A stretch of DNA of 64,000 bases, from the NCBI RefSeq assembly GCF_001875665.1, contig NZ_MLAL01000011.1:19375-83374 (forward strand), given 5' to 3'. Below the pieces are notes generated by a model, which was not told where the DNA came from, made no database searches, and was given only the letters and a program-made list of their open reading frames with translations. The stretch's first letter is position 1; each line of letters opens with the position of its first letter. Of the stretch, positions 1 to 64,000 are shown in pieces. A program made the position numbers and the translations under genes. The stretch comes from Corynebacterium sp. NML130628 (GTDB lineage Bacteria; Actinomycetota; Actinomycetes; Mycobacteriales; Mycobacteriaceae).

Positions 1-359
1 GTCACGCACAGACTTCTGCTAGGGAAATTGCATCCAATGTGCGTTGCGCTACGGCGTGGTGTACCCATTTTTAGCAAAAGCAGTGTAGGGCACACTAAAT
101 TACAACACTGTAATTTAATACCGTTGAACTGCCCTTTTCTCCCCCAACCTCCCCCGGAAAGGGCTAGATGAGGTAGTGTCCCCCTGTTTGGTTTGTGGCT
201 TCCTTAAATGCAGATGTTGAACAATCCTGCAAACACATGTCATGTACATGCGAGTATGTGAATACTAAGGTTTATTTACGGTTTTTCCTGGATAAATACA
301 GAAAACATACGTCAACGAACGAATACGTTTCCGCGGCTCCCTCAGCTACACTCAGAAAT
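1..359. other. Leading intergenic stretch with two short inverted repeats
   Basis: No convincing gene is seen. AATTACA and TGTAATT form a 7-bp inverted repeat around positions 102-118. GCCCTTT (131-137) and AAAGGGC (158-164) flank a C-rich loop, which could be a terminator-like hairpin for a gene lying left of the window. An open frame runs into the next gene from a GTG at 195, but its first 55 codons look non-coding and lie before a normal signal peptide. Confidence 0.4.
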
Positions 360-1367
360 ATGTTCAACAATCGGAGACTCCAAGGAATCGCAATCGCGCT
401 CTCGCTCGGCGCGTGCGCTATGGTCGCCCCTTCGGCCGAAGGTGCCACCGTTGGTGAGAACGTCTCCGGCGTATGCTCCATCCGCCTTAACGCCGAAGAG
501 ACAAAGCTGTATGAGCAGTCGAAAGACAAGGCAGCGAGCTTCGACGTCGACAAGGCGTGGCGCATCGCACTCGAGCAAGCTTTCCCGGCAGCCAAGGTGC
601 ACGGTGAGAAGCTGTACAACACCGTGAAATCTGATCCTGCATATGCCCAACAGTTCCAGGTGAACCGCGAGGCGAAGCTGCGCGAGCTAGCTCAGCAGAT
701 CGCCGAAGATACAGAGCTCCCGGAGTCCGCCGCACTTGACTACATCACTCGCAAGTGGAGCGATGCATTGGTGTCAGGCTTCGAGAACCCGGGTCGCCTC
801 CCAGTAGTCCTCGAATACGACAAGTACTTTGAGAAAGGCGAGATCCCAGCCTCGAAGCATTCGTTCCTCGCGCCGAAACCGGTTTTTCCGACCATCGGCG
901 ACCGTGACGCCCTGATCCAGCAGAAGGTTGACCAGTTCAACGGCCTCAGCAGCGAGCAGGCTACCGCTTGGGTTGACCAGTTCGAAAAGCAGGAAGGCCT
1001 GCAAGACACCCGCACCATGGCGGACGTCGAGGCGGCACTGAACCAGGCGAAGGACAACTGCCGCGACGGCAAGACCGGCATCGTGCTCTTCCCAACGTTG
1101 AACACCAACCCGGACGCAGTCTCTCAGGGCGCTGAAGGCAAGGCCCGCAGCAAGGAGCAGCCAACCACTACGGCTTCCACTCCTAAGCCCAGTGTCTCCG
1201 CTGACATTCAGGTAAACCCACTGCAGGGGAAGACAACCGCCACCAAGGAGCCTTCGCAGACAATCGATACGAGCGATAACTCGGCTGCCCTCATCGGCGG
1301 CATTGTCGGCACCATCGTTGTAGCAATCCTCGCTGCTATTGGATTGTCAGCAGCCAAGATGCTGTAA
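360..1367 (+). CDS. Exported protein with C-terminal membrane anchor (paralogue of next gene)
   Basis: Predicted 335-aa exported protein of unknown function. From the ATG at 360 the protein begins with a signal peptide (basic MFNNRR, hydrophobic core, likely cut after PSAEGA). The middle is helical and charged, followed by a Thr/Ser/Pro-rich linker (about residues 250-300) and a hydrophobic C-terminal segment beginning AALIGGIVGT that should anchor it in the membrane. The frame is open from a GTG at 195, but only the 360 start gives a normal signal peptide; no good ribosome-binding site is visible before either. The next gene, 10 bp downstream, has the same layout and a similar segment (GLSSEQATAWVDQF here, GLSDDDAAAWAQQY there), so the two are probably tandem duplicates. 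No known domain is recognised. Confidence 0.75.
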   Translation: MFNNRRLQGIAIALSLGACAMVAPSAEGATVGENVSGVCSIRLNAEETKLYEQSKDKAASFDVDKAWRIALEQAFPAAKVHGEKLYNTVKSDPAYAQQFQVNREAKLRELAQQIAEDTELPESAALDYITRKWSDALVSGFENPGRLPVVLEYDKYFEKGEIPASKHSFLAPKPVFPTIGDRDALIQQKVDQFNGLSSEQATAWVDQFEKQEGLQDTRTMADVEAALNQAKDNCRDGKTGIVLFPTLNTNPDAVSQGAEGKARSKEQPTTTASTPKPSVSADIQVNPLQGKTTATKEPSQTIDTSDNSAALIGGIVGTIVVAILAAIGLSAAKML

Positions 1368-1377
1368 CCTTATCTCC

Positions 1378-2388
1378 ATGGAGTCTCGGAGATTTTTAGC
1401 TGGCGTTGTAGCCCTCGGGCTCGGCGCCAGTTTCTTGTTTCCAGTTGCGAACGCCGCCGTCATCGGCCCCCAAGACCCCACAACCAAACAATGCGCGTTC
1501 TACCTCTCCCCCGCCGAATACGCCCGGCTCATGAACGCGGCGCGCCTCCACTTCGCGGCACCTGAAAAAGAGTACTACCTCGACTATCAAACATTCCGCC
1601 AGGCATTTCCGCAGCTTGGAAAGGTCGAAGAGGACGTCTATAAGCGAATCCGCGAAGAGGAAAGGCGCGAGTACCTCGCACCAAGTAACTTCGCGCAGCC
1701 AGACTCACTCCAGCACAAATACGCGGTTGAAGCGTTCACCGAGGCTGGGCTGCCTGTGAGCGTCGCCGAATGGTACCTCAACAAGTACAGTCCGCAACGG
1801 ACAATCCCGCAGGCGTCCGCGGACGACGTGCTCACCTACCGCTACTTCGAACTCATGGGGCAATTCCAAGTGCTCGGCCCCCGCGAACGCACACTGTTCC
1901 ACCCCGTGAACCAAGCCACGGAGACTGAGGGGATCGCGCGCGAACTCCAGGGTCGCTTCGCCGGGCTCAGTGACGACGATGCCGCCGCCTGGGCGCAGCA
2001 ATACGCCGAAACGTTCTTCTACACCAACCTACGTCGCGTCAAAGAGTACACCAAGCTGCGGGAACGTGCGGACCAGCTTTGCGCCGACGGTGGCGACACC
2101 ACCCTCGCTCTACCGATTCCGCCGAACGCGACCAATACTTCCGTGCCGCCTATTCCGACGCCGACCCCCACGCCGACACCACCAAGCACGACAACCCCAA
2201 CTGCCACAGCAGCGACCGTGAAGCCTGCAGCGGACCCCACCTCCCGCACCTCTCCGGAGCCAACTCCCACCGAGACGAAAGAGCTCACCCCGCTCGCGAT
2301 CGCCGGGATCGTCCTCGGGGTGCTCGGCGCGGTGCTGGCGGGTGGCACCGCCGCTTTCAAGGTACTCGGACTGGGGGCGTTCGCTTAA
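1378..2388 (+). CDS. Exported protein with C-terminal membrane anchor (paralogue of previous gene)
   Basis: Predicted 336-aa exported protein of unknown function. The ATG at 1378 gives a signal peptide (MESRRFLAG, then a hydrophobic run ending near ANA). The frame is open from 1339, inside the previous gene, but those residues do not look like an export signal. The mature part is helix-rich and charged, with two cysteines (CAFYL near the start, DQLCADG at the end of the core). A Pro/Thr-rich spacer (about residues 245-295) and one C-terminal transmembrane segment (LAIAGIVLGVLGAVLAGG) follow. It probably sits on the outer face of the membrane or spans the envelope with its upstream paralogue. 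Confidence 0.75.
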   Translation: MESRRFLAGVVALGLGASFLFPVANAAVIGPQDPTTKQCAFYLSPAEYARLMNAARLHFAAPEKEYYLDYQTFRQAFPQLGKVEEDVYKRIREEERREYLAPSNFAQPDSLQHKYAVEAFTEAGLPVSVAEWYLNKYSPQRTIPQASADDVLTYRYFELMGQFQVLGPRERTLFHPVNQATETEGIARELQGRFAGLSDDDAAAWAQQYAETFFYTNLRRVKEYTKLRERADQLCADGGDTTLALPIPPNATNTSVPPIPTPTPTPTPPSTTTPTATAATVKPAADPTSRTSPEPTPTETKELTPLAIAGIVLGVLGAVLAGGTAAFKVLGLGAFA

Positions 2389-2412
2389 CACGCAGCGTGT
2401 AGGTTGTCACGT

Positions 2413-3567
2413 GTGAGTAAACAGTCGTCGCTTCCGATGCTGCCCTTATCCGCGATGAGCTTCGCGGCGTTCGTCTACGTCACCTACGAGATGTTCGCGG
2501 TCGGTTTGATTCGGCCTATGGCGCAGGACCTCGGCGTGACAGAAGGCCAGATCGGCCTCCTGATGAGCGTGTACGCCGGCCTGGTCGCCGTAGTAACGAT
2601 CCCGCTGATGCACTTCACCCGCAACTGGGACCGCAGGCCCGTCTTCCTGGCCACCCTCGCGTTCCTGGCTGGGGGCGTGATCCTGCAGGGGATCGCGAAC
2701 AGTTACGCGGTGCTCGTCGCGGCCCGCGTCACCGCGGCGTTTACACACGGGCTGTTCTGGTCTCTCATCAACCCGATGGCGGCACGCCTTGCCCCGCGCG
2801 GAATGACAGGCAAGGCGGTGGCGACGGTGTCGTTTGGCTCGACGATGTCGGCGGTGATCGGTACGCCGTTGACGACCATGCTCGGCGGGTGGATCGGGTG
2901 GCGCGGCGCCACCTGGGTGTTGGGCGTCGCGGTGATTGTTTCGGTGGTGGCGTTGGTGGCGTCGCTACCCTCGATGCCGGCGAAGCACCCCGAGCCGACA
3001 GCGGGCGCCCAGCGGACAAAGTCGGCGATACCCTCGCTGATCCTCTTTTTGACGTTCAACGTCACGGCCGTGTTCACCACCTTCACCTACCTGGCGCTGC
3101 TGATGACCACGACCGCCGGGCCGAAGCTGGTCCCCTTCGGACTGTCCCTCTTCGGTATCTGCGGCGTGGTCGGTGTGCTCACGGCGGGCAACACGGTGGA
3201 CCGGCGCATGATCCGGGTCAACGGGTTCGTCGCCATGCTGTTGGTGGGCTCGGCGGTGCTGGGGCTGCTCGCGCTGGAGACGAAGTCGGTGCTGCTCATC
3301 ATCGCGATGATCATCGTGTTCGGCCTGGCAAACGGGGCGCTGCCGCCGTCGGCGACCACCATCTTCCTGCACGCCGGGAAACGCAACGAAGACCTGGCAA
3401 GCTCCATTTACGTGGTCACGTACCAGGTCGGGATCGCGGCGGGGTCGGCGCTCGGCGCCGCGGTGGTGGACGCCGGCTTCCTGCCCGGCACGCTCTGCAT
3501 GACGGCGGGGCTGGCGGCCTGCGCGTTCATCACTTTAGTCGTGGCGTCGCGGCCCCGGCTACGCTAG
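2413..3567 (+). CDS. MFS transporter, drug/sugar efflux (DHA1-like)
   Basis: A 384-aa major facilitator superfamily transporter with about 12 hydrophobic segments. Between helices 2 and 3 it has the loop FTRNWDRRPV, equivalent to the GxxxDRxGRR motif A. It resembles AraJ-like DHA1 exporters, which expel small molecules using the proton gradient. The substrate cannot be told. The GTG at 2413 is preferred over an in-frame TTG at 2404 because GTAGG lies about 9 bases before it and would touch the TTG. It ends overlapping an ABC-ATPase relic on the other strand. Confidence 0.82.
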   Translation: MSKQSSLPMLPLSAMSFAAFVYVTYEMFAVGLIRPMAQDLGVTEGQIGLLMSVYAGLVAVVTIPLMHFTRNWDRRPVFLATLAFLAGGVILQGIANSYAVLVAARVTAAFTHGLFWSLINPMAARLAPRGMTGKAVATVSFGSTMSAVIGTPLTTMLGGWIGWRGATWVLGVAVIVSVVALVASLPSMPAKHPEPTAGAQRTKSAIPSLILFLTFNVTAVFTTFTYLALLMTTTAGPKLVPFGLSLFGICGVVGVLTAGNTVDRRMIRVNGFVAMLLVGSAVLGLLALETKSVLLIIAMIIVFGLANGALPPSATTIFLHAGKRNEDLASSIYVVTYQVGIAAGSALGAAVVDAGFLPGTLCMTAGLAACAFITLVVASRPRLR

Positions 3568-3714
3568 CGCGCGGTCCCGCGACACGTGGCCGGCGCGGAC
3601 GCGGACGACCTCGTCACTGTCGGAAATCAGGCTGGCGTTATGCGTGACGAACCCGCAGGCAATATTGTGCTCCTCCACCAGGGTGCGCAGCAGATTCCTG
3701 TTCGCAGGATTGGC
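3559..3714 (-). pseudogene. C-terminal relic of an ABC transporter ATPase
   Basis: The last 51 codons of this minus-strand frame read ANPANRNLLRTL, then GFVTHNASLISDSDEVVRVRAGHVSR. This matches the region after Walker B of MacB/LolD-type ABC ATPases, including the H-loop histidine in VTHNAS. No Walker A, signature or Walker B remains; upstream the frame runs into intergenic repeat DNA. It is a dead fragment whose 3' end overlaps the end of the MFS gene. Confidence 0.65.
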
Positions 3715-3769
3715 GACCTGGGGAAACGCCGAGGGTGCTGCTGGGGAATTCGTGAATGTGGTGTCACTC

Positions 3770-4090
3770 CAGTCGGCCGGAGTGACAAAGGAGGCACCCC
3801 ACTTTTCGTGACCTGGGCTTTTGCCGGGGTCGGTCGGCAGGGTTGCGTCTCTTGTCACTCGTTGCCCTGTGTATGCACCAAAATCCTTGGGTTCGAAAAG
3901 ATGCCTGGTTATTTCCCCAGGTCGCGGCCCCTTCGGGAGGGAATTTGGTGTCACCCTCGCCGACCCGAGTGACAAAAGACGCAACCCACTTTTCACGACC
4001 TGGGCTTTTACCGCGTTCAGCCGACAGGATTGCGTCCATTGTCACTCGCTGCCCAATCTCCGCACCAAATTCCAGCATTTTGAAAAGCGA
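3770..4090 (+). repeat. Two-hairpin intergenic repeat (family A), about two units
   Basis: Each unit has two parts. The first is an inverted repeat with arms of the type GAGTGACAAAGGACGCAAC / GTTGCGTCCTTTGTCACTC around a loop containing CGACCTGGGC. The second has arms like GCACCAAATTCC / GGGAATTTGGTG around CCCAGGTCGC. One full unit lies at about 3776-3948 and a second, partial one at about 3968-4080. Related copies lie near 8813, 8999, 11155, 29155 and 31411, all in this orientation. Open frames across this DNA are chance frames. Confidence 0.8.
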
Positions 4091-4119
4091 CCCCAGGATA
4101 CCTGCAGGTCAACAAAGTG

Positions 4120-5313
4120 CTAGATGTTTTTGGGTCTGGAATGTGGTGCGGCGCTCCCCAGAAGCACTCCCAGGAGGGCCAGGCCGGCGCAGCTGAGGAT
4201 GCCGGTGGCCATCGAGGCGGTCGGGTTGGACCCGAGCGCCACCAGTGGGGGCACCACCCCGCCGATGATGAACTGGAAGAAGCCCATCGCGCCGGTGCCG
4301 GCGCCGATCCCGATGTCGCGGATCTCCTCGACGGCGAGCGCGGAGGCGTTCGCCATGATGAACCCAGCCATGGCGGAGAGGATGGCGATGAAGGGGACCA
4401 TCGTGAGGCTGGGGCCGAGCTGGCTGTAAGTGAGCAGCACTAGCCCGGCGAGGATGTCGATGGAGAGGGCGACCACGAGCAGGGTGCGGGGTTGGTGAGT
4501 CTTCACCAGGCGCATGTTGATGGAGTTCGACAGTGGGATGAACAGGGCGATGCCGCCGAAGATGAGGGAGAAGGTGGTAGGTGTTACGCCGAGTTGGACC
4601 TGCAGGACCAGCGGGGATGCCGAGATGTAGGAGAACAGGGTGCCGAAGCCGAGCCCGGCAGCAAGCATGTAGCCGAGGAAGGCCGGGCGTCTCCGGCACC
4701 GTCCCATGCGGGGGAAGATGGTGCGCAGGGTGCCGCGGGTGCGCTTGGCGGGCGGGAGGGTTTCGGGGACGAAGCGCCAGGCGATGAGGATTTGGGCGAG
4801 GTTGACGGCGGCGATGGTCCAGAAGACGCCTCGCCAGGTGAAGGTGGGGATGATCAGGCCGCCGAGCACGGGGGCGATCGCGGGCATGAAGCCGGAGATC
4901 GCCATGAGGCCTGACAGGCCGCGGGCGGCCTCGCGACCGTGGGCGATGTCCGGAATGACGGCTCGCGTAACGACGACGGCACAGCCCCCTGCCAGGCCTT
5001 GAAGGAATCGGGCGGCGATCAGGAAGGAGATCGTGGGGGCGATGGCGCACGCCACCGACGCCGCGAGAGCCACCGCGGAGGAAACCAGGATGGCGGGCTT
5101 GCGGCCGGTGCCGTCAGAGATGGCACCGAAGACCAGGTTGCCGAGTGCCATCCCGAGCATGAACCCTGAGATGGTCAGTTGGGCGGAGGAGGGGGACGTC
5201 GATAATTGGGTGGCGAGCTCGGGCATGCCTGGTAAGTACATGTCGATGCCGAGCGGGCCTGCCGCGGTGAGCAGGGCGAGCGCGAACAGGAGGCCACCGG
5301 AAAGTTTCTGCAC
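4120..5313 (-). CDS. Bcr/CflA-type multidrug efflux MFS transporter
   Basis: A 397-aa, 12-helix major facilitator transporter of the Bcr/CflA drug-resistance group (proton-driven export of drugs such as bicyclomycin or chloramphenicol in characterised relatives). Typical features are the N-terminal GIDMYLPGMPEL, motif A as GAISDGTGRKP, and RFLQGLAGG in helix 4. The frame is open to 5535, but the GTG at 5313 (protein begins VQKLSGG) is chosen because it gives the family's usual length and leaves room for the divergent gene at 5331. The substrate is unknown. Confidence 0.85.
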   Translation of the reverse strand: MQKLSGGLLFALALLTAAGPLGIDMYLPGMPELATQLSTSPSSAQLTISGFMLGMALGNLVFGAISDGTGRKPAILVSSAVALAASVACAIAPTISFLIAARFLQGLAGGCAVVVTRAVIPDIAHGREAARGLSGLMAISGFMPAIAPVLGGLIIPTFTWRGVFWTIAAVNLAQILIAWRFVPETLPPAKRTRGTLRTIFPRMGRCRRRPAFLGYMLAAGLGFGTLFSYISASPLVLQVQLGVTPTTFSLIFGGIALFIPLSNSINMRLVKTHQPRTLLVVALSIDILAGLVLLTYSQLGPSLTMVPFIAILSAMAGFIMANASALAVEEIRDIGIGAGTGAMGFFQFIIGGVVPPLVALGSNPTASMATGILSCAGLALLGVLLGSAAPHSRPKNI

Positions 5314-5330
5314 GCCGGTAGGATAGCCGC

Positions 5331-5732
5331 ATGCGTGCAACTGTAGAAATCTCTTCAATCGACGATGTGCCGGAGGCGCTGCGGGCGCTGACAGACCGCG
5401 AGCCGTCAGAGTGGGTGGCGCTGCGCGCGGTGGACACCACGCCGGGTGGGAAGCTGCGCGTCTACGCGGGGCGCCTGGCTGGCCGGCACCAGCCAGGGCC
5501 GAACGGCACGTTGGCCGCGGAGCTGCGGGTAGCACCCGGCGCGCAGGTCACCGTGTGGGTCGAGAGCGGCCACGAGCACTACGTGCTGGCCCAGTCGGAG
5601 GGGCTACGCCTGGACGGCACCGCCTTGGAGCGCGGCCAGGTCGGGCGGATTGCGGCGGGGCACCTGGCGGTAACGCTGCGTAATACGGGGGAGGAAACCG
5701 GCCGAGCGCTGCTGTTTGGCCGCGTTTCATAA
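5331..5732 (+). CDS. Small beta-rich protein, possibly cupin-like
   Basis: A 133-aa cytoplasmic protein with no signal peptide or membrane segment. The pattern of short hydrophobic strands (AELRVAPGAQVTVWVESGHEHYVLAQS, quoted here only as AELRVAPGAQ and HEHYVLAQS, then LERGQVGRIAAGHLAV) suggests a double-stranded beta-helix. HEHYV could supply metal ligands, but the standard cupin motifs are not complete. It is divergent from the efflux gene, 17 bp away, and is followed after 36 bp by the TDT transporters, so it may be the first gene of that operon. Function unknown. Confidence 0.6.
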   Translation: MRATVEISSIDDVPEALRALTDREPSEWVALRAVDTTPGGKLRVYAGRLAGRHQPGPNGTLAAELRVAPGAQVTVWVESGHEHYVLAQSEGLRLDGTALERGQVGRIAAGHLAVTLRNTGEETGRALLFGRVS

Positions 5733-5768
5733 TTGGCGAAACGGGCCCGGCAGGCTTAGCGTAGGTGC

Positions 5769-6656
5769 ATGCAGTTGCCTAAGTATGGCCCCGCGTGGGC
5801 TGGGTCCCTGATGGGGACGTCGATCGCCTCTACACTGTCCGGGTTGCACGGGTTCCGCATCGGGCAGATTGGGTTTGCCCTGGTTGCGGCGGTGTTGCTG
5901 GCGGTGTTCACGGTGGGCATCCGTAACGAGCTGCCGCGGCACCAGAACATGTCGGCGTGGGGCATGTACACGATGGGGCTGCTGGCGTGCGGCTCGGCGT
6001 GGACGGCGCTGACCGGCAATGACATCTTCCAGCTGATCAGTTGGTGGATCGGCGCGCCGCTGTCGATCCTGGTGTGCGTGTGGCAGCTGTGGGGGTTCTG
6101 GAAGGTTTCTGAGCACTACACCACCCCGGCGTTCCCGTGGGGTCTGGCGCCGGTCACGCCGATGGTCGCGGCGACGTCGGGTGGGCAGCTCGCCGCCGAG
6201 CACGGCATGTTCTACCACCACGCGGGCATTGTGTGCTTCTTCTTCACGTTCGTCCCGGCGATCCCGCTGTTCGCCTACTGCTACTGGTCGCTGTGGCGGC
6301 GTCGCGAACGCCCGCGCGGCGCGGCGGCAGGCACGGCCTGGATTCCGCTCGGGGTTGTCGGCCAGTCGACGGCCGCCTCCACCTTCCTTTTCGACGCCCA
6401 CCTCTACGGCATCATCATGTTCACCATCGGTGTGCCATGTGTGCTCTTCGGCATGTACTGCTTCTACCAGGCGGTGTTCACCTGGGCGCCCTACGGGCCG
6501 GGCTGGTGGGGCTCCACATTCCCGGTGGGCACCCTGTGCCTGGGCTCCTGGACCGAGGGCTGGCACACCCTGTCCTTCGGCCTGCTCCTTTTGCTGCTGT
6601 TCCACTGGTGCGCGTGCGCACTCCGATTCGGCGCCTGGCAGCGTGAGCGCGTGTGA
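5769..6656 (+). CDS. TDT-family transporter (TehA/SLAC1-like), copy 1
   Basis: A 295-aa integral membrane protein with about 10 hydrophobic segments. GPAWAGSLMGTSI at the start and GPGWWGSTFPVGTL near the end mark the tellurite-resistance/dicarboxylate transporter family (TehA, SLAC1, SsuE-type exporters), which move anions such as dicarboxylates, sulfite or chloride. It overlaps the next gene by 4 bases (GTGA), so the two are probably co-translated. The two proteins are clear paralogues (both carry TAWIPLGVVGQ) and might form a mixed oligomer. The substrate is not deducible. Confidence 0.85.
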   Translation: MQLPKYGPAWAGSLMGTSIASTLSGLHGFRIGQIGFALVAAVLLAVFTVGIRNELPRHQNMSAWGMYTMGLLACGSAWTALTGNDIFQLISWWIGAPLSILVCVWQLWGFWKVSEHYTTPAFPWGLAPVTPMVAATSGGQLAAEHGMFYHHAGIVCFFFTFVPAIPLFAYCYWSLWRRRERPRGAAAGTAWIPLGVVGQSTAASTFLFDAHLYGIIMFTIGVPCVLFGMYCFYQAVFTWAPYGPGWWGSTFPVGTLCLGSWTEGWHTLSFGLLLLLLFHWCACALRFGAWQRERV

Positions 6657-7582
6657 AAACCAGGACCAGCTATAGCGTGCCGCCCGCGGGCCCGGCGTGG
6701 GGCGGCAGCCTCATGGGGACCTCGCTGGTAGCAACGCTGCTGGTCATCAGCGGGTTCGACCCCCTGGCGTGGGTCGTGGCCTGCATCGGGGTCGCCATCC
6801 TGGTGATGCTCGTCGTCGGGTTCATCATCTACCGCACGCCACGCTTCCGGCAGGACACGATGGCGCCGTGGGCCATGACCTTCATCGGGATCATGTCACT
6901 CGGCACCGCCTGGACCAACCTCACCGACAACCTGACATACATCCTGGTCGGCTTCTGGATCGGGGCGCCCGCCTGCCTCGCCGTGTACGCGAACCAGCTC
7001 CGCGGCTTCCAAGGACCACCGAACTTCGCGTGGGGGCTCGCCCTTGTCGGCCCCATCATGGCATCCAACACAGCCGCCACCACCCACGTCAAAGGCGGCG
7101 GCGACATCTACTGGATACTCGGCGTGTGCTGCATGGTGGCGTCGATAGGCGCGGCGTACCCGCTGTTTGCCAGGGTGTATGTGGCGGCGTGGCGTCGAAA
7201 AGTAGATCTGAGTGGGCCGAACGCCGCGACGGCCTGGATCCCCCTCGGCGTCGTCGGGCAAACCGTCTCCGCCGTCGACCTTCTCTTCGGCAAGGACGCC
7301 GAACTTATCGTCGGCACCGTCCTGCTCATCGCCGCAATCCCCATGATCGCGTTTGCCATGTGGCACTTCTACCCCGCCGTCGCGCGCTGGGCCCGCTACT
7401 CCCCTTCCTGGTGGGCATCCACCTTCCCCACCGGCACCATCAGCGTCGGCAGCCACCACCTCGCCGAAGTCTGGAACCTCGAATGGCTCACCATCATCGC
7501 CACCGCGCTGCCCGCCCTCCTCGTCCTCCACTGGCTCCTCTGCGTCACCCGATGCACATTCTGGGTAGTTTACGAGCGCTAA
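6653..7582 (+). CDS. TDT-family transporter (TehA/SLAC1-like), copy 2
   Basis: A 309-aa membrane protein of the same family as the gene before it: GPAWGGSLMGTSL near the N-terminus, TAWIPLGVVGQT in the second half, and SPSWWASTFPTGTI before the last helices. The start is a GTG overlapping the upstream stop codon. The C-terminal arrangement with WHFYPAV and the HWLLCV helix matches copy 1. A tandem duplication followed by divergence explains the pair. It is likely co-expressed with the gene at 5769 and possibly with that at 7601. Confidence 0.85.
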   Translation: MKTRTSYSVPPAGPAWGGSLMGTSLVATLLVISGFDPLAWVVACIGVAILVMLVVGFIIYRTPRFRQDTMAPWAMTFIGIMSLGTAWTNLTDNLTYILVGFWIGAPACLAVYANQLRGFQGPPNFAWGLALVGPIMASNTAATTHVKGGGDIYWILGVCCMVASIGAAYPLFARVYVAAWRRKVDLSGPNAATAWIPLGVVGQTVSAVDLLFGKDAELIVGTVLLIAAIPMIAFAMWHFYPAVARWARYSPSWWASTFPTGTISVGSHHLAEVWNLEWLTIIATALPALLVLHWLLCVTRCTFWVVYER

Positions 7583-7600
7583 AAGATACAAAACTATAGA

Positions 7601-8806
7601 GTGAACGACATGAACATCTCACTATTAATCACCGTAGAAAACTCCCGACCCGAGATTTCACGATGCATTAATGTTGACCACTCGATGTACCTGGGGGAAC
7701 TCGCACTCATTATCGACGCCACCCTCGGCTTCTCGAGCGCCGCAACACACATGTTTTCGGGAACCATCAACGGCGAACAACGCGTCTACACTGCACAACC
7801 AGCCGCCGGCGAATACGACGAAAACGACCTCACCGTCCAAGACATGCCCGAAACAATGAGCTACATCTACGACGCCGGCGCCAACTGGAACATCAACGTC
7901 CAAGTACTCGGGCCATCCACCATCGCTGGGCCAACCCCCGTCCTCATCTCTGCGCTCGGCCCCGACGTCATCGAACACCTCAAAGGCCCCGCCATGATGA
8001 CCGAGCTCTACACCGAAGCCGTTCGCCTCGCAGCCGGCCAACCCGCCGACATGCACGTCACCCCAACCCTGTTCTCCGCCATGCCCGTCATGTCCCCCGG
8101 CCACATGGTCGACAGGCTCACCAAAGCGGACCCCGTCAGCATCTCGAACCGCATCTACTACAGCGTCGAAACCATGGTCAGCCGCCAAATGATGGACCCC
8201 AACGCCGCAACCGAAGAAGACGAAGAAGTCCGCGAAGCGCTCCGCGAATACCTCGCCAACCGCGAAGACCTCAAAGACATCATGGCCATCGACCCCAACC
8301 CCGAAAGCAACCCCGCCGTCATGGCCGCCATCGGCGAATTCCTCGAAGACTACTACGGGCCCAACCCAACCTTCGACTCCCCCGTCTACACCGGCATCAC
8401 CGAAAACCTCTACAACCTCATGGACGGCCTCCTGCCCGACGACCCCATCTGGCGGAGGCACCTCCACAACTTCTTCGTCGAATCCGGATTCATGCGCGCC
8501 GAACAAACCGGGCGCTACACCGTCACCGACGAAGGCATCGAACTCCTCAGCGGCGGCGACAACCCATTCGACTTCGCCGAAAACATCGCACGCGGCTTCT
8601 ACGCGACCTTCGGCCGCGAAAACTGGAACCAGCTCATGTTCAACCTCATCTCTGACTCCCCCCACACCGCCGACTCAACCATCTACAAAGAAGGCACCAC
8701 GCTGCTCGCGTCCTTCGGGTTCGGCGAGAAAATCGACGGCGAGTTCAGCCTCAACGGCGACGGCTACGACATGCTGAAGTGCATCGCAATCGACTTTTCC
8801 TCCTAG
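7601..8806 (+). CDS. pRiA4b ORF-3-like family protein
   Basis: A 401-aa soluble acidic protein. The first 90 residues (SRPEISRCINVDHSMYLGEL, then a stretch with THMFSG) fit the plasmid pRiA4b ORF-3 fold, a family found on plasmids and IS elements and often near mobile DNA; its biochemical role is not established. The remaining 300 residues are helical and carry no domain I recognise. The start may be the GTG at 7601 or the ATG at 7610. Its codons end very uniformly in C (AAC, GAC, CTC), unlike the next genes to the right, so it belongs to the core gene set. Confidence 0.6.
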   Translation: MNDMNISLLITVENSRPEISRCINVDHSMYLGELALIIDATLGFSSAATHMFSGTINGEQRVYTAQPAAGEYDENDLTVQDMPETMSYIYDAGANWNINVQVLGPSTIAGPTPVLISALGPDVIEHLKGPAMMTELYTEAVRLAAGQPADMHVTPTLFSAMPVMSPGHMVDRLTKADPVSISNRIYYSVETMVSRQMMDPNAATEEDEEVREALREYLANREDLKDIMAIDPNPESNPAVMAAIGEFLEDYYGPNPTFDSPVYTGITENLYNLMDGLLPDDPIWRRHLHNFFVESGFMRAEQTGRYTVTDEGIELLSGGDNPFDFAENIARGFYATFGRENWNQLMFNLISDSPHTADSTIYKEGTTLLASFGFGEKIDGEFSLNGDGYDMLKCIAIDFSS

Positions 8807-8812
8807 CGCTCG

Positions 8813-9120
8813 GGCGGTGCGGGGTACGCGCACCAGATTCCTTGTTTTCGGGCGCGGGTCGGCGCGTTTCCCCAGGTCGTGAATTCCCCGGGCAGGAAAA
8901 AGGTGCGCAGGACTGGAGTCGAGTGACAAAAGACGCACCCGTCGTTCGTATTTGATATAGATGTTCATAGTGCCTGGTCAGGAATGGGCTAGGTTTTCCT
9001 AGTTGCGTGATTTGTCACTGCGCCGAATCTGGCGGCACCAAATTCCTTATTTTCGGGCAGACCCCGATGCGTTTCCCCAGGTCGCAGATTCCCCGGTTAG
9101 GAAAAAGGTGCGCATCTCGC
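8813..9120 (+). repeat. Family A intergenic repeats left of the abiE genes
   Basis: A partial family A unit covers about 8838-8935 (CACCAGATTCC ... CCCAGGTCG ... GAGTGACAAAAGACGCA). A second unit, about 8950-9115, reads from GATGTTCATA through a CTAGG/CCTAG hairpin, TTTGTCACTGCG, GCACCAAATTCC, CCCAGGTCGC and AAAAAGGTGCGCA. This second unit is repeated almost base for base, in the same orientation, to the right of the abiE pair (about 11105-11275). Confidence 0.8.
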
Positions 9121-9195
9121 TCGGAAAAGAGAGTGAGTGAACCTAGTTTGATATTTTTGCAGTACACAAAACCCTTAAGAGGCTTCGAAATTATC

Positions 9196-9208
9196 ATTTA
9201 TGGTAAAT
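9196..9208 (+). promoter_or_regulatory. Palindrome just before abiEi, possible autoregulatory site
   Basis: ATTTATGGTAAAT (5-bp arms, 3-bp centre) lies 8 bases before the abiEi start and overlaps the AT-rich likely -10 region (TAAATATTG). AbiEi antitoxins are known to repress their own promoters by binding inverted repeats; whether this is the site here is inference. Confidence 0.35.
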
Positions 9209-9216
9209 ATTGAAGC

Positions 9217-10191
9217 ATGAGCAACGCTGAATCGCTTGAAATCATCGGGGACATCGCATCCCAGCAGTGGGGTTTATGCACGGCCAAACAAGCGAGCAAC
9301 GAAGGTGTCACGCCACTGACACTCTCCCGCCTAGGACAGAAAGGTAGCCTGGTCCGCATTCGGCACGGAGTGTACGCAACTATCGGCACCACAATAAGTC
9401 CAGCACTAGAGGTCAAAGCACAATGGCTTGCGTTGCAGCCCGAACAGATGGCGGCAGATCGGATTCATGATCCCGCTCTGGCATCTGAAGCAGTCATCTC
9501 TCACACGACCGCGGCGGAGCTTTGGGGAATTGGCGACCTCTGGCCGGATGGGGTTCACTTCACCATCAGCAAACGGCGTCAAAGCAGACAACCAGAAGTG
9601 CAGTTTCATCGTGATCAGCTCAAAGATCACGAATGGACTCTTCACCCCGAACACAGCCTCCCCGTCACCACAGCGGCCCGCACCATTGTCGACTTAGCCC
9701 GAGATGGTCACGAACCAGACCATTTACTTGATCTGATCGCTGATGCAGGAGCGAGAAAATTAGTGCAAGAACAGGAGCTTTTGGCAGCCTTCTCGGGCCG
9801 CGAAGCGTTGCTCGGTGCTACAAAGGGAAACCAACAGGACCTACAAGAACTCTGGAAGGACTGCTTCCCAAAGGACGATCCGCAGGAGTACGTCGAGGAG
9901 GCCGTCGAAAAGTCGCTGCACCCCATCTTTCAACAGATGGACGAACTCACTCGAAGGGTTTCCGTGCATTCCGAAGTACTCAACAAGGCTTTCGAATCGA
10001 TGCTCGGCAACTCCCCCGTTGAAGACATGCTGAAGAAGATGCAAACCGATTACGTAACCGCAGTCAATCACGTCATTCAAAGACCCCTAGGAGACCCTCA
10101 TGCCACAACGCCCACCGCAAAAGACGAGACACGGTCAGATCGCCTCAGCGTTACGAGAAACAGCGAAGCATCTCGGGACGAACACCAATGA
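9217..10191 (+). CDS. abiEi: AbiEi-type antitoxin/transcriptional regulator
   Basis: A 324-aa protein with the AbiEi layout: an N-terminal winged-helix region (residues 8-60, QWGLCTAKQASNEGVTP then RLGQKGSLVRIRHGVYA), a middle domain containing ISHTTAAELWGIGDL and TTAARTIVDLARDG, and a charged C-terminal tail predicted to be helical. In AbiE systems this protein represses the operon and counteracts the nucleotidyltransferase AbiEii, a type IV toxin whose action aborts phage infection. It overlaps the toxin gene by 92 bases in another frame, much longer than the usual few bases. The pair lies between two direct copies of a 170-bp repeat. Confidence 0.85.
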   Translation: MSNAESLEIIGDIASQQWGLCTAKQASNEGVTPLTLSRLGQKGSLVRIRHGVYATIGTTISPALEVKAQWLALQPEQMAADRIHDPALASEAVISHTTAAELWGIGDLWPDGVHFTISKRRQSRQPEVQFHRDQLKDHEWTLHPEHSLPVTTAARTIVDLARDGHEPDHLLDLIADAGARKLVQEQELLAAFSGREALLGATKGNQQDLQELWKDCFPKDDPQEYVEEAVEKSLHPIFQQMDELTRRVSVHSEVLNKAFESMLGNSPVEDMLKKMQTDYVTAVNHVIQRPLGDPHATTPTAKDETRSDRLSVTRNSEASRDEHQ

Positions 10192-11047
10192 TGTATACAA
10201 CCAGTTCTTCCGCGAGGTATTCCTACATGAACTAATGCGACTACATGACGGGTGGGTGCTCAAGGGAGGCACGAATATTTACTGCCGGATACCAGGCGCG
10301 CGGCAAACTAAAGACCTCGATCTATATCGGCAGTACGACCCTACTTCAGCGCTTGAAGCAACCGACGTCCTCATCTCTACCATGGACAACCACCGGGTCG
10401 GCCCCTATCTGTTTCGGGTGGCGAAGAGTAGGAAAACAGAACGCGCCGGCACGATCGATAGCAAGCGGCTCCAGGTTGCAGTCATGCACGGTCTCGGTGG
10501 TACGAATCGATTCCTCGCTTTTTCCATCGACGTCAGTGGCGACCTCGAAGTGACAAGCAATGTGGAGTCACTCACCGTTACCTCCAGCTACAATGTCAAC
10601 ACTCCGTACCTTCCCGGGCACTTCAAGGTCGCTTCCTACCCCATTGCGAACCAAGTCGCTGACAAAGTTTGCGCTATGTTCGAGCGTCATGGCGACACGC
10701 CACCAGGTAAAGCTTCGACACGCTACCACGATCTCTACGACGTAGCTCTAATAGCTTCTGAGCTTCCCTCATCAACAGTGCTGAACGCTGGTGAGCTCCA
10801 AAGAGCCTTAGATTCACAACGCCACATTCGCGGCATATATCTTCCAAAGCACCTCTGCATTCCCGACGCAACATGGGAAACTCAGTACCCAATCGCTGCA
10901 AAGAAGTTTGGCAACGACATACGACAAGAGTTCTTCGAGCTTGATGAAGCGTTGCGCGTCGCCGGGCTACTCCTCGACCCGATACTCGACGAAAGCTTAG
11001 ATCGGCCAGAGCTCAACTGGGACAGCACGTCGCTGAGATGGGCCTAG
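10100..11047 (+). CDS. abiEii: AbiEii-type nucleotidyltransferase toxin
   Basis: A 315-aa nucleotidyltransferase-fold toxin of the AbiEii/MenT group. The catalytic pattern is present: LKGGTNIY (residues 53-60, the GGT loop of the GSX10DXD motif), KDLDLY (about 72-77) with paired aspartates, and a third carboxylate in the FSIDVSGD strand. The conserved lysine/aspartate segment NQVADKVCAMFERH and RYHDLYDV follow. Relatives transfer nucleotides to tRNA or other targets and stop growth during infection. The ATG at 10100 has GGAGA 6 bases upstream, inside the antitoxin reading frame. Confidence 0.85.
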   Translation: MPQRPPQKTRHGQIASALRETAKHLGTNTNDVYNQFFREVFLHELMRLHDGWVLKGGTNIYCRIPGARQTKDLDLYRQYDPTSALEATDVLISTMDNHRVGPYLFRVAKSRKTERAGTIDSKRLQVAVMHGLGGTNRFLAFSIDVSGDLEVTSNVESLTVTSSYNVNTPYLPGHFKVASYPIANQVADKVCAMFERHGDTPPGKASTRYHDLYDVALIASELPSSTVLNAGELQRALDSQRHIRGIYLPKHLCIPDATWETQYPIAAKKFGNDIRQEFFELDEALRVAGLLLDPILDESLDRPELNWDSTSLRWA

Positions 11048-11104
11048 AATCCGCCTGTGGACCTGCAATCCGGCAGGACCGGGTGAAAAAATGCACACCC
11101 GCCT

Positions 11105-11280
11105 TTGGGCTAGATGTTCATATGCACCGGTAGAAAAAGGGCTAGGTTTTCCTAGCTGCGTGCTTTGTCACTGCGCCGAGCCAGACAGCACCAAATTCCT
11201 TGTTTTCGCGCGCGGGTCGGCGCGTTTCCCCAGGTCGCGCGCTGCTCGGGTAGGAAAAAGGTGCGCACCCCTAATGCGCA
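11105..11280 (+). repeat. Family A repeat right of the abiE genes
   Basis: The unit runs from GATGTTCATATGCACCGG through CTAGGTTTTCCTAG, TTTGTCACTGCG, AGCACCAAATTCCTTG, CCCAGGTCGC and GGAAAAAGGTGCGCAC. It matches the copy at about 8950-9115 in order and orientation, so the AbiE genes sit in a cassette bounded by direct repeats. Confidence 0.8.
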
Positions 11281-11283
11281 CGC

Positions 11284-11604
11284 CTAATTCACGAGGACCA
11301 GCCACAGGCCCAGCCCACCCAAGCCCACCAGGGCAGAGGCCATAGCGAAGACGGAGACTGTGTTTGGCTGGGAGCGTTCCTGGGCGAGGTTGTGGGCTTC
11401 GGTGCGGTAGAGGCGTCGATATCTGGCGATGAGCACTGTCGCCAGCGTGAGCAGCAGACCGACGGCGCCGAAGACGGGCACCGGGTAGGCGTGTGACCAG
11501 CGCAGGAGCACCATCGAGCAGACGAGCATGGCCAGGGCGGTGCGGGTCCAGCTCAGGGCGGTGCGCTCGGGCTGGAGGCCCGGGTCGGGGACTGGGATGG
11601 TCAC
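11284..11604 (-). CDS. DUF202 (YidH-like) membrane protein
   Basis: A 106-aa membrane protein with three hydrophobic segments. The opening ERTALSWTRTALAMLV is the DUF202 hallmark. DUF202 proteins have no proven function; a bacterial membrane role is likely and the fold also occurs in yeast Vtc subunits. It overlaps the upstream gene by 4 bases and is probably the last gene of a run that begins with leuS. The preceding gene ends in a second DUF202 domain, so the two may form a complex. Confidence 0.82.
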   Translation of the reverse strand: MTIPVPDPGLQPERTALSWTRTALAMLVCSMVLLRWSHAYPVPVFGAVGLLLTLATVLIARYRRLYRTEAHNLAQERSQPNTVSVFAMASALVGLGGLGLWLVLVN

Positions 11605-12353
11605 GAAAGCAGCCCCACCAGCACAACAAGGGAGGCCACGAGGATTCCGACGCCGAGGAGTGGCGCGATCGCGGGGGCGGGCAGGGGGCGGCCGTGGCGC
11701 AGTGCTCGCTCGACGCGGACCCAGCGGATGGCGGCGCCGGCAGCGATCGCCATGCCGATCACGATGACGGTGGCTGCGGCGAAGGTTTGGGTGCCGGGTG
11801 GGATGCCGGTGACGTCAAAGGCGCCGAGGGCGATGCCGCCGGCGAGGAACGCGAGGGCCGTACGGGTCCAGGCGAGGAAGGTTCGTTCGTTGGCGAGGGT
11901 GAAGCGGGCGTCGGGCTCGTTGCCGTCGGGGAAGATGGCGCGGGTGAAGCTGGGCATGTGGGCAAGTGTAGCGCCCAGGGCACCGCCGGCGGTGTTGATG
12001 AGGAAGTCGTCGATATCTGAGTAGCCTGCGGCGAGCGCGTACTGGGCTGCTTCAATGCTTAGTGACGCCACCATCGACACCAGGGTGGCCTTCCACACCG
12101 TGCCGAGCCGGAGGCGGGCCAAGTAACCGACGGGAAGGAACAGGACGATGTTGCCGATCAGGTTGAGCCACGGCCCCCACCAGACGCGGTAGTAGATGAA
12201 GGAGCCGAAGGGGATGAGGCGCAGGTGGCGGACCTCATGAGAGGTTGCTTCCCACACACCGGGCAGACCGACGTACGCCTTGCCGACGGTAAAAAAGAGC
12301 ACGGCCGCGGCGGTCAGTGCCACGGCCGTGTAGTAGGTGCTGCGTTTAGGCAA
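11601..12353 (-). CDS. VanZ-DUF202 fusion membrane protein
   Basis: A 250-aa membrane protein with two domains. Residues 1-135 fit VanZ: LIPFGSFIYYRV, then GNIVLFLPVGYLARLR and SLSIEAAQY with SDIDDFLINTAGGALG. VanZ-like proteins affect glycopeptide susceptibility by an unknown mechanism. Residues 150-250 are a DUF202 domain (ERTFLAWTRTALAFLAGG). The joint is clean, without a stop or frameshift. The start overlaps the stop of the gene upstream by 8 bases, and the end overlaps the stand-alone DUF202 gene. A cell-envelope role is plausible but not shown. Confidence 0.8.
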   Translation of the reverse strand: MPKRSTYYTAVALTAAAVLFFTVGKAYVGLPGVWEATSHEVRHLRLIPFGSFIYYRVWWGPWLNLIGNIVLFLPVGYLARLRLGTVWKATLVSMVASLSIEAAQYALAAGYSDIDDFLINTAGGALGATLAHMPSFTRAIFPDGNEPDARFTLANERTFLAWTRTALAFLAGGIALGAFDVTGIPPGTQTFAAATVIVIGMAIAAGAAIRWVRVERALRHGRPLPAPAIAPLLGVGILVASLVVLVGLLS

Positions 12354-13467
12354 CGGCTACCTCATGAGGGACGGGGCCGCCGGAGACCTGGCGGTAGGCG
12401 TACACCATCGCCAGGAGGGCTGGGGCGGTCAGCAGCGTGCCCAGCACCAGCGAGACAAAAGCGGCCACGCCGGTGGCGGCGCCGCCACCGGAGATGGTGC
12501 TCATCAGGATGCCGCAGACGATCATCAGGCCGAGCAGGGAACCGTAGTTGCGCTTCGCTGAGGCGAATCCGGCCTTGAAGGCATCGCCGAAGGTGCCATT
12601 GTTGTCAGCCGCGTAGAACGACTGGAAGATGAAGAACGGCGAAATAAACAGCATGATCAGCACCGCGATGCCCATCCCGACGAAGAGGGTGGCAAACGCG
12701 GATGGGTCGATGGCGCTCAGGTCACCGCCCGAGGCATTTAGGAGTGCCTCGGGGTCTGCGCCGGCAAAGCCAGCGACAAGACCGATGGCCATGAGCACGA
12801 AGAGGATCAGGGACGTGATGATGCCGACGACCACCGTCATCCCAAGCGTCTTGCCGTACGCGGCCGACTTGATGTCCTTCAGGACGAACTGTTTCGAGCC
12901 GACCAGGGTCTGCTGCAGCGCGGCCGCGATGAACAGTGGAGCAGCAAAGAACAGGACGAGTGCGCCCAGGGCGCTTACGCCGTCGCTCTGGAAGACGCCG
13001 CCGATGGTGTTCAGCAACGCGTACACGAACGCGAGCACCAGCCAGGTGCCCGGGTTGGCGTAGGCGGTTTTGAAACCGTACTTCAGCGCAGCACCGACGG
13101 ACAGCTTCCCGGTACCCAGCTGGTGCGCGACACCGTTCAGGGCCGGGTTACTGATCGGGTGCGGGGTGACGCCGTCGCCGTACTGGGCGGGCGTGATGCC
13201 AACGAAGCCGTCGTCGTTCGCGAGCATCGCTGCTGCGGGGCTCGTCGGGACGGCGAGCTGGGCGCCATGGTAGCGCAACGCACTCTGCCCGGACGCCTGC
13301 GCGGCCGAGTTGACGTCAAACGCACCGAAATCGGCCTGCCCCTCAGAAAGCTGCTCCCCGTAGGACTGGCCCGAGGGCTGGCCGTAAGGCGACGCGCCGT
13401 ACTCCGGGTAGGACGGGATCCCACCTGGGTTTTGCGGATCGTTTTCTGGTGTATTTGGTTCAGTCAT
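12346..13467 (-). CDS. Membrane protein with proline/glutamine-rich N-terminus
   Basis: A 373-aa protein. The first 60 residues are Pro/Gly/Gln/Tyr-rich (GIPSYPEYGASPYGQ, SGQSYGEQ) and probably disordered in the cytoplasm. A soluble stretch follows, then five or six membrane segments from about residue 130 (TWLVLAFVYALLNTIGG; MTVVVGIITSLILFVLMA; LLGLMIVCGIL; LVLGTLLTAPALLAMVYAY). Similar proteins are common in corynebacteria with unassigned roles. The ATG at 13467 is preferred over an upstream in-frame start at 13488. It lies 53 bp after leuS on the same strand. Confidence 0.7.
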   Translation of the reverse strand: MTEPNTPENDPQNPGGIPSYPEYGASPYGQPSGQSYGEQLSEGQADFGAFDVNSAAQASGQSALRYHGAQLAVPTSPAAAMLANDDGFVGITPAQYGDGVTPHPISNPALNGVAHQLGTGKLSVGAALKYGFKTAYANPGTWLVLAFVYALLNTIGGVFQSDGVSALGALVLFFAAPLFIAAALQQTLVGSKQFVLKDIKSAAYGKTLGMTVVVGIITSLILFVLMAIGLVAGFAGADPEALLNASGGDLSAIDPSAFATLFVGMGIAVLIMLFISPFFIFQSFYAADNNGTFGDAFKAGFASAKRNYGSLLGLMIVCGILMSTISGGGAATGVAAFVSLVLGTLLTAPALLAMVYAYRQVSGGPVPHEVAVA

Positions 13468-13520
13468 GCTGCCAACCCTACACGGCAACGCTCCGCGACT
13501 TCTACACGTTTCCTGAACGT

Positions 13521-16346
13521 TTACTTAACGACCAGGTTCACCATCCGGCCCGGCACCACAATCACCTTGACCACGTTCTTGCCTTCGGTCAGCTCCTTGA
13601 CGCGCGCATCCGCCAGCGCAACCGCCTCGGTGTCTTCCTTGGAGGCGTCCGTCGGGACGTTGATCCGGGCCTTCACCTTGCCGTTGATCTGGACGGGTAG
13701 TTCGATGGTGGCGTCGACAAGGAATGATTCCTCGAAGGTCGGGAACGGCTCGAACGTGATGGTGTCGGCGTGGCCGAGTTTTGCCCACAGCTCTTCGGCG
13801 ATGTGCGGGGCGAGCGGCGCAACCATCTGCACCAGCGGAGTGACCGCCGCGCGCGGTGCGCCCGACGGGTACGTCTTGGTCAGGTAGTTCGTGAACTCAA
13901 TCAGCTTCGCGACGACCGTGTTGTCCCGCAGGTGCTCGTAATCATCGCGGACACCGGCGATGGTGCGGTGCAGCTGCTTGTTGTCATCCTCGGTGAGCAC
14001 CACGTCGGTGACGGTGACCTCGCCGGACTCCTCGTCCACAACCAGGCGCCACAGGCGCTGCAGGAAACGGTGCGCGCCGACGACGTCCTTCGTCGCCCAC
14101 GGGCGCGACGTGTCCAGCGGGCCCATCGACATCTCGTAGACGCGCAGGGTATCCGCACCGTAATCGCGGCAGATGTCATCCGGCGCGACGGCGTTCTTCA
14201 GGGACTTACCCATCTTGCCGTACTCGCGGTTGACCTCCTCGCCGTCGCGGTAGAACTTGCCGTCCTTCTCCTCCACCTCGGCGGCCGGGACGTACACGCC
14301 ACGCGAATCCGTGTAAGCGTACGCCTGGATGTAGCCCTGGTTAAACAGGCGACGGTACGGCTCCTTCGAGGACACAAAGCCCAGGTCATAGAGCACCTTG
14401 TGCCAGAAACGGGCGTAGAGCAGGTGCAGCACCGCGTGCTCCACACCGCCGACGTAGAGGTCCACGCCGCCCGGATCGTTCTCGCTGCGGGGGCCGGTCC
14501 AGTAGCGCTCGTTCTCGATGTCGCAGAACGCGTCCTCGTTCGTCGGGTCGATGTAGCGCAGCTGGTACCACGACGAACCCGCCCACTGCGGCATCACGTT
14601 CGTATCGCGCCAGTACTTCTTCGTGCCCTCCCCAAGGTCGAGTTCCACCTCGACCCAGTCGGTGGCCTTCGCCAGCGGCGGCGCCGGCTCAGAATCCGCG
14701 TCCTCCGGGTCGAAGGACACCGGATTGTAGTCCTCCACCTGCGGCAACTCCACCGGCAGCATGTCCTCCGGCAGGCCATGCGCCTGGCCATTTTCGTCGT
14801 ACACGATTGGGAACGGCTCGCCCCAGTAGCGCTGGCGGGCAAAGAGCCAGTCGCGAAGCTTGTACTGGATCTTCTCCTCACCAGCACCGTTGGCGGCCAG
14901 CCACTCGATCGCCTTCGCGATACCCTCGTCCTTGCCCAGGCCGTTGAGGTCCAGGCCTTGCTCGTTCGCAGAATTAATGTGCGGCGCGTCGCCGGTGAAC
15001 GCTTCCTCGGAGACGTCGCCGTCGAGCACCGGCACGATCGGCAGACCAAAAACGGTCGCGAACTCGTAGTCGCGCTCATCGTGCGCAGGCACCGCCATAA
15101 TCGCGCCCGTGCCGTAGCCCGTCAGCACATAATCAGCAATAAAGATCGGGACCTGCTCGCCGCTCACCGGGTTCGTCGCAAACGAACCCAAGAACACGCC
15201 AGTCTTCTCCTTATTCTCCTGGCGCTCCAAGTCACTCTTGGCAGCAATCGCCGCCCTATACTTCTCGACGGCCACCTTCGGCGACTCCGCCCCATTCATC
15301 CAACGCTCATCCGTGTCGGCCGGGAAGGCATCGGCGATGAGGGCGTCAACAAGCGGGTGCTCAGGCGCAAGCACCATGTAGGTCGCGCCGAACAGCGTAT
15401 CCGGGCGCGTCGTGAACACCTCGAGCGGGCCCGCCTCCGACGCGAACGCCACCTGCGCACCACGCGAACGACCAATCCAATTACGCTGCATCGCCTTGAC
15501 CTTCTCCGGCCAATCCAACAAGTCAAGGTCATCGAGCAGACGATCCGAATAGTCAGTAATACGCATCATCCACTGACGCAGCCGCTTCCGGAACACCGGG
15601 AAATTCCCACGCTCCGAACGGCCCTCCGCCGTCACCTCCTCATTCGCCAGCACCGTACCCAGGCCAGGGCACCAGTTCACCATCGAATCGGACAGGTAGA
15701 CCAAGCGGAACTCATCAATCGCCTTGTGCTTCTCCGCATGCGTCAAATCACGGAAATTACGCCCATCCATCGTCAGACGCGCGCCAGTGAGCAAGTCACG
15801 CACCAACTCCTCAATCGGACGTGCTTTCTGCAGCTCCTCATCAAACCAGGCGTTATAAATCTGCAGGAAAATCCACTGCGTCCAACGGTAAAACTCCGGG
15901 TCCGTCGTCGCCACCGAACGACGCGGATCATGCCCTAGACCCAACTGGCCCAGCTGACGCTTCATATTCTGGATATTCGACTCAGTCGTGGTACGCGGAT
16001 GCGTACCCGTCTGAATCGCGTACTGCTCCGCCGGAAGACCAAACGCGTCATAGCCCAACGTATGCAGCACATTCTTGCCCAGCATGCGGTTGTAGCGGGC
16101 AAACACGTCCGTCGCGATGTAGCCAAGCGGGTGGCCCACATGCAGCCCCGCCCCCGACGGGTACGGGAACATGTCCTGCACATTCAGTTTGTCCTCGGGC
16201 AACTTGTCGCCCGTAGCGAGGTCGCCGACCGGGTTCGGCGCGTTAAACGTGCCGTTGTCCTTCCAGAACGTCTGCCACTTCTGCTCAATCTGATTAGCCA
16301 GGCCAGCACCGTAACGGTGCGCTGGGGATTCGCTCGCGTTAGTCAT
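13521..16346 (-). CDS. leuS: Leucyl-tRNA synthetase
   Basis: The 941-aa cytoplasmic enzyme charges tRNA-Leu with leucine. Class I motifs are present: [16 protein letters not shown] (HIGH-type, about residues 61-76) and KMGKSLKN (KMSKS-type, second half). The editing CP1 domain lies between ([14 protein letters not shown]), and the zinc-region and anticodon-binding domains are at normal spacing. The length is slightly above the usual 860-950 range for actinobacteria. No T-box leader is apparent upstream. Three membrane-protein genes follow closely on the same strand. Confidence 0.98.
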
Positions 16347-16377
16347 GGATACACAGTGTAGTGGGTGCTGCGCGGCC

Positions 16378-16640
16378 GTGGGGTGTGGCGGGTTGGGTTT
16401 GTCGGTGGGGTGGTATGTGTCATCTGAACGGCGCTAGAGATTTTGTGAACAGAATTGCGTGCGGCTCGGCTGTCGGCCTGCCCACCGACGGGGCGTTCCG
16501 GTCGACCTGCTCCGGTCGACCTCTTAGCGTCGACCAATGCAGGTCAGCGCGAAATCGGGATTTTGGCGTCGAAAAGCCGAAAAATGCCGTGACCTGCGTT
16601 GGTCGACCGGAAGAGGTCGACGGGAAGCTCAACCTGTTTC
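16378..16640 (+). repeat. Long intergenic repeat (family C), left copy
   Basis: About 260 bp: TGTGGCGGGTTGGGTTTGTC, then GAACGGCGCTAGAGA, the family B core TTTGTGAACAGAATTGC (16442-16458), CGGCTCGGCTGTCGGCCTG, then several GTCGACC sites arranged as inverted repeats (GGTCGACCTGC ... GTGACCTGCGTTGGTCGACC). The copy at 17797-18072 follows it closely in the same orientation. The Abi-like gene at 16824 lies between the copies. Confidence 0.85.
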
Positions 16641-16710
16641 GGGCCCTGCGCTTTAGAAAGGGCAGATGGGGAGAAACCCCCTCCTGTCGCTGCCTTGGCT
16701 TAGAGACAGC

Positions 16711-16738
16711 TTGCATTGAACTCTTCCAGGGGTATTAT
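16711..16738 (+). promoter_or_regulatory. Possible promoter for a small RNA
   Basis: TTGCAT (16711-16716) and TATTAT (16733-16738), 16 bases apart, point rightward to a strong terminator about 45-90 bases downstream. No start codon and frame of useful length lies between. Confidence 0.4.
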
Positions 16739-16744
16739 GAAACA

Positions 16745-16826
16745 GGAGAAAGTGAGGACAAGGTCCCTCGCTATGAGTAGAGAAAGCTCTACAGGACAAA
16801 TTGCGCCTGTAGGGCTTTCTTTTTTA
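16745..16826 (+). ncRNA. Candidate small RNA convergent with the Abi-like gene
   Basis: About 80 bases lie between the possible promoter and a T-run terminator. The 3' half is a strong hairpin: GAAAGCTCTACAGG pairs with CCTGTAGGGCTTTC, followed by TTTTTT. The RNA would end head-on against the end of the HEPN gene at 16824. No reading frame longer than about 20 codons is convincing. It may be a regulatory RNA or only a terminator; the promoter call is the weak point. Confidence 0.4.
16782..16826 (+). terminator. Strong intrinsic terminator on the + strand
   Basis: GAAAGCTCTACAGG and CCTGTAGGGCTTTC form a 14-bp stem with one mismatch and a 10-base loop, followed by six T residues. The stem overlaps the stop region of the minus-strand Abi-like gene and may stop both transcripts. 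Confidence 0.75.
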
Positions 16827-17546
16827 CTCAGGACGCAACCTGTAAATTTTCCTGACGGTACTCGTGCCCGTAAGCCACTGTTCAAGAACTGGATCTATGC
16901 TTCCAACCAGTGAAAACGCATCGTTGAGAACGTCGAAAACATCAACGTTAAGCAAGCTATCCATGTGCGACACCCGATTACGCAGCAGTTGCAAGTGCAC
17001 CACTCTCCAATACGTTGTATGACCATCGGGATCTTCCACATACGGAAACGCAGCCTCTAGCGCTTCGGCCCACATCCGGGCGCGGTTCTTATTTTCCCTC
17101 TTCTCGGGCTCAGCATCTGGGGCATGGTTAGGGAGAATATCTTTCCACATCCCGAACATGGTGTTCGCCAAAACGTCGTCATGCGTAATCTCGGCTCCAT
17201 AGCGAGGATGAGTCAAAGAACGTTGGGCTGCATACTTCCGTGCACGCCTCAACGCCTCTCGTCGCTTACCTTGCGTAAGGCTTCGGAGCGGAGAAGCAGG
17301 CTCTGCGAGAAGCCAACTAGCATTTCCAGTTTCCCTCCGGTTCCAATCCTGCAATCGGTCATTCATCGCATTACGAACAAGAACCTCTGTGAGACCCAAC
17401 GTTTGTTGAACTGATGTCCCCAATTCGACGCTCCACCGATACAGCGCAAGAGCTCTCTTCTTATTCCCTCCCGCAGCAGCAAGATATGGGGCCATCCGAG
17501 CGTCCCCCAGCGCACCCACAATCGTGTCCCTCGTGGCTGATTTCAT
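16824..17546 (-). CDS. Abi-like HEPN-domain protein (putative RNase toxin)
   Basis: A 240-aa helical protein of the Abi-like family. Family signs are RMAPYLAAAGG, the LYRWSVELG segment, EVLVRNAMNDRLQDWN, and a C-terminal HEPN motif LRNRVSHMD (R-x4-H, residues about 200-208), expected to form the RNase site in a dimer. Such proteins are linked to abortive infection. The start is uncertain: ATG at 17546 is chosen because upstream residues (from 17600) are not family-like. It stands alone between two 260-bp direct repeats. A paralogue lies at 38277. No antitoxin protein is adjacent. Confidence 0.65.
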   Translation of the reverse strand: MKSATRDTIVGALGDARMAPYLAAAGGNKKRALALYRWSVELGTSVQQTLGLTEVLVRNAMNDRLQDWNRRETGNASWLLAEPASPLRSLTQGKRREALRRARKYAAQRSLTHPRYGAEITHDDVLANTMFGMWKDILPNHAPDAEPEKRENKNRARMWAEALEAAFPYVEDPDGHTTYWRVVHLQLLRNRVSHMDSLLNVDVFDVLNDAFSLVGSIDPVLEQWLTGTSTVRKIYRLRPE

Positions 17547-17650
17547 ACCAGAGATACTGCCACAAACGGACACTGACAAAACCGCTTCCATCCCACTCAC
17601 GAAGCTCGTGGCGATTGTTTACGTGACTGAATTACCGACCTTGACCTTGT

Positions 17651-17700
17651 GCAAAGCAACTTCGAAGTTGCTCCCGAATGTAGCTGGTCTGGTGTAGACC
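17651..17700. promoter_or_regulatory. Two short palindromes upstream of the Abi-like gene
   Basis: GCAACTTCGAAGTTGC (17653-17668, perfect) and GGTCTGGTGTAGACC (about 17686-17700) lie 110-155 bases before the start of the minus-strand HEPN gene. They could be operators or hairpins of a leader RNA. Confidence 0.35.
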
Positions 17701-17711
17701 CCAACGTGAGC

Positions 17712-18085
17712 GCACCGTGACCTGCGTTGGTCGATCGGAAGAGGTCGACGGGAGCGCTTCTCTTGGGCTGGCAAACGAGAATTGTCAAGGGATAGGGGGT
17801 GTGGCGGGTTGGGTTTGTCGGTGGGGCTTGCCGATGGGGTGGGATGTGTCATCGGAACGGCGCTAGAGATTTTGTGAACAGATTTGCGTGCGGCTCGGCT
17901 GTCGGCCTGTTCGCTGGCGGGGCGTTCCGGTCGACCTGCTCCCGTCGACCTGCTCCGGTCGACGTCTTAGCGTTGACCAATACAGGTCAGCGCAAGATGG
18001 GGGAATTGGCGTCGAAAAGCCGAAAAATGCCGTGACCTGCGCTGGTCGACCGGAAGAGGTCGACGGGAAGCGATCCTCTTGAGGA
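17712..18085 (+). repeat. Family C repeat, right copy plus a partial extra copy
   Basis: Positions 17712-17790 repeat only the right end of the unit (GTGACCTGCGTTGGTCGATC, AGAGGTCGACGGGA). Positions 17797-18072 are a full copy, including the family B core at 17871-17887 and the GTCGACC inverted repeats. An isolated left-half fragment also occurs at about 34745-34780. All copies have the same orientation. Confidence 0.85.
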
Positions 18086-18100
18086 GCTGACAAACGAGAA

Positions 18101-18132
18101 TTGACAAATGATGAGGGGGGGGGGGCTTAAAT
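18101..18132 (+). promoter_or_regulatory. Promoter with an 11-G tract between -35 and -10
   Basis: TTGACA (18101-18106) and TTAAAT (18127-18132) are 20 bases apart, with G11 at 18115-18125 inside the spacer. Loss of three G residues would restore the ideal 17-base spacing, so slippage could switch or tune expression of the exported-protein gene at 18178. The -35 match is perfect; the -10 match is moderate. Confidence 0.5.
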
Positions 18133-18177
18133 CAACGTAATCCTTATTTCTTCCTGTCAACTGAAGGAGATCTCACT

Positions 18178-18698
18178 GTGAAGAAGTTCGCAACCGCAGC
18201 CGTAGCTGCAACCATGGCACTCGGCCTGGCAGTCCCGTCGGCTGGTGCCGCGGAAGGCAAGAGCAGCGATGGTGCTTTTGGATCACTACTGTCGTAACTG
18301 GCAACACGTGCAAAATCACAAATTCTCGCGAGACCATCGAAAATGTATCACGAGACAAAGCAAAGCAGGAGCTAATCGCATTCGACGAGAGGAAGGTTAA
18401 CGATAATCATGCCGCATTCCTCCGTGGGACTGCCGATTCAACGTTGAACGACTTCTACTGGGGCGAGGCCTACAACGCCTTCAAGGCCTGCGCGGACGGC
18501 CAGAACTACTCCACCAACGCCATCAACTCTCTGTCCTCCGTGGTCGAACCGCACGAGGGTCGCGCGGCAGCGTACTGGCTGTCGGTCATTGTGCCTGCAC
18601 TCCTTGGCATCGCGGCGCTCGGTGCGGCGTTCTCGCCTGAGTTCCGCCACATGCTGCCAGCGCCAGTGCTGAACTTCCTGAACACGTACTTCAAGTAA
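18178..18698 (+). pseudogene. Exported protein gene with a one-base frameshift
   Basis: AAGGAGA precedes a GTG at 18178. The start encodes a signal peptide (VKKFATAAVAATMALGLAVP, then SAGAAEG), but that frame stops at 18294-18296. One extra T in the T4 run at 18276-18279 would join it to a frame that continues to 18698 (begins WITTVVTGNTCKITNS, contains YNAFKACADGQN, ends in a membrane segment WLSVIVPALLGIAALGAAF). The restored protein of about 173 residues would be an anchored exported protein like those at 360, 1378 and 62427. It may be a pseudogene, a sequencing error or a slippery site. Confidence 0.7.
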
Positions 18699-18723
18699 TC
18701 AGCGCTGCGCATTCTGCAGTCTT

Positions 18724-18753
18724 GTAGCCCGGCAGGTTTTCCTGCTGGGCTAC
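18724..18753. terminator. Shared terminator hairpin between convergent genes
   Basis: GTAGCCCGGCAGG and CCTGCTGGGCTAC form a 13-bp stem with one mismatch around TTTT. It lies after the exported-protein gene and overlaps the stop codon of the minus-strand flavodoxin gene. Confidence 0.6.
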
Positions 18754-19271
18754 ATGCGTTCGCGCACCCAGTCCTCGACGGGGGCGAGGCGGGTGAGGTC
18801 GACGCGGTCGACGTCCTTGTTGTAGGTGTCGATCATCATGCGGTCGTTCGCTGACTTGCGCGGTTTGAGTCGCAGGGCACCGACGACGCCCGCCATCGTC
18901 GCGGCGTGGGCAGCCGACAGCTCGGAGTAGTTCATGCGCCCGGGCAGATAGAAGCGCGTCACACTGTCCGCGCGGCTGCCCAAAAGTTTGGCAGAAAAGT
19001 CCTTATCGACGGCCACTTCGTCCAGGCTCATGCCGACGGTGACGAGGGAGACGGAGTGGGCGTCGAAAAGTGGGGCTGGGACCTTGCGGATGAAGCTGGC
19101 GCCGGGGTTGTTCGGGCCGTGGATTGGGGCGAGGACCACGATGGGGCCTTCGGGGGTGAAGTCGGCATCGGGGATTGGCTTGGCGCTGGTGCCGAGGCGT
19201 TTCGCCAGCTCATCGGCATATTCCTTGGTGGAGCCGTAGAACGAGGCGTACAGGATAGTGCAGGCAGTCAT
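18750..19271 (-). CDS. Flavodoxin-domain protein
   Basis: A 173-aa protein. The start TILYASFYGSTKEYADELA is the phosphate-binding loop of the flavodoxin fold (T/S-x-x-G-x-T), and VVLAPIHGPN and the later GRMNYSEL fit the FMN-binding loops. It resembles HemG-like menaquinone-linked protoporphyrinogen oxidases and general flavodoxin-domain proteins; the reaction cannot be assigned. The ATG at 19271 gives a correct flavodoxin N-terminus, while the frame upstream is unlike the family. It is divergent from the DUF454 gene. Confidence 0.75.
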   Translation of the reverse strand: MTACTILYASFYGSTKEYADELAKRLGTSAKPIPDADFTPEGPIVVLAPIHGPNNPGASFIRKVPAPLFDAHSVSLVTVGMSLDEVAVDKDFSAKLLGSRADSVTRFYLPGRMNYSELSAAHAATMAGVVGALRLKPRKSANDRMMIDTYNKDVDRVDLTRLAPVEDWVRERM

Positions 19272-19301
19272 ACAACTATTGTTGCATGTTCGGGCTAGAA
19301 T

Positions 19302-19730
19302 GTGGCGACGATGCGGTACGTGTACATGATTGTGGGGCTGGTGGCGCTGAGCCTGGGCGCGGTCGGCGTGTGGGTGCCGATCCTGCCCACGACGCCGTTT
19401 CTGCTGCTTGCGCTGGTGTGCTTTACGAGGAGCTCGCCAAGGTTGGAGCGCTACCTCCTGCGCCACGACACGTTCGGGCCGTTCATTATTGACTACTACT
19501 CAGGCCAGCTGACGCGGGCGCAGAAGCTGCGGATTCTGGGGCTGCTGTGGTTGGGGATGGGCGCCTCCATATGGGTGGTGATTGCGGTAGTTGGGCTGTG
19601 GCCGGTGGCGGTACTGCTCGCCGCGATCAGCACCGCGGTGAGCGCGCACATCTGGCGGCTGCGGCCACGCCCCGAGCGTGCCACCGAACTACGCCAGCGC
19701 GCTGGACTGCCTACCGACCACGCACGTTGA
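19302..19730 (+). CDS. DUF454 (YbaN-like) membrane protein
   Basis: A 142-aa inner-membrane protein with three or four hydrophobic segments. LGAVGVWVPILPTTPFLLLAL, given here as GVWVPILPTTPFLLLA, followed by CFTRSSPRLERYLLRH and FGPFIIDY are the YbaN/DUF454 signature. Function unknown. The start may be the GTG at 19302 or the ATG at 19311. Its end overlaps the end of the convergent PPE-like gene by 20 bases. Confidence 0.78.
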   Translation: MATMRYVYMIVGLVALSLGAVGVWVPILPTTPFLLLALVCFTRSSPRLERYLLRHDTFGPFIIDYYSGQLTRAQKLRILGLLWLGMGASIWVVIAVVGLWPVAVLLAAISTAVSAHIWRLRPRPERATELRQRAGLPTDHAR

Positions 19731-21432
19731 AGCCGATGACGCCGGGGTTGACTAAGGGGGCGTCGCCAAGCAGGGCGTGGATGTTGCCCTCCCTTTCGAC
19801 GGCGCTGGTGACCGCCTTCGGACGCTGCTTCTTGTCATCCTTGCCGCGCCCCTGCGACATTGGCGCCCCCATGAAGCCGCCGCGTTGCCCCTGTTGACCT
19901 GCAGTGTTGCCGGTGGCAGAGCCTGCGGCGCTCGCTGCACTGGTCTGGCCGCCGAAGCTACCTGTGGACCCGGCGCCTGGCCGTCCGGCGAAGCCTCCCG
20001 CGCCACCACCGGCGAGCCCAGCGTTGGAGCCGAAGCCTGCGGCTGAGGGTGAGCCTGATCCTGCGCCTGCTGAGGAGCCAAAGCCTGGCGCCTGCTGGTG
20101 CAGCGACCCGGCGCGATGGCGGCCACCACCGCCTGCGCCACCCATCGGCATGCCGCCGAATGCGCCTTGGCCTGCGCCTACACCGGGGCCTGCTGTGGAG
20201 GCGGCGTTTGTCGCCGCGCCACCGAGCCCACCTGCACCGGAAGCGAGACCGCCATGGAGACCAGCACCCGGCGCGACATTCGCTGCCGGGGCGTGCAGCG
20301 CGCCCGGTGGAGGAAGCGTCGGGGCTTGCGCCGAAGCGACCTGAGTCGGGGTAGCGCCGGACGCGATGGCGTTGAGCATGTCCGGGTTCGGCTTCCCGAA
20401 CTGCTGCAGCACATCCTGCGGGCCACGCGCGTTCGCGAGATCCGTGTAGCCATTGTTGGCAAAGATACTGGCGAGCCCCGTCGGCATTGGCGCGTCCGCA
20501 AACGCGGGAGCGGTCGGCGCAGGTGGGCCACCAATGGAGAAGTCGGAACCGGTGACGTCGGCGAGGTCCGGCAGCAGCTTGGCGAACGTGGGGTCCGTCG
20601 CAGGAAGGTACGAATTGGCGTACGACGGATACGAACTGACGAAGGCCTCCTTCACAGCTTTCACCGCGGCCGGGGACACGGCCTCAGCCGCCAGCGCAGC
20701 AGCCTGAGCTGCCGCCGCCATCAGTTGCGACGACGACGCCAGCGCCGCCAACCCCGTATTATTCCCGGCAAGCGCCGCCGAGTTGGCCGCGTACTCGGAA
20801 CCCGCCGCCTGAATCAGCTGGAGACGCGCAATCGTCCGGGCGACGAATTCGGTCTCAGACGAAGATTCCAGGGACGCAATGGCTGGGCCGATGGTCTCCA
20901 CCATCTCGTAGATACGCTGCGCGTTCGACGTCCAATTCGACGCCAACCCGGACGGCACGGCGGTGTTCGTGCTCAGGATGTTGCTCACCAGCGACTCAAA
21001 ACTGCTATCCGTCGACGCATACACCGAACTGTTATTGAACGGCTGCGTCTTGTAACTTTTCGCGACAGCCGCCGCCGACGACATCCCAAGATTGGAACCC
21101 AACCCACTCAGCCCAGGCGTTGCGCTGAGCCCGACCGCGTTCACAATCCCCGCGATCGAATCATCCGCCATCACCGTATTGTCCAGACAGACCTTCAGCA
21201 CCTTTGCCGACGACTTCACATTCCCCGTGAACGCGTCCGTCGCAAGCGGAGCATGCTCCGAGTAGATCGCCCCGTGCTTCTCCCCTGCCTCGCGGAGGCC
21301 GGAGACGGCGGAGAAGGTGGAAAGACTCTTTACACCAAAAGCACCTGATACAAAATCAGATTGTTCCCCTAAATCAAGAAGGTCGGCGATCGCCTTGTTT
21401 ACGTCTTCTACCTCAATGTTTATACGGACCAT
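19711..21432 (-). CDS. Large Ala/Gly/Pro-rich protein, PPE/type VII substrate-like
   Basis: A 573-aa protein of two halves. Residues 1-300 are mostly Ala/Ser/Leu-rich helix, like the helical bundles of PPE/EspB-type type VII secretion substrates. Residues 320-540 are Gly/Ala/Pro-rich low complexity (GAGGLGGAATNAAS, GGMPMGGAGGGGRHRAG). The tail ends KAVTSAVEREGNIHALLGD then PLVNPGVIGFNVRG. I recognise no enzyme domain and no export signal. ATG 21432 is chosen over 21444 because GGGGGAA lies just before it. A putative lipoprotein gene is 12 bp upstream and is probably co-transcribed. The secretion link is an inference from composition. Confidence 0.6.
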   Translation of the reverse strand: MVRINIEVEDVNKAIADLLDLGEQSDFVSGAFGVKSLSTFSAVSGLREAGEKHGAIYSEHAPLATDAFTGNVKSSAKVLKVCLDNTVMADDSIAGIVNAVGLSATPGLSGLGSNLGMSSAAAVAKSYKTQPFNNSSVYASTDSSFESLVSNILSTNTAVPSGLASNWTSNAQRIYEMVETIGPAIASLESSSETEFVARTIARLQLIQAAGSEYAANSAALAGNNTGLAALASSSQLMAAAAQAAALAAEAVSPAAVKAVKEAFVSSYPSYANSYLPATDPTFAKLLPDLADVTGSDFSIGGPPAPTAPAFADAPMPTGLASIFANNGYTDLANARGPQDVLQQFGKPNPDMLNAIASGATPTQVASAQAPTLPPPGALHAPAANVAPGAGLHGGLASGAGGLGGAATNAASTAGPGVGAGQGAFGGMPMGGAGGGGRHRAGSLHQQAPGFGSSAGAGSGSPSAAGFGSNAGLAGGGAGGFAGRPGAGSTGSFGGQTSAASAAGSATGNTAGQQGQRGGFMGAPMSQGRGKDDKKQRPKAVTSAVEREGNIHALLGDAPLVNPGVIGFNVRGR

Positions 21433-21444
21433 AGTTTCCCCCAT

Positions 21445-22068
21445 TTATTCGTTATTAATTAAGAACAGCGATTCAAGCTTTTCAACGGCCGCAGGGCAGA
21501 GAATCTCAAACCCATCGCCATCGTTTGGTGTTTGGACGAATACGCCTATTCCCCCATAAATCGTGTCGATCTGGGCAACGCAAGGATTGCTCGCGGTGAC
21601 TTGATCGCCATTTCTGTAGACATACAAGCTAGGCAAGACATCAGACCCATATTCACTAGAGCTTGGCTGCATTTCTTCAACCATGTTTCGATTGGCATCG
21701 ACACTAGCTAGACCTGTTATCCAATTAGAGTCCAAATCTTTAAACATACAAACCGAAGTCCCATGCGGCGAGTCGATCTCCCCGTCCGTACTCCGTTTGA
21801 TTTCGCCAGTGAAGCCCGCGCGGCGGAATTCGTCCTCGGTGATGTCGTTGCAGGGGTCGAAGTAGTCCTCGGGTGCGAGCGTGAATGGGTCGAAGTCGCC
21901 GATGGGGACGGTGCCGGACTCGAAGACAAAGGCTCTTTGACCAGCAGAAACCGAGGAGTCCGAGGGAGGGGCGTTGGTTGTGGCGGAGGGGGCGTCGATA
22001 AGGGTAGTGCTGGAACAGCCAGCGAGTAGTGTGGCGGCGAGCAGTGGTGCCAAGGTATAGGTGCGCAA
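21445..22068 (-). CDS. Putative lipoprotein, DUF3558-like
   Basis: A 207-aa lipoprotein. The TTG at 22068 has GGGGGA about 6 bases upstream and gives LRTYTLAPLLAATLLAGCSS, a clean signal with the lipobox LLAGC. After a Ser/Thr/Pro linker, the globular part has paired cysteines (YFDPCNDITED and SVCMFKDL; NPCVAQ and EILCPAA), as in DUF3558 lipoproteins of actinobacteria. Function is unknown; the family occurs in envelope contexts. It forms a two-gene operon with the PPE-like protein. Confidence 0.65.
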   Translation of the reverse strand: MRTYTLAPLLAATLLAGCSSTTLIDAPSATTNAPPSDSSVSAGQRAFVFESGTVPIGDFDPFTLAPEDYFDPCNDITEDEFRRAGFTGEIKRSTDGEIDSPHGTSVCMFKDLDSNWITGLASVDANRNMVEEMQPSSSEYGSDVLPSLYVYRNGDQVTASNPCVAQIDTIYGGIGVFVQTPNDGDGFEILCPAAVEKLESLFLINNE

Positions 22069-22137
22069 AGTGTCCCCCCGTTTTTTAAAAGTGTTTCTAC
22101 ACAACCTAGTGCATTTCGCGCGATTGTAAAGGGTTTT

Positions 22138-22157
22138 GTGTACACCATGGTGGACAC
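22138..22157. promoter_or_regulatory. 20-bp near-palindrome upstream of panB
   Basis: GTGTACACCATGGTGGACAC is a palindrome except at one symmetric pair, centred about 65 bases before the panB start. It is a reasonable operator for an unidentified dimeric regulator. Confidence 0.4.
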
Positions 22158-22198
22158 CCGGTTTTCAATAACCGCCAACAAACCGCCACACAGCGTCC

Positions 22199-22212
22199 TA
22201 ATATAGGGCGTT
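22199..22212 (+). promoter_or_regulatory. -10 box suggesting leaderless panB mRNA
   Basis: TAATAT (22199-22204) lies 8 bases before the panB ATG and no ribosome-binding site is seen. Leaderless mRNAs are common in corynebacteria; transcription would begin at or next to the start codon. Confidence 0.5.
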
Positions 22213-23016
22213 ATGAAACGCCTTCGTACTCGTTACTTCGCCCAGGCCAAGGCTGAGGGCCGCAAGTTTACGGCTCTGACCAGCTACGACACCATGACCG
22301 CCCAGATCTTCGACGAGGCCGGCATCGACTTTCTGCTCGTCGGGGATTCGGCGGCCAACGTGGTGCTCGGCCACACCACTACCCTGCCGATCACGCTCGA
22401 CGAGATGATTACGTTCGCCTCCGCCGTCGTCCGCTCGACGCAGCGCACGTTCGTGGTGGTTGACTTGCCGTTCGGCACGTATGAGGAGTCGCCGGCGCAG
22501 GCGCTCGCCACGGCGGTGCGCGTCATGAAGGAGACTGGGGCGCAGGCAGTGAAGCTGGAGGGCGGCACCGAGGTCGCACCGACCATCAGAACGCTTGTCG
22601 ACGCCGGCATTCCCGTCTGCGCGCACGTCGGGTTCACGCCACAATCCGAGCACGCACTCGGCGGCTACGTCGTCCAGGGGCGCGGCGACGCAGCCCAGCA
22701 GTTGCTTGAGGACGCCACCGCCGTCGCAAACGCGGGCGCCTTCGCGGTCGTGCTGGAGATGGTGCCCTCCGAAATCGCGACGCGGGTGACCCAGGAGGTT
22801 CCCATCCCCACCATCGGCATCGGTGCAGGCAACGGTACCGACGGGCAAATCCTGGTGTGGCAAGACGCGTTCGGGTTCCGCGCCGGCGGAAAAACGCCAC
22901 GGTTTGTGCGTCAGTACGCGGACCTGGGAGCGCAGTTGTTGGACGGGGCGCGAAGGTACCGGGAGGACGTCGAAAAGGGAGACTTCCCCGCAGCAGCAGA
23001 ATCGTTTGAGGACTAG
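22213..23016 (+). CDS. panB: 3-methyl-2-oxobutanoate hydroxymethyltransferase
   Basis: The 267-aa cytoplasmic enzyme transfers a hydroxymethyl group from 5,10-methylene-THF to 2-oxoisovalerate, giving ketopantoate, the first step of pantothenate synthesis. Family motifs are [32 protein letters not shown] (Mg and substrate binding), [19 protein letters not shown] and HVGFTPQS, with [14 protein letters not shown] near the end. The length is normal. panC follows after 2 bases, so the two are an operon as in C. glutamicum. Confidence 0.97.
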
Positions 23017-23018
23017 CC

Positions 23019-23843
23019 ATGAAAATCATTACCACTGTTGAAGAACTCCGCGCGGCACGAGCCGCAGCGACCGGGACCATCGGACTGGTGCCGACGATGG
23101 GCGCACTGCACTCCGGGCACGGCACGCTCATCGAGCGTGCTCGGCGTGAGGTCGACACGCTTATCACCAGCGTGTTCCTCAACCCATTGCAGTTCGACAA
23201 CCTCGGCGACTGCGACGACTACCGCAACTACCACCGCGACATTGAGGCCGACTCAACGTTTTGCGAGGAGCGCGGCGTCGACATCGTATTCGCGCCCAGC
23301 GTCGAAGAAATGTACCCCGGCGGCGTACCGCAGATCTGGGTCCGCACCGGCGAAATGGGCACAGTCCTGGAAGGCGCGTCCCGGCCGGGACACTTCGACG
23401 GCGTAGCGACCGTCGTCAACAAACTGTTTAACCTGGCCCAACCGGACTTCGCCTACTTCGGCCAGAAGGACGCCCAGCAGGTGGCGGTGCTCCGCCGAAT
23501 GGTTCGCGACCTGAACCACGACGTGGAGATCCGCACCCTGCCCATCGCGCGCGCCAAGGACGGGCTGGCGCAGTCTTCCCGCAACGTGCGCCTCTCCGGG
23601 GCGGGGCGCTCGCAGGCGCTGGCGCTGTCGCGTTCGCTGCGGACGCTGCAGGATCAGGTCGACGCGGGCGCGTTGGACGTGGACGCGGTGCGTGCGGAGC
23701 TCGCGGCTTCGGAGGGCGTGACGCTGGACTACCTGGTGGTCGTTGATCCGGATTCGCTGCAGCCGACGCCCGGGCCCGGCCTGGCACTGGTTGCGGCGAC
23801 GGTGGACGGAGTGCGGCTGATTGACAACGCGCTGTTGGGGTAG
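23019..23843 (+). CDS. panC: Pantothenate synthetase
   Basis: The 274-aa cytoplasmic ligase joins pantoate and beta-alanine using ATP, completing pantothenate. Motifs are [16 protein letters not shown] (HIGH-like nucleotide site), [27 protein letters not shown] and YFGQKDAQQ, then a KMSKS-like loop [11 protein letters not shown]. The length is typical. It is co-transcribed with panB; a perfect hairpin lies 107 bases after its stop. Confidence 0.97.
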
Positions 23844-23854
23844 GCTGCAGCTGC

Positions 23855-23925
23855 TTTGGTTCCGTGTTTTCGGGGGTGGAAGGTGTATTGAAAAGCGTGC
23901 TCGGGATTTTGTGAACAGAATTGGA
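23855..23925 (+). repeat. Family B repeat copy downstream of panC
   Basis: A GGGGGTGGAAGGTGT-like lead is followed by TCGGGA and the core TTTGTGAACAGAATTG at 23908-23923. It is one of nine copies of this core in the window. Confidence 0.75.
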
Positions 23926-23950
23926 CCTGCACCACAAGCCGAATACAGCT

Positions 23951-24001
23951 GCCTAATCGTCCAAGGTTTCTCCGAAACACCGAAACCTTGGACGATTAGG
24001 C
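23951..24001. terminator. Perfect 20-bp hairpin after panC
   Basis: GCCTAATCGTCCAAGGTTTC (23951-23970) pairs exactly with 23982-24001 around an 11-base loop. There is no T run, so it may be a factor-assisted terminator, an operator for the following methyltransferase, or a repeat. It separates the pan operon from the next unit. Confidence 0.5.
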
Positions 24002-24068
24002 ACCTCTATTCAAACAATCGCAGGTCGGAAGCCTAAGTCGAGTTTGCGTTTCCGCTACGGTAGTTAAT

Positions 24069-24794
24069 ATGTCAATCGAATATTGGAATGATCAGGCCCC
24101 GACTTGGGCACGCAACCTAGAAGAAGGACCCGACCTGCTCCTCGAAGTGCTGGAGGAATTTGAAGTACTCACCCCGGATTCCACGGTGCTGGACATTGGC
24201 TGCGGGCCGGGGTGGCACCTCGACAAGATGGCGCCGCACATCGCTGAAGGCTACGGGTTCGATATTTCGCCGGCGATGATTGCAGCCACGCCGACGTCGA
24301 AAAACCTCACCTTTTACACACACGACTGGTCAGCTGGAATCCCCGAAGCGCTCACGGGCCGTACGTTTTCCGCGGTGATTGCGAATAGGAGCCCGGGCGT
24401 TAACACCATTGATGACGTTGCTGCGCTGATGCGGTTGTCGTCGCGGTGGTGTGTCGTCAATAAGCCGACGTACCGCAGTACGAGTCTGCTTGAGCAGGCA
24501 TTGCGCGATGCGGGCGTCGCAGCGAAACCCTTCGGTGGATCGCTGCACGTCGACTGGTTAATATCCCAAGGTTACCTGCCGCAACTGCGCTACCAGACGC
24601 GTGTGAGATCCCGGAAATACGAACCCCGCGATGTCGCCCACGAGGCCGAGCGCGCGAGGGCGCAGTATGGGGATAAGGTCGCAGAGAGGATGCTCGCTGC
24701 GTTGCCGGGCGAGGGCGTCGATAAGCGTATTGACGTCACTCTCACGATGGCGTACGCGCTCGCAATTTGGCGCGTGGACGAACGCCAACCATAA
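24069..24794 (+). CDS. Class I SAM-dependent methyltransferase
   Basis: A 241-aa protein with the Rossmann methyltransferase core: motif I VLDIGCGPGWH (residues about 40-50), acidic GFDISPAM at the end of strand 2, and the later YTHDWSAG and FSAVIANRSP. The substrate is unknown. It lies just before a siderophore-type ABC transporter, 59 bp from the binding-protein start, so a link to metallophore or corrinoid modification is possible but unproven. The ATG at 24069 has no clear ribosome-binding site. Confidence 0.75.
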   Translation: MSIEYWNDQAPTWARNLEEGPDLLLEVLEEFEVLTPDSTVLDIGCGPGWHLDKMAPHIAEGYGFDISPAMIAATPTSKNLTFYTHDWSAGIPEALTGRTFSAVIANRSPGVNTIDDVAALMRLSSRWCVVNKPTYRSTSLLEQALRDAGVAAKPFGGSLHVDWLISQGYLPQLRYQTRVRSRKYEPRDVAHEAERARAQYGDKVAERMLAALPGEGVDKRIDVTLTMAYALAIWRVDERQP

Positions 24795-24853
24795 AATACT
24801 GTATCATTCAATTGAATATATTTTTGAGTAGAGGTCAACCCAAGGAGAGTACG

Positions 24854-26008
24854 TTGTACAAGAAGATACTGCTGTCGGTTGGCACTGCGGTGGCGCTGAC
24901 GCTCACAGGCTGCTCGAGCCCCGCGGAAGATACAGCCGCACCGACGACAACCGCCAGCGACGCCACCATCACCGTGACGGACAACATGGGCCGCGAAGTT
25001 ACCATCCCTGAACAGGTCAATAGCGTCGTCGCGGTCGGGTCTATGGGGCCGCGCATCGCCGCCTACATGGACCTGGTGGACATGCTCGTCGGCTCGGAAC
25101 AGACCGACCAATCCGGCCCACGCGCGACATACGACTACAGCAACGTGTACGCGGACAAGCTGGGACAGCTGCCCGTCATCGGCAAGGGCGGTGGCTCCGG
25201 CGAAAACAACGCCTTCCCGGAAGAGATTCTCACCGCGAACCCCGACGTCATCCTCGCCGGCTTCAACGCAGAAGCCGCTGACGAACTGCAAAAACAAACC
25301 GGCATTCCCGTCGTCAGCATCCGCTACCTCTCTAAGGGATTTATTGACGACGACTTCGCCACCACCCTCGAAATGGTCGGCAAAGTGACCGGCAAGGAAG
25401 ACCGCGCCAAGGAAATCAACGACTACATCGCCACCGCGAAGAAAGACCTCAAGGACCGCGTCGCGGGCGTCGCAGAAGAAGACAAACAGAAGGTATACAC
25501 AGGTGCCGTCACCTTCAACGGCGCACACGGGTTCGCCTACACCTACGTGGACTTCCCAGCATTCGACGCGATCGCCGCCCACAACGTCGCTGACGTGCTG
25601 AAAGAAACGCAGACGTTCGAAAACGGCCGTAACGGCACCGAAGTCGACTGGGAAGCCATCCCCGAGTGGGACCCCGACGTCATCTTCCTCGACCCAGGCA
25701 ACCTTGACCTGGTCCGCGACGAATACAAACTGCGCCCCGACTACTTCAACGGGCTACGCGCCGTCCAAAACGGCCAGGTGTACACAATGCCGGCAACCAA
25801 CGCAGCCGGGCCGAACATCACCTACCTGCTGATCAACGCCTACCACGCCGGAAAGGTGCTCTACCCCGAGCAATTCGCAGACATCGACCTTGAAAAGAAG
25901 GCCGAAGAAATCATGCAGGTCATGCTGGGCAAGAGCTTCTTGGACGAAATGAAAGCCGGTGGTCTGTACTACGGAAAGATCGACCTCAGTGACCAAACCA
26001 ACGGCTAA
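24854..26008 (+). CDS. Iron-siderophore-type ABC transporter binding lipoprotein
   Basis: A 384-aa extracytoplasmic lipoprotein. The TTG at 24854 has AAGGAGAG upstream and gives the signal LYKKILLSVGTAVALTLTGC with lipobox LTGC. The mature part is a periplasmic-binding-fold (BtuF/FhuD class): VTDNMGREVTIPE at the start, then VVAVGSMGPR, EILTANPDVILAG, a central helix, and WDPDVIFLDPG. It should capture a chelated metal (Fe-siderophore, heme or cobalamin) for the permease and ATPase that follow. I see no DtxR-box consensus in the gap before it. Confidence 0.88.
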   Translation: MYKKILLSVGTAVALTLTGCSSPAEDTAAPTTTASDATITVTDNMGREVTIPEQVNSVVAVGSMGPRIAAYMDLVDMLVGSEQTDQSGPRATYDYSNVYADKLGQLPVIGKGGGSGENNAFPEEILTANPDVILAGFNAEAADELQKQTGIPVVSIRYLSKGFIDDDFATTLEMVGKVTGKEDRAKEINDYIATAKKDLKDRVAGVAEEDKQKVYTGAVTFNGAHGFAYTYVDFPAFDAIAAHNVADVLKETQTFENGRNGTEVDWEAIPEWDPDVIFLDPGNLDLVRDEYKLRPDYFNGLRAVQNGQVYTMPATNAAGPNITYLLINAYHAGKVLYPEQFADIDLEKKAEEIMQVMLGKSFLDEMKAGGLYYGKIDLSDQTNG

Positions 26009-27080
26009 ACCACAAGGCACCGCCAGCACCGCCGACTACCACCGGCACACACTGCGCAAATACGCAGTCCTGCTGGCGGCGTTCCTGTTGCTCTGCCTCT
26101 GCTTCCTTGGCTCGCTCAAGGCCGGGTCAGCAGAGATGGGGATGGGCGACGTCCTGCGGGCACTCCTGCATCCAAGCGAGGAGCGCGACTCACTCATCGT
26201 ATGGAACATCCGCTTGCCCCGAGCATGCATCGCAGTCACCGTAGGAATGTGCCTAGCCATGTGTGGTGCGATCATGCAAAACGTGCTGCGCAACCCCCTC
26301 GCCTCATCTTCAACACTCGGGGTGTCCCAAGGCGCGGCGTTTGGTGCGGCAGTTGCCATCGTCTACTTCGGTGCTGGCGCCCAGGTCAACAACGTCAGCG
26401 GCGACGCCGCCGTCAGCATTAGCAACCCCGCCCTCGTGACAGCATTCGCGTTCCTCGGAGGCATGGGCACCACCCTTGTAATCATGTTCATTTCGCGAGC
26501 ACTCAATGCTGGCCCCGCGGTACTCGTCCTCGCAGGCGTGGCGCTGAGTGCAATGTTCAGCGCGGGTACATCGCTCGTCCAATACTTCGCTGACGACATC
26601 AAAGTCGCCTCAGTCGTCTACTGGACCTTCGGCTCCCTCGGCCGCGCAAGCTGGACACAAATCTTCTTCACCGCAGGCATCGCCGCCGCAGCATTCGCCT
26701 ACTTCATGTACAACCGCTGGAACTACAACGCCTTCGAGGCCGGTACCGACGCCGCCAAAAGCCTCGGCGTACCCGTCGCAGTGCTCGTACCCATCAGCCT
26801 GCTTGTCTGCGCCCTGATCTCCGCCGTCTCCGTCGCCTTCGTGGGCGTCATCAGCTTCATCGGGCTCGTCGCCTCACACATCATGCGACGCCTCCTCGGC
26901 AACGACATGCGCTTCCTCCTCCCAGGCACCGCCCTCTGCGGCGCCACCCTTCTCCTACTTGCTGACATCGCTGCCCGCACCATCATCAGCCCAGTCGTGC
27001 TCCCCATCGGCGCAGTAACCTCCATCGTCGGCGCGCCCATCTTCCTCTTCCTCCTACTCAAACGGAGAGTCCACGCATGA
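25989..27080 (+). CDS. FecCD-family ABC transporter permease
   Basis: A 363-aa permease with about nine or ten membrane helices. Characteristic FecCD segments are RLPRACIAVTVGMCLAMCGA, QNVLRNPLASSSTLGVSQGA (split here), the GSLGRASW loop, the cytoplasmic coupling region LGVPVAVLVPIS, and VSVAFVGVISFIGLVASHIMRR near the end. The GTG at 25989 overlaps the binding-protein gene by 20 bases, so translation is coupled. It probably acts as a homodimer, as no second permease is present. Confidence 0.9.
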   Translation: MTKPTAKPQGTASTADYHRHTLRKYAVLLAAFLLLCLCFLGSLKAGSAEMGMGDVLRALLHPSEERDSLIVWNIRLPRACIAVTVGMCLAMCGAIMQNVLRNPLASSSTLGVSQGAAFGAAVAIVYFGAGAQVNNVSGDAAVSISNPALVTAFAFLGGMGTTLVIMFISRALNAGPAVLVLAGVALSAMFSAGTSLVQYFADDIKVASVVYWTFGSLGRASWTQIFFTAGIAAAAFAYFMYNRWNYNAFEAGTDAAKSLGVPVAVLVPISLLVCALISAVSVAFVGVISFIGLVASHIMRRLLGNDMRFLLPGTALCGATLLLLADIAARTIISPVVLPIGAVTSIVGAPIFLFLLLKRRVHA

Positions 27081-27850
27081 AGCCACACAGCGCACCCATG
27101 ATTACATGCAACAACCTCCACTTCTCGTACGGCACCAACCACGTCCTACGCGGAGTCAGCTTCGACGTCGCGCGCGGCGAATGCATGGCCGTCCTCGGAC
27201 GCAACGGAGAAGGCAAGTCCACCCTCGTCAAAAACCTCATCAAACTCCTCACTCCACACACCGGAGAAATCACCCTCAACGGAACCCCCACCACCGCGCT
27301 CAACAGGCAAGACATGGCAAAACTTGCTGCCTACGTAGCTCAACACTCCGAAGCCACCCAAATGACCGCCTTCGACTACGTCCTCCTCGGCAGAAAACCA
27401 CACATCCAATGGGCAGTCGGCGAATCAGACCTCCAAATGTGCGCCGACATGCTGGAACTCGTCGGAATGGCAGACAAACAACTCCATGACATCAGCACCC
27501 TCTCCGGAGGTGAGCGTCAAAAAGTTATACTCGCACGCGCGCTCGTTCAAGAACCATCAATCCTCATTCTCGACGAACCAACCAGCAACCTTGACCCCCG
27601 CAACCAATACGAAATGCTCGGACTCGTCCGCCAACTCGCAGTTGAGCGCGACATCGCCGTCATCGCCGTACTCCACGACCTCAACGTAGCACTACGCCAC
27701 TGCGACCAATTTCTCTTTCTTCACGACGGCACCAGCTACGCCAACATCAGCCGCGACGAAGTCACCGCCGACATCATCTCGCACGTCTACGAAGTCACCG
27801 CCGACATCATCGAACACAACGGCCACAAACTCGTCGCAATCGACGTCTAA
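27077..27850 (+). CDS. FecE/FepC-type ABC transporter ATPase
   Basis: A 257-aa ATPase with all motifs: Walker A GRNGEGKST, Q-loop YVAQHSEATQ, signature LSGGERQK, Walker B ILILDEPTSNLD and H-loop VLHDLNVA. It drives uptake through the preceding permease. The ATG overlaps the upstream stop (ATGA). The order binding protein, permease, ATPase completes an importer for a chelated metal. Confidence 0.92.
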   Translation: MKPHSAPMITCNNLHFSYGTNHVLRGVSFDVARGECMAVLGRNGEGKSTLVKNLIKLLTPHTGEITLNGTPTTALNRQDMAKLAAYVAQHSEATQMTAFDYVLLGRKPHIQWAVGESDLQMCADMLELVGMADKQLHDISTLSGGERQKVILARALVQEPSILILDEPTSNLDPRNQYEMLGLVRQLAVERDIAVIAVLHDLNVALRHCDQFLFLHDGTSYANISRDEVTADIISHVYEVTADIIEHNGHKLVAIDV

Positions 27851-27949
27851 CCAGCATGCTACCACGGCACCGACGAGCGCACCGAGACTTCCCAGTGCTT
27901 CGGGAAGGCGTAACGGTGGCGGGGGTGATGGAAAGCGGAGTCAGAAAAA

Positions 27950-27983
27950 TGTGAACAGATTTGCATGTGCAAATCTGTTCACA
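27950..27983. repeat. Fully palindromic copy of the family B core
   Basis: TGTGAACAGATTTGCA (27950-27965), TG, then TGCAAATCTGTTCACA (27968-27983): 16-bp perfect arms. It lies between the convergent ABC ATPase and ddh genes, where a bidirectional terminator is expected, and it is the only copy with both arms. Confidence 0.8.
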
Positions 27984-28029
27984 AATTCTCTAAGCGGGTT
28001 TTGCGACACCTTCTACCCCAGCGTCGGGG

Positions 28030-28986
28030 TTAGACGTAGCGGGCGATCAGGTCGTCGAGGGCGATCGGGGACAGCAAGTACGGCGGAACCTCCAGCACCG
28101 TGTAGGCGCCAGACTCGCCTTCTTCCGCGAGGCGGGCAGCCGCGCGCGCGTACGCGACGGCGACGGCGCCGGTGAAGTCGGGGTTGCTGGAAAGTTCCAG
28201 GGTGTACTCGACAAGCTGGTGGTTCTCGCCCATGCCACCGGTGGTGATCACGTGGCCGCCGTGCGGCATGCCGGAATGTTCGCGGGCGAAGGTGGCGTCG
28301 TCAATAAAGTGGACCTCCACCTCGTAGCCGACGAAATAGTCAGGCATCGTGCGGATCGTGTGCTCGATGGCGGCGGTGTCGGCACCATCCTCGGGCACGA
28401 TGTAGACGACGCGCTTGTGGGCGGACTTGCCGTCGAGACCCTCGGACTCGCCGCGACGCGCGCGATCCAACGCATCCGGCGCAGGGATCGTGTACTGCAC
28501 ACCCTTCGCGACGCCCTCAATCCTGCGCACCGCATCCGAATGCCCCTGCGACAGACCCGGGCCCCAGAACGTGTGCTGCTCCGCGTTCGGCAAGATTGCC
28601 TCAGCCATCGCGCGGTTCAAGGAGAACATGCCAGGGTCCCAACCAGTGGAAACGATGGACACCGTGTTGTGCTCGCGGGCGACCTCATCCATTGCCTTGC
28701 GGTGGCGTGGGATGTCGCGGTGGTTGTCGTACGTGTCCACGGTAGGCACATACTTCGCGAACTCCGGCGCCTGCTCCGGAATATCCGTCGCAGAACCCAG
28801 GCACAGAATCGCGACGTCGATTTCGTCCTTGTACTGCGCAAACTCCGCAACCGGCAACAAGCGAGTGTCCGTGTCCAACTTGCAACGACGCGAAAAGATC
28901 GCCGACAGCTCCATATCCGGCTGCAGCTTCACCAGCTGCTCCACGCTCTTGCCCAAGTTTCCATAGCCGACAATGCCAACACGCAT
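28030..28986 (-). CDS. ddh: meso-Diaminopimelate D-dehydrogenase
   Basis: The 318-aa NADPH enzyme reductively aminates tetrahydrodipicolinate to meso-diaminopimelate, the short lysine/peptidoglycan route typical of Corynebacterium. The N-terminus MRVGIVGYGNLGKSVEQL is the nucleotide-binding fold. Later segments match the family: CLGSATDIPEQAPEFAKY, VSTGWDPGMFSLNR, FWGPGLSQGHSDAVRRI and GMPHGGHVITTGG. The ATG at 28986 is chosen because GGGAGG lies before it. The length matches C. glutamicum Ddh (320 aa). Confidence 0.97.
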   Translation of the reverse strand: MRVGIVGYGNLGKSVEQLVKLQPDMELSAIFSRRCKLDTDTRLLPVAEFAQYKDEIDVAILCLGSATDIPEQAPEFAKYVPTVDTYDNHRDIPRHRKAMDEVAREHNTVSIVSTGWDPGMFSLNRAMAEAILPNAEQHTFWGPGLSQGHSDAVRRIEGVAKGVQYTIPAPDALDRARRGESEGLDGKSAHKRVVYIVPEDGADTAAIEHTIRTMPDYFVGYEVEVHFIDDATFAREHSGMPHGGHVITTGGMGENHQLVEYTLELSSNPDFTGAVAVAYARAAARLAEEGESGAYTVLEVPPYLLSPIALDDLIARYV

Positions 28987-29154
28987 ACTGCGCCTCCCTT
29001 TCCTCATGGCCCTTTGGGCTCGTGGCTTTTGGGCTGTTTTGCCCTTAAATTACGGGGCTACTTTACTCGCATATCGGGTGTGAGGGAATGCGCTGGGCAG
29101 GTTGGTGGCTGGTTTGTGGGGTGTTGGTGGCTTGCTGGTGGCTTGGTCACAGGG

Positions 29155-29357
29155 AGCGAGTGACAAAGGACGCAATTTCGGTTTTGGCAGCGGGCATTTT
29201 CCCAGGTCGCTAATTTTCGGGTGCGTCCTTTGTCACTGGTTCCGCTGGCGAAAGGGTTTCTGGCAGTTCGCTGTGCACCAAAACCCGGGTTTTTTGGCGG
29301 GGCTGAAGACCAAAAGGCCAGGTCGCTGATTGTGCCTGGTGGAATTTGGTGCGCACC
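29155..29357 (+). repeat. Family A repeat left of the AlbA_2 gene
   Basis: GAGTGACAAAGGACGCAA ... TGCGTCCTTTGTCACT forms the first hairpin, with CCCAGGTCGC in its loop; GTGCACCAAAACCC ... GGAATTTGGTGCGCACC forms the second. It has the same orientation as the copy at 31411-31590 on the other side of the gene. Positions 28987-29154 before it contain no gene I can support. Confidence 0.82.
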
Positions 29358-29365
29358 CCGGCGGT

Positions 29366-29505
29366 GAAAGATATGAAAAGAGATAGAAAGATATAGAAAC
29401 AATTCGCTGAACTGCGCGAATGCTCGGAAATGTCGCTTCTTAGCGCCTGATATCTTTCGGATATCTTTCAAAACCCAAAACTAGGCTCAGAAAGAATTAC
29501 CTGGG
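29366..29505 (+). repeat. Family D repeat with GAAAGATAT motifs, left copy
   Basis: GAAAGATAT occurs at 29366 and 29386; its complement ATATCTTTC occurs at 29450 and 29461, so the block can form a long hairpin. Between them lies AACAATTCGCTGA. A diverged copy in the same order lies at 31257-31388, right after the stop of the AlbA_2 gene. This copy overlaps the probable promoter region of that gene, so the motifs may be binding sites for its product. Confidence 0.75.
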
Positions 29506-29510
29506 GAATG

Positions 29511-29523
29511 TACAATCTTTCGC
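29511..29523 (+). promoter_or_regulatory. -10 box for leaderless AlbA_2 mRNA
   Basis: TACAAT at 29511-29516 is 7 bases before the ATG at 29524, with no ribosome-binding site, as in leaderless actinobacterial genes. Confidence 0.5.
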
Positions 29524-31257
29524 ATGGTCACGGAATCGGCTTGGGACGCTCTCCCCTCGTATGTTCGTTTAGCGCTTGAGGCGATTCATGATGGGGCGAC
29601 GGCGGACTCGCAAGAGTCGCTGATTTTGGAATTCAAGGAGGATCCCACTGTTCGTGAGGGGAAGAGTGCGAGGGCGAAGCTCGTCGAAAAGCTGCTGAAT
29701 GAGGCGATTTGCATGGCCAACAGTGAGGCGGCGACGGGGCATATCATTGTCGGCGTTGCGGATCGGACTGCTGGCGCGGACGCGTTCACTGGCACGGAGT
29801 TGAGTGAGGAGGACATTGCCCGCAGGATCTTCAACGGCACTAAGCCGAACATGAATGTGCAGGTCACAGCGGTGCATGCGTGGGGCGTGCGGCTCGTGGT
29901 GATTCATGTGCCGGAAGCGCGTGCGCTGTACACGCGGGGCGACGGGGCGGCGAAAAGGCGGACGGCGGACTCGCAATTCTCCTGCCAACCGATGACGGAG
30001 GAGCTACGCCGGGCGATTGATTCGGCACGGCGAGACACTGACTATTCGAACGACCCGGCCGACATTACCGTCGATGACCTGCAGCTTCCCGTAATTGAGG
30101 AGGCGCGGCGGATGCTGCGGGAGCATCGGCGGTCGCGGGGCTCGGATGCGGCGGTCCCGCAGACCACCACTGGTCTACTTCGGGAACTCGGACTCATGCG
30201 CGACGACGGCCAACTCAAGCGTGCCGCCGAAATCCTCCTTGCCCAACCAAACCCGACAGACGTGGTGGTCCGTCACCTGTGGCGCAGCATCCCAGGGCAA
30301 GAACCGCAGGCCACGCTGATTTCAGACCCTCTGCTGCTGGCGTTGCCACGCCTGCGACGCCTGATTGCGGAAAATGGTGACCGCGAGATTGAACGGGTGC
30401 AATTCGATGACGGTGAGGAAATCGCCATCAGTCGGTTCCCATCACAAGCAGTCGACGAGGCAGTCTCGAACGCGTTCATTCATCGCGACTGGCGCCTGCC
30501 CGGCCCGGTAGTAGTCGAGCAAACGAACCGCACGCTCAAGATCACTTCTCCGGGACCTCTCCCACCAGGAGTAACGGTTGATACATTATTATCGACGCCA
30601 TCAGTCCCACGGAACAATCGACTCATGGCGGCGATGCGCACCCTCGGCCTCGCAGAGGAAAGCTCCCGCGGCTTCGACCGCATGTGGGCCACCATGATTC
30701 GCACCGGACGCAATGCCCCGGAAGTAACAGCCACCGAGGCAAACGTGCAGGTAGTGCTGGCAGCGCAGCGGCCAGATACCAACTTCATCAAAGGTTTGCG
30801 GAAGCTCTCGGAGCGTTTCGGTGAAGAGGTTGTCGATAGCGTTGCGGCGCTGATCGTGCTCTGGCACCTGAACTCCGCGCCGCTGGTCACGGCGACAACG
30901 GCTACGCAGAAAACTCAGCTCAGCTCCCTCGAGGTACACGAGCTTATGGACGACCTCGTCGCCCGCAACCTTCTCGATCCCGTCACCGACGCCGACGAGT
31001 GGACCCTCAGCAGCGAAGCACGGAAACTCCTCAACCTGGGACAACCCGGCGACCTCGCCACCGTGAGCGTCCAAGAATGGATCGAAGCCAAACTTCACGA
31101 CGGCGCCGCACTCCAATCCGCCGATATTGCCGACCAGACCGGCGTCAGTGTCGCCGAAGCAGGCCGGATTCTTCGACACTTGCGCAGTCTGGGGCGCGCG
31201 AAGATCGACCCGGATGGCCCTCCGCGGGGTCGTGGCACCCGTTGGATCCAGGCGTAG
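29524..31257 (+). CDS. AlbA_2/Schlafen-type DNA-binding, ATPase-like regulator
   Basis: A 577-aa protein of the COG2865 type. Residues 30-150 form the AlbA_2 (Schlafen) domain: LEFKEDPTVREGKSARAKLV, NEAICMANSEAATGHIIVGV and VRLVVIHVPEA. Residues about 310-400 resemble a divergent GHKL ATPase-like domain (SQAVDEAVSNAFIHRDW, LKITSPGPLPPGVT, GLAEESSRGFDRM). The last 100 residues look like winged helices (LQSADIADQTGVSVAEAGRILR). Such proteins occur in defence islands as regulators or effectors; the activity is unproven. It stands alone and is bracketed by family D and family A repeats on each side. Confidence 0.75.
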   Translation: MVTESAWDALPSYVRLALEAIHDGATADSQESLILEFKEDPTVREGKSARAKLVEKLLNEAICMANSEAATGHIIVGVADRTAGADAFTGTELSEEDIARRIFNGTKPNMNVQVTAVHAWGVRLVVIHVPEARALYTRGDGAAKRRTADSQFSCQPMTEELRRAIDSARRDTDYSNDPADITVDDLQLPVIEEARRMLREHRRSRGSDAAVPQTTTGLLRELGLMRDDGQLKRAAEILLAQPNPTDVVVRHLWRSIPGQEPQATLISDPLLLALPRLRRLIAENGDREIERVQFDDGEEIAISRFPSQAVDEAVSNAFIHRDWRLPGPVVVEQTNRTLKITSPGPLPPGVTVDTLLSTPSVPRNNRLMAAMRTLGLAEESSRGFDRMWATMIRTGRNAPEVTATEANVQVVLAAQRPDTNFIKGLRKLSERFGEEVVDSVAALIVLWHLNSAPLVTATTATQKTQLSSLEVHELMDDLVARNLLDPVTDADEWTLSSEARKLLNLGQPGDLATVSVQEWIEAKLHDGAALQSADIADQTGVSVAEAGRILRHLRSLGRAKIDPDGPPRGRGTRWIQA

Positions 31258-31388
31258 AAAGAGATAGACAGATATCGAAACAATTCGCTGACCTGTGCGA
31301 ATGCCCGGAAATGGCGTTTCTCAGCGCGTGATATCTTTCCGATATCTTTTGCGTGCGGAAATCTGCGCTAAAAAGAATTAACTGGGCT
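31257..31388 (+). repeat. Family D repeat, right copy
   Basis: It starts at the stop codon of the AlbA_2 gene: AAAGAGATAGACAGATATCG, AACAATTCGCTGA, then ATATCTTTC (31330) and ATATCTTTT (31341), and AAAAAGAATTAACTGGG. The order matches the left copy at 29366-29505. Confidence 0.75.
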
Positions 31389-31410
31389 TTTGTGTACTGA
31401 GGCGGAGGAG

Positions 31411-31590
31411 CGAGTGACAAAGGACGCAACCGACTTTTCGCGACCTGGGCTTATGCCGTAGTCCGTCGGTGGGATTGCGTCCTTTGTCACTCGGCTGGAC
31501 TGGGATGACACCAGATTCACTGTTTTCGGGAAGGCACCAAGGCGTTTCCCCAGGTCACGCACGCCGCGCGAGGGAATGTGGTGCACAGGC
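31411..31590 (+). repeat. Family A repeat right of the AlbA_2 gene
   Basis: GAGTGACAAAGGACGCAAC and GATTGCGTCCTTTGTCACTC form the first hairpin with CGACCTGGGC in the loop; CACCAGATTCACTG ... GGGAATGTGGTG forms the second with CCCAGGTCAC. This is the clearest full unit of the family (about 180 bp). Confidence 0.85.
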
Positions 31591-31607
31591 ACCCACCATG
31601 CCCGCTA

Positions 31608-32189
31608 TCACAAAACGGATTCAACAACCGTTGCGAAATTCGGGCAGCCCGAGCGCTCTAGCATTACGGCAGTTATCGGCCGGTCCGCCGCTTTGACGCC
31701 CTTCACCTTCTCCCAATAAGCCTCGTTTTCCTGCGCTACCCTCTTACAAAGCCCTGGGAACGCCTCAAAAATGTGGCAAAAGAAATCATCCGGAGTCAGC
31801 ACGTCAAACAGAAACTGCTGTGAGTCGACATAGTCAACGAGTCCCCTGTCGCTGGTGACGATGTACTGGACGTTGCCAGCCACGGCAGCGCTGAGAACGT
31901 GATGATCATGAGTGTCCGCGTACCCATAATTACCAACAGCAAAACCGGAGATTTCCCATTCCGCCAACGCGCCTCGAATTCGCTTGAACCGTTTTGAAAT
32001 AGCACCCTCGGGAGCGTGTGGGTTATTTCTGCGCAAATGATACTGAGCTTCGGCGATAATATCCTCGGTCCACGCTGGAAAGAATGGTGGCTCCACATCT
32101 TTATCAGAGCCCAGGAAGAGAAGGAAGCACCAGTCGGTGAGAGTGCGCGAGTACCAGACGTTAGCGTCAAAAAGGACTGGAATACTCAC
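31608..32189 (-). CDS. PIN-domain toxin (VapC-like ribonuclease)
   Basis: A 193-aa PIN-fold protein. The N-terminal strand VLFDANVWYS gives the first acidic residue, and ADTHDHHVLSAAVAGNVQYIVTSDRGL (split as DHHVLSAAV and YIVTSDRGL) supplies the later Asp cluster that binds Mg. It is longer than classic VapC (about 130 aa), with a C-terminal extension of 50 residues. It overlaps the antitoxin stop by 4 bases. RNA cleavage and growth arrest are expected from the family; the target is unknown. Confidence 0.8.
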   Translation of the reverse strand: MSIPVLFDANVWYSRTLTDWCFLLFLGSDKDVEPPFFPAWTEDIIAEAQYHLRRNNPHAPEGAISKRFKRIRGALAEWEISGFAVGNYGYADTHDHHVLSAAVAGNVQYIVTSDRGLVDYVDSQQFLFDVLTPDDFFCHIFEAFPGLCKRVAQENEAYWEKVKGVKAADRPITAVMLERSGCPNFATVVESVL

Positions 32190-32596
32190 AGGCCTTCGAT
32201 TTCATTATCGAGCTCTCGAATCGCATCGAACTCGTGGCGTGCGCGCGCACGGCACCGCTGCAAGTATGCGACGACGTCTTCCCTACGAAGCCGCGTGTGC
32301 GACCCGACTTTGAAGTAATCGATTTCGCCTTCTCGAATCCGTTTCATCAGAGTCGGCCGAGAGATCCCGAGATACTCAGCGGCCTCAGTGGTGGTAAGCA
32401 CCTCGGAAGGTCGGGAGACTGAGACGTTCTCTCCGCGCGCAACCCTGGCCAAGATGGACTCGATAAATGAGGCTAATGCAGGTGGAAACGTACCGCGCAC
32501 GGCATCATGAAAGGTCTCGGGGTTAGCCACGACTTGGCTGGCCTGCTGCTCGACAGCTTGGGTGACCTCAATTGCGGGATTAGTTTTCGTTGTCAC
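32186..32596 (-). CDS. Excisionase-type HTH antitoxin paired with the PIN toxin
   Basis: A 136-aa protein with a MerR/excisionase-like helix-turn-helix at residues about 64-112: LTTTEAAEYLGISRPTLMKR, then DYFKVGSHTRLRREDVVAYL. The C-terminal 25 residues (RARARHEFDAIRELDNEIEG) are probably the toxin-neutralising tail. GTG start at 32596 with GGAGG 9 bases upstream. It precedes and overlaps the toxin, the usual order for a type II system. Confidence 0.82.
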   Translation of the reverse strand: MTTKTNPAIEVTQAVEQQASQVVANPETFHDAVRGTFPPALASFIESILARVARGENVSVSRPSEVLTTTEAAEYLGISRPTLMKRIREGEIDYFKVGSHTRLRREDVVAYLQRCRARARHEFDAIRELDNEIEGL

Positions 32597-32617
32597 AGTG
32601 TTTCACCTCCAGGGAAT

Positions 32618-32635
32618 TTACACTTATAACTGTAA
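32618..32635 (-). promoter_or_regulatory. Palindromic operator in the toxin-antitoxin promoter
   Basis: TTACACTTATAACTGTAA is an 18-bp palindrome with one mismatched pair. On the minus strand it contains TATAAG, a possible -10 box, about 25 bases before the antitoxin start, so antitoxin binding here would block transcription. Confidence 0.55.
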
Positions 32636-32666
32636 CCTCCGTGCCATAAACGTGCAACCCTCCGGA

Positions 32667-34028
32667 TTACACCACCATCTGCCACACCGTGACGCAAATG
32701 ATCACGATGCCCAGGCCGAACACGAACAGGGCCTCAGGCTGCTTCGCGTAGTGGCGGAAGGCGGTCGCGTGGCGGAAGAGGAGCATCGGCACGATGTAGA
32801 CCAGCAGCGTGATGAAGATTCCGCCGACGACCGAGATCAGGTCCAGGATTGACGGGTTGAAAATGGCGACAGCGACCGTCGATAAGAAGACGAAGAGATA
32901 GATGCCCGCGCGGACCGCACGCGGATTCCACCGCTCCGTAGCCTCCGGCGCGACCGCGCGCAACAAATACTGCGTACCTTCCTCCGTGCCAAGCATGTGC
33001 CCGAAATACGACGACGCAATCGCACACAAGGCGACAACCGGGGTCACCACCGCCATGAACGGGGCATTCGTCGTATTAGCGAAGTAGGAAAGGACCGGGA
33101 TGTTCTCCTCGCGCACAGCAGCCATGCCATCCGCCCCCAAGGCGAGGGTGCAGGACCAGACGAAGAACATCGTGAAGCTGACCAGGAGGGTACACGTGAT
33201 CAACTCAATCTTCGACACCTCCTTCTCCGTACCGGCGACATCACCGTCATGCGACTTCTGCACATCCAACGCAGCCTGCGACACCGCCGCCATATGCGAG
33301 AAAGAAAACACCAGCACAGGCAGCACAAACAGCATCGCCTTCCACAGCGGCACATCCGACTTATACGCCATGAAACTGTCAAGATCCCAATACGGAATCA
33401 AATACAGCGACACCGCCGCAAGCGCCACAATCAGGGGATAGACCAGCAGGTTCGCGAACCACAACGTCGCTTTCTTGCCGAGGGCGTAGGCGCCCGTCAT
33501 CACGCCGACGCAGATCGTGGCCAACAGCCAGCGGTCCACGTGGGGGCCACCCATCTGATTCACGATGAAACTATCCATCGTGTTCGTCACCGAAACACCG
33601 TAAATCAACACGATGGGGTAAATCGCCAGCCAATACATCAACGCCGTAGCCAGGCCACGCTTCCGACCAGCCAGAGAAGTAATGACCTGCAGCACATCCA
33701 GGCCCTTCACCGGCGACGCCGACACAATCCTCGAATACATCCGGTGCGAGAAGAACACCATTGGGCCAACCAGGATCGTTGCGAGTAGCAGGGGCCAGAA
33801 GCCGAAGGAGCCGGCGTCGATAGGGAGGAAGAGGATACCAGCGCCCACAGCGGTGCCGAACAACGTAATCGCCCACGACCAGGTACTTCCGTCCGGCGCC
33901 GGAGCGCGACGCGTGCGCCGGATCTCACGCTTATCCGCCGGAGTAAGGTTTTCGAGCTCAAACTCGTCAGCCGAGACCACCTGGTGCTCATTGCTGAAAG
34001 GTACAGGGTCGGTAGAGCGCTCGCTCAT
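32667..34028 (-). CDS. HAAAP/SdaC-type amino acid permease
   Basis: A 453-aa membrane protein with 11 hydrophobic segments after a 40-residue acidic N-terminus. WSWAITLFGTAVGAGILFLP, at the first helix, is the hallmark of the hydroxy/aromatic amino acid permease family, and the whole resembles SdaC-type serine or threonine/proton importers. The ATG at 34028 with AGAGGA upstream is preferred to one at 34064. It is the only housekeeping-like transporter between defence genes, and is convergent with nothing obvious. Confidence 0.85.
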   Translation of the reverse strand: MSERSTDPVPFSNEHQVVSADEFELENLTPADKREIRRTRRAPAPDGSTWSWAITLFGTAVGAGILFLPIDAGSFGFWPLLLATILVGPMVFFSHRMYSRIVSASPVKGLDVLQVITSLAGRKRGLATALMYWLAIYPIVLIYGVSVTNTMDSFIVNQMGGPHVDRWLLATICVGVMTGAYALGKKATLWFANLLVYPLIVALAAVSLYLIPYWDLDSFMAYKSDVPLWKAMLFVLPVLVFSFSHMAAVSQAALDVQKSHDGDVAGTEKEVSKIELITCTLLVSFTMFFVWSCTLALGADGMAAVREENIPVLSYFANTTNAPFMAVVTPVVALCAIASSYFGHMLGTEEGTQYLLRAVAPEATERWNPRAVRAGIYLFVFLSTVAVAIFNPSILDLISVVGGIFITLLVYIVPMLLFRHATAFRHYAKQPEALFVFGLGIVIICVTVWQMVV

Positions 34029-34109
34029 GGAATCCTCTCTCACTCGACAACAATGTGACCCCACACACCTTAGCGGATAAATGCAATTGAGCTAACTTAT
34101 CGACGTCCA

Positions 34110-34349
34110 GCTGCGCCCCGGGTGAGGTTCGACAGGCTCGAGGTGGAAGGCGTCGAAAAATGCTCTTAGGGATTTTGTGAACAGAATTGCACCTGGGCTA
34201 CCAGTGAGCACGACGAGCCCGGAGCACCCGCCTCAGGTCCCTGGTCCGGCGTGGATCAACATCACAGTCCCGAATGAGGCGCATAGCTCAACCCAGACGT
34301 CGAACCGCGAACGGGGTGCGCGCTGGATCTTGGATCATCGGTTTTTGGA
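34110..34349 (+). repeat. Family B repeat copy and surrounding non-coding DNA
   Basis: GAGGTGGAAGGCGTCGAAAA leads into the core TTTGTGAACAGAATTGC at 34174-34190. The rest to 34349 has no gene I can support; it would be the place for a hipA partner of the next gene, but no HipA sequence is present. Confidence 0.6.
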
Positions 34350-34574
34350 TCATCGGAGCGCCTCCGGAACGTGCTGCACCGCCACCACATCCAAACCAAG
34401 CACAGCCAACACAGCCTCAACCTTATCCAGCCGAACCGAACGTTTCCCCTGTTCAAACTCACGAATGAATCGTTCCGACACCATTGACAGGTCGGCCACG
34501 TCTGCCTGTGTCAGGCGCATGGCGCGGCGCTGTTCGCGAGCCTGCTCGCCGAGACTTCGGGGGACTTGGGGCAT
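34350..34574 (-). CDS. HipB-like XRE-family regulator, orphan
   Basis: A 74-aa protein that is almost entirely a helix-turn-helix: LGEQAREQRRAMRLTQADVA, then LSMVSERFIREFEQGK and VEAVLAVLGLDV. This is the HipB/Y4mF form. HipB normally represses and neutralises the HipA kinase encoded downstream; here the 3' side holds only repeat DNA, so the gene is an orphan or a solitary regulator. Confidence 0.75.
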   Translation of the reverse strand: MPQVPRSLGEQAREQRRAMRLTQADVADLSMVSERFIREFEQGKRSVRLDKVEAVLAVLGLDVVAVQHVPEALR

Positions 34575-34926
34575 AGGACGCCTTTCAATGTTGTGGTACT
34601 TGAGGGCTTTCTAGCCCTTGGGGGATTCGGCATGCTCGTGCCGGTTTAGAGCATATTTCGCGGACTAAGTGCGCACAAGAGGCGGTTTCGGCATGAACGT
34701 GCCGGTTTTGGACTGGGCTGCGCGCTGGTTGCGTGGGTTATTTTGCTCCCGTCGACCTGCTACGGTCGACCAACGCAGGGCACAGAACGATAAAGACTTC
34801 ATCATTTACCAAACATTTGTTCTATATTATCCGAGGGTGACAGGCAACGTTTTGTCTTCTGCGAAGTTAAGATAAGGGCATAGAGTTCGTCTTTATTGTC
34901 ACCCGCCCTATCCGAAAGGAGCGATC
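34575..34926. other. Intergenic region with partial family C repeat and an inverted repeat
   Basis: A left-half fragment of the family C repeat (CCCGTCGACCTGC, GGTCGACCAACGCAGG) lies at about 34748-34780. GGGTGACA (34835) and TGTCACCC (34897) face each other 54 bases apart and could pair in a leader RNA. TATATT at 34823 is a possible -10 box for the gene at 34927. No coding sequence is supported. Confidence 0.45.
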
Positions 34927-35127
34927 ATGACCGCCCCGCTCGTTGAGAATCTTTCGAAAGAAGCTGCACGCCATGAACTTTCCGAGCTCAAAAACTCGAT
35001 CGAGTCCACTTTTGGGGATTCGATCGAAGGGTTTGAGGAGCGTGCGCACAACTACAATTTAACGCCCCGTGAATTCGCCGTGTGGGAACGCGTTTCGGAA
35101 CTACGCTGGCTCCTTGGCGATGAATAA
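34927..35127 (+). CDS. Small acidic protein, first gene of an uncharacterised pair
   Basis: A 66-aa acidic, helical protein (AARHELSELKNSIESTFGDS, then LTPREFAVWERVSELRWLL). AAAGGAGCG lies 7 bases before the ATG. It overlaps the next gene by 8 bases. Size, charge and overlap fit an antitoxin or immunity protein, but I do not recognise the family. Confidence 0.65.
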   Translation: MTAPLVENLSKEAARHELSELKNSIESTFGDSIEGFEERAHNYNLTPREFAVWERVSELRWLLGDE

Positions 35128-35872
35128 AAGCGCTGAGAAACTCCAGGTTCTGGTCGCTGAGTTCAATCAAGACCTCGTCGCCACTGCGGAAGCGTTCACC
35201 GGACAAGATTTTGAATTTAGTAGCACAATAGTTGACAACGGCAGCATTTCGATACGCCTGAAGCAGATAGAGGGCCGTGCAGGCATCATTCCCCTATCTT
35301 GGAACGGGCACGTAATACTCGGGTTGCGTCCGACGTTTAAATGCACCTGGGATTCAACTCATAGTTTCTTGGCCGTAGAGAACTCCAGCTTCGCTGTTCA
35401 CGCTGAAGCAAAATCAATCAACGAACCACTTTTCAGAGTTGAGTACAACCGCAACAAAAGCAACAGACCGAGTTCACACTTTCATGTCCACGCGCATAGA
35501 GACGAAGTAACTCACCTTCTAGGTTTAACGAAGAAGTTGGATTCGACCAATGACCAAAAGGTAAAGAAATTTACTTCGGAATTCCCTCGACTCTCAAAAA
35601 TCCATTTCCCTACTGGTGGGCACCGTTTCCGCCCGTCATTAGAAGATGTCTTAGAGAGCCTCCGTCAGGAGTTCAACCTCGATACCGAGCTAGACAGGTG
35701 GAAAGCGCACCTAAATAAGTCACGATTAAAATGGCGAAAGATCCAGACAGCAGCCGTTATTTTTTGCAACCACAAGACGGCATACGAGATACTCGTGAAT
35801 GAGTTCCAAATGCCCGTGCCCGAAAATTGGGAATGCCCGTCAGATAACGACGCCAAAATCGTTCGAGATTAA
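35120..35872 (+). CDS. Unknown protein, second gene of the pair
   Basis: A 250-aa soluble protein. The first 150 residues are beta-rich (ISIRLKQIEGRAG, NGHVILGLRPTFKCTWD, FRVEYN), with a His cluster SSHFHVHAHRDEV at about residues 125-137 that could bind a metal. The second half is helical and has KIHFPTGGHRFRPSLEDVLE, which reads like a conserved family motif though I cannot name it. The ATG at 35120 overlaps the stop of the small upstream gene; an in-frame start at 35069 lies inside that gene. The region is AT-richer than its neighbours, as are other acquired genes here. Confidence 0.65.
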   Translation: MNKSAEKLQVLVAEFNQDLVATAEAFTGQDFEFSSTIVDNGSISIRLKQIEGRAGIIPLSWNGHVILGLRPTFKCTWDSTHSFLAVENSSFAVHAEAKSINEPLFRVEYNRNKSNRPSSHFHVHAHRDEVTHLLGLTKKLDSTNDQKVKKFTSEFPRLSKIHFPTGGHRFRPSLEDVLESLRQEFNLDTELDRWKAHLNKSRLKWRKIQTAAVIFCNHKTAYEILVNEFQMPVPENWECPSDNDAKIVRD

Positions 35873-35951
35873 CCAGGAGTGAAACCGGAACGGGCCTAGT
35901 GAGCGGGAGCGGGCGTCGATAAGCGATGGGCCCTGGGGTAGCGTGGGCTGC

Positions 35952-36166
35952 ATGACTGATGCACTCGCGCCCATGCTTGAAGACCTCTCGATAGGCGCGC
36001 CGCCGGAGCTGCGGGCGCGGCGACGACGAAGGTGTTCGTCGAGGGCTTTACCGACGCGTGCCTCATGGCCCAGAACGTGGTAAATGCCGCCGAACGGACC
36101 GGGCTCGGTGCGAACTACCTGGGCAACATTCACAACGATACGGCCGCGGTCATTGAGACGCTGTAG
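35952..36166 (+). pseudogene. Nitroreductase-family relic
   Basis: From 36032 to the stop at 36166 the frame reads VFVEGFTDACLMAQNVVNAA, then ERTGLGANYLGNIHNDTAAV, the mid-to-C-terminal FMN-site region of NfsA/FRP-type nitroreductases (usual form GFTDA..AAQN...AAESLGLG..YIGGIRN). The 5' part is in another frame (ATG 35952) and most of the roughly 250-residue protein is missing. Confidence 0.6.
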
Positions 36167-36203
36167 GCTGCTCGCTGGCAAGGCTTCGTCATCTAGGAGG
36201 ATC

Positions 36204-36629
36204 ATGCGAATCTACACACTTGGGTTCTCACACAAAAGCGCAGAGGAGTTCTTTGACATCCTGCGCGAATCCGGCGTGCGGCGGGTGGTGGATGTTCGCC
36301 GCTCCAACACGAACCAGCTCGCCGGGTTCACCAAGAAGGACGACCTACGCTACTTCCTGCGGGTCATCCTGGATATGCCGTACACACACGAACTGTCGCT
36401 CGCGCCGTCGGCGGATCTTATGCACGCGTACCGACATGACGAGATTGACTTCGACGAGTTTTCGAAGCGGTTGCGAGAGGAGTACCGCGATATGCCGACG
36501 CTGGATCGCTCGCTTTTTGACGACGCCGTGCTCCTCTGCTCCGAGGCAGACCCCTCTACCTGCCACCGGTTAGTCGCCGCCGAGTACCTCGCCGAAATCT
36601 GGGACGACGTGGAGATCGTGCACCTGTAG
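36204..36629 (+). CDS. DUF488-family protein
   Basis: A 141-aa protein. MRIYTLGFSHKSAEEFFDIL, VRRVVDVRRSN and LLCSEADPSTCHRLVAAEYL are DUF488 hallmarks, including the CxxxxxxCHR cysteine pair near the C-terminus. Function is unproven; the family often accompanies DNA or RNA-processing and defence genes. ATG with TAGGAGG 6 bases upstream. Confidence 0.85.
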   Translation: MRIYTLGFSHKSAEEFFDILRESGVRRVVDVRRSNTNQLAGFTKKDDLRYFLRVILDMPYTHELSLAPSADLMHAYRHDEIDFDEFSKRLREEYRDMPTLDRSLFDDAVLLCSEADPSTCHRLVAAEYLAEIWDDVEIVHL

Positions 36630-36644
36630 CGGTGTTGTTTGGAC

Positions 36645-37064
36645 TTAGCTGTGTTGCTCGCCCGTGAGCATGGTAAGCAGCAAAATATTGCCCTGCGACA
36701 GGGCGTCATCTGGGCAGTAAACCGCGTGCGGCACGTACGCGCGCAGGTGGACGAGTTCGCCTGGTTTCAGCGGGAAGCGCTCGCCGCCGCACTCGAACTC
36801 CAGTGAGCCGTTGAGGCACTGCACGGTGATCGGGTGAGCCGCCTTGTGATCCGGCAGCGTCTGGCCGGGGCAGAAGTTGAAGACGATGAGGTTCGCGCCG
36901 TCGCCCTGCAGTAGGCGCTTGACGCCCGGACGCGCGTTGTCCGGGCGCGGGGCGACGGCGTGGATCGTCCGGATGAGGGTGGCGTGGTCGGCCGAGTCGG
37001 CCGAATCGGCAGCACCAAACACCTCGGGGCGGTTGACGGGGAGATTGTCTTTGGGCTGAGACAT
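36645..37064 (-). CDS. Cupin-domain protein
   Basis: A 139-aa protein with a single cupin barrel: motif 1 around LPDHKAAHPITVQCLNGSLE (the usual two His and a Gly), then GGERFPLKPGELVHLRAYVP and a final HAV in motif 2. Likely a metal- or ligand-binding protein; the substrate is unknown. ATG 37064 is chosen over 37094. Convergent with the DUF488 gene, 15 bp apart. Confidence 0.8.
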   Translation of the reverse strand: MSQPKDNLPVNRPEVFGAADSADSADHATLIRTIHAVAPRPDNARPGVKRLLQGDGANLIVFNFCPGQTLPDHKAAHPITVQCLNGSLEFECGGERFPLKPGELVHLRAYVPHAVYCPDDALSQGNILLLTMLTGEQHS

Positions 37065-37269
37065 CGTTGATCCAATCTTGGGAGTTTGCGGCAATAGTGC
37101 GAGTGGCGTTTACGCACCACTTTATCGGCTTCGAGCACGGGGTGCGAGGTGATTCCGGGTGCGTGCGGCGTGGTGGCCTAGATGACGCTAGCGCCATTTT
37201 CTGTGCTTCGCATAACTATCATGGCGGCCGAACCAGATCGCCATGTGCACTTATCGACGCAGGCCAACC
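37065..37269. other. Short non-coding stretch
   Basis: Nothing that looks like a functional gene is seen on either strand between the cupin start and the Fic relic. Confidence 0.4.
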
Positions 37270-37491
37270 CCGCAACCGTATCAGCGAGCATGCGCACGGG
37301 ATCCTCGGCCTGGATAACGTCTCGCCAAAGACATCGCGGCGCTGCACTCCGCACGCTAAGTGCGCCGCCTCCGCCGCGAAAAGGTCGACGATCTGATCGG
37401 CGTCACCTTGCCGGTATGCGTCCAACGCAACAAAGTGGTCATCAACATGAGACAGCAAACCCGCACGCGTCTCCACCGTGGGCTTAACCGA
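37270..37491 (-). pseudogene. Fic-family relic
   Basis: From 37491 leftward the frame reads VETRAGLLSHVDDHFVALDA, YRQGDADQIVDLFAAEA, a segment that follows the Fic active site in actinobacterial Fic/DOC proteins (usual form VDGYFDAL.AYR.GD...IV..FA.A). The catalytic HPFxxGNG motif and most of the protein are missing. It overlaps the end of the GNAT gene by a few bases. Confidence 0.5.
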
Positions 37492-37996
37492 GTGGGGCGG
37501 GGCGTCGATAGATGAATTCGTGGTCGCGGTGGTTGCCGACCTTGAAGAAGTACTCGCCGGCCTTGGAGAAACCGTAGCGGTGGTAGAAACGCTGCGCCCC
37601 GGAGTTTTGCGACCACACCCCAAGCCACGTGGTACGCGGACCAATCCAGTCGAGGGCGAGCTCAATGAGGGTGGAGCCGAGGCCAGACTTTTGGTGGCTG
37701 GCAAGCAGGTAGAGGCGTTTGAGCTCGCGGTCCTCGGGAAGAACGTCGGTGTGAGGAAGGCTGCAGGGGCCGGCCAGCGCGTAGCCAACCAGGGCGCCGT
37801 CGTCCTCGACGAGCCAGACGGCGTGGTCCGGGTCGGCGAGGAGGGTTTTGTGTTTCTGCAGTTCGTAGGCTTCGGTGAGAAAGGTTGCGAGGTCGGCGGG
37901 GTCGTAGAGATGGCCGAAGGTCTGCGTGAACGTGGCGGTGGACAGTTCGACGAGGGCTTCGGCGTCGGCGGGCGTGGCGCGACGAATCGTAGGCAT
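37484..37996 (-). CDS. GNAT-family N-acetyltransferase
   Basis: A 170-aa GNAT protein. IRRATPADAEALVELSTATF is the first helix-strand unit, LKRLYLLASHQKSGLGSTLI carries the acetyl-CoA loop (Q-x-x-G-x-G/A pattern), and NSGAQRFYHRYGFSKAGEYFF is the C-terminal motif B region. It acetylates an unknown amine, resembling bacterial PaiA/spermidine or small-molecule acetyltransferases. Confidence 0.85.
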   Translation of the reverse strand: MPTIRRATPADAEALVELSTATFTQTFGHLYDPADLATFLTEAYELQKHKTLLADPDHAVWLVEDDGALVGYALAGPCSLPHTDVLPEDRELKRLYLLASHQKSGLGSTLIELALDWIGPRTTWLGVWSQNSGAQRFYHRYGFSKAGEYFFKVGNHRDHEFIYRRPAPLG

Positions 37997-38009
37997 GAGG
38001 ACAGGATAG

Positions 38010-38095
38010 GGGACGCGCCGGCGAGGCCGGTTGGGGTAGGGGTAGTCGTCGCGAGCGGAGTCGGGAATTTGTGAACAGAATTGCAGATGGGAGTA
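38010..38095 (+). repeat. Family B repeat copy left of the second Abi-like gene
   Basis: Unit: CGGCGAGGCCGGTTGGGGTA, then GGAGTCGGGAA, the core TTTGTGAACAGAATTGC (38068-38084) and AGATGGGAGTAA. Almost the same unit occurs at 41895-41981, and a close relative at 39350-39415. Confidence 0.85.
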
Positions 38096-38276
38096 ATCCG
38101 TTGGAGCTAGGGTGCGGGCGTCGATAAATGAGAACAGCTCGACCCCCCGGATGAACGTTCAGATGAGCAATCGAGCGTATTCGCCGGTCTGTGTTGTAAG
38201 TTAAATGAAAACTATTAAAGAAACGGGACGTGTTGGGGCACTGGCACGCCCTCTCAATCGGGGTTATGGGGGACTG

Positions 38277-39023
38277 ATGCACTTTTCTACAAGCGAGGTG
38301 TCTGCCAAAGAAGCGACACTGATCTTAGAGGCGCTCCCGGAGCCAAGAAAGAAAACTTATCTGCATTTAGCGGCACAGTACGCTGACGCTGAGACAGAGG
38401 TTCTCATCTTGGCTGCTCGCCTTTACATTTGGAATGGAGATGTGGCTGCTGCTGTAGACCGCTCTGCTTGTGAAGTCGAAATCCAACTACGCAATTTCAT
38501 GGACCGCGGATTCTCCCAATGGAATACGAGCCCACCACGTTGCGGATCGCCAGAATGGCTCTTATACCCGATGGGCAGACTGGCCGACATAACCACAAAC
38601 AAGGACGGGATTGCGCTTGCGAGCATGTCCGAAATTCAACCGGGCATCGAAACGCCCACGCATGATGATTACGTAGCGGGGCTGACATTCGGTCAGTGGG
38701 TGCATCTTCTCCCCAAGCCACATGCGGGCGAGCGTAATGCACGCGTTGTTCTCTGGAATGACGCGCTTAAACCGAACCTCTCACCCTATGGTCAAAACTC
38801 CACCAATCGCAGGCGTTTCCAAGGCCAGGCGCTTGCGGTCAAAGAATTACGAAACCGAGCTACTCATCGACGACCTCTAGTCAAAGACCAAAACAGAATT
38901 CAGAATGTGCACCGAGACTGCATCGAATTGCTCCGCGCAATCAATCCTGAATTAGGGGATTGGTTTAAGAACCAGAAATGGATACCAAACGTATTGGCAA
39001 CGTCGCCGATACCCAGAAAATAA
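38277..39023 (+). CDS. Abi-like HEPN-domain protein (second copy)
   Basis: A 248-aa helical protein of the same family as the gene at 16824: KTYLHLAAQYADAETEVLIL, ARLYIWNGDVAAAV, EVEIQLRNFMDRGFSQWN and the HEPN motif LRNRATHRRP (R-x4-H, about residues 198-207). It is expected to be a dimeric RNase toxin of the abortive-infection type. The ATG at 38277 has GGGGGA upstream; an in-frame ATG at 38205 would add 24 residues and cannot be excluded. No partner protein is adjacent. Confidence 0.65.
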   Translation: MHFSTSEVSAKEATLILEALPEPRKKTYLHLAAQYADAETEVLILAARLYIWNGDVAAAVDRSACEVEIQLRNFMDRGFSQWNTSPPRCGSPEWLLYPMGRLADITTNKDGIALASMSEIQPGIETPTHDDYVAGLTFGQWVHLLPKPHAGERNARVVLWNDALKPNLSPYGQNSTNRRRFQGQALAVKELRNRATHRRPLVKDQNRIQNVHRDCIELLRAINPELGDWFKNQKWIPNVLATSPIPRK

Positions 39024-39028
39024 AAGAT

Positions 39029-39050
39029 GGCCCCCGATTTCTCGGGGGCC
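39029..39050 (+). terminator. Terminator after the Abi-like gene
   Basis: GGCCCCCGA and TCGGGGGCC form a 9-bp GC-rich stem around a 4-base loop, 6 bases after the stop codon. The T run is weak. Confidence 0.65.
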
Positions 39051-39139
39051 AGAGCCTATTTGCCTTACGGCTTGATGACTCAAAGATACATGGATTTCAA
39101 CATTGAGTCAACACGACCCACCGTAGGTGATGATGGCGC

Positions 39140-39347
39140 CGAATCTCCCCAACTACACTGAGATCGACCGGATTCTGCGGCGCATGCCAACGACAGCGTT
39201 CGCCCCGCCCCAAACCGTGCTCCCCACCGAAGTGATGAGGGACTCAGGCGACTTCACCGGGCGGTGGATCGTTGCCTCACTATGTTGCATGCCGTTGTTA
39301 TCGACGGCACGCTCGCCCAATGGGTGCGGAGGCTGGAGGCGTTCTGA
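39140..39347 (+). pseudogene. Decayed copy of the following DUF262 gene
   Basis: The relic keeps the upstream segment CCCCAACTACACTGAG (39146, compare 39427 before the intact gene), then pieces of the coding region: RILRRM, MPTTAFAPPQTVLPTEVM and DSGDFTGRWIV, then a jump to the last codons VIDGTLAQWVRRLEAF without a normal frame. The intact gene at 39477 has MPTTTFTPPQTVLPTEVM and the same C-terminal end. Two or more internal deletions of a tandem duplicate explain it. Confidence 0.7.
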
Positions 39348-39349
39348 GG

Positions 39350-39415
39350 TGGGGTGGGATGTTCGTCGAGCGCGAAGCCGGGAATTTGTGAACAGAATTG
39401 CAGATGGGAGTAACG
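39350..39415 (+). repeat. Family B repeat copy before the GmrSD-like gene
   Basis: GGTGGGGTGGGATGTTCGTC leads to GCCGGGAA, the core TTTGTGAACAGAATTGC (39385-39401) and AGATGGGAGTAA. The copy directly after the gene (41954) shares the whole right half. Confidence 0.85.
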
Positions 39416-39476
39416 GCACCGCATCGCCCCAACTACACTGAGTCCAACCGCACCTACAACGAACAAAGGGGCTTCC

Positions 39477-41882
39477 ATGCAAGGCGCACGACCGATCATC
39501 CAAGTGTTTGACGGCCAGCATCGTGAGTTGGTTATTCCCGTATATCAGCGCAATTACGACTGGCAGACGAAGCATTGCGCGCAGCTCTTCGATGACTTGG
39601 AGGAGATTATTCGTGAGGGTCGGGAGGCTCACTTCTTTGGCGCGATTGTGGGCGGAGGAACGTCGTTTGAGTGGTTAGTTATCGACGGCCAGCAGCGCCT
39701 CACCACCGTCAGTATCTTGATGCTCGCGTTGGCGAAGGCGATCGAGAACGGGGACATCCGGGCTGATGACGAATCCTTGGGCGTGAAGATTGTCGATTCC
39801 TTCCTCATGATCGGTGATCAACGGCAGGAGGTTCGGTTCAAGCTCAAGCCGGTCAAGGATGACAAGAAGGCGTACGACGCGCTGTTTGGGGAGCCGTCGG
39901 GGTACGTGGCTGCTTCAAATATCACGTCGAACTTCAAATACTTCCAGGACCGGCTGCGGGCGACGAAATATACGGCGGATGAGATTTGGGGGGCCGTCGA
40001 AAAGCTGCAGGTGATGCTGCTCGAGCTGGACAAAGATGATGACCCACAGCGAATCTTTGAGTCGCTGAACTCGACGGGCTTGGACCTGACTGAGGCCGAT
40101 AAGGTGCGCAACTTCATTCTGATGGGGCACGCGCCGAAGGTGCAGGAGAAGCTCTACGAGGACTTGTGGAACCCCATTGAGATGAATGCGAAGTTCCGAA
40201 CTTCGGCGTTTATTCGCTGGTATCTCACGACGAAGAATTCTCGTACGCCTCGCGAGAAGGATGTGTACGAGGAATTCAAACGCTTCGCAAAGCGCCAAGG
40301 CACCGAAACAAAGGAGGTGTTGGAGGAGCTTCACGAGTTTTCGCGATACTACAGGGAGATTCAGGAATCGAGTACCGGGTTTGCGCAGGCAGATCGGATT
40401 CTGCGACGCATGCAGCCCATTCTCGGCGGTGTGACCTTGCCGTTCCTGATGCCCGTGCTACGCGACGTCCACGCCGGTCGCATCACTGAGGATGATTTCT
40501 GCGACGTGCTTCGCATCACTGAGTCGTTTATTGCGCGCCGCTTCATCATCGAGATGGCGACGAACTCGTTGAATAAGATTTTTGCGACGGCCTACTCCGA
40601 GATCACGAAACTGCGTAAAGAGGATGACCGGTTCGCTGACGTATACGCGTATGTGCTGGGGCGACGCACAGGCAACGGCCGTATCCCTACCGATAGTGAG
40701 GTACAAGCCGCGCTGGAAACGCGCAATATGTACAGCATCAAGGCCCAGTGGCGGAACTACATTTACGACGTCCTCGAGAACGGCAACTCGCGTGATACCC
40801 GCGACATCGCCCAAAACCTCGAAAACGGCGACATTTCCATCGAGCACATCATGCCGCAAACGCTGAGCGAAGAATGGAAAACAACGCTCGGGCCTGACGC
40901 TGAACGCATCCATAGCGAGTGGTTACACCGCATCGGCAACCTGACCGTGACCGGCTACAACTCCAGCTACTCCAACAAGCCATTTGCCGTAAAGAAAGCC
41001 ACCGACAAAGGCTTCGATTCCTCCCCGTACCGCCTCAACCGCAGACTCAAAGAGGCCACGACCTGGGGCGAAGCCGAGATGCAGCAACGCACGGAAGACA
41101 CCGTCACCGCGGCCCTGGACTACTGGCGCATGCCAACGACAACGTTCACCCCGCCCCAAACCGTGCTCCCCACCGAAGTGATGGGGGACTCCGGCGAGTT
41201 CACCGGGCGTTGGATCGTCGGGTTCCAATACCAAGACCTCTCCAAAACAGTAGGGAGCTGGGTAGACATGGTTGTTGCCCTGCTGCAGCACCTCCTTCGC
41301 GACCACCGCTCCGAACTACTCGCCCTCTCCAACGACGCCGCGCTACTGCACACCGAGTTCGACCCCGCGCACCTACCACGCGGCCGCCGAGTTGTCGACG
41401 ACGCGCTCGCCGTCGACGTCGGCAACAGCACCTCGGCAAAAATGGGGCTGCTGCGCTTCATCTTCGACCGGCTCGACCTGGACACCAACGACCTCGAGTT
41501 CCGGTTCCGAGCCACCGAGCAAGATGCAGCAGACGAGGCGGAGGAACCTGCATCAAAATACGCCGGGCTGCTGAAATTCGTCGCGGAGATGGACGAAGCC
41601 GCCGAGTTGCAGGCACCGCTGGAGGACACTGAGGCGCTTCGGGCACAGTTCACGGAGGAGTTTGCGAAGTACGCGCCGGAGGCGCTGGACTCGAGGGTTT
41701 CGACTTTGACGCTGCAGCAAATCGCCGAGCAGGTGCCGACGGAAACAGCCACGGAGCTGCAGGCGCTTTCGGTTCTTCAGAAGATCATCCAGGCAGCTCG
41801 GTTAGTTGGGCCTACCACGATCCACGACGCGATTATCGACGGCACCCTCGCCCAATGGGTGCGGAGGCTGGAGGCGTTCTGA
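39477..41882 (+). CDS. GmrSD-like DUF262/DUF1524 protein (putative type IV restriction)
   Basis: An 801-aa protein. Residues 1-250 are DUF262: VIPVYQRNYDWQTKHCAQLF and IDGQQRLTTVSI (nucleotide-binding DGQQR). Residues about 400-540 hold DUF1524 with the HNH-type SIEHIMPQTLSEEW and RIGNLTVTGYNSSYSNKPF. This pair is the GmrSD architecture, which cleaves modified phage DNA in an NTP-dependent way. The last 250 residues (from TPPQTVLPTEVMGDSGEFTG) form an extra domain I cannot name. AAAGGGG lies before the ATG. It stands alone between two family B repeats, next to its own decayed copy. Confidence 0.85.
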   Translation: MQGARPIIQVFDGQHRELVIPVYQRNYDWQTKHCAQLFDDLEEIIREGREAHFFGAIVGGGTSFEWLVIDGQQRLTTVSILMLALAKAIENGDIRADDESLGVKIVDSFLMIGDQRQEVRFKLKPVKDDKKAYDALFGEPSGYVAASNITSNFKYFQDRLRATKYTADEIWGAVEKLQVMLLELDKDDDPQRIFESLNSTGLDLTEADKVRNFILMGHAPKVQEKLYEDLWNPIEMNAKFRTSAFIRWYLTTKNSRTPREKDVYEEFKRFAKRQGTETKEVLEELHEFSRYYREIQESSTGFAQADRILRRMQPILGGVTLPFLMPVLRDVHAGRITEDDFCDVLRITESFIARRFIIEMATNSLNKIFATAYSEITKLRKEDDRFADVYAYVLGRRTGNGRIPTDSEVQAALETRNMYSIKAQWRNYIYDVLENGNSRDTRDIAQNLENGDISIEHIMPQTLSEEWKTTLGPDAERIHSEWLHRIGNLTVTGYNSSYSNKPFAVKKATDKGFDSSPYRLNRRLKEATTWGEAEMQQRTEDTVTAALDYWRMPTTTFTPPQTVLPTEVMGDSGEFTGRWIVGFQYQDLSKTVGSWVDMVVALLQHLLRDHRSELLALSNDAALLHTEFDPAHLPRGRRVVDDALAVDVGNSTSAKMGLLRFIFDRLDLDTNDLEFRFRATEQDAADEAEEPASKYAGLLKFVAEMDEAAELQAPLEDTEALRAQFTEEFAKYAPEALDSRVSTLTLQQIAEQVPTETATELQALSVLQKIIQAARLVGPTTIHDAIIDGTLAQWVRRLEAF

Positions 41883-41894
41883 AGTGGCTGTCAC

Positions 41895-41981
41895 AGGGAT
41901 GCGTCGGCGAGGTCTGTTGGGGTAGGGATAGCCGCCACGAGCAGAGTCGGGAATTTGTGAACAGAATTGCAGATGGGAGTA
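41895..41981 (+). repeat. Family B repeat copy between GmrSD-like gene and SNF2 operon
   Basis: GCGTCGGCGAGGTCTGTTGG, then GCAGAGTCGGGAA, core TTTGTGAACAGAATTGC (41954-41970), AGATGGGAGTAA. It matches the unit at 38010-38095 along its length and differs at scattered bases. Confidence 0.85.
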
Positions 41982-42086
41982 ATAGGAGTAGGGAGGTTGG
42001 GATCTCCGCATTCCCCAATCACGCCCCGCCCGCTACAGTACAATGACGCAGATACATTCAAGCGGTTTTACTACATCAGGAAATTT

Positions 42087-45032
42087 ATGATTCAGAGCCC
42101 TGACCAGTCTGTACCGGAGAGCCCACGCCAGGAGAACCCCGGAATCTCCTTCGGGATGCACCTTTCCAGACATCAAGCGAAGTATTTCGCGCATGAGCTT
42201 GAGCGAAGTTATGCCAATGACCATGTCGGCAAGCTTGCAGGACTGCTTTTCGACGCCCAGGTGGAACCCAAGCCTCACCAGATTGAGGCAGCACTATTCG
42301 CGCTGAAGGGCAACGCGACAAGGGGCGTCGTGTTGGCCGATGAGGTCGGCCTCGGTAAGACGATCGAGGCGGGCATTGTTATTACGCAGTATTGGGCGGA
42401 GCGTAAACGTCGTATCCTGATCGTTGCTCCTGCCAGCCTCCGGCAGCAGTGGAAGCAGGAGCTGTACGAAAAGTTCTTGATCCCGTCCGAACTACTCGAC
42501 TCCAAGTCCAAGGCAACACTCCTGTCCAACAAGGCCGGCGGTCAGGTATTGATTGCTTCCTACGAGTTTGTCCAGCAGAACAAGGCGGATCTGATGCGTC
42601 CGTGGGACTTAGTCGTTGCCGACGAGGCTCACCGACTGCGCAACTTTTACAAGGGCAAGAAGCACGCCAAAGTGGCGCATTCGGTCGGTGAGGTTTTTGA
42701 TGGCGCGAGCAAGGTAGTGCTGCTCACGGCTACTCCACTGCAGAATCGTCTTGAAGAGATCTACGGGCTTGTCTCTATTTTTGACCCGGAGTACTTCCGG
42801 TCGATCGATGTTTTCCGCGAACGCTATGTAAAAACGGGGAGCGCCGAATTCAGCCCAGATGACTTGGCGGAGCGCGTCGGTCAGTTGACAAAGCGCACCC
42901 TGCGTCGAGATGCGGAGAAGTACATCCGATTCACCAAGCGAGACCCATTGACGGTGAAGTTCCAGCCTTCGCAGGCGGAGCTGGATCTTTATGACCTGGT
43001 GAATGCCTACCTCCAGCGTGACACCTTGTATGCGTTCAATGACTCGCAGCGAGCGCTTTCTTCGCAGGTGATGCGCAAGCGGCTGGGTTCCTCGACGTAT
43101 GCCGTGGGAATTACGCTTCGTAGAACAGCGAATCGCCTGGCCGAGGAACTAGCCGCAGGCCAGCCACACGACGATCGTATGCCACTGTTCGATTTTGATA
43201 GCGACATGCTTGATGAAGAGCAGGCAGCATATGAGGCGGTTGGGGAGCTCGTGGAGAAGCACGAGGACTGGTCGGACCCGAAAGTCCGCAAGAAAGTGCA
43301 GAGCGAGATTGATGAGCTCAGAGAGTACGCAACGCTCGCGGAATCGATTCACCAGAATCAGAAGTCGCTGAAATTGGGGGAGGCCATTGAGCGTGGCTTC
43401 GCGCGGCTGCGTGAGGTCGGTGCCCCTGAGAAGGCCATCATCTTCACCGAGTACAGCGACACCCAGAACTTCATCGCGGAAACGCTGCGGCAAGCAGGAT
43501 ACGGGGAAGGGCTGGTACTGTTCAACGGCCAAAACGATTCGCCTGAGGCGACTGCGATTTATCAAGAGTGGCTCACAAAGAATGATGGTAGCGACGTCAT
43601 TACCGGCAACCCGGCGGCGGATCGTCGAAAAGCTCTTGTTGATTACTTCCGTGACTCCGGCTCGATCATGATCGCGACCGAAGCGGCATCCGAAGGCATC
43701 AACCTGCAGTTTTGCTCAATGCTGATCAACTACGACCTGCCGTGGAACCCACAGCGGGTGGAACAGCGTATCGGCCGCATTCACCGCTATGGCCAGAAGC
43801 ACGACGTTGTCATCGTCAATTTCTTCAATGAGGGCAACGCGGCTGAGGCGCGCATCTTGGAGCTGCTCGAGAACAAATTCCACCTCTTCGATAGCGTCTT
43901 TGGCGCCAGTGACGAGGTGCTGGGTCGCATTGAGAGTGGCTTCGATTTCGCCCAGGAGATTGCGAAGATCTACGACAGCTACCGCACTGCTGACGAGATC
44001 AATCAGGCGTTCCAAGAGCTTGAGAAGAAGTACGCCGCCACTGTAAGCAAGGACATGGCTGAGGCGAAGGCGAAGGTCTTCGACAACCTTGATCCGTCAG
44101 TGCGTGATCGCTTGAAGTCCTACGACGAACAGTTTGGTGAGGTACTGAACAAGTTCGAGCGGCTGCTCCTCCTCCTGACCATTCACGGTTTACAAGGCAA
44201 GGCCACGTTTGAAGGCGACGGACGCAACTTCGTCCTGAACACACCACCGGCTGCCGGTATTGCGGCTGGCCGCTACCACTTCAAGTCCTCGCCAAGCGGC
44301 AATTCCAAGCAGTACCGCTATCACAGTGATCTTGCGAAGTACGTCATCGATGGCGCCCTGGAAGCGGACACGCCGTGCCAGACGCTCGTGTTCGACATCA
44401 GTCAGTCGGACCGCGTCAGCTCCCGCATGAAGGAACTGGCCGGACAGTCTGGATCCCTGGTTGTTCGGGGTTTGACATTCAGGATGAAGGCCAACGACAG
44501 CGATATTTCCGAGAGCTACTTACTCGCTGCAGGCATCACCGATTCAGGCGAAGTACTGAACCAAGAAGATGCAGCAGAGATGATGGATCTGCGCGTTGTC
44601 GACACGTTGGATATAGCTGGGCCGCTCAACGCGGACCTTTTTGCGGCAGCGATCGAACAGCAGCGGGATTCTCTGGAGAAGGAAGTCCAGCACCGCAACT
44701 CGAGCTACTACAACCAGCAAGAAGAACTGCTTGAAAGTCAGATCCTTGACCGCGACACGGAGCGCAGGAAATCTGTCCGCGAGCTTGAGAAGAAGAGAAA
44801 AGACCTGCGCAGGAAAGCTACTCAAGCCGACGATCCGATGGAGCAGCTGAGGTTCAAGAAGAAGGCTCGAAATCTTGACGACGAGATCGATTCGATCGAG
44901 GACAAATATCGAAAAGAGAAGCGAAACCTGCGCGACAATGTCGACGAGTTGCTTATTCTGATTAGACAGTCGCTTCAAGGCAAGAGGTTTGAGAAAGAGC
45001 TGTTCACTATCCGGTGGCAGATCAAGGCGTAA
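42087..45032 (+). CDS. SNF2-family helicase/ATPase (RapA-like)
   Basis: A 981-aa superfamily 2 ATPase. Motif I ADEVGLGKTIEAGI (residues about 84-97), Ia VAPASLRQQWKQEL, II VVADEAHRLRNF (DEAH), III LLTATPLQN; the C-terminal helicase half has IFTEYSDTQNF, ATEAASEGINLQF and VEQRIGRIHRYGQ (motif VI). A long charged coiled coil fills residues about 855-975. The ATG at 42087 has AGGA upstream. It begins a three-gene unit with mod and res (22 and 9 bp gaps); SNF2 motors of this form accompany DISARM and other restriction-like systems. A role in moving on DNA for this system is inferred. Confidence 0.88.
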   Translation: MIQSPDQSVPESPRQENPGISFGMHLSRHQAKYFAHELERSYANDHVGKLAGLLFDAQVEPKPHQIEAALFALKGNATRGVVLADEVGLGKTIEAGIVITQYWAERKRRILIVAPASLRQQWKQELYEKFLIPSELLDSKSKATLLSNKAGGQVLIASYEFVQQNKADLMRPWDLVVADEAHRLRNFYKGKKHAKVAHSVGEVFDGASKVVLLTATPLQNRLEEIYGLVSIFDPEYFRSIDVFRERYVKTGSAEFSPDDLAERVGQLTKRTLRRDAEKYIRFTKRDPLTVKFQPSQAELDLYDLVNAYLQRDTLYAFNDSQRALSSQVMRKRLGSSTYAVGITLRRTANRLAEELAAGQPHDDRMPLFDFDSDMLDEEQAAYEAVGELVEKHEDWSDPKVRKKVQSEIDELREYATLAESIHQNQKSLKLGEAIERGFARLREVGAPEKAIIFTEYSDTQNFIAETLRQAGYGEGLVLFNGQNDSPEATAIYQEWLTKNDGSDVITGNPAADRRKALVDYFRDSGSIMIATEAASEGINLQFCSMLINYDLPWNPQRVEQRIGRIHRYGQKHDVVIVNFFNEGNAAEARILELLENKFHLFDSVFGASDEVLGRIESGFDFAQEIAKIYDSYRTADEINQAFQELEKKYAATVSKDMAEAKAKVFDNLDPSVRDRLKSYDEQFGEVLNKFERLLLLLTIHGLQGKATFEGDGRNFVLNTPPAAGIAAGRYHFKSSPSGNSKQYRYHSDLAKYVIDGALEADTPCQTLVFDISQSDRVSSRMKELAGQSGSLVVRGLTFRMKANDSDISESYLLAAGITDSGEVLNQEDAAEMMDLRVVDTLDIAGPLNADLFAAAIEQQRDSLEKEVQHRNSSYYNQQEELLESQILDRDTERRKSVRELEKKRKDLRRKATQADDPMEQLRFKKKARNLDDEIDSIEDKYRKEKRNLRDNVDELLILIRQSLQGKRFEKELFTIRWQIKA

Positions 45033-45054
45033 ACGAAGGTAGTCAAAAGGAAGA

Positions 45055-47025
45055 ATGATGAGCGAAGAGCGAGACATGATCAACGAAGTTCCTGGCAGCA
45101 GCCCTAATTTCCGTACCGAGTTAGCCGAGCAGCTCGCCGAGTTGGTGCCGGAAGCGGTTGCCGACGGCAAAATTGACGTCGAAAAACTCAAAGAATTACT
45201 AGGGGGGGGGGACGTAGCAGACACCAGCGAACGCTTCGGCCTGTTCTGGCCAGGTAAGAAACGCGCGATGCGCGCAGCGCAGACCCCGACGACTGCGACG
45301 CTTCGCCCGGATAAGGAAAACTCCAAAGACTGGGACACCACAAAGAACGTCTTTATCGAGGGCGACAACCTCGAAGTGCTGAAGATCCTGCAGAAGCACT
45401 ACCACGGCAAGATCAAGATGATTTACATCGATCCGCCGTACAACACCGGCAAAGACTTCGTGTACCCCGACAACTACAAAGAGGGCCTACAGACCTACCT
45501 CGAATGGTCTAAGCAGGTCAACGAAGACGGCAAGAAGCTGTCGACTAACGCTGATGCTGACGGGCGCTATCATTCGAATTGGCTGAATATGCTATACCCG
45601 CGACTGAAACTCGCTAGAAATCTTCTCGCTGAAGATGGTGTCGTTTTTATTTCAATCGATGATAACGAACTGAATACTTTAGTTTCAATCGGCCGTGAAA
45701 TTTTTGGAGAACAGAACTACGTTGGCACCCTTTCTTGGTCAAAGAAGCGTAAAGGCAGCTTTCTATCAAAGAAGATCGTGTCAATGCACGAGTATGTCGT
45801 GTGCTTTTCGCGCCGACCTGACGTCCAGCTAGTAGGTGGAAAGGCCGATGCCAAGGAATCACAACCATTGGTTAAACGGACAAATACCGTCTCGAAACTT
45901 ACTTTTCCCGCTAGTGTTGTCCGGACCAAACTTCCAGATGGTCTGCTTGGACCTGGCATTTACGGCGAGGGCAGCAGTGCTGTGGAGCTACTAGGAGAAG
46001 TTGCAATCAAGAACGGGGTCATGATCAATGAGTTCAGCCTCCAAGGACCGTTTGTTTGGTCTCAAGAAACGCTAAATGCCCAAATTCGACAAGGTGCGCG
46101 AATCATAATTAACACCGAAAAATTGCAACCCCGAGCTTTTAAAGCAGAGTCGGACGATAACCTGAAAGGGCTTTCGTCAATAATAAACGGACTCGAGCTT
46201 GGCGCTACCAATGAAGACGCTTATGAGTACTCCAAATCTCTATTTGCAGTAGAAAAAGTCCTTGATTATCCCAAACCCGTGAATCTACTCATCCATCTAA
46301 TCCGTGCTGCAACTTTTAAAGATAAAGATGCGATCATCATGGACTTTTTCGCGGGATCAGGTACAACTGCTGATGCTTTAATGCGACTCAACGCGATAGA
46401 TGGAGGAAACCGCAAATTTATCTTGGTGCAGCTGCCGGAACCCACGCCAGAAAAATCTGAAGCAAGTAGATCAGGTTTCAAAACGATTCCAGAGATCTCA
46501 CGTCAGCGTTTGGTACTAGCTAGCGAGCAGATTGAAAATGAGCTTGGCGAGCAAATAGCCAAGCGCGACGAACCGCTAGACACTGGTCTCCGCTCATACA
46601 AGCTCGCAGACACCAACTTCACCAAGTGGCGCAGCGACTCTGACACCGACGCGACTGCGCTCGAACAACACCTGCTGGATCTCCGTGAAAGCGCCGACGA
46701 CAACGCCACCCCTGATGATCTACTCACCGAGATTCTGATTAAGCAGGGTCACTCGTTAGTCGAGCAGATTCTTGACCGCGATATCGACGGTCTACCGTAT
46801 AAAGCGGTGGTCCGAGTCGATGATGAAGACGGCGAAGAAGACACGCTAGTGCTCGCGTACCTCGACGAACACACCAAGCCAACCTTGGTGCAGCTTCGCG
46901 CAGCTCTGGAGGTCAAGCCTGCTCAGTTCATCATGCTCGAGGATGCGTTCCAAGGCGACGACCCGCTGAAAACCAACCTGGCGCAAATCTGCAAGACCAA
47001 CGGTATCGAGCTCTGGACGGCGTAA
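45055..47025 (+). CDS. mod: Type III DNA methyltransferase Mod, G10 tract near codon 50
   Basis: A 656-aa adenine N6-methyltransferase of beta order: motif IV DPPYNTGKDFVY (residues about 125-136) comes before motif I, DFFAGSGTTADALMRL (about 430-445). The region between is the target-recognition part. Mod alone methylates one strand of the site and guides Res for cleavage. A G10 run encodes GlyGlyGly and the first base of Asp at about residue 50; G9 would give TAG two codons later and G11 a TAA after about 16 codons, so expression is probably switched by slippage. DNA from about 45590 to 46520 looks AT-richer than both ends, suggesting exchange of specificity regions. Confidence 0.9.
   Translation: MMSEERDMINEVPGSSPNFRTELAEQLAELVPEAVADGKIDVEKLKELLGGGDVADTSERFGLFWPGKKRAMRAAQTPTTATLRPDKENSKDWDTTKNVFIEGDNLEVLKILQKHYHGKIKMIYIDPPYNTGKDFVYPDNYKEGLQTYLEWSKQVNEDGKKLSTNADADGRYHSNWLNMLYPRLKLARNLLAEDGVVFISIDDNELNTLVSIGREIFGEQNYVGTLSWSKKRKGSFLSKKIVSMHEYVVCFSRRPDVQLVGGKADAKESQPLVKRTNTVSKLTFPASVVRTKLPDGLLGPGIYGEGSSAVELLGEVAIKNGVMINEFSLQGPFVWSQETLNAQIRQGARIIINTEKLQPRAFKAESDDNLKGLSSIINGLELGATNEDAYEYSKSLFAVEKVLDYPKPVNLLIHLIRAATFKDKDAIIMDFFAGSGTTADALMRLNAIDGGNRKFILVQLPEPTPEKSEASRSGFKTIPEISRQRLVLASEQIENELGEQIAKRDEPLDTGLRSYKLADTNFTKWRSDSDTDATALEQHLLDLRESADDNATPDDLLTEILIKQGHSLVEQILDRDIDGLPYKAVVRVDDEDGEEDTLVLAYLDEHTKPTLVQLRAALEVKPAQFIMLEDAFQGDDPLKTNLAQICKTNGIELWTA
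45202..45211 (+). repeat. G10 homopolymer inside mod
   Basis: Ten consecutive G residues lie in the N-terminal coding region. The present length keeps the frame open. Loss or gain of one base leads to early termination (TAG directly, or TAA about 16 codons later). Confidence 0.9.
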
Positions 47026-47034
47026 AGGATCAAC

Positions 47035-49968
47035 ATGAAATTCAAGTTTGATGCCAAGCAGGAGTACCAGGTTCAAGCGATTGATTCGGTTACTGAGCTG
47101 TTCGAAGGCCAGCCGAACGACGCCGGAGACTTTCTCACAACGTTCCACACCGAACGAGTTCTGCCAGAGACCAGCAACCAAGCGCTTGACATAGATCTCA
47201 GTGAAGAGGCTGGGGCCGTCGGCAACAATTTCTTGCTGGATGAAGCAACTGTGCTCGAGAACCTCAAGGTCGTGCAAAATGAGCACGGGCTTGAACCAAC
47301 AAAAGAGCTTATTGACGGCCTCCAGTTCGACATTGAGATGGAGACCGGCACCGGCAAAACCTATGTGTACCTCCGCACGATTTTTGAGCTGGCGGAGAAG
47401 TACAACTTCACCAAATTTGTCATTCTTGTGCCCAGCGTTGCGATCCGCGAAGGCGTGAAAACAAGCATCGAGCTGATGCACGATCACTTCCGTCAGCTGT
47501 ACCCTGCGTTGCCGTTTGACTACATGGTCTATAGCGGTAAAAACGCTGAGGAAGTGCAATCCTTTGCGACGTCGACAAGCATTCAGATCATGATCATGAC
47601 GATCGGCTCCGTGCGTGGCCGTGGAAACAACTTGATCATGAACCAAACCCGGGACAAGCTCAACGGGTTGCGCCCGATCGATTTCCTGCGCGCGACACGA
47701 CCGATTCTGATCATGGATGAGCCGCAGAACATGGAGTCTGAGCTGTCCAAGACGGCTCTGGCAGGCATGGACCCGGCGTTCGTCCTCCGCTACAGTGCGA
47801 CACACCGCGAAACGCGAAACCTTACTTACCGTTTGGACCCGGTAGACGCTCATGAGCTGGGCCTGGTCAAACAGATTGTTGTGGCGGAGGCGACGGAGCA
47901 TGGGGGTGACGCCAAGCCATACATCAAACTTCTTTCCGTCGACAGCAATCCGTGGCAGGCGAGTCTCGAGTTGGTGTGCCGTAAGAAGGACGGATCGTTA
48001 GCCCGCCAGGTGAAGAAGGTGAAGCAGAACCAGGACCTCGAGAAGATCACGGGTAATCCCGCATACAACAATAACTGGCGGATCAATGAAATCAACCTTG
48101 ACGGTCCAGGGTTTATCGAGCTGACCAACCACGGCATTCTCCAAGTCGGCGAAACGATCGGTGGCAACGACGAGACCGTGTACCGCGAAATGATCCGCGA
48201 AACCATCCGCGAGCACTTCCGCAAAGAATCGCTGATGCGACCGCTCGGCATCAAGGTACTGAGCCTCTTCTTCGTGGATAAAGTAGCCAGCTATCTGGGA
48301 GACGGCGCCGACAACACCACCGCCGACGGCAAGTTCGCCCAGTGGTTCGACGAGCTCTTCATTGAGGAACGAAACCGATTCCCACAGTACAAAGACCTAC
48401 TTCCACAAGATCCGATTGAGCTGCGGCGCGCGTACTTCTCGCAGATCAAAAAGGGTGTCTACGGAGACACGTCAGGTGTCACAGCCAAGGATGACGACTC
48501 CTACGACCTCATCATGAAAGACAAGGCCCGTCTGCTGAGCGAAGACGAACCGGTTCGGTTCATCTTCTCCCACTCTGCGCTGCGCGAAGGCTGGGACAAC
48601 CCGAACGTTTTCCAAATCTGTACTCTGCGCGAAATGGGTTCCGAGACCGAGCGCCGCCAAACCATCGGTCGCGGTCTGCGACTCCCTGTGAACCAGAACG
48701 GCGAGCGTGTAGCGGACCGCTCCGTTGCCCAACTCACCGTCGTCGCTAATGAGTCCTACCAAGAGTTCGCCACCAACCTCCAAAAGGAATACAAGAAGGC
48801 CGGTGTGGCGATTGGGTACATCCGCAAAGGCGACTTTGCCAAGCTGCCGAAACCCGACACGGAAGAGCAAGAAAACTTAGGGTTCGCCACATCCGCCGAG
48901 ATCTGGGATCACCTGAAACAACGAGGCTTCCTGAACAAAGACGGCTACGTCACCGCATCCTTCACCCCGGATGCCGATGGCTTCTCCCTAGGCCTGGCGG
49001 CAGAGTACAGCCCCGTGGAAGAGGCGGTCATCGAGGTACTGCGCCGTGCGAATATTGAGCATTACGTAAAGCCGAAGCGTGCTCGAACGACGCGCAAGCT
49101 GAACAAGCAGCTGTACTTCCGATCGCGCGAATTCGAAGATTTTTGGGAGAAGATTAGTCAACGCACGACCTACAGCGTCTCAGTTGATCGCGATGTACTG
49201 ATCAAGAACGCAGTGCAGAAGATCAAGAAGGCTGAAGAGATTGCGCCCCTTCGAATCGAAGTGAAGAAAGCCCGACTGACTGTCGCTCGCGGCGGCACCA
49301 AAGGCTCAGAAACAAGCAGCCGCACCGCCGAACTGCGCGGCGGGTACAAACTGCCGGATATCGTCTCTGAGCTCCAGGAAGCAACATCGCTCACGCGCAA
49401 AACGATCATCGACATCCTCATCCAGAGTGACCGCCTCGACGAGTTCATCGGCAACCCGAACGACTACATCAAGATGGTCAAAGGCATCATCGAAGCCGAA
49501 CTCGCAGCAATCGTCACCGAAGGCGTCCAATACGAAAAGATCGGCGGCAGCGTATACTCGCTCACCGAACTTCAGCAAGACGGCATCGAAGAAAAGCAAT
49601 ACTTCCTGGACAACCTGTACAAGGTCAAGAACCGCGAGAAAACCGACTACGACTTCGTCGTCTATGACTCGGAGGCCGAGCGTCGGTTCGCCGCACTCCT
49701 CGACGACCGCGAAGACATCAAACTGTTCCTGAAGCTACCGCCGAAGTTCAAGATCGATACCCCGGTGGGGCCATACAACCCCGACTGGGCAATCGTGAAA
49801 CAGGTAGACGGCGAAGACAAGTTGTACATGATCCGCGAAACAAAGAGCACGATGATCGAACATCTCCTGCGCACAACCGAGCAAGCTAAGATCGATGCCG
49901 CTCACGAACACTTCAAGACGATCGGGGTTGACTACGCGAAGGCGGCCCCGAGCAATTGGAATATCTAA
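47035..49968 (+). CDS. res: Type III restriction endonuclease Res subunit
   Basis: A 977-aa helicase-nuclease. Motif I METGTGKTYVYLRT (residues about 102-115), Ia ILVPSVAIREGVK, motif II as DEPQNME (the DEPQ form typical of Res), III YSATHRE, and motif VI QTIGRGLRLPVN. The C-terminal endonuclease site is YNPDWAIV followed by YMIRETKST, a PD-ExK arrangement. It forms the ATP-dependent cleavage complex with Mod and follows mod by 9 bases. The sequence looks intact. Confidence 0.92.
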   Translation: MKFKFDAKQEYQVQAIDSVTELFEGQPNDAGDFLTTFHTERVLPETSNQALDIDLSEEAGAVGNNFLLDEATVLENLKVVQNEHGLEPTKELIDGLQFDIEMETGTGKTYVYLRTIFELAEKYNFTKFVILVPSVAIREGVKTSIELMHDHFRQLYPALPFDYMVYSGKNAEEVQSFATSTSIQIMIMTIGSVRGRGNNLIMNQTRDKLNGLRPIDFLRATRPILIMDEPQNMESELSKTALAGMDPAFVLRYSATHRETRNLTYRLDPVDAHELGLVKQIVVAEATEHGGDAKPYIKLLSVDSNPWQASLELVCRKKDGSLARQVKKVKQNQDLEKITGNPAYNNNWRINEINLDGPGFIELTNHGILQVGETIGGNDETVYREMIRETIREHFRKESLMRPLGIKVLSLFFVDKVASYLGDGADNTTADGKFAQWFDELFIEERNRFPQYKDLLPQDPIELRRAYFSQIKKGVYGDTSGVTAKDDDSYDLIMKDKARLLSEDEPVRFIFSHSALREGWDNPNVFQICTLREMGSETERRQTIGRGLRLPVNQNGERVADRSVAQLTVVANESYQEFATNLQKEYKKAGVAIGYIRKGDFAKLPKPDTEEQENLGFATSAEIWDHLKQRGFLNKDGYVTASFTPDADGFSLGLAAEYSPVEEAVIEVLRRANIEHYVKPKRARTTRKLNKQLYFRSREFEDFWEKISQRTTYSVSVDRDVLIKNAVQKIKKAEEIAPLRIEVKKARLTVARGGTKGSETSSRTAELRGGYKLPDIVSELQEATSLTRKTIIDILIQSDRLDEFIGNPNDYIKMVKGIIEAELAAIVTEGVQYEKIGGSVYSLTELQQDGIEEKQYFLDNLYKVKNREKTDYDFVVYDSEAERRFAALLDDREDIKLFLKLPPKFKIDTPVGPYNPDWAIVKQVDGEDKLYMIRETKSTMIEHLLRTTEQAKIDAAHEHFKTIGVDYAKAAPSNWNI

Positions 49969-49984
49969 ATGTTGATTCAACGGC

Positions 49985-50045
49985 GGGGTGGAATGTAGTT
50001 CGCGCTGAGAGTCGAGATTTTGTGAACAGAATTGCGGATGGGTCG
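49985..50045 (+). repeat. Family B repeat copy after res
   Basis: GGGGTGGAATGTAGTTCGCG, then GAGTCGAGA, core TTTGTGAACAGAATTGC (50019-50035), GGATGGG. It closes the SNF2-mod-res module on the right, as the copy at 41954 opens it on the left. Confidence 0.85.
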
Positions 50046-50149
50046 GTGGAGGCGGAGCTGGCGTCGAGACGCTGAGGCCCTAGACGTTGGCAACGTGACT
50101 ATTGGCGATGCCCGTACTCGTATTCAAATCTCCAAAGAACTTGGATCAG

Positions 50150-50393
50150 CGACAATGCGAGCCGCTTCGCGGTCAAGGACTCACCGATTGCCAGAAACCC
50201 CTCTGTTTCCAACTGCAGGGCTGATACCCAGTCCAGAGTCACCGGGGCCAGTTCTGGGGAAAGCTCTTCGCGCGCCAATTTCAGCAGTGGTAAACACAAT
50301 GACGTTGAAGCCAAGATTCGGCAGACACTCCAACAGCTGTGCGACAGCGAGTACATCGAATTTGTGAGCAGGGGAGTGTACCGGCGGGTGTAG
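50150..50393 (+). pseudogene. C-terminal relic of a DpnI-like restriction endonuclease
   Basis: The frame ending at 50393 reads FAVKDSPIARNPSVSN, later HNDVEAKIRQTLQQL and YIEFVSRGVYRRV. The last part matches the winged-helix DNA-binding end of DpnI-like and related endonucleases (usual form NRHVRPKIRQQLQxLRDxGxIEFLGRGxYR). The nuclease domain is gone; no start codon and ribosome-binding site are present. Confidence 0.5.
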
Positions 50394-50439
50394 GTAGAGA
50401 ACGGGAGACCTCGATCAACGAACCCTCCAAGAATGTCCG

Positions 50440-50461
50440 ACGCGGTAGCTAATATTTATAT
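50440..50461 (+). promoter_or_regulatory. AT-rich -10 region for leaderless start
   Basis: TAATATTTATAT lies directly before the GTG at 50462 and there is no ribosome-binding site. Leaderless transcription is likely. The last base or two of the -10 call is uncertain. Confidence 0.4.
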
Positions 50462-53400
50462 GTGTATGAAAACCGTATAGCCCGCAAACAGGACTTAGCC
50501 GAGCTTCTCAATGCTGTACCCACGACTGATACCGTGGTTGACCAGCTGCGGAGCGCTTCAAATGTTCTTGCCCGTGCCATCAGTGACCTCAGGGAGCCGT
50601 ACCTCACCCGAGTCGAGGAGCCACAGTTTATTGTGGCCGATCTGTATATCGGCACGCGCGGGTTTGAAGTTCTCGACCAGCTTTTCAAACATTTGCTCGA
50701 AGCGACGGAAGGATCGGAAGAACAGGCCAAAGGGCTCATCGATAGGCACTCGATGGTGGTGCTTACTGCGCTGGTCCACCACGCGTTGATAAGCGGTGAT
50801 GCATCATTCTGGGACAGCTTCCTGCACAAATTTCATTTGGGCGAAGATCACTGGCTTCCTCAGCTGACGCGTGATCGGTTACATTCCTGGCTCACAAGGG
50901 CACGGCTTGATCCCTTTGATGACGTTTCTTTTCGGGGACGTGATTACGTCGCAAAGATTTATTTGCATGCTGGGATCTCAGCGAAGGATGCGCAGACCGT
51001 CGTTGAGCTGATTCAAAAGCTCCATCGCGATGGGATGAGGTTCGGGGATGCCCACCAATTTGCGCAGTATGTGCACGGCGAAGCAGTCCGGCGCGACCTC
51101 CCGTTCACACTCCAGAACCTGCTGAAATACAGTGGCGAACGCGCCACGAACATTCTTGAGCGCTTCTACGAACTCGCAGAGTTCTCGCGTTCAACCCCTG
51201 CTTGGGAAGACGCGTTCGAGCCTGGCTATACCGCTTCTCTCCCTGAACCTGCGTTCACCACGGTTGTGGATCTGCTCGCCGGCCGCGAGCTGGTAACTCA
51301 AGAGGAGCCGATTGCTGCGAGGGCCGCTAAGCAGAGTGCCGCCCCAACGATTCACGTTGATCTGGAAAACGGGGTGATTGAGTTCGTTATCCCCGCTGTT
51401 CCGGCAATGGAAGATGTCGACGCCCATGAAATCAAGCACGCTTTCCTCTTTGATTCCCGACGCATCGAAATCTCCCAACCGCGCGACTACACCACGCTCG
51501 GGTTCCAGGAAGTCCGCGTCCCAATCAGCGAACAAACTCGGAACATTTATGACATCCGTGGTGGCAGCATCAAGAAGATCGCTCAGGTGTTGGATCCCGA
51601 ACGGCCATTTCTGTTTCTCCGTCAAAGCGGGCAGTTGCGGAGAAATCAGAAAGAGTTGACCGGTTCTTCCGCGTATGTCCTCACGCCTGGCAGCGCGAAG
51701 CTTTCGAGCAACCACCCGGAAATCTCTTCTATACCTGTTGATGGCTGGCACGGGTGGCGCATCCGCCATCTTCGTCTGCGAAATGAACCTCTCAATATCC
51801 TTATCGGCTCGAAGCAACACACCATCCCGGTGAATCGCATTCGGACCCCGCAAACAGACTTCGCAGCCGTTGCACTCGAGCATGTTGTTGGGCTGAATCA
51901 CCACCCAGTGCTGCACACCATCCCGTCAATTACCCTGCCCGACGACGGCGCAACCTGGACAATCAAATGTACCCACCGCGTCAATGGCACCCCTAGCTCT
52001 GAAGACTACGAAGTCTACGAGTACGAAGTAGAGGAGTACGGCACACCGATCCCGCTACTCGACGCCTGTGACGACCCTTGGGTCGGCGTATTCGACTACA
52101 GCGTTTTCCGGAACGGGAGTCTGAACGAGACCTACTCCATCAATATCGCCGAGGGGCTGAAAGCCTCCCTCACGTACCAATCCGCAGAGGCTCTGCCATA
52201 CCGGATCCTCATACCCAAACCCGGGAAGAACTTTTCTTCAGGTGGCACGCTCAGCCCAGCGTTTGTAACGTTTGACGACGCAACCCACTCTGGCCTCCGA
52301 CTTCCTTCAGCCAACAAGTGCACAGCACACAACGGCGTACCAAAGACGTTCCGAATCTCGAACGCAGCAGCCTCAGACACGTACTTCCTTGACGTTCAAG
52401 TCAACGCTCCGGCCATGGCATTCCGTATCCCCACGGTCGACAGGGCAAATGTATGGCGCTCCGAGCCGCTCACGTTCAACATCGACGACTTGGAGACCAC
52501 CGGATTATTCGAGCTCCGCTTCCCGGAACCGGCCTTTGAAGTCAGCGCGCACATTATTGAAATGAAGGTAGGCACGCATCGCGTTCTCCGTAGCATCAAC
52601 CTAAACTCCAGCTATAAGAAACACCGCTGGCAGACAAGCGTGACCAGCCTTACCGCCGGTTTGGAGAGTGGCCGGACCTACGTACTCGCAGTGAGCTGGT
52701 ACAAGGAGACCGAATACGATGCATACGTTCGCCAGTACCCGAATCGCCGCGGCAAATTCCGGCCCGAGGAAGTGCAACGAACAAATATCTTCGCCCCCAT
52801 CGCACGGCTGTCACGCGCAAAACTGCTCAGAAAAGTCAGAGTAGACGGTACCGAAGCAGTACTGACAGCGGGGCGGACAGCTGAACGCGGAATCGACCTC
52901 CGCGCCTGGCTCCTGTTCGAGCCCGAAGCCCCCGCGCAAGAGCTCAAGGTGCGGGGAAACACGGCTGAGCTACCGGAAACGCTGCTTGAGAAAGGCCCTA
53001 TTATCTTCGACGCGAAAGAAAAGGCTTTCCTGTCTACATGGGCAACCCCGTTCCCATCGCGGCAGGCGTTCGTTGTGGATGACGGGACTGTGAACAGCTT
53101 TGTTGGCCCCCACAGCGCAGACATCTGGCTCTACCAGCCAGTGCCCAAAAACACCCTGCTACCGGGTGAACTTAAGAAAGTGTGGGAAACACGGAGGAAA
53201 TTCCACCACGTCATCAGCGCAAAAACTGAGTCGATGATGGACTTCAATGAGGCCACACAGCTCCACCTGCGCCACGACCCACGCGCCTCGCTGGAGGTGC
53301 TCGACGCAACATCGCTGACACAGAATGAACAGGTTGCAATGCTGCTCGCCACCAGGCTGGTATATGACAGCTTCGCCTCACCAGAAACCAGCGGTCCATT

Positions 53401-54082
53401 CCACCCGGCTCCTTGGATTGCGGTGCTCCAGGAAATGAACGACCTATGCACCCTCCATGGGCGCACCGCCACCCCAGACACGCTTCAAGAAATACAAGCA
53501 TCCCAGACTTTCTTGAAGAACACCGGCAAAGTGGCCTTCGACCTGCTCTATCGGCAAGGAAACCCATCCCAGATCTTCCAAGCCACCAATCGGGAACTGC
53601 AGCAACTCCCAATCATTCCTGGTGAGCGGCTGGCACGCCTCGATGAGCTGCTCAACGTCGTTGCGCTCGACCACGCGGTGCTGGACATTGCTGCGCGCAT
53701 GATTGCTCATGCCGAACTCATCCGTGCACATGCACCACTAGACAGAATCTCGGACATTGCCACGCTCTTCAAGGAACTCCAGGGGGTGGAATACCTCATC
53801 GGTAATAAAGCCAGCCCTGATCTCTACCCCGCAATCACCACCCTGAACACGAACGGTTCACAAAGCAACGACTTGTGGTCAAAAGTCCCCTATGTGTCTT
53901 TAGTGTCCATGTTGCTGCTCCGCATGACCGCGCACGAACTGATCAAACCTATCCCATTCCTCACTGAACACCTCGACACCCTTGCCGAGCTAGCGCTCCA
54001 CGCACCAAAACTCTTCATCTTCGATCTCGTCTACGCTGAGGCCGTAACGCTCTCCCTCACCAATAAGGACCTATCACTATGA
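50462..54082 (+). CDS. Large unknown protein paired with the DUF1998 helicase
   Basis: A 1206-aa soluble protein. Residues 1-270 are helical (LYIGTRGFEVLDQLFKHLLE, RDYVAKIYLHAGISAKDAQT); from about 300 to 860 it is beta-rich, as in repeated immunoglobulin-like sandwiches (DYTTLGFQEVRVPISEQTR, YEVYEYEVEEYGTPIPLLD); the last 250 residues are helical again. No catalytic motif is recognised. The stop overlaps the helicase start by 4 bases (ATGA), so they form one operon. Large partners of DUF1998 helicases occur in Druantia III (DruH) and DISARM (DrmB); similarity to either is by position and size only. Confidence 0.75.
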   Translation: MYENRIARKQDLAELLNAVPTTDTVVDQLRSASNVLARAISDLREPYLTRVEEPQFIVADLYIGTRGFEVLDQLFKHLLEATEGSEEQAKGLIDRHSMVVLTALVHHALISGDASFWDSFLHKFHLGEDHWLPQLTRDRLHSWLTRARLDPFDDVSFRGRDYVAKIYLHAGISAKDAQTVVELIQKLHRDGMRFGDAHQFAQYVHGEAVRRDLPFTLQNLLKYSGERATNILERFYELAEFSRSTPAWEDAFEPGYTASLPEPAFTTVVDLLAGRELVTQEEPIAARAAKQSAAPTIHVDLENGVIEFVIPAVPAMEDVDAHEIKHAFLFDSRRIEISQPRDYTTLGFQEVRVPISEQTRNIYDIRGGSIKKIAQVLDPERPFLFLRQSGQLRRNQKELTGSSAYVLTPGSAKLSSNHPEISSIPVDGWHGWRIRHLRLRNEPLNILIGSKQHTIPVNRIRTPQTDFAAVALEHVVGLNHHPVLHTIPSITLPDDGATWTIKCTHRVNGTPSSEDYEVYEYEVEEYGTPIPLLDACDDPWVGVFDYSVFRNGSLNETYSINIAEGLKASLTYQSAEALPYRILIPKPGKNFSSGGTLSPAFVTFDDATHSGLRLPSANKCTAHNGVPKTFRISNAAASDTYFLDVQVNAPAMAFRIPTVDRANVWRSEPLTFNIDDLETTGLFELRFPEPAFEVSAHIIEMKVGTHRVLRSINLNSSYKKHRWQTSVTSLTAGLESGRTYVLAVSWYKETEYDAYVRQYPNRRGKFRPEEVQRTNIFAPIARLSRAKLLRKVRVDGTEAVLTAGRTAERGIDLRAWLLFEPEAPAQELKVRGNTAELPETLLEKGPIIFDAKEKAFLSTWATPFPSRQAFVVDDGTVNSFVGPHSADIWLYQPVPKNTLLPGELKKVWETRRKFHHVISAKTESMMDFNEATQLHLRHDPRASLEVLDATSLTQNEQVAMLLATRLVYDSFASPETSGPFHPAPWIAVLQEMNDLCTLHGRTATPDTLQEIQASQTFLKNTGKVAFDLLYRQGNPSQIFQATNRELQQLPIIPGERLARLDELLNVVALDHAVLDIAARMIAHAELIRAHAPLDRISDIATLFKELQGVEYLIGNKASPDLYPAITTLNTNGSQSNDLWSKVPYVSLVSMLLLRMTAHELIKPIPFLTEHLDTLAELALHAPKLFIFDLVYAEAVTLSLTNKDLSL

Positions 54083-57000
54083 GCAGCATCTTCGACCAAG
54101 TTTTCCAACCTACATCAACGCCGGTTGACGCCGAAGGGGAGCGTCGAAAAGCAATGGTGCACGAGGCGAACGCCACCTCACAGCACAACATCGACCCAGT
54201 AGAAGCCGCCTCCTCCATCAAAGATGACTACTACCGCTACCTGCGAACCCTGTTGCGCATGCGGCAACCAGACATCGCCGCGGCATTCGCTGACACCTTG
54301 CGCAACGATGCCTCCCTGGCGAAAGGCCCTATCCTCGAGCTGACACCGGCGTACGCCCCCGGCAAGACAGCCAACCAGCTCATCGACGAAGGCGTCCTCG
54401 CACCCGGATTCCGAGACCTCTCAGGCAGCTTCGACCTCGAGCGCCCCTTGTACGAACACCAGGAGCGCGCACTGCGCAAAGCGCAAGCCGGCAACAACAT
54501 CATCGTCTCCACTGGTACCGGCTCCGGTAAAACCGAGAGCTTCCTGCTGCCCATCATCAGCGAGCTCCTCCGCCAGAGAGACGCTGGCAAACTCGGTCCT
54601 GGTGTGCGTGCGCTGCTGCTCTACCCCATGAACGCACTCGCGAATGACCAAGTCAAGAGGCTGCGCTCGCTTCTCGCAGATATCCCAGACATCACTTTCG
54701 GACGCTACACAGGCGACACCAAAACGACGCGCAAAGAGGCGCTCGAATACTACAAAGTCGTTGAGGGACACGACGCCGAGCCCATCCCAAACGAGCTCCT
54801 CTCGCGTGAAGAAATGCAGGAAACCCCGCCGCACATCCTGCTGACGAACTACGCCATGCTCGAATACCTCCTCCTACGGCCACGCGACACCGCCCTTTTC
54901 GACGGCGCACATGCCAACAACTGGCAGTTCATCGTGATCGACGAAGCACACGTCTACGCGGGCGCCCAAGGAAGTGAAGTGGCCATGCTGCTGCGACGCG
55001 TACGCGACCGCGTCTCACGCGACGTACCACTGCAGTGCATCGCCACCTCAGCATCGCTCGAAGGCGGAGATGAGCGCGTCACCGAGTTCGGCACCGAACT
55101 CTTCGGAGCGCCATTCAAACCCGAGAACGTCATCTACGCCACCAAAGTCAGCCACCCGACTGGGGCCACCTGGTCACTTACCCCCGAGCTTCTCAACGCC
55201 CCCTACGACACCGGCGAATGTCGCACCGCCGTGTATAACCAGGCCGAAGCGACAGGCACCAACGAATACGAAGCCCTGCAGCGAGAACAGCACGTAGTAA
55301 AACTACGAGAACTGCTGACCCAAGGCAGCCAACCCCTCGAAGACCTCGCCCGCAAACTCTGGCCAGACCTCGAACTGCGTCAGGCAATGCACCGCGTGCA
55401 CAACATTGTGCTGCTGGCAGGGTCAATCACCCAATCCCAGCCGCAAGGAACCCCTGTGCTCTCAGCGCGCTACCACATGTTCATACGTGCAACCGAAGGC
55501 GCGTTCCTCTCCTATGCACCTGGGCTAGTTCCGCAGGTCCAAATCCAACGACACCTGCAAACAGAGGACGGACGGCCCGTCTACGAGATCGGCAGCTGTA
55601 TCACATGCGGAGCAGTACACATCCGCGCCGAGCAAATCGACGGAACTCTCCAACCAACTGCATCCAGCTACGACTCACGCTCCCTCTATTGGGCGGTACT
55701 CAACCCAGACAGCGACATCGCTCTTTCCGACGACGACGACCAAGTACTCCAACCAACCCAAGCAACAGACACACACGCGGAAGTAAGCAAGTTGCACAAA
55801 CTGTGCATGGCGTGCGGAACCATCAACCACAGCGACGCTACAGCCTGCAGAAACACTACATGCCACAGTAGTGACCTCGCACCGATCCGTCTGCTCCCCA
55901 ACGATCGCTCCCTTACCTGTATCGTCTGCGGAGGCTCCCGCGAGGGGCAGATCCGGCGCCTGCTCACCGACAACAACGCAGCACCCGCAGTGCTCACCAC
56001 ATCGCTGTTCCAACTCTTACCGGAATCACGAGATGCTGAAACCCGTGCGCTGATCGGCGGAGGACGCAAACTGCTCACGTTCTCCGACTCCCGACAAGCT
56101 GCGGCATTCGCCGCACCGTACCTGGAGAACACCTACCAGCGTCTGCTCGAACGTCGCATCTTTGTAGAGGCCCTTCGCGCTACAGCCGGTGCGCCGGCCT
56201 CGCTCGACCAGATCACAGCCAAGGCGTGGCAAATCGCACGTGAGCACTCTATTTTCGAACAAGGGCTAAACACCACTGGGCAGCAACAAACCATCCACAC
56301 GGCACTGTTCGCCGACCTGACCTCCGTCGCACGACGTCTCTCGCTCGAAGGCCTCGCGCTTGCAACAGTCCAGGTTAAGGACGAAACGCTCCAGACTATG
56401 CCACTGCTTGACCAGCTGACCACGCTGCTCAGCGAACACCTTCCAACTCATGAGGCACACGCCAGCGCAACCGCACTACTCAACGTCCTTGTCACCGAAA
56501 TGCGACACCGCGGCGCCCTCATCGCTTCCGACAAAGTCGACCTTGACGACGACCGGCTCTCGCCAACCCACGGCCAGTACTCATTCCGCCTCGAAGGTGG
56601 GGGCGACCCAACCAACCGTGTCTACTCCTGGCTGCCTGCAACCGGACGGACAAACCGCCGTGAGCAGTACATTCGGAAGTTCCTTGCCAAAATCGGCGAG
56701 TCAGATGGCACCGGAGAGCGCGCCGAAACCCTGTTGCGCCTCGCATTCAAGGGACTACAGGCAGCCAGCATCATTGACCGCCCGAGTGTCAAAGCAGCCG
56801 GGTACGCCATTGTTCCCCAACAGCTAGAGATTCTGCACGGCCAGGACTCAGACTGGTACGAATGCGATACCTGCCGTACCGTCACCCCGTTTAACGTACT
56901 CAATCTGTGCACCAACGGTTCCTGCGACGGAACACTGCGTCCCCTCAACACCAGCAGCGACGTATTCCTGAGCCACCACTACCGCGACCTTGCAGAAAAC

Positions 57001-58842
57001 ATGGAGATCATCCCCCTTCGGGCAAAAGAACACACCGCGCAGTGGACCTCTGAAGTGGCCGCTGCAATCCAACAAGACTTCATCAAAGGCGCCCTCAACG
57101 TGTTGAGCTGTTCCACCACCTTCGAGCTCGGCGTCGACGTCGGTGATCTGCAGGCTGTGATCCTCCGAAACGTTCCACCCCGGACCGCGAACTACGTGCA
57201 ACGCGCCGGACGCGCGGGGCGTCGGGCCGGCTCCGCCGCGTTCGTGCTCACATACGCCCGGCGCGCCTCGCACGACTTCTCCATCTTCACCGATCCACTC
57301 ACCATGATCGACGGAGAAATGCCTGCACCGTTCATCACCACCGAAAATGTTCGCATCGATGAACGCCACATGTACTCGGTTGCTTTCGCGGCGTTCCTCA
57401 GGGACCAGGCTGAACGCGGGCGCGAATGGCACACCATCGGCGACTTCTTCCTCGGCACCGACCTCGTGCCCGAAGGACTCACGCACCTCGAGGACTACCT
57501 CGCCGACCTCCCCAGCGACATCACCGCTGCAAATCGAAGAATTTTCCCGGCCGCCGTGCACGATGCCCTCCGCATTGAATCCAAGGGCTGGATCCAGCCC
57601 TACCTCGACCTGTGGAAGAAAGAGTACGACGGCTTCAAACACGACCACAGCACCCTAGTGCAAGCCCGCGATGCGATGAGCGCTGAGCACAACTTCAAAG
57701 GCGCCCAAGCCGTCGACTACAGTATCAACACACTGGTCAGGCAGAACTTGCTCACATACCTGCCGCGCGTCAATCTCCTGCCAAAATACGGGTTCCCGGT
57801 AGACACCGTTGAGCTCCAAACCACGTTCAGCAACAGTGGTCAACAGCTCAATTTGTCCCGCGACCTGCAACTCGCTATCAGCGACTACGCCCCCGGCTCA
57901 AGCGTGATCGCCGGCGGTTACGAATGGACCTCCGGAGGACTGCGAACCATCCCGGAACGAGCCGTGCCCAACTATCACTGGGCACAGTGCCCACACTGTG
58001 AACACATCGAAACCTCAACCACCCCACTCGCAGATGACACCGTATGCTCCCGTTGCGACGCCCCACTGCCAATCCGAAGCGACCGCCAAATGATGCACCC
58101 GATCTTCGGGTTCATCGCGCAACGGGCAACCCGCCGGGCCAGAATGGTCCCGCCATCTAGCCGGTGGAACCGCGTCGAATTCGTCCGAGACTTCGGAGAC
58201 GTAAACGCCACCAAGACCTACTCCTCCGAAGCGCATGGTGCCCATGCGGAAACCGCATCATGGAAGCGCACCGAAATGGGCATCATGGAGCAAGGACCCC
58301 AAAAGCGTGGCTTCAAGATCTGCGAACGCTGCGGCTACGCCACCAACGAAGCCAAGTACCCCAAGCAACACACCAACCCGCGCAACGGGCGCCACTGCAC
58401 CGGACGGCTAGAAGTGAAAACGCTCGGACACTTCTTCCAAACGGATATCGCGACAATATCCATCCCCTCATGCCGCGACCACGACTTCGAACCATGGCGA
58501 AGTGCGCTCTACGCCCTCATCGAAGCATCCTCCGAGCTCCTCGAGATCAACAGAGACGACCTCAACGGCACCATCGCGATATGGCAAGACCGACCAACCA
58601 TGGTCCTCTACGACACCGTCCCCGGCGGCGCCGGAATCAGCCAAAAGATCTTCGAACACATGCCAGAAGTTGCCACAGCAGCGCTGAAAAGAGTGCAGCA
58701 ATGCAGCTGTGGCATCGACACGTCCTGTTACCAGTGCCTCCGTTCCTACTCCAACCAGAGATACCACGAAGAGCTACGCCGCGAAGACGCAATCCGCCTC
58801 CTCAGTGAACTGGTCCGTGCAACTGGGGGAGAGACCGAGTAA
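54079..58842 (+). CDS. DEAD/DEAH helicase with C-terminal DUF1998/MZB domain (DruE/DrmA-like)
   Basis: A 1587-aa superfamily 2 helicase. Motif I STGTGSGKTESFLLP (about residues 150-165), Ia LLLYPMNALANDQ, II VIDEAHVYAGAQGSEV (DEAH), III ATSASLEGG; the second RecA domain has SCSTTFELGVDVGDL and YVQRAGRAGRRAG (VI). Two internal CxxC pairs (CMACGTIN, CIVCGGS) suggest a zinc ribbon. The C-terminus is DUF1998: LYDTVPGGAGISQKIFEH and the MZB-type cluster CSCGIDTSCYQCLRSYSNQ. This layout is that of Druantia DruE and DISARM DrmA, antiphage helicases. It is the last gene of its two-gene operon. Confidence 0.88.
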   Translation: MSSIFDQVFQPTSTPVDAEGERRKAMVHEANATSQHNIDPVEAASSIKDDYYRYLRTLLRMRQPDIAAAFADTLRNDASLAKGPILELTPAYAPGKTANQLIDEGVLAPGFRDLSGSFDLERPLYEHQERALRKAQAGNNIIVSTGTGSGKTESFLLPIISELLRQRDAGKLGPGVRALLLYPMNALANDQVKRLRSLLADIPDITFGRYTGDTKTTRKEALEYYKVVEGHDAEPIPNELLSREEMQETPPHILLTNYAMLEYLLLRPRDTALFDGAHANNWQFIVIDEAHVYAGAQGSEVAMLLRRVRDRVSRDVPLQCIATSASLEGGDERVTEFGTELFGAPFKPENVIYATKVSHPTGATWSLTPELLNAPYDTGECRTAVYNQAEATGTNEYEALQREQHVVKLRELLTQGSQPLEDLARKLWPDLELRQAMHRVHNIVLLAGSITQSQPQGTPVLSARYHMFIRATEGAFLSYAPGLVPQVQIQRHLQTEDGRPVYEIGSCITCGAVHIRAEQIDGTLQPTASSYDSRSLYWAVLNPDSDIALSDDDDQVLQPTQATDTHAEVSKLHKLCMACGTINHSDATACRNTTCHSSDLAPIRLLPNDRSLTCIVCGGSREGQIRRLLTDNNAAPAVLTTSLFQLLPESRDAETRALIGGGRKLLTFSDSRQAAAFAAPYLENTYQRLLERRIFVEALRATAGAPASLDQITAKAWQIAREHSIFEQGLNTTGQQQTIHTALFADLTSVARRLSLEGLALATVQVKDETLQTMPLLDQLTTLLSEHLPTHEAHASATALLNVLVTEMRHRGALIASDKVDLDDDRLSPTHGQYSFRLEGGGDPTNRVYSWLPATGRTNRREQYIRKFLAKIGESDGTGERAETLLRLAFKGLQAASIIDRPSVKAAGYAIVPQQLEILHGQDSDWYECDTCRTVTPFNVLNLCTNGSCDGTLRPLNTSSDVFLSHHYRDLAENMEIIPLRAKEHTAQWTSEVAAAIQQDFIKGALNVLSCSTTFELGVDVGDLQAVILRNVPPRTANYVQRAGRAGRRAGSAAFVLTYARRASHDFSIFTDPLTMIDGEMPAPFITTENVRIDERHMYSVAFAAFLRDQAERGREWHTIGDFFLGTDLVPEGLTHLEDYLADLPSDITAANRRIFPAAVHDALRIESKGWIQPYLDLWKKEYDGFKHDHSTLVQARDAMSAEHNFKGAQAVDYSINTLVRQNLLTYLPRVNLLPKYGFPVDTVELQTTFSNSGQQLNLSRDLQLAISDYAPGSSVIAGGYEWTSGGLRTIPERAVPNYHWAQCPHCEHIETSTTPLADDTVCSRCDAPLPIRSDRQMMHPIFGFIAQRATRRARMVPPSSRWNRVEFVRDFGDVNATKTYSSEAHGAHAETASWKRTEMGIMEQGPQKRGFKICERCGYATNEAKYPKQHTNPRNGRHCTGRLEVKTLGHFFQTDIATISIPSCRDHDFEPWRSALYALIEASSELLEINRDDLNGTIAIWQDRPTMVLYDTVPGGAGISQKIFEHMPEVATAALKRVQQCSCGIDTSCYQCLRSYSNQRYHEELRREDAIRLLSELVRATGGETE

Positions 58843-58891
58843 TAGTGACCAGCAGGTGCGCCAGGGGACGAGGCGAGGTGGGCGGAGCTGG

Positions 58892-58942
58892 CGTTACTGA
58901 GTAGACATTGTCAACTGAGTTGACAATGTCTACTCAGTAACG
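58892..58942. promoter_or_regulatory. 51-bp perfect palindrome with an embedded promoter
   Basis: Two 25-bp arms (58892-58916 and 58918-58942; arm begins CGTTACTGAGTAGACATTGT) face each other around a single G. Its right arm contains TTGACA (58920-58925), which with TATAAT (58945-58950) makes a promoter with a 19-base spacer. It also lies 50 bases after the helicase stop and could terminate that operon. Confidence 0.75.
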
Positions 58943-58956
58943 TTTATAATGCCTAC

Positions 58957-59014
58957 AACAGAAACCCCCTCCGAGCTTCTCATTAGAACAGCGTCATATG
59001 AGAGGGGGGCTTTT
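58957..59014 (+). ncRNA. Candidate leader or partner RNA before the AbiD/AbiF gene
   Basis: Starting near 58957 downstream of the TTGACA/TATAAT promoter, the RNA would fold by CCCCCT (58965-58970) with AGGGGGG (59003-59009), plus an inner TCTCAT/ATGAGA stem (58978-58983 and 58998-59003), and end in TTTT at 59011-59014. This makes either an attenuator or a separate short RNA of about 58 bases. A second -10-like box (TATTCT, 59017-59022) then serves the gene itself. Not verified by homology. Confidence 0.5.
59003..59014 (+). terminator. GC-rich stem end and T run before the AbiD/AbiF start
   Basis: AGGGGGGC followed by TTTT closes a stem with CCCCCT 33 bases upstream. It lies 15 bases before the Abi start codon. 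Confidence 0.5.
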
Positions 59015-59028
59015 GATATTCTAGCTCG

Positions 59029-59934
59029 ATGAACCGACGTAAAATATTTTTCCCTGTCGAGCAGCAAGCATCCTTATTAGCAAAGCGGGGTCTACTTCTT
59101 CCTCAGAGAAGTGAGGCCCAGACGTTCCTGACGCGACATAACTACTACCGCTTCTCGGGCTACATGCGCTATTTTCAAACCGACTTAGCCAGTGGCAACA
59201 CCGCGTTTAAGCCAGGAACACATTGGGATGAAATAGCCGACATCTATTACTTAGACTCAACGCTTCGCACTTACCTCCTACGAGGAATCCAAGCTGCGGA
59301 AGTTGCTATTAGGAGCGCATTTTCCCTCAGCGAATGCTCACTGCATTCGCCCTATGAACAGTACCTTCAGACCAACGCCTACAAACCTCCGAAAAGCAAC
59401 AGAGTTCAACCTGCCGATGTTCTTATTTCCAGTGAACTGGACCGCTCAAGGGAACCTTTTATACAGAAATACCGGGACGATACTTCGCGGACAGATAATG
59501 ATTGGAAAAAGGATGTTCCAGTTTGGGCAGCCGTAGAGGCCCTTTCTCTTGGAACGCTCTCCAAAGCTATCCAGTTCCGAAATGACGGCAACGCGGTTTA
59601 CAGCGAAACCTGCAAGATTTTGGAAGTACGTAAACCATTCCTCGCCACGCAAATGCGGTCATTCACGTTTACCAGGAATAAGTGTGCACACTCATCCCGT
59701 CTCTGGAACAGCTATGTGCTCGATCAACCCTCCATACCTCGCGGCGCGAAGCAGAGAGCAAACGAACGCCTCGGTGGTACCTACGACGCCAATTCAGTTA
59801 TGGCAGTGATCATCGCGCTCGACTTCTTCCTGGAGCGGACAAAGCTACAATCCGGGTTCCTAGATGGATACTTGAAACTCGTCGAAGACTCCCCGGCCTT
59901 CCACCACGGCATCACGCACCCCCGCCATTCTTAG
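59029..59934 (+). CDS. AbiD/AbiF-family HEPN protein (Abi_2)
   Basis: A 301-aa protein. The N-terminal signature VEQQASLLAKRGLLLP and LTRHNYYRFSGYMRYF is that of Abi_2 proteins (AbiD, AbiF), and the C-terminal HEPN site is FTRNKCAHSSRLWN (R-x4-H, about residues 214-227). AbiF-type proteins abort phage infection and have been linked to partner RNAs and to the origin of Cas13. TATTCT lies 6 bases before the ATG, so the mRNA may be leaderless. It is alone; the helicase operon lies upstream and a peptidase relic downstream. Confidence 0.85.
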   Translation: MNRRKIFFPVEQQASLLAKRGLLLPQRSEAQTFLTRHNYYRFSGYMRYFQTDLASGNTAFKPGTHWDEIADIYYLDSTLRTYLLRGIQAAEVAIRSAFSLSECSLHSPYEQYLQTNAYKPPKSNRVQPADVLISSELDRSREPFIQKYRDDTSRTDNDWKKDVPVWAAVEALSLGTLSKAIQFRNDGNAVYSETCKILEVRKPFLATQMRSFTFTRNKCAHSSRLWNSYVLDQPSIPRGAKQRANERLGGTYDANSVMAVIIALDFFLERTKLQSGFLDGYLKLVEDSPAFHHGITHPRHS

Positions 59935-60133
59935 AGTGCTGCGTCCTTCCACCAACGCGATGCGTTCGTGTTGAGGCCGCCGCCAGAGGCTAGTTGGGCG
60001 AAGCCGGCGTCAACAAGTCGAAAAGCAGTCGTTCGTTGATCTGCAGAACCTTGGCAAACGATGCGGCACCGCGCACAACCCCAAGAAGGGTAACACCTAA
60101 TCCCTTGGATGCCGTCCTTCGAGGTTCGGACTG
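59935..60133. other. Non-coding or decayed stretch
   Basis: No functional gene is supported. A minus-strand frame (LLGVVRGAASFAKVLQINER) looks protein-like over 35 residues but has no start and I cannot name it. Possibly decayed coding DNA. Confidence 0.3.
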
Positions 60134-60538
60134 TTAGTCGAAGTAGTGCTCGACGTCGATGGAGCCGCCGGCGGCTTCGAATTCGTCCTTCACTGCCTTG
60201 CGCAGGTCAGCGTCGGTCAGGAAGTCCAGCGCGACTTGAGCCAGCCCGTAGGCGCCGTCGACTGCACCGCGGTCGCCCTTTTCGGTGCCGACGGATGCCT
60301 CGAACTCGCGGGTGTGCAGCGCCTGATCCTCGTTCGCGACCTTGATCAGCGGGTGGATACCCGGGACTCGGTAGGACTCGTTGCCGAAGTCCGTTGATGC
60401 AGCAAGGATCTCGGACACGACGCCGCGCGGAAGCGGCTCGCGGCCACGGCGACGCTGCGCCTCGACCCAGCGGGAAACCAGTTGATCGTTCGCACGAATA
60501 CCGAGGGTTGCGGGGCTGTAGTTGTTGCGACCGGCCAT
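60134..60538 (-). pseudogene. M20-family peptidase, C-terminal part only
   Basis: The frame reads NDQLVSRWVEAQRRRGREPL, GVVSEILAASTDFGNESYRVPGI (split here as ILAASTDFGN), then LHTREFEASVGTEKGDRGAV and DVEHYFD, the C-terminal 120 residues of actinobacterial M20/amidohydrolase peptidases. STDFGN provides one metal-site region; the N-terminal catalytic half (about 280 residues) is missing. The break point lies near 60540, close to the edge of the ISL3 relic, so insertion and deletion by that element is the likely cause. Confidence 0.75.
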
Positions 60539-60579
60539 TTGGTAGCAGTGCCGTGACTATCTGGTAGCGCTGTGCATCC

Positions 60580-62190
60580 TTGCACGTTCATACTTCCGGT
60601 AGCCATACCACACGGGTGTGGCATCAACTGGAAGGAGTCCGCTCATGACAGATTACCGCGCGATAATGACGTTGCTAGCATAATCTTGCTCTTCACCGCC
60701 GTGGGGAGGAGTTTGAACAGCAGCGAAAAGCCCCAAAGTCAAGAATCTCGACTGCTCCCCATATCGGCAAATCGCCGCCGTATTGGATGAAGTGACGCTG
60801 TATGAAGTCCTCGTGCTTCGCCTGGCTTATGAGCAACTCATACACCACCTACGCGGACTTGCCCCGATACCATCTGCCGCACCGCAGAACGGGGAGCTAC
60901 TATCACCGGTGCCGCAGAAAACGGTGATGTCACTGTTATTAAAACCGAGCCCGTCGAGCCCATCAATGACTGCCCCACGTGCGGGCAGCCTGGAGTATTC
61001 CGCGACCACGTCATCCGCAGCCTGGTCAATCTGCCCATCGTCGGCTACCCAACACGCCTTCATGTGCGCCTTCCACGCTACCGGTGCACCAACAAGCGCT
61101 GCTTGCAGAAGATCTTCCGCGTTGGCCTTGCCTGCGCGCCCAACAAATCAAAGACACGGACACAGTGACCCGCTGGATCCTGCAACGACTCTGCCCAGAT
61201 CGGATGAGCGTTGCCGCTGCAACCAAGCCATGAGGCCTGAGGCGGGATACCACCAACGCCTTGGCCTTAGCCGCTGTTCGCGACTTGATCTACAACGACG
61301 AGCACTACCTCGAGGGAGTCAAGGTCATCAGTGTTGATGAGCAACGCTGGTCGCACAACCGACGCAAATGGCGCGACGGATGCGTCACCGTCATCGTCGA
61401 TGTGACCGACCACCACGACAAGGATGGAAACGTCATCCGCCCCGCCCGGCTTCTTGACGTTGTGCCCGGCAGAAGCGCTGACGCGTTACGAACATGGCTG
61501 AGTAATCAAAGCGAGCAGTTTTGCGATCAGGTCAAAATCATCACTATGGGCGGCTTCCAAGGCTATGCCACCGCCGCTGGCGAAGTCATTTTGAAAGCCA
61601 CCCAAGTCATGGACCCGTTGCACGTTGTACGCCTGGCCGGTCACAAGCTCACCAAGTGTCGTACCAGGCTCCAGTTGGAAACAACAGACCGGCGTGGCCG
61701 GAGCAACAACCCGCTCTACCGCAATCGGAAAACGCTGTTGACCACCGTGCATCTACTCACCGACAAGCAGCGCGGGAGGCGTGAGGAACTGTTTGACTTC
61801 GACGACGACTACTCGCCGCTGAAAGAGACCTGGAACTACTACCAACAAGTCATTAGCTGCTACAACAACCCCGACAAGCAAGCAGCCAAGAAAGCCATGA
61901 GCCTGCTCATTGACACGCTTGTTGGCATGAAAGACGTCGGGATCGCTGAGATCGCGCAGCCGGGCAGGACCATGAACAAGCGCCGCAAGGACATCCTTCG
62001 CCTACTTCGACCACAAAGTATCCAACGGGCCCGTCGAAGCCATCAACGGCCGCCTAGAATTCCTACGCGGCATCGCCCTCGGCTTCCGCAACCTTAACCA
62101 CTACATCTTGCGATGCCTCATCCACGTTGCCAACATCCGACGCAAAACCAGTGCACTCTAAAACCGGAAGATCCAGTAAAGCCCCGCGTG
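60580..62190 (+). mobile_element. Decayed ISL3-family insertion sequence
   Basis: The approximate span around the transposase relic. TTCCGGT occurs near the left edge (60593-60599) and its complement ACCGGAA near the right edge (62163-62169), which may be parts of terminal inverted repeats. The exact ends and target duplication cannot be fixed by eye. Confidence 0.6.
60785..62161 (+). pseudogene. ISL3-family transposase with frameshifts and stop
   Basis: The first part (frame from about 60868) has the zinc-binding N-terminus CPTCGQPGVFRDHVIRS, later RYRCTNKRCLQKIF. The central part (61261-62000) has the DDE region: VKVISVDEQRWSHNRRKW, MDPLHVVRLAGHKLTKCR. The end is in a third frame: DHKVSNGPVEAINGRLEFLR, then HVANIRRKTSAL with stop at 62159-62161. 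An in-frame TGA also falls at about 61230. The set matches IS31831/IS1207-type transposases of corynebacteria; with three breaks it is inactive. Confidence 0.85.
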
Positions 62191-62369
62191 ACGCGGGCGA
62201 ACATTCCAGGTAGGGCGTGTGCTTATGGCAGCATTGCGGCGATGTTAGCTGGCAACGCCGGCTTCACCGGCCGCTCTGAAGGCCGCGCCGCAGTCGCGAC
62301 GGCCGTCGTGTGGAAGGCCGATCCAGATAATTAACTCTGGGGTCGGTAGCTGCGCGATAATAGCTCTGA
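62191..62369. other. Possible gene fragment right of the IS relic
   Basis: A + strand frame to 62334 reads GRACAYGSIAAMLAGNAGFT, GRSEGRAAVATAVVWKADPD, which looks like the end of a real protein but has no start or recognised family. It may be the other side of the gene the IS entered. Confidence 0.35.
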
Positions 62370-62409
62370 ATTGCAAAAGCGGGGCTCGTTAGAGTCCCGC
62401 TTTTGCAAT
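62370..62409. terminator. Bidirectional terminator after the surface-protein gene
   Basis: ATTGCAAAAGCGGG (62370-62383) pairs exactly with CCCGCTTTTGCAAT (62396-62409). On the minus strand the GC stem is followed by a T-rich arm, 17 bases after the stop of the gene at 62427. Confidence 0.75.
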
Positions 62410-62426
62410 GAATCAAGTCTTAGAAT

Positions 62427-63551
62427 TTAGAACGGAAACTTGATTCCCATGTTGGAAGCTGCGAATGAGCCAAGACCAAGGATTCCGAGAATCGTGCCGA
62501 TAACACCCATGACTATGCCGATGATGGAGCCCGTCGAGCTCGCGTCATCAGAACCATTGTTGTTTGGCGTTTGAGCCTTCGTGGCAGTCGGTTGTGTGGT
62601 TACGGTTACTGGGGCTGCGGTTAACGTAGTGGTTTCGGGTGATGCGGTTACCGTGGTTGGGGCAGGCTGCTTGGTGACGGTGCTGGGTTCCTCTGTGATT
62701 GTTGAGGGCTCGGCTGCCTTCGTGACAGTGGGAGTCGTTGTGACCGTTACGGTTGCCAGAGTGCTGGTGACCGTGCTGGTGGGCACCTCGGGATTCGGCT
62801 GGATGGACTGGAGCGAACTTGAAACTTTTACCTTTACGTCGTCGCCGGTCTTATCTGGATATGTGTATCGAACGAGGAGTTCAATGCTATCGGCTTCCTT
62901 AGTCGGCGCAGTGACGGAAATGGCGCCGGTGTTTTCATTGAAGGAAATCTTCCAGCCATTGGCCTCAAGCGCGGTTTTCATGTCGCTTGTCAGCATCAGA
63001 CGCCTGGTCGTGCCTTCAGGGAAGTCATATCCAGGAAGTCCACTGCCAGCGCTGAGCGTAGCGCTTTGACCAGCCTCGAGCGTGAGATCTTCGTACTTAG
63101 GCTGGAAAGTATAGGTGTCAGGGACGCTGCAGAGCATCTTGAAGTTGACGTACTCAAAGGAACCATCGGGGTAATCGACGAGTACCGAGGGATAAATATA
63201 GCGATTTCCGGGGATCGTCCAACCTGCGTAATTTCCTTCTCCGCCATCGACTGTTTGGGTGAGTACAGAAAGCCCATATGACTGGTCGTAGACGTGCGCG
63301 TAGCAGCCCTCTTCCTTTACATATTCGCTGGGACCATCAGAAGTCTGAATTGTGAAGTGGGTACCTTCTGGGTAGTCCAAGACATCGAAATCAATGGTGT
63401 CAGGTTGGGAATCCCGAACTACACCGTCACCATCGATACGCGGTTGGTATTGATCTGCCATCGTCTCGGCTGCGGTTGCGGAAACCGACTGGAATCCGAT
63501 TGCGGCAGCAACGAGAGGAACGATGGCGAGACAACGAGAGAACTTCTTCAT
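62427..63551 (-). CDS. Exported Thr/Val-repeat surface protein with C-terminal anchor
   Basis: A 374-aa exported protein. MKKFSRCLAIVPLVAAAIGF with cleavage near SATAA is the signal peptide. Residues about 35-255 form a beta-rich region with one cysteine pair (EEGCYAHVYD, FKMLCSVPD). Residues 255-330 are repeats of TVT/PST/TVTxxP units (for example TVTVTTTPTVT, EPSTITEEPSTVTK), a stalk. A final membrane segment GSIIGIVMGVIGTILGILGL is followed by a short tail. AAGGAGA precedes the ATG. No sortase motif is seen. Likely a membrane-anchored surface protein of unknown function, similar in layout to the genes at 360, 1378 and 18178. Confidence 0.78.
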   Translation of the reverse strand: MKKFSRCLAIVPLVAAAIGFQSVSATAAETMADQYQPRIDGDGVVRDSQPDTIDFDVLDYPEGTHFTIQTSDGPSEYVKEEGCYAHVYDQSYGLSVLTQTVDGGEGNYAGWTIPGNRYIYPSVLVDYPDGSFEYVNFKMLCSVPDTYTFQPKYEDLTLEAGQSATLSAGSGLPGYDFPEGTTRRLMLTSDMKTALEANGWKISFNENTGAISVTAPTKEADSIELLVRYTYPDKTGDDVKVKVSSSLQSIQPNPEVPTSTVTSTLATVTVTTTPTVTKAAEPSTITEEPSTVTKQPAPTTVTASPETTTLTAAPVTVTTQPTATKAQTPNNNGSDDASSTGSIIGIVMGVIGTILGILGLGSFAASNMGIKFPF

Positions 63552-63800
63552 GCGGTCTCCTTGAGAGACTAGAGAGTGAGTAGATTCTTTTGAATATTAA
63601 TGCAGATGGAGTCGATCAGCCAGGTCCGTTGAAGGGGTGGAGCGAGAAGTCAGTTCAAGCATGCGAGGCACTAGCCCCTCTAACTTCTCGGGTTTAATTT
63701 TGATCATTTATATGCTAACCTCGGAACTGCAAATGGGAATCACGTAACTGTTCATGTTAGGTAAGTTCACCGGACATACTTTTACCTGTACTCCCATTCT
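63552..63800. other. Intergenic region upstream of the surface-protein gene
   Basis: No gene is supported. TTAGGTAAG and CTAACCTCGG resemble half-sites of iron-regulator boxes but do not form a full consensus. A + strand small RNA ending at the hairpin at 63807 is possible; no clear promoter was found. Confidence 0.3.
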
Positions 63801-63806
63801 ACTTTT

Positions 63807-63839
63807 AGAGGCGCTCCCCATCATGGGTTGAGCGCCTCT
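63807..63839 (+). terminator. GC-rich terminator-like hairpin
   Basis: AGAGGCGCTC and GAGCGCCTCT pair perfectly (10 bp) around 13 bases that themselves contain CCCATCATGGG. A short T/C-rich tail follows. The upstream transcript is not identified. Confidence 0.55.
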
Positions 63840-63858
63840 TCTCCTTAGGCTTGGGGCT

Positions 63859-63931
63859 TAAGGGACATTTTGTGGGCTTAAGGGACATTTTGTGTGTAAA
63901 TACGGCGTGTCGCGATAAGGGACATTTTGTG
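63859..63931 (+). repeat. Three direct copies of a 16-base IS-end-like sequence
   Basis: TAAGGGACATTTTGTG occurs at 63859-63874, 63879-63894 and 63916-63931; the last two continue with TGTAA. Such repeated ends are typical of insertion-sequence termini (an IS481-like element is possible). No transposase lies inside the window on this side, so an element may follow beyond 64000. Confidence 0.6.
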
Positions 63932-64000
63932 TGTAACTAGCTACGTCCAGCCCACCCTTTTCTCACGCCTAAGCTGGAGTTCCACTGACTATCAATGCCG

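Follow-up and report, generated by a model that had tools for sequence, protein, structure and literature searches.

The window analysed here is a single stretch of 64,000 nt from Corynebacterium sp. NML130628, and the features discussed are collected in Table 1, together with tracts located elsewhere in the genome. Genes for a SNF2-family helicase, for Mod and for Res follow one another in that order, and res is intact. Mod has an N6_N4_Mtase domain in Pfam, with the motifs DPPY at residue 126 and FFAGSGTT at residue 431. The first-pass annotation of the region had described mod as a type III methyltransferase gene, and this is borne out by the PADLOC assignments of mod and then res, and by the solved relatives of the protein, which include 6k0w_B (E 1.3e-59) and the Mod subunit of EcoP15I (4zcf_A, E 4.3e-58). 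A methylase domain with DPPY and FxGxG motifs, an adjoining res gene and homology to solved Mod proteins are thus all found, as in a type III Mod subunit. An AlphaFold model of Mod had a mean pLDDT of 52 and was left unused.

The central part of Mod (about residues 255–390) is variable between conserved flanks, as would be expected with swapped target recognition regions. The mod gene of Corynebacterium macginleyi shifts frame within this variable middle (near positions 6756–7022 of locus L030), and its locus has no G or C run of at least 8. In 16 related loci, some of which end at contig ends, res is present in 14 and the helicase in 12 (one only partial and one non-adjacent), so that helicase, mod and res look like a conserved set. 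The helicase was also considered as a member of the DISARM system and rejected; it is DrmD-like, scoring 593.5 bits against an NCBIfam equivalog cut-off of 950 bits. The surroundings (39477–62097 of the window) have the look of a defence island, with a GmrSD-like gene, the helicase–mod–res genes, a gene of 1206 codons, a DEAD helicase with an MrfA Zn-binding (MZB) domain, an Abi_2 gene and an ISL3 transposase. The 1206-codon ORF (50462–54082) adjoins the MZB helicase gene and had no match in Pfam, PADLOC or NCBIfam at E 0.001.

Table 1. Positions of the genes, tracts and signals described in the text. Coordinates refer to the window unless a contig or locus is named.
Feature	Coordinates	Strand	Remarks
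G11 tract, second long tract of the window	18115..18125	+	20-base spacer between TTGACA (18101) and TTAAAT (18127); hexamers read by eye
SNF2-family helicase gene	41967..45032	+	SNF2-rel_dom; 22 bases before mod
mod, type III DNA methyltransferase subunit	45055..47025	+	656 aa; PF01555 E 1.5e-29; PADLOC MTase_III 562 bits
G10 homopolymer, proposed slippage switch	45202..45211	+	codons 50–53 of mod
TAG	45215..45217	+	first stop after the tract in one shifted frame
TAA	45255..45257	+	first stop after the tract in the other shifted frame; 13 bases before the in-frame ATG
In-frame ATG, codon 72	45268..45270	+	possible reinitiation start past the tract; both catalytic motifs kept
res, type III restriction subunit	47035..49968	+	977 aa; PADLOC REase_III 925 bits; Pfam ResIII and RE_endonuc domains
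G10 tract in type I hsdM	contig C13:41473–41482 (locus L042)		about codons 403–406; frame open
C9 tract in type ISP R-M gene	contig C28, locus L108:3802–3810		frame shifted at the tract

The ten G residues that had been reported near codon 50 of mod begin at that codon, and at this length the frame is open from end to end. The repeat is such that a change of one unit shifts the reading frame, as in a contingency locus. In the alignment with 6k0w the tract falls ahead of the conserved methylase core, a placement made from sequence only. With nine G residues the TAG is reached two codons on, just as the first-pass annotation had it; the TAA expected with eleven is also there, at a distance of about 15 codons instead of the 16 or so that had been given. 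The closed state of mod may be leaky, because the ATG at codon 72, lying 13 bases past one of the shifted-frame stops, could permit reinitiation of a protein that retains DPPY and FFAGSGTT.

The tract is absent from the relatives at hand. Of 45 related loci fetched, 38 could be read at the tract site; they amount to 35 different sequences, as the two collections have some genomes in common. G or C runs of at least 7 are absent from the site in all 38, and the maximum is a G6 a few bases downstream, in locus L056. The site sequences of G079, G105 and G138 equal those of L021, L022 and L023, contigs bearing the name Corynebacterium, in keeping with the genus. Close relatives have LLEGD at the site where the present protein reads LLGGGD, an increase of one codon. 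A DNA search of 242 genomes of the genus with the first 300 bases of mod revealed no second copy of the tract. At 86% identity, G079 and G218 come closest and are without the tract; in 14 other loci read at the site it is again missing, with a longest run of 6. Searching plasmids with mod gave no match, and an exact 18-base search of viral contigs gave a single match (L076) that is unrelated to mod. On these comparisons the mod tract is lineage-specific.

Public protein collections contain variants around the tract. Among the best 120 of 5874 Mod proteins, P0002 has the same LLGGGD while P0003 has LLGGD, and removal of one tract glycine from P0002 gives P0003 exactly. P0003 is found in 16 contigs, under the NCBI name Corynebacterium diphtheriae. 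Two further proteins, P0005 (18 members) and P0006, start at a methionine matching codon 72, the first past the tract, and are identical to P0002 at 573 and 575 of 582 residues, respectively. These start sites could reflect shifted mod frames in the strains concerned. The suggestion is not firm, since P0094, another allele with 59% identity over 89% of the query, starts at the same methionine, and gene calling alone can give such starts. Differences in the length of the mod tract are seen at the level of protein variants only (the pairs P0002/P0003 and P0005/P0006), and a different length was found in no DNA from a second strain.

Within the window there are two runs of G or C of at least 7, namely the G10 of mod and the G11 listed in Table 1. 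These give seven overlapping G8 matches, a count that was reached in 4 of 100 shuffles, so that the number of runs is weak evidence by itself and the case is not based upon it. Across the genome, runs of exactly 7, 8, 9, 10 and 11 number 5, 3, 1, 5 and 1. Markov extrapolation from the window predicts 133–259 runs of at least 7, compared with the 15 seen, and 1.4–4.2 runs of at least 10, compared with 6. Runs of 7–9 are scarcer than expected, and those of 10–11 form a modest hump. Three of the seven genomic tracts of at least 9 lie in R-M methyltransferase genes, one each in the type III mod, a type I hsdM and the gene of a type ISP enzyme. The binomial probability of this, calculated post hoc on the assumption that genes of this kind occupy 12 kb, is about 5e-6. 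The remaining four tracts were read as intergenic, and three of these are upstream of a secreted or surface-type frame.

The hsdM gene encodes N6_Mtase and HsdM_N domains, with Methylase_S and HSDR_N frames adjoining. Here too the tract adds one codon, the local peptide being KGGGID where close relatives have KGxID. No run of 6 or more occurs at the site in 25 readable relatives (29 were fetched, of which 3 were unmatched and 1 was partial), and GGG is found in none of the 26 proteins having the search motif among the first 29 listed. The hsdM tract is present in one genome only, and no length variation was seen. In another genome (G162, C1:742626–747049, L122) the match to hsdM falls into two segments separated by about 2.8 kb, which gives the gene an interrupted look.

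The type ISP gene encodes Mrr_cat_2, ResIII and ISP_coupler domains, with Type_ISP_C in a second frame. Twenty ISP loci were fetched, five of which have the tract, and these five exhibit four different lengths in the DNA: C9 in the present genome, C10 in G022 and G060, C11 in G025 and C14 in G050. The stop-to-stop frame that includes the tract is long in G022 and G060 (1667 and 1650 codons) and short in the present genome, G050 and G025 (1066, 1067 and 1057 codons). The G060 match has one TGA inside, and in G025 the C11 is followed by a string of N and by the tract once more, an assembly gap that leaves the length of this tract unsure. Upstream of the tract, the present copy and that of G022 are identical at 594 of 606 bases. 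Beyond the tract, all three closed copies, those with the short frame, have an open frame of 495 codons or more that extends as far as the fetched sequence does and includes the NPPY motif. A similar picture emerges from the proteins. Among the best 120 of 7991 ISP proteins, the tract motif with 5 or more residues after it is present in 14, a count that excludes P0265, a partial entry that stops at the tract. Eight of the 14 read on and six end early, five in one shifted frame and one in the other, and both PPP and PPPP variants occur. At the level of sequence comparison, the strongest proof of switching lies in this second R-M gene of the genome. The original proposal that mod is phase-variable thus gains indirect support, from length variation visible in the DNA of a different R-M gene of this genome, while mod itself contributes protein variants only.

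Length variation is also seen upstream of surface proteins. A frame of 534 codons with a pilin domain and an LPSTG anchor is preceded by a tract (contig C4:71886; L038, L188–L191) that is 10, 10, 10 and 12 bases long in four genomes and separates the two hexamers of a promoter-like pair, TGGACA-18-TAGATT. Ahead of a frame with a Rib domain, of which 957 codons were fetched before the stretch cuts it off, another tract (contig C15:28765; L043, L176–L178) has lengths of 10, 8 and 12 in three genomes, the run in the third (G222) being at the collinear position and outside the aligned part. The G11 tract of the window lies upstream of an ORF at 18178 encoding a secreted-like peptide of 39 aa. A promoter scan with a spacer range of 16–18 found no site at this tract, whose spacer is 20 bases, and across the four intergenic tracts it found a site at one. 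A G8 run (contig C8:65417, L040) also occurs early in a frame of 1051 codons that has a Cna_B domain and an anchor-like LARTG tail.

The genome encodes NucS, and a profile search for MutS_V found no match in it; the same search, run as a control, was positive in 11 of 14 genomes. In the portion of the published work drawn upon here, the NucS of Mycobacterium smegmatis is described as leaving indels of 1–2 bases unrepaired (PMC11551767), so that such tracts may be especially mutable in a genome without MutS. In another actinomycete, Cutibacterium acnes, the parts of the study consulted report 54 tracts of variable length, 96% of them G or C, whose variation follows clades, and one restriction system that has been inactivated five times independently (PMC4746626). 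The clade-wise variation suggests that change in that species is slow.

On these observations together, the mod tract is probably a contingency switch, of a type already known. In type III enzymes Res cannot act without Mod. Slipped-strand copying would frequently alter the length of the mod tract itself and so shift the frame of mod, and a closed frame would lose Mod. Res would then be idle, so that methylation and phage restriction would toggle together and the cell would not cut its own DNA. The same logic would apply to the type I hsdM gene and to the single-chain type ISP enzyme. Two of the R-M tracts are within mod and hsdM, and the third precedes the NPPY motif of the ISP enzyme. All three lie in parts predicted to be needed for both methylation and cutting, so that switching off should be safe for the cell. 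We consider it probable that G10 in an intact mod gene allows the Mod and Mod–Res enzyme to be turned off and on in this way, and that the genome varies its defence repertoire tract by tract. A wider proposal can be made, for which the case seems to us evenly balanced. The type III, type I and type ISP systems would each be switched by their own G or C tract and would form, together with the tract-spaced promoters of a pilin and of further surface proteins, a slippage phasome where NucS replaces MutS. Up to eight states of defence and methylation could then coexist in one population, and whole defence systems would blink off without self-damage.

The alternative that survives best is an expansion that is neutral or decaying: poly-G would grow because indels are not repaired, and mod would be heading towards slow, clade-wise inactivation rather than reversible switching. 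G10 runs are certainly widespread in the genus, being present in 155 of 201 Corynebacterium genomes, so that a G10 tract as such is unremarkable. Such an origin would also agree with the clade-wise variation and repeated loss of a restriction system described in the consulted parts of the C. acnes study (PMC4746626), and with the frameshift in C. macginleyi mod that occurred in a locus free of long runs. We nevertheless think it unlikely. The expansions in mod and hsdM have both kept the frame, with one codon more than in close relatives. The ISP tract is kept in five genomes in open and closed frames, and the closed copies remain open, with NPPY, beyond the tract. The tracts ahead of the pilin-domain and Rib-domain proteins likewise persist, in four and three genomes, with changing length. 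In a sample of 29 G10 loci from the genus, 7 have no ORF of at least 100 codons over the tract. A few genomes (such as G130 and G120) have very many G10 matches, which may be assembly effects.

Slippage of RNA polymerase or of the ribosome on the G tract would allow a single DNA sequence to yield Mod both in full length and truncated, and the tract would then set dosage instead of a heritable state. The consulted part of a study on Bifidobacterium does speak of polymerase-mediated slippage, in a case where a long G tract precedes pilus genes (PMC12104195). We judge this reading quite improbable, given that the ISP tract and the two surface-protein tracts differ in length in the DNA, something that slippage on RNA does not need. 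Least credible of all is an assembly or sequencing error in the homopolymer, for although this is a draft assembly of 45 contigs and G025 has an assembly gap at such a tract, the 656-aa frame is open at G10 and the same LLGGGD recurs in another public cluster, P0002.

Were switching of mod by slippage to be correct, tract-switched control of R-M systems would extend to Corynebacterium, a genus with many species of skin and mucosa, and a type ISP enzyme would join the systems under tract control. The link between missing indel repair and the switching of defence would become testable, and differences between strains in transformability and phage sensitivity could in part be explained. In practical terms, a Mod that is shortened or an ISP enzyme that is truncated may be given out as the true protein by gene callers. 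Among the matches listed in a search of the open-licence literature by title and start of abstract, no report of a phasevarion or phase-variable R-M system in Corynebacterium was found; a 2018 survey of repeats in type III mod genes was outside the scope of that search.

The closest known systems are the phase-variable type III mod genes, ModA of Haemophilus and Neisseria, ModH of Helicobacter, ModM and ModS, in which the length of a simple repeat within the gene sets the frame of mod, as proposed here. ModH is poly-G based. The present example differs from these in its occurrence in Corynebacterium, with NucS, no MutS match, an intact res and a SNF2 helicase gene before mod. Such repeats are given for 17.4% of the mod genes of REBASE, and for 10% of type I systems, in the consulted part of a survey (PMC7394358). 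Phase-variable type I systems, for example hsdM of nontypeable Haemophilus and hsdS of NgoAV, resemble the present hsdM in that a type I methylation gene contains a repeat, although here the G10 lies at about codons 403–406 and in one genome only. Type ISP enzymes, the class for which LlaGI and LlaBIII are named, share with the gene described here the nuclease, helicase, coupler, methylase and specificity domains, which are in a single chain in the full-length relatives. The type ISP genes HP0667–0669 of Helicobacter pylori are frameshifted like the copies here. In strain 26695, however, the frameshifts are stated, in the part of the source consulted, not to arise from sequence repeats (PMC3936762), whereas here a C tract of 9–14 lies ahead of the NPPY motif. 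The C. acnes tracts are similar in belonging to an actinomycete and in being mostly variable runs of G or C; no claim of a phasevarion is made in the consulted parts of that paper, and the variation that it describes is slow and clade-wise (PMC4746626), in contrast to the reversible switching that we propose as the probable role of the mod tract.
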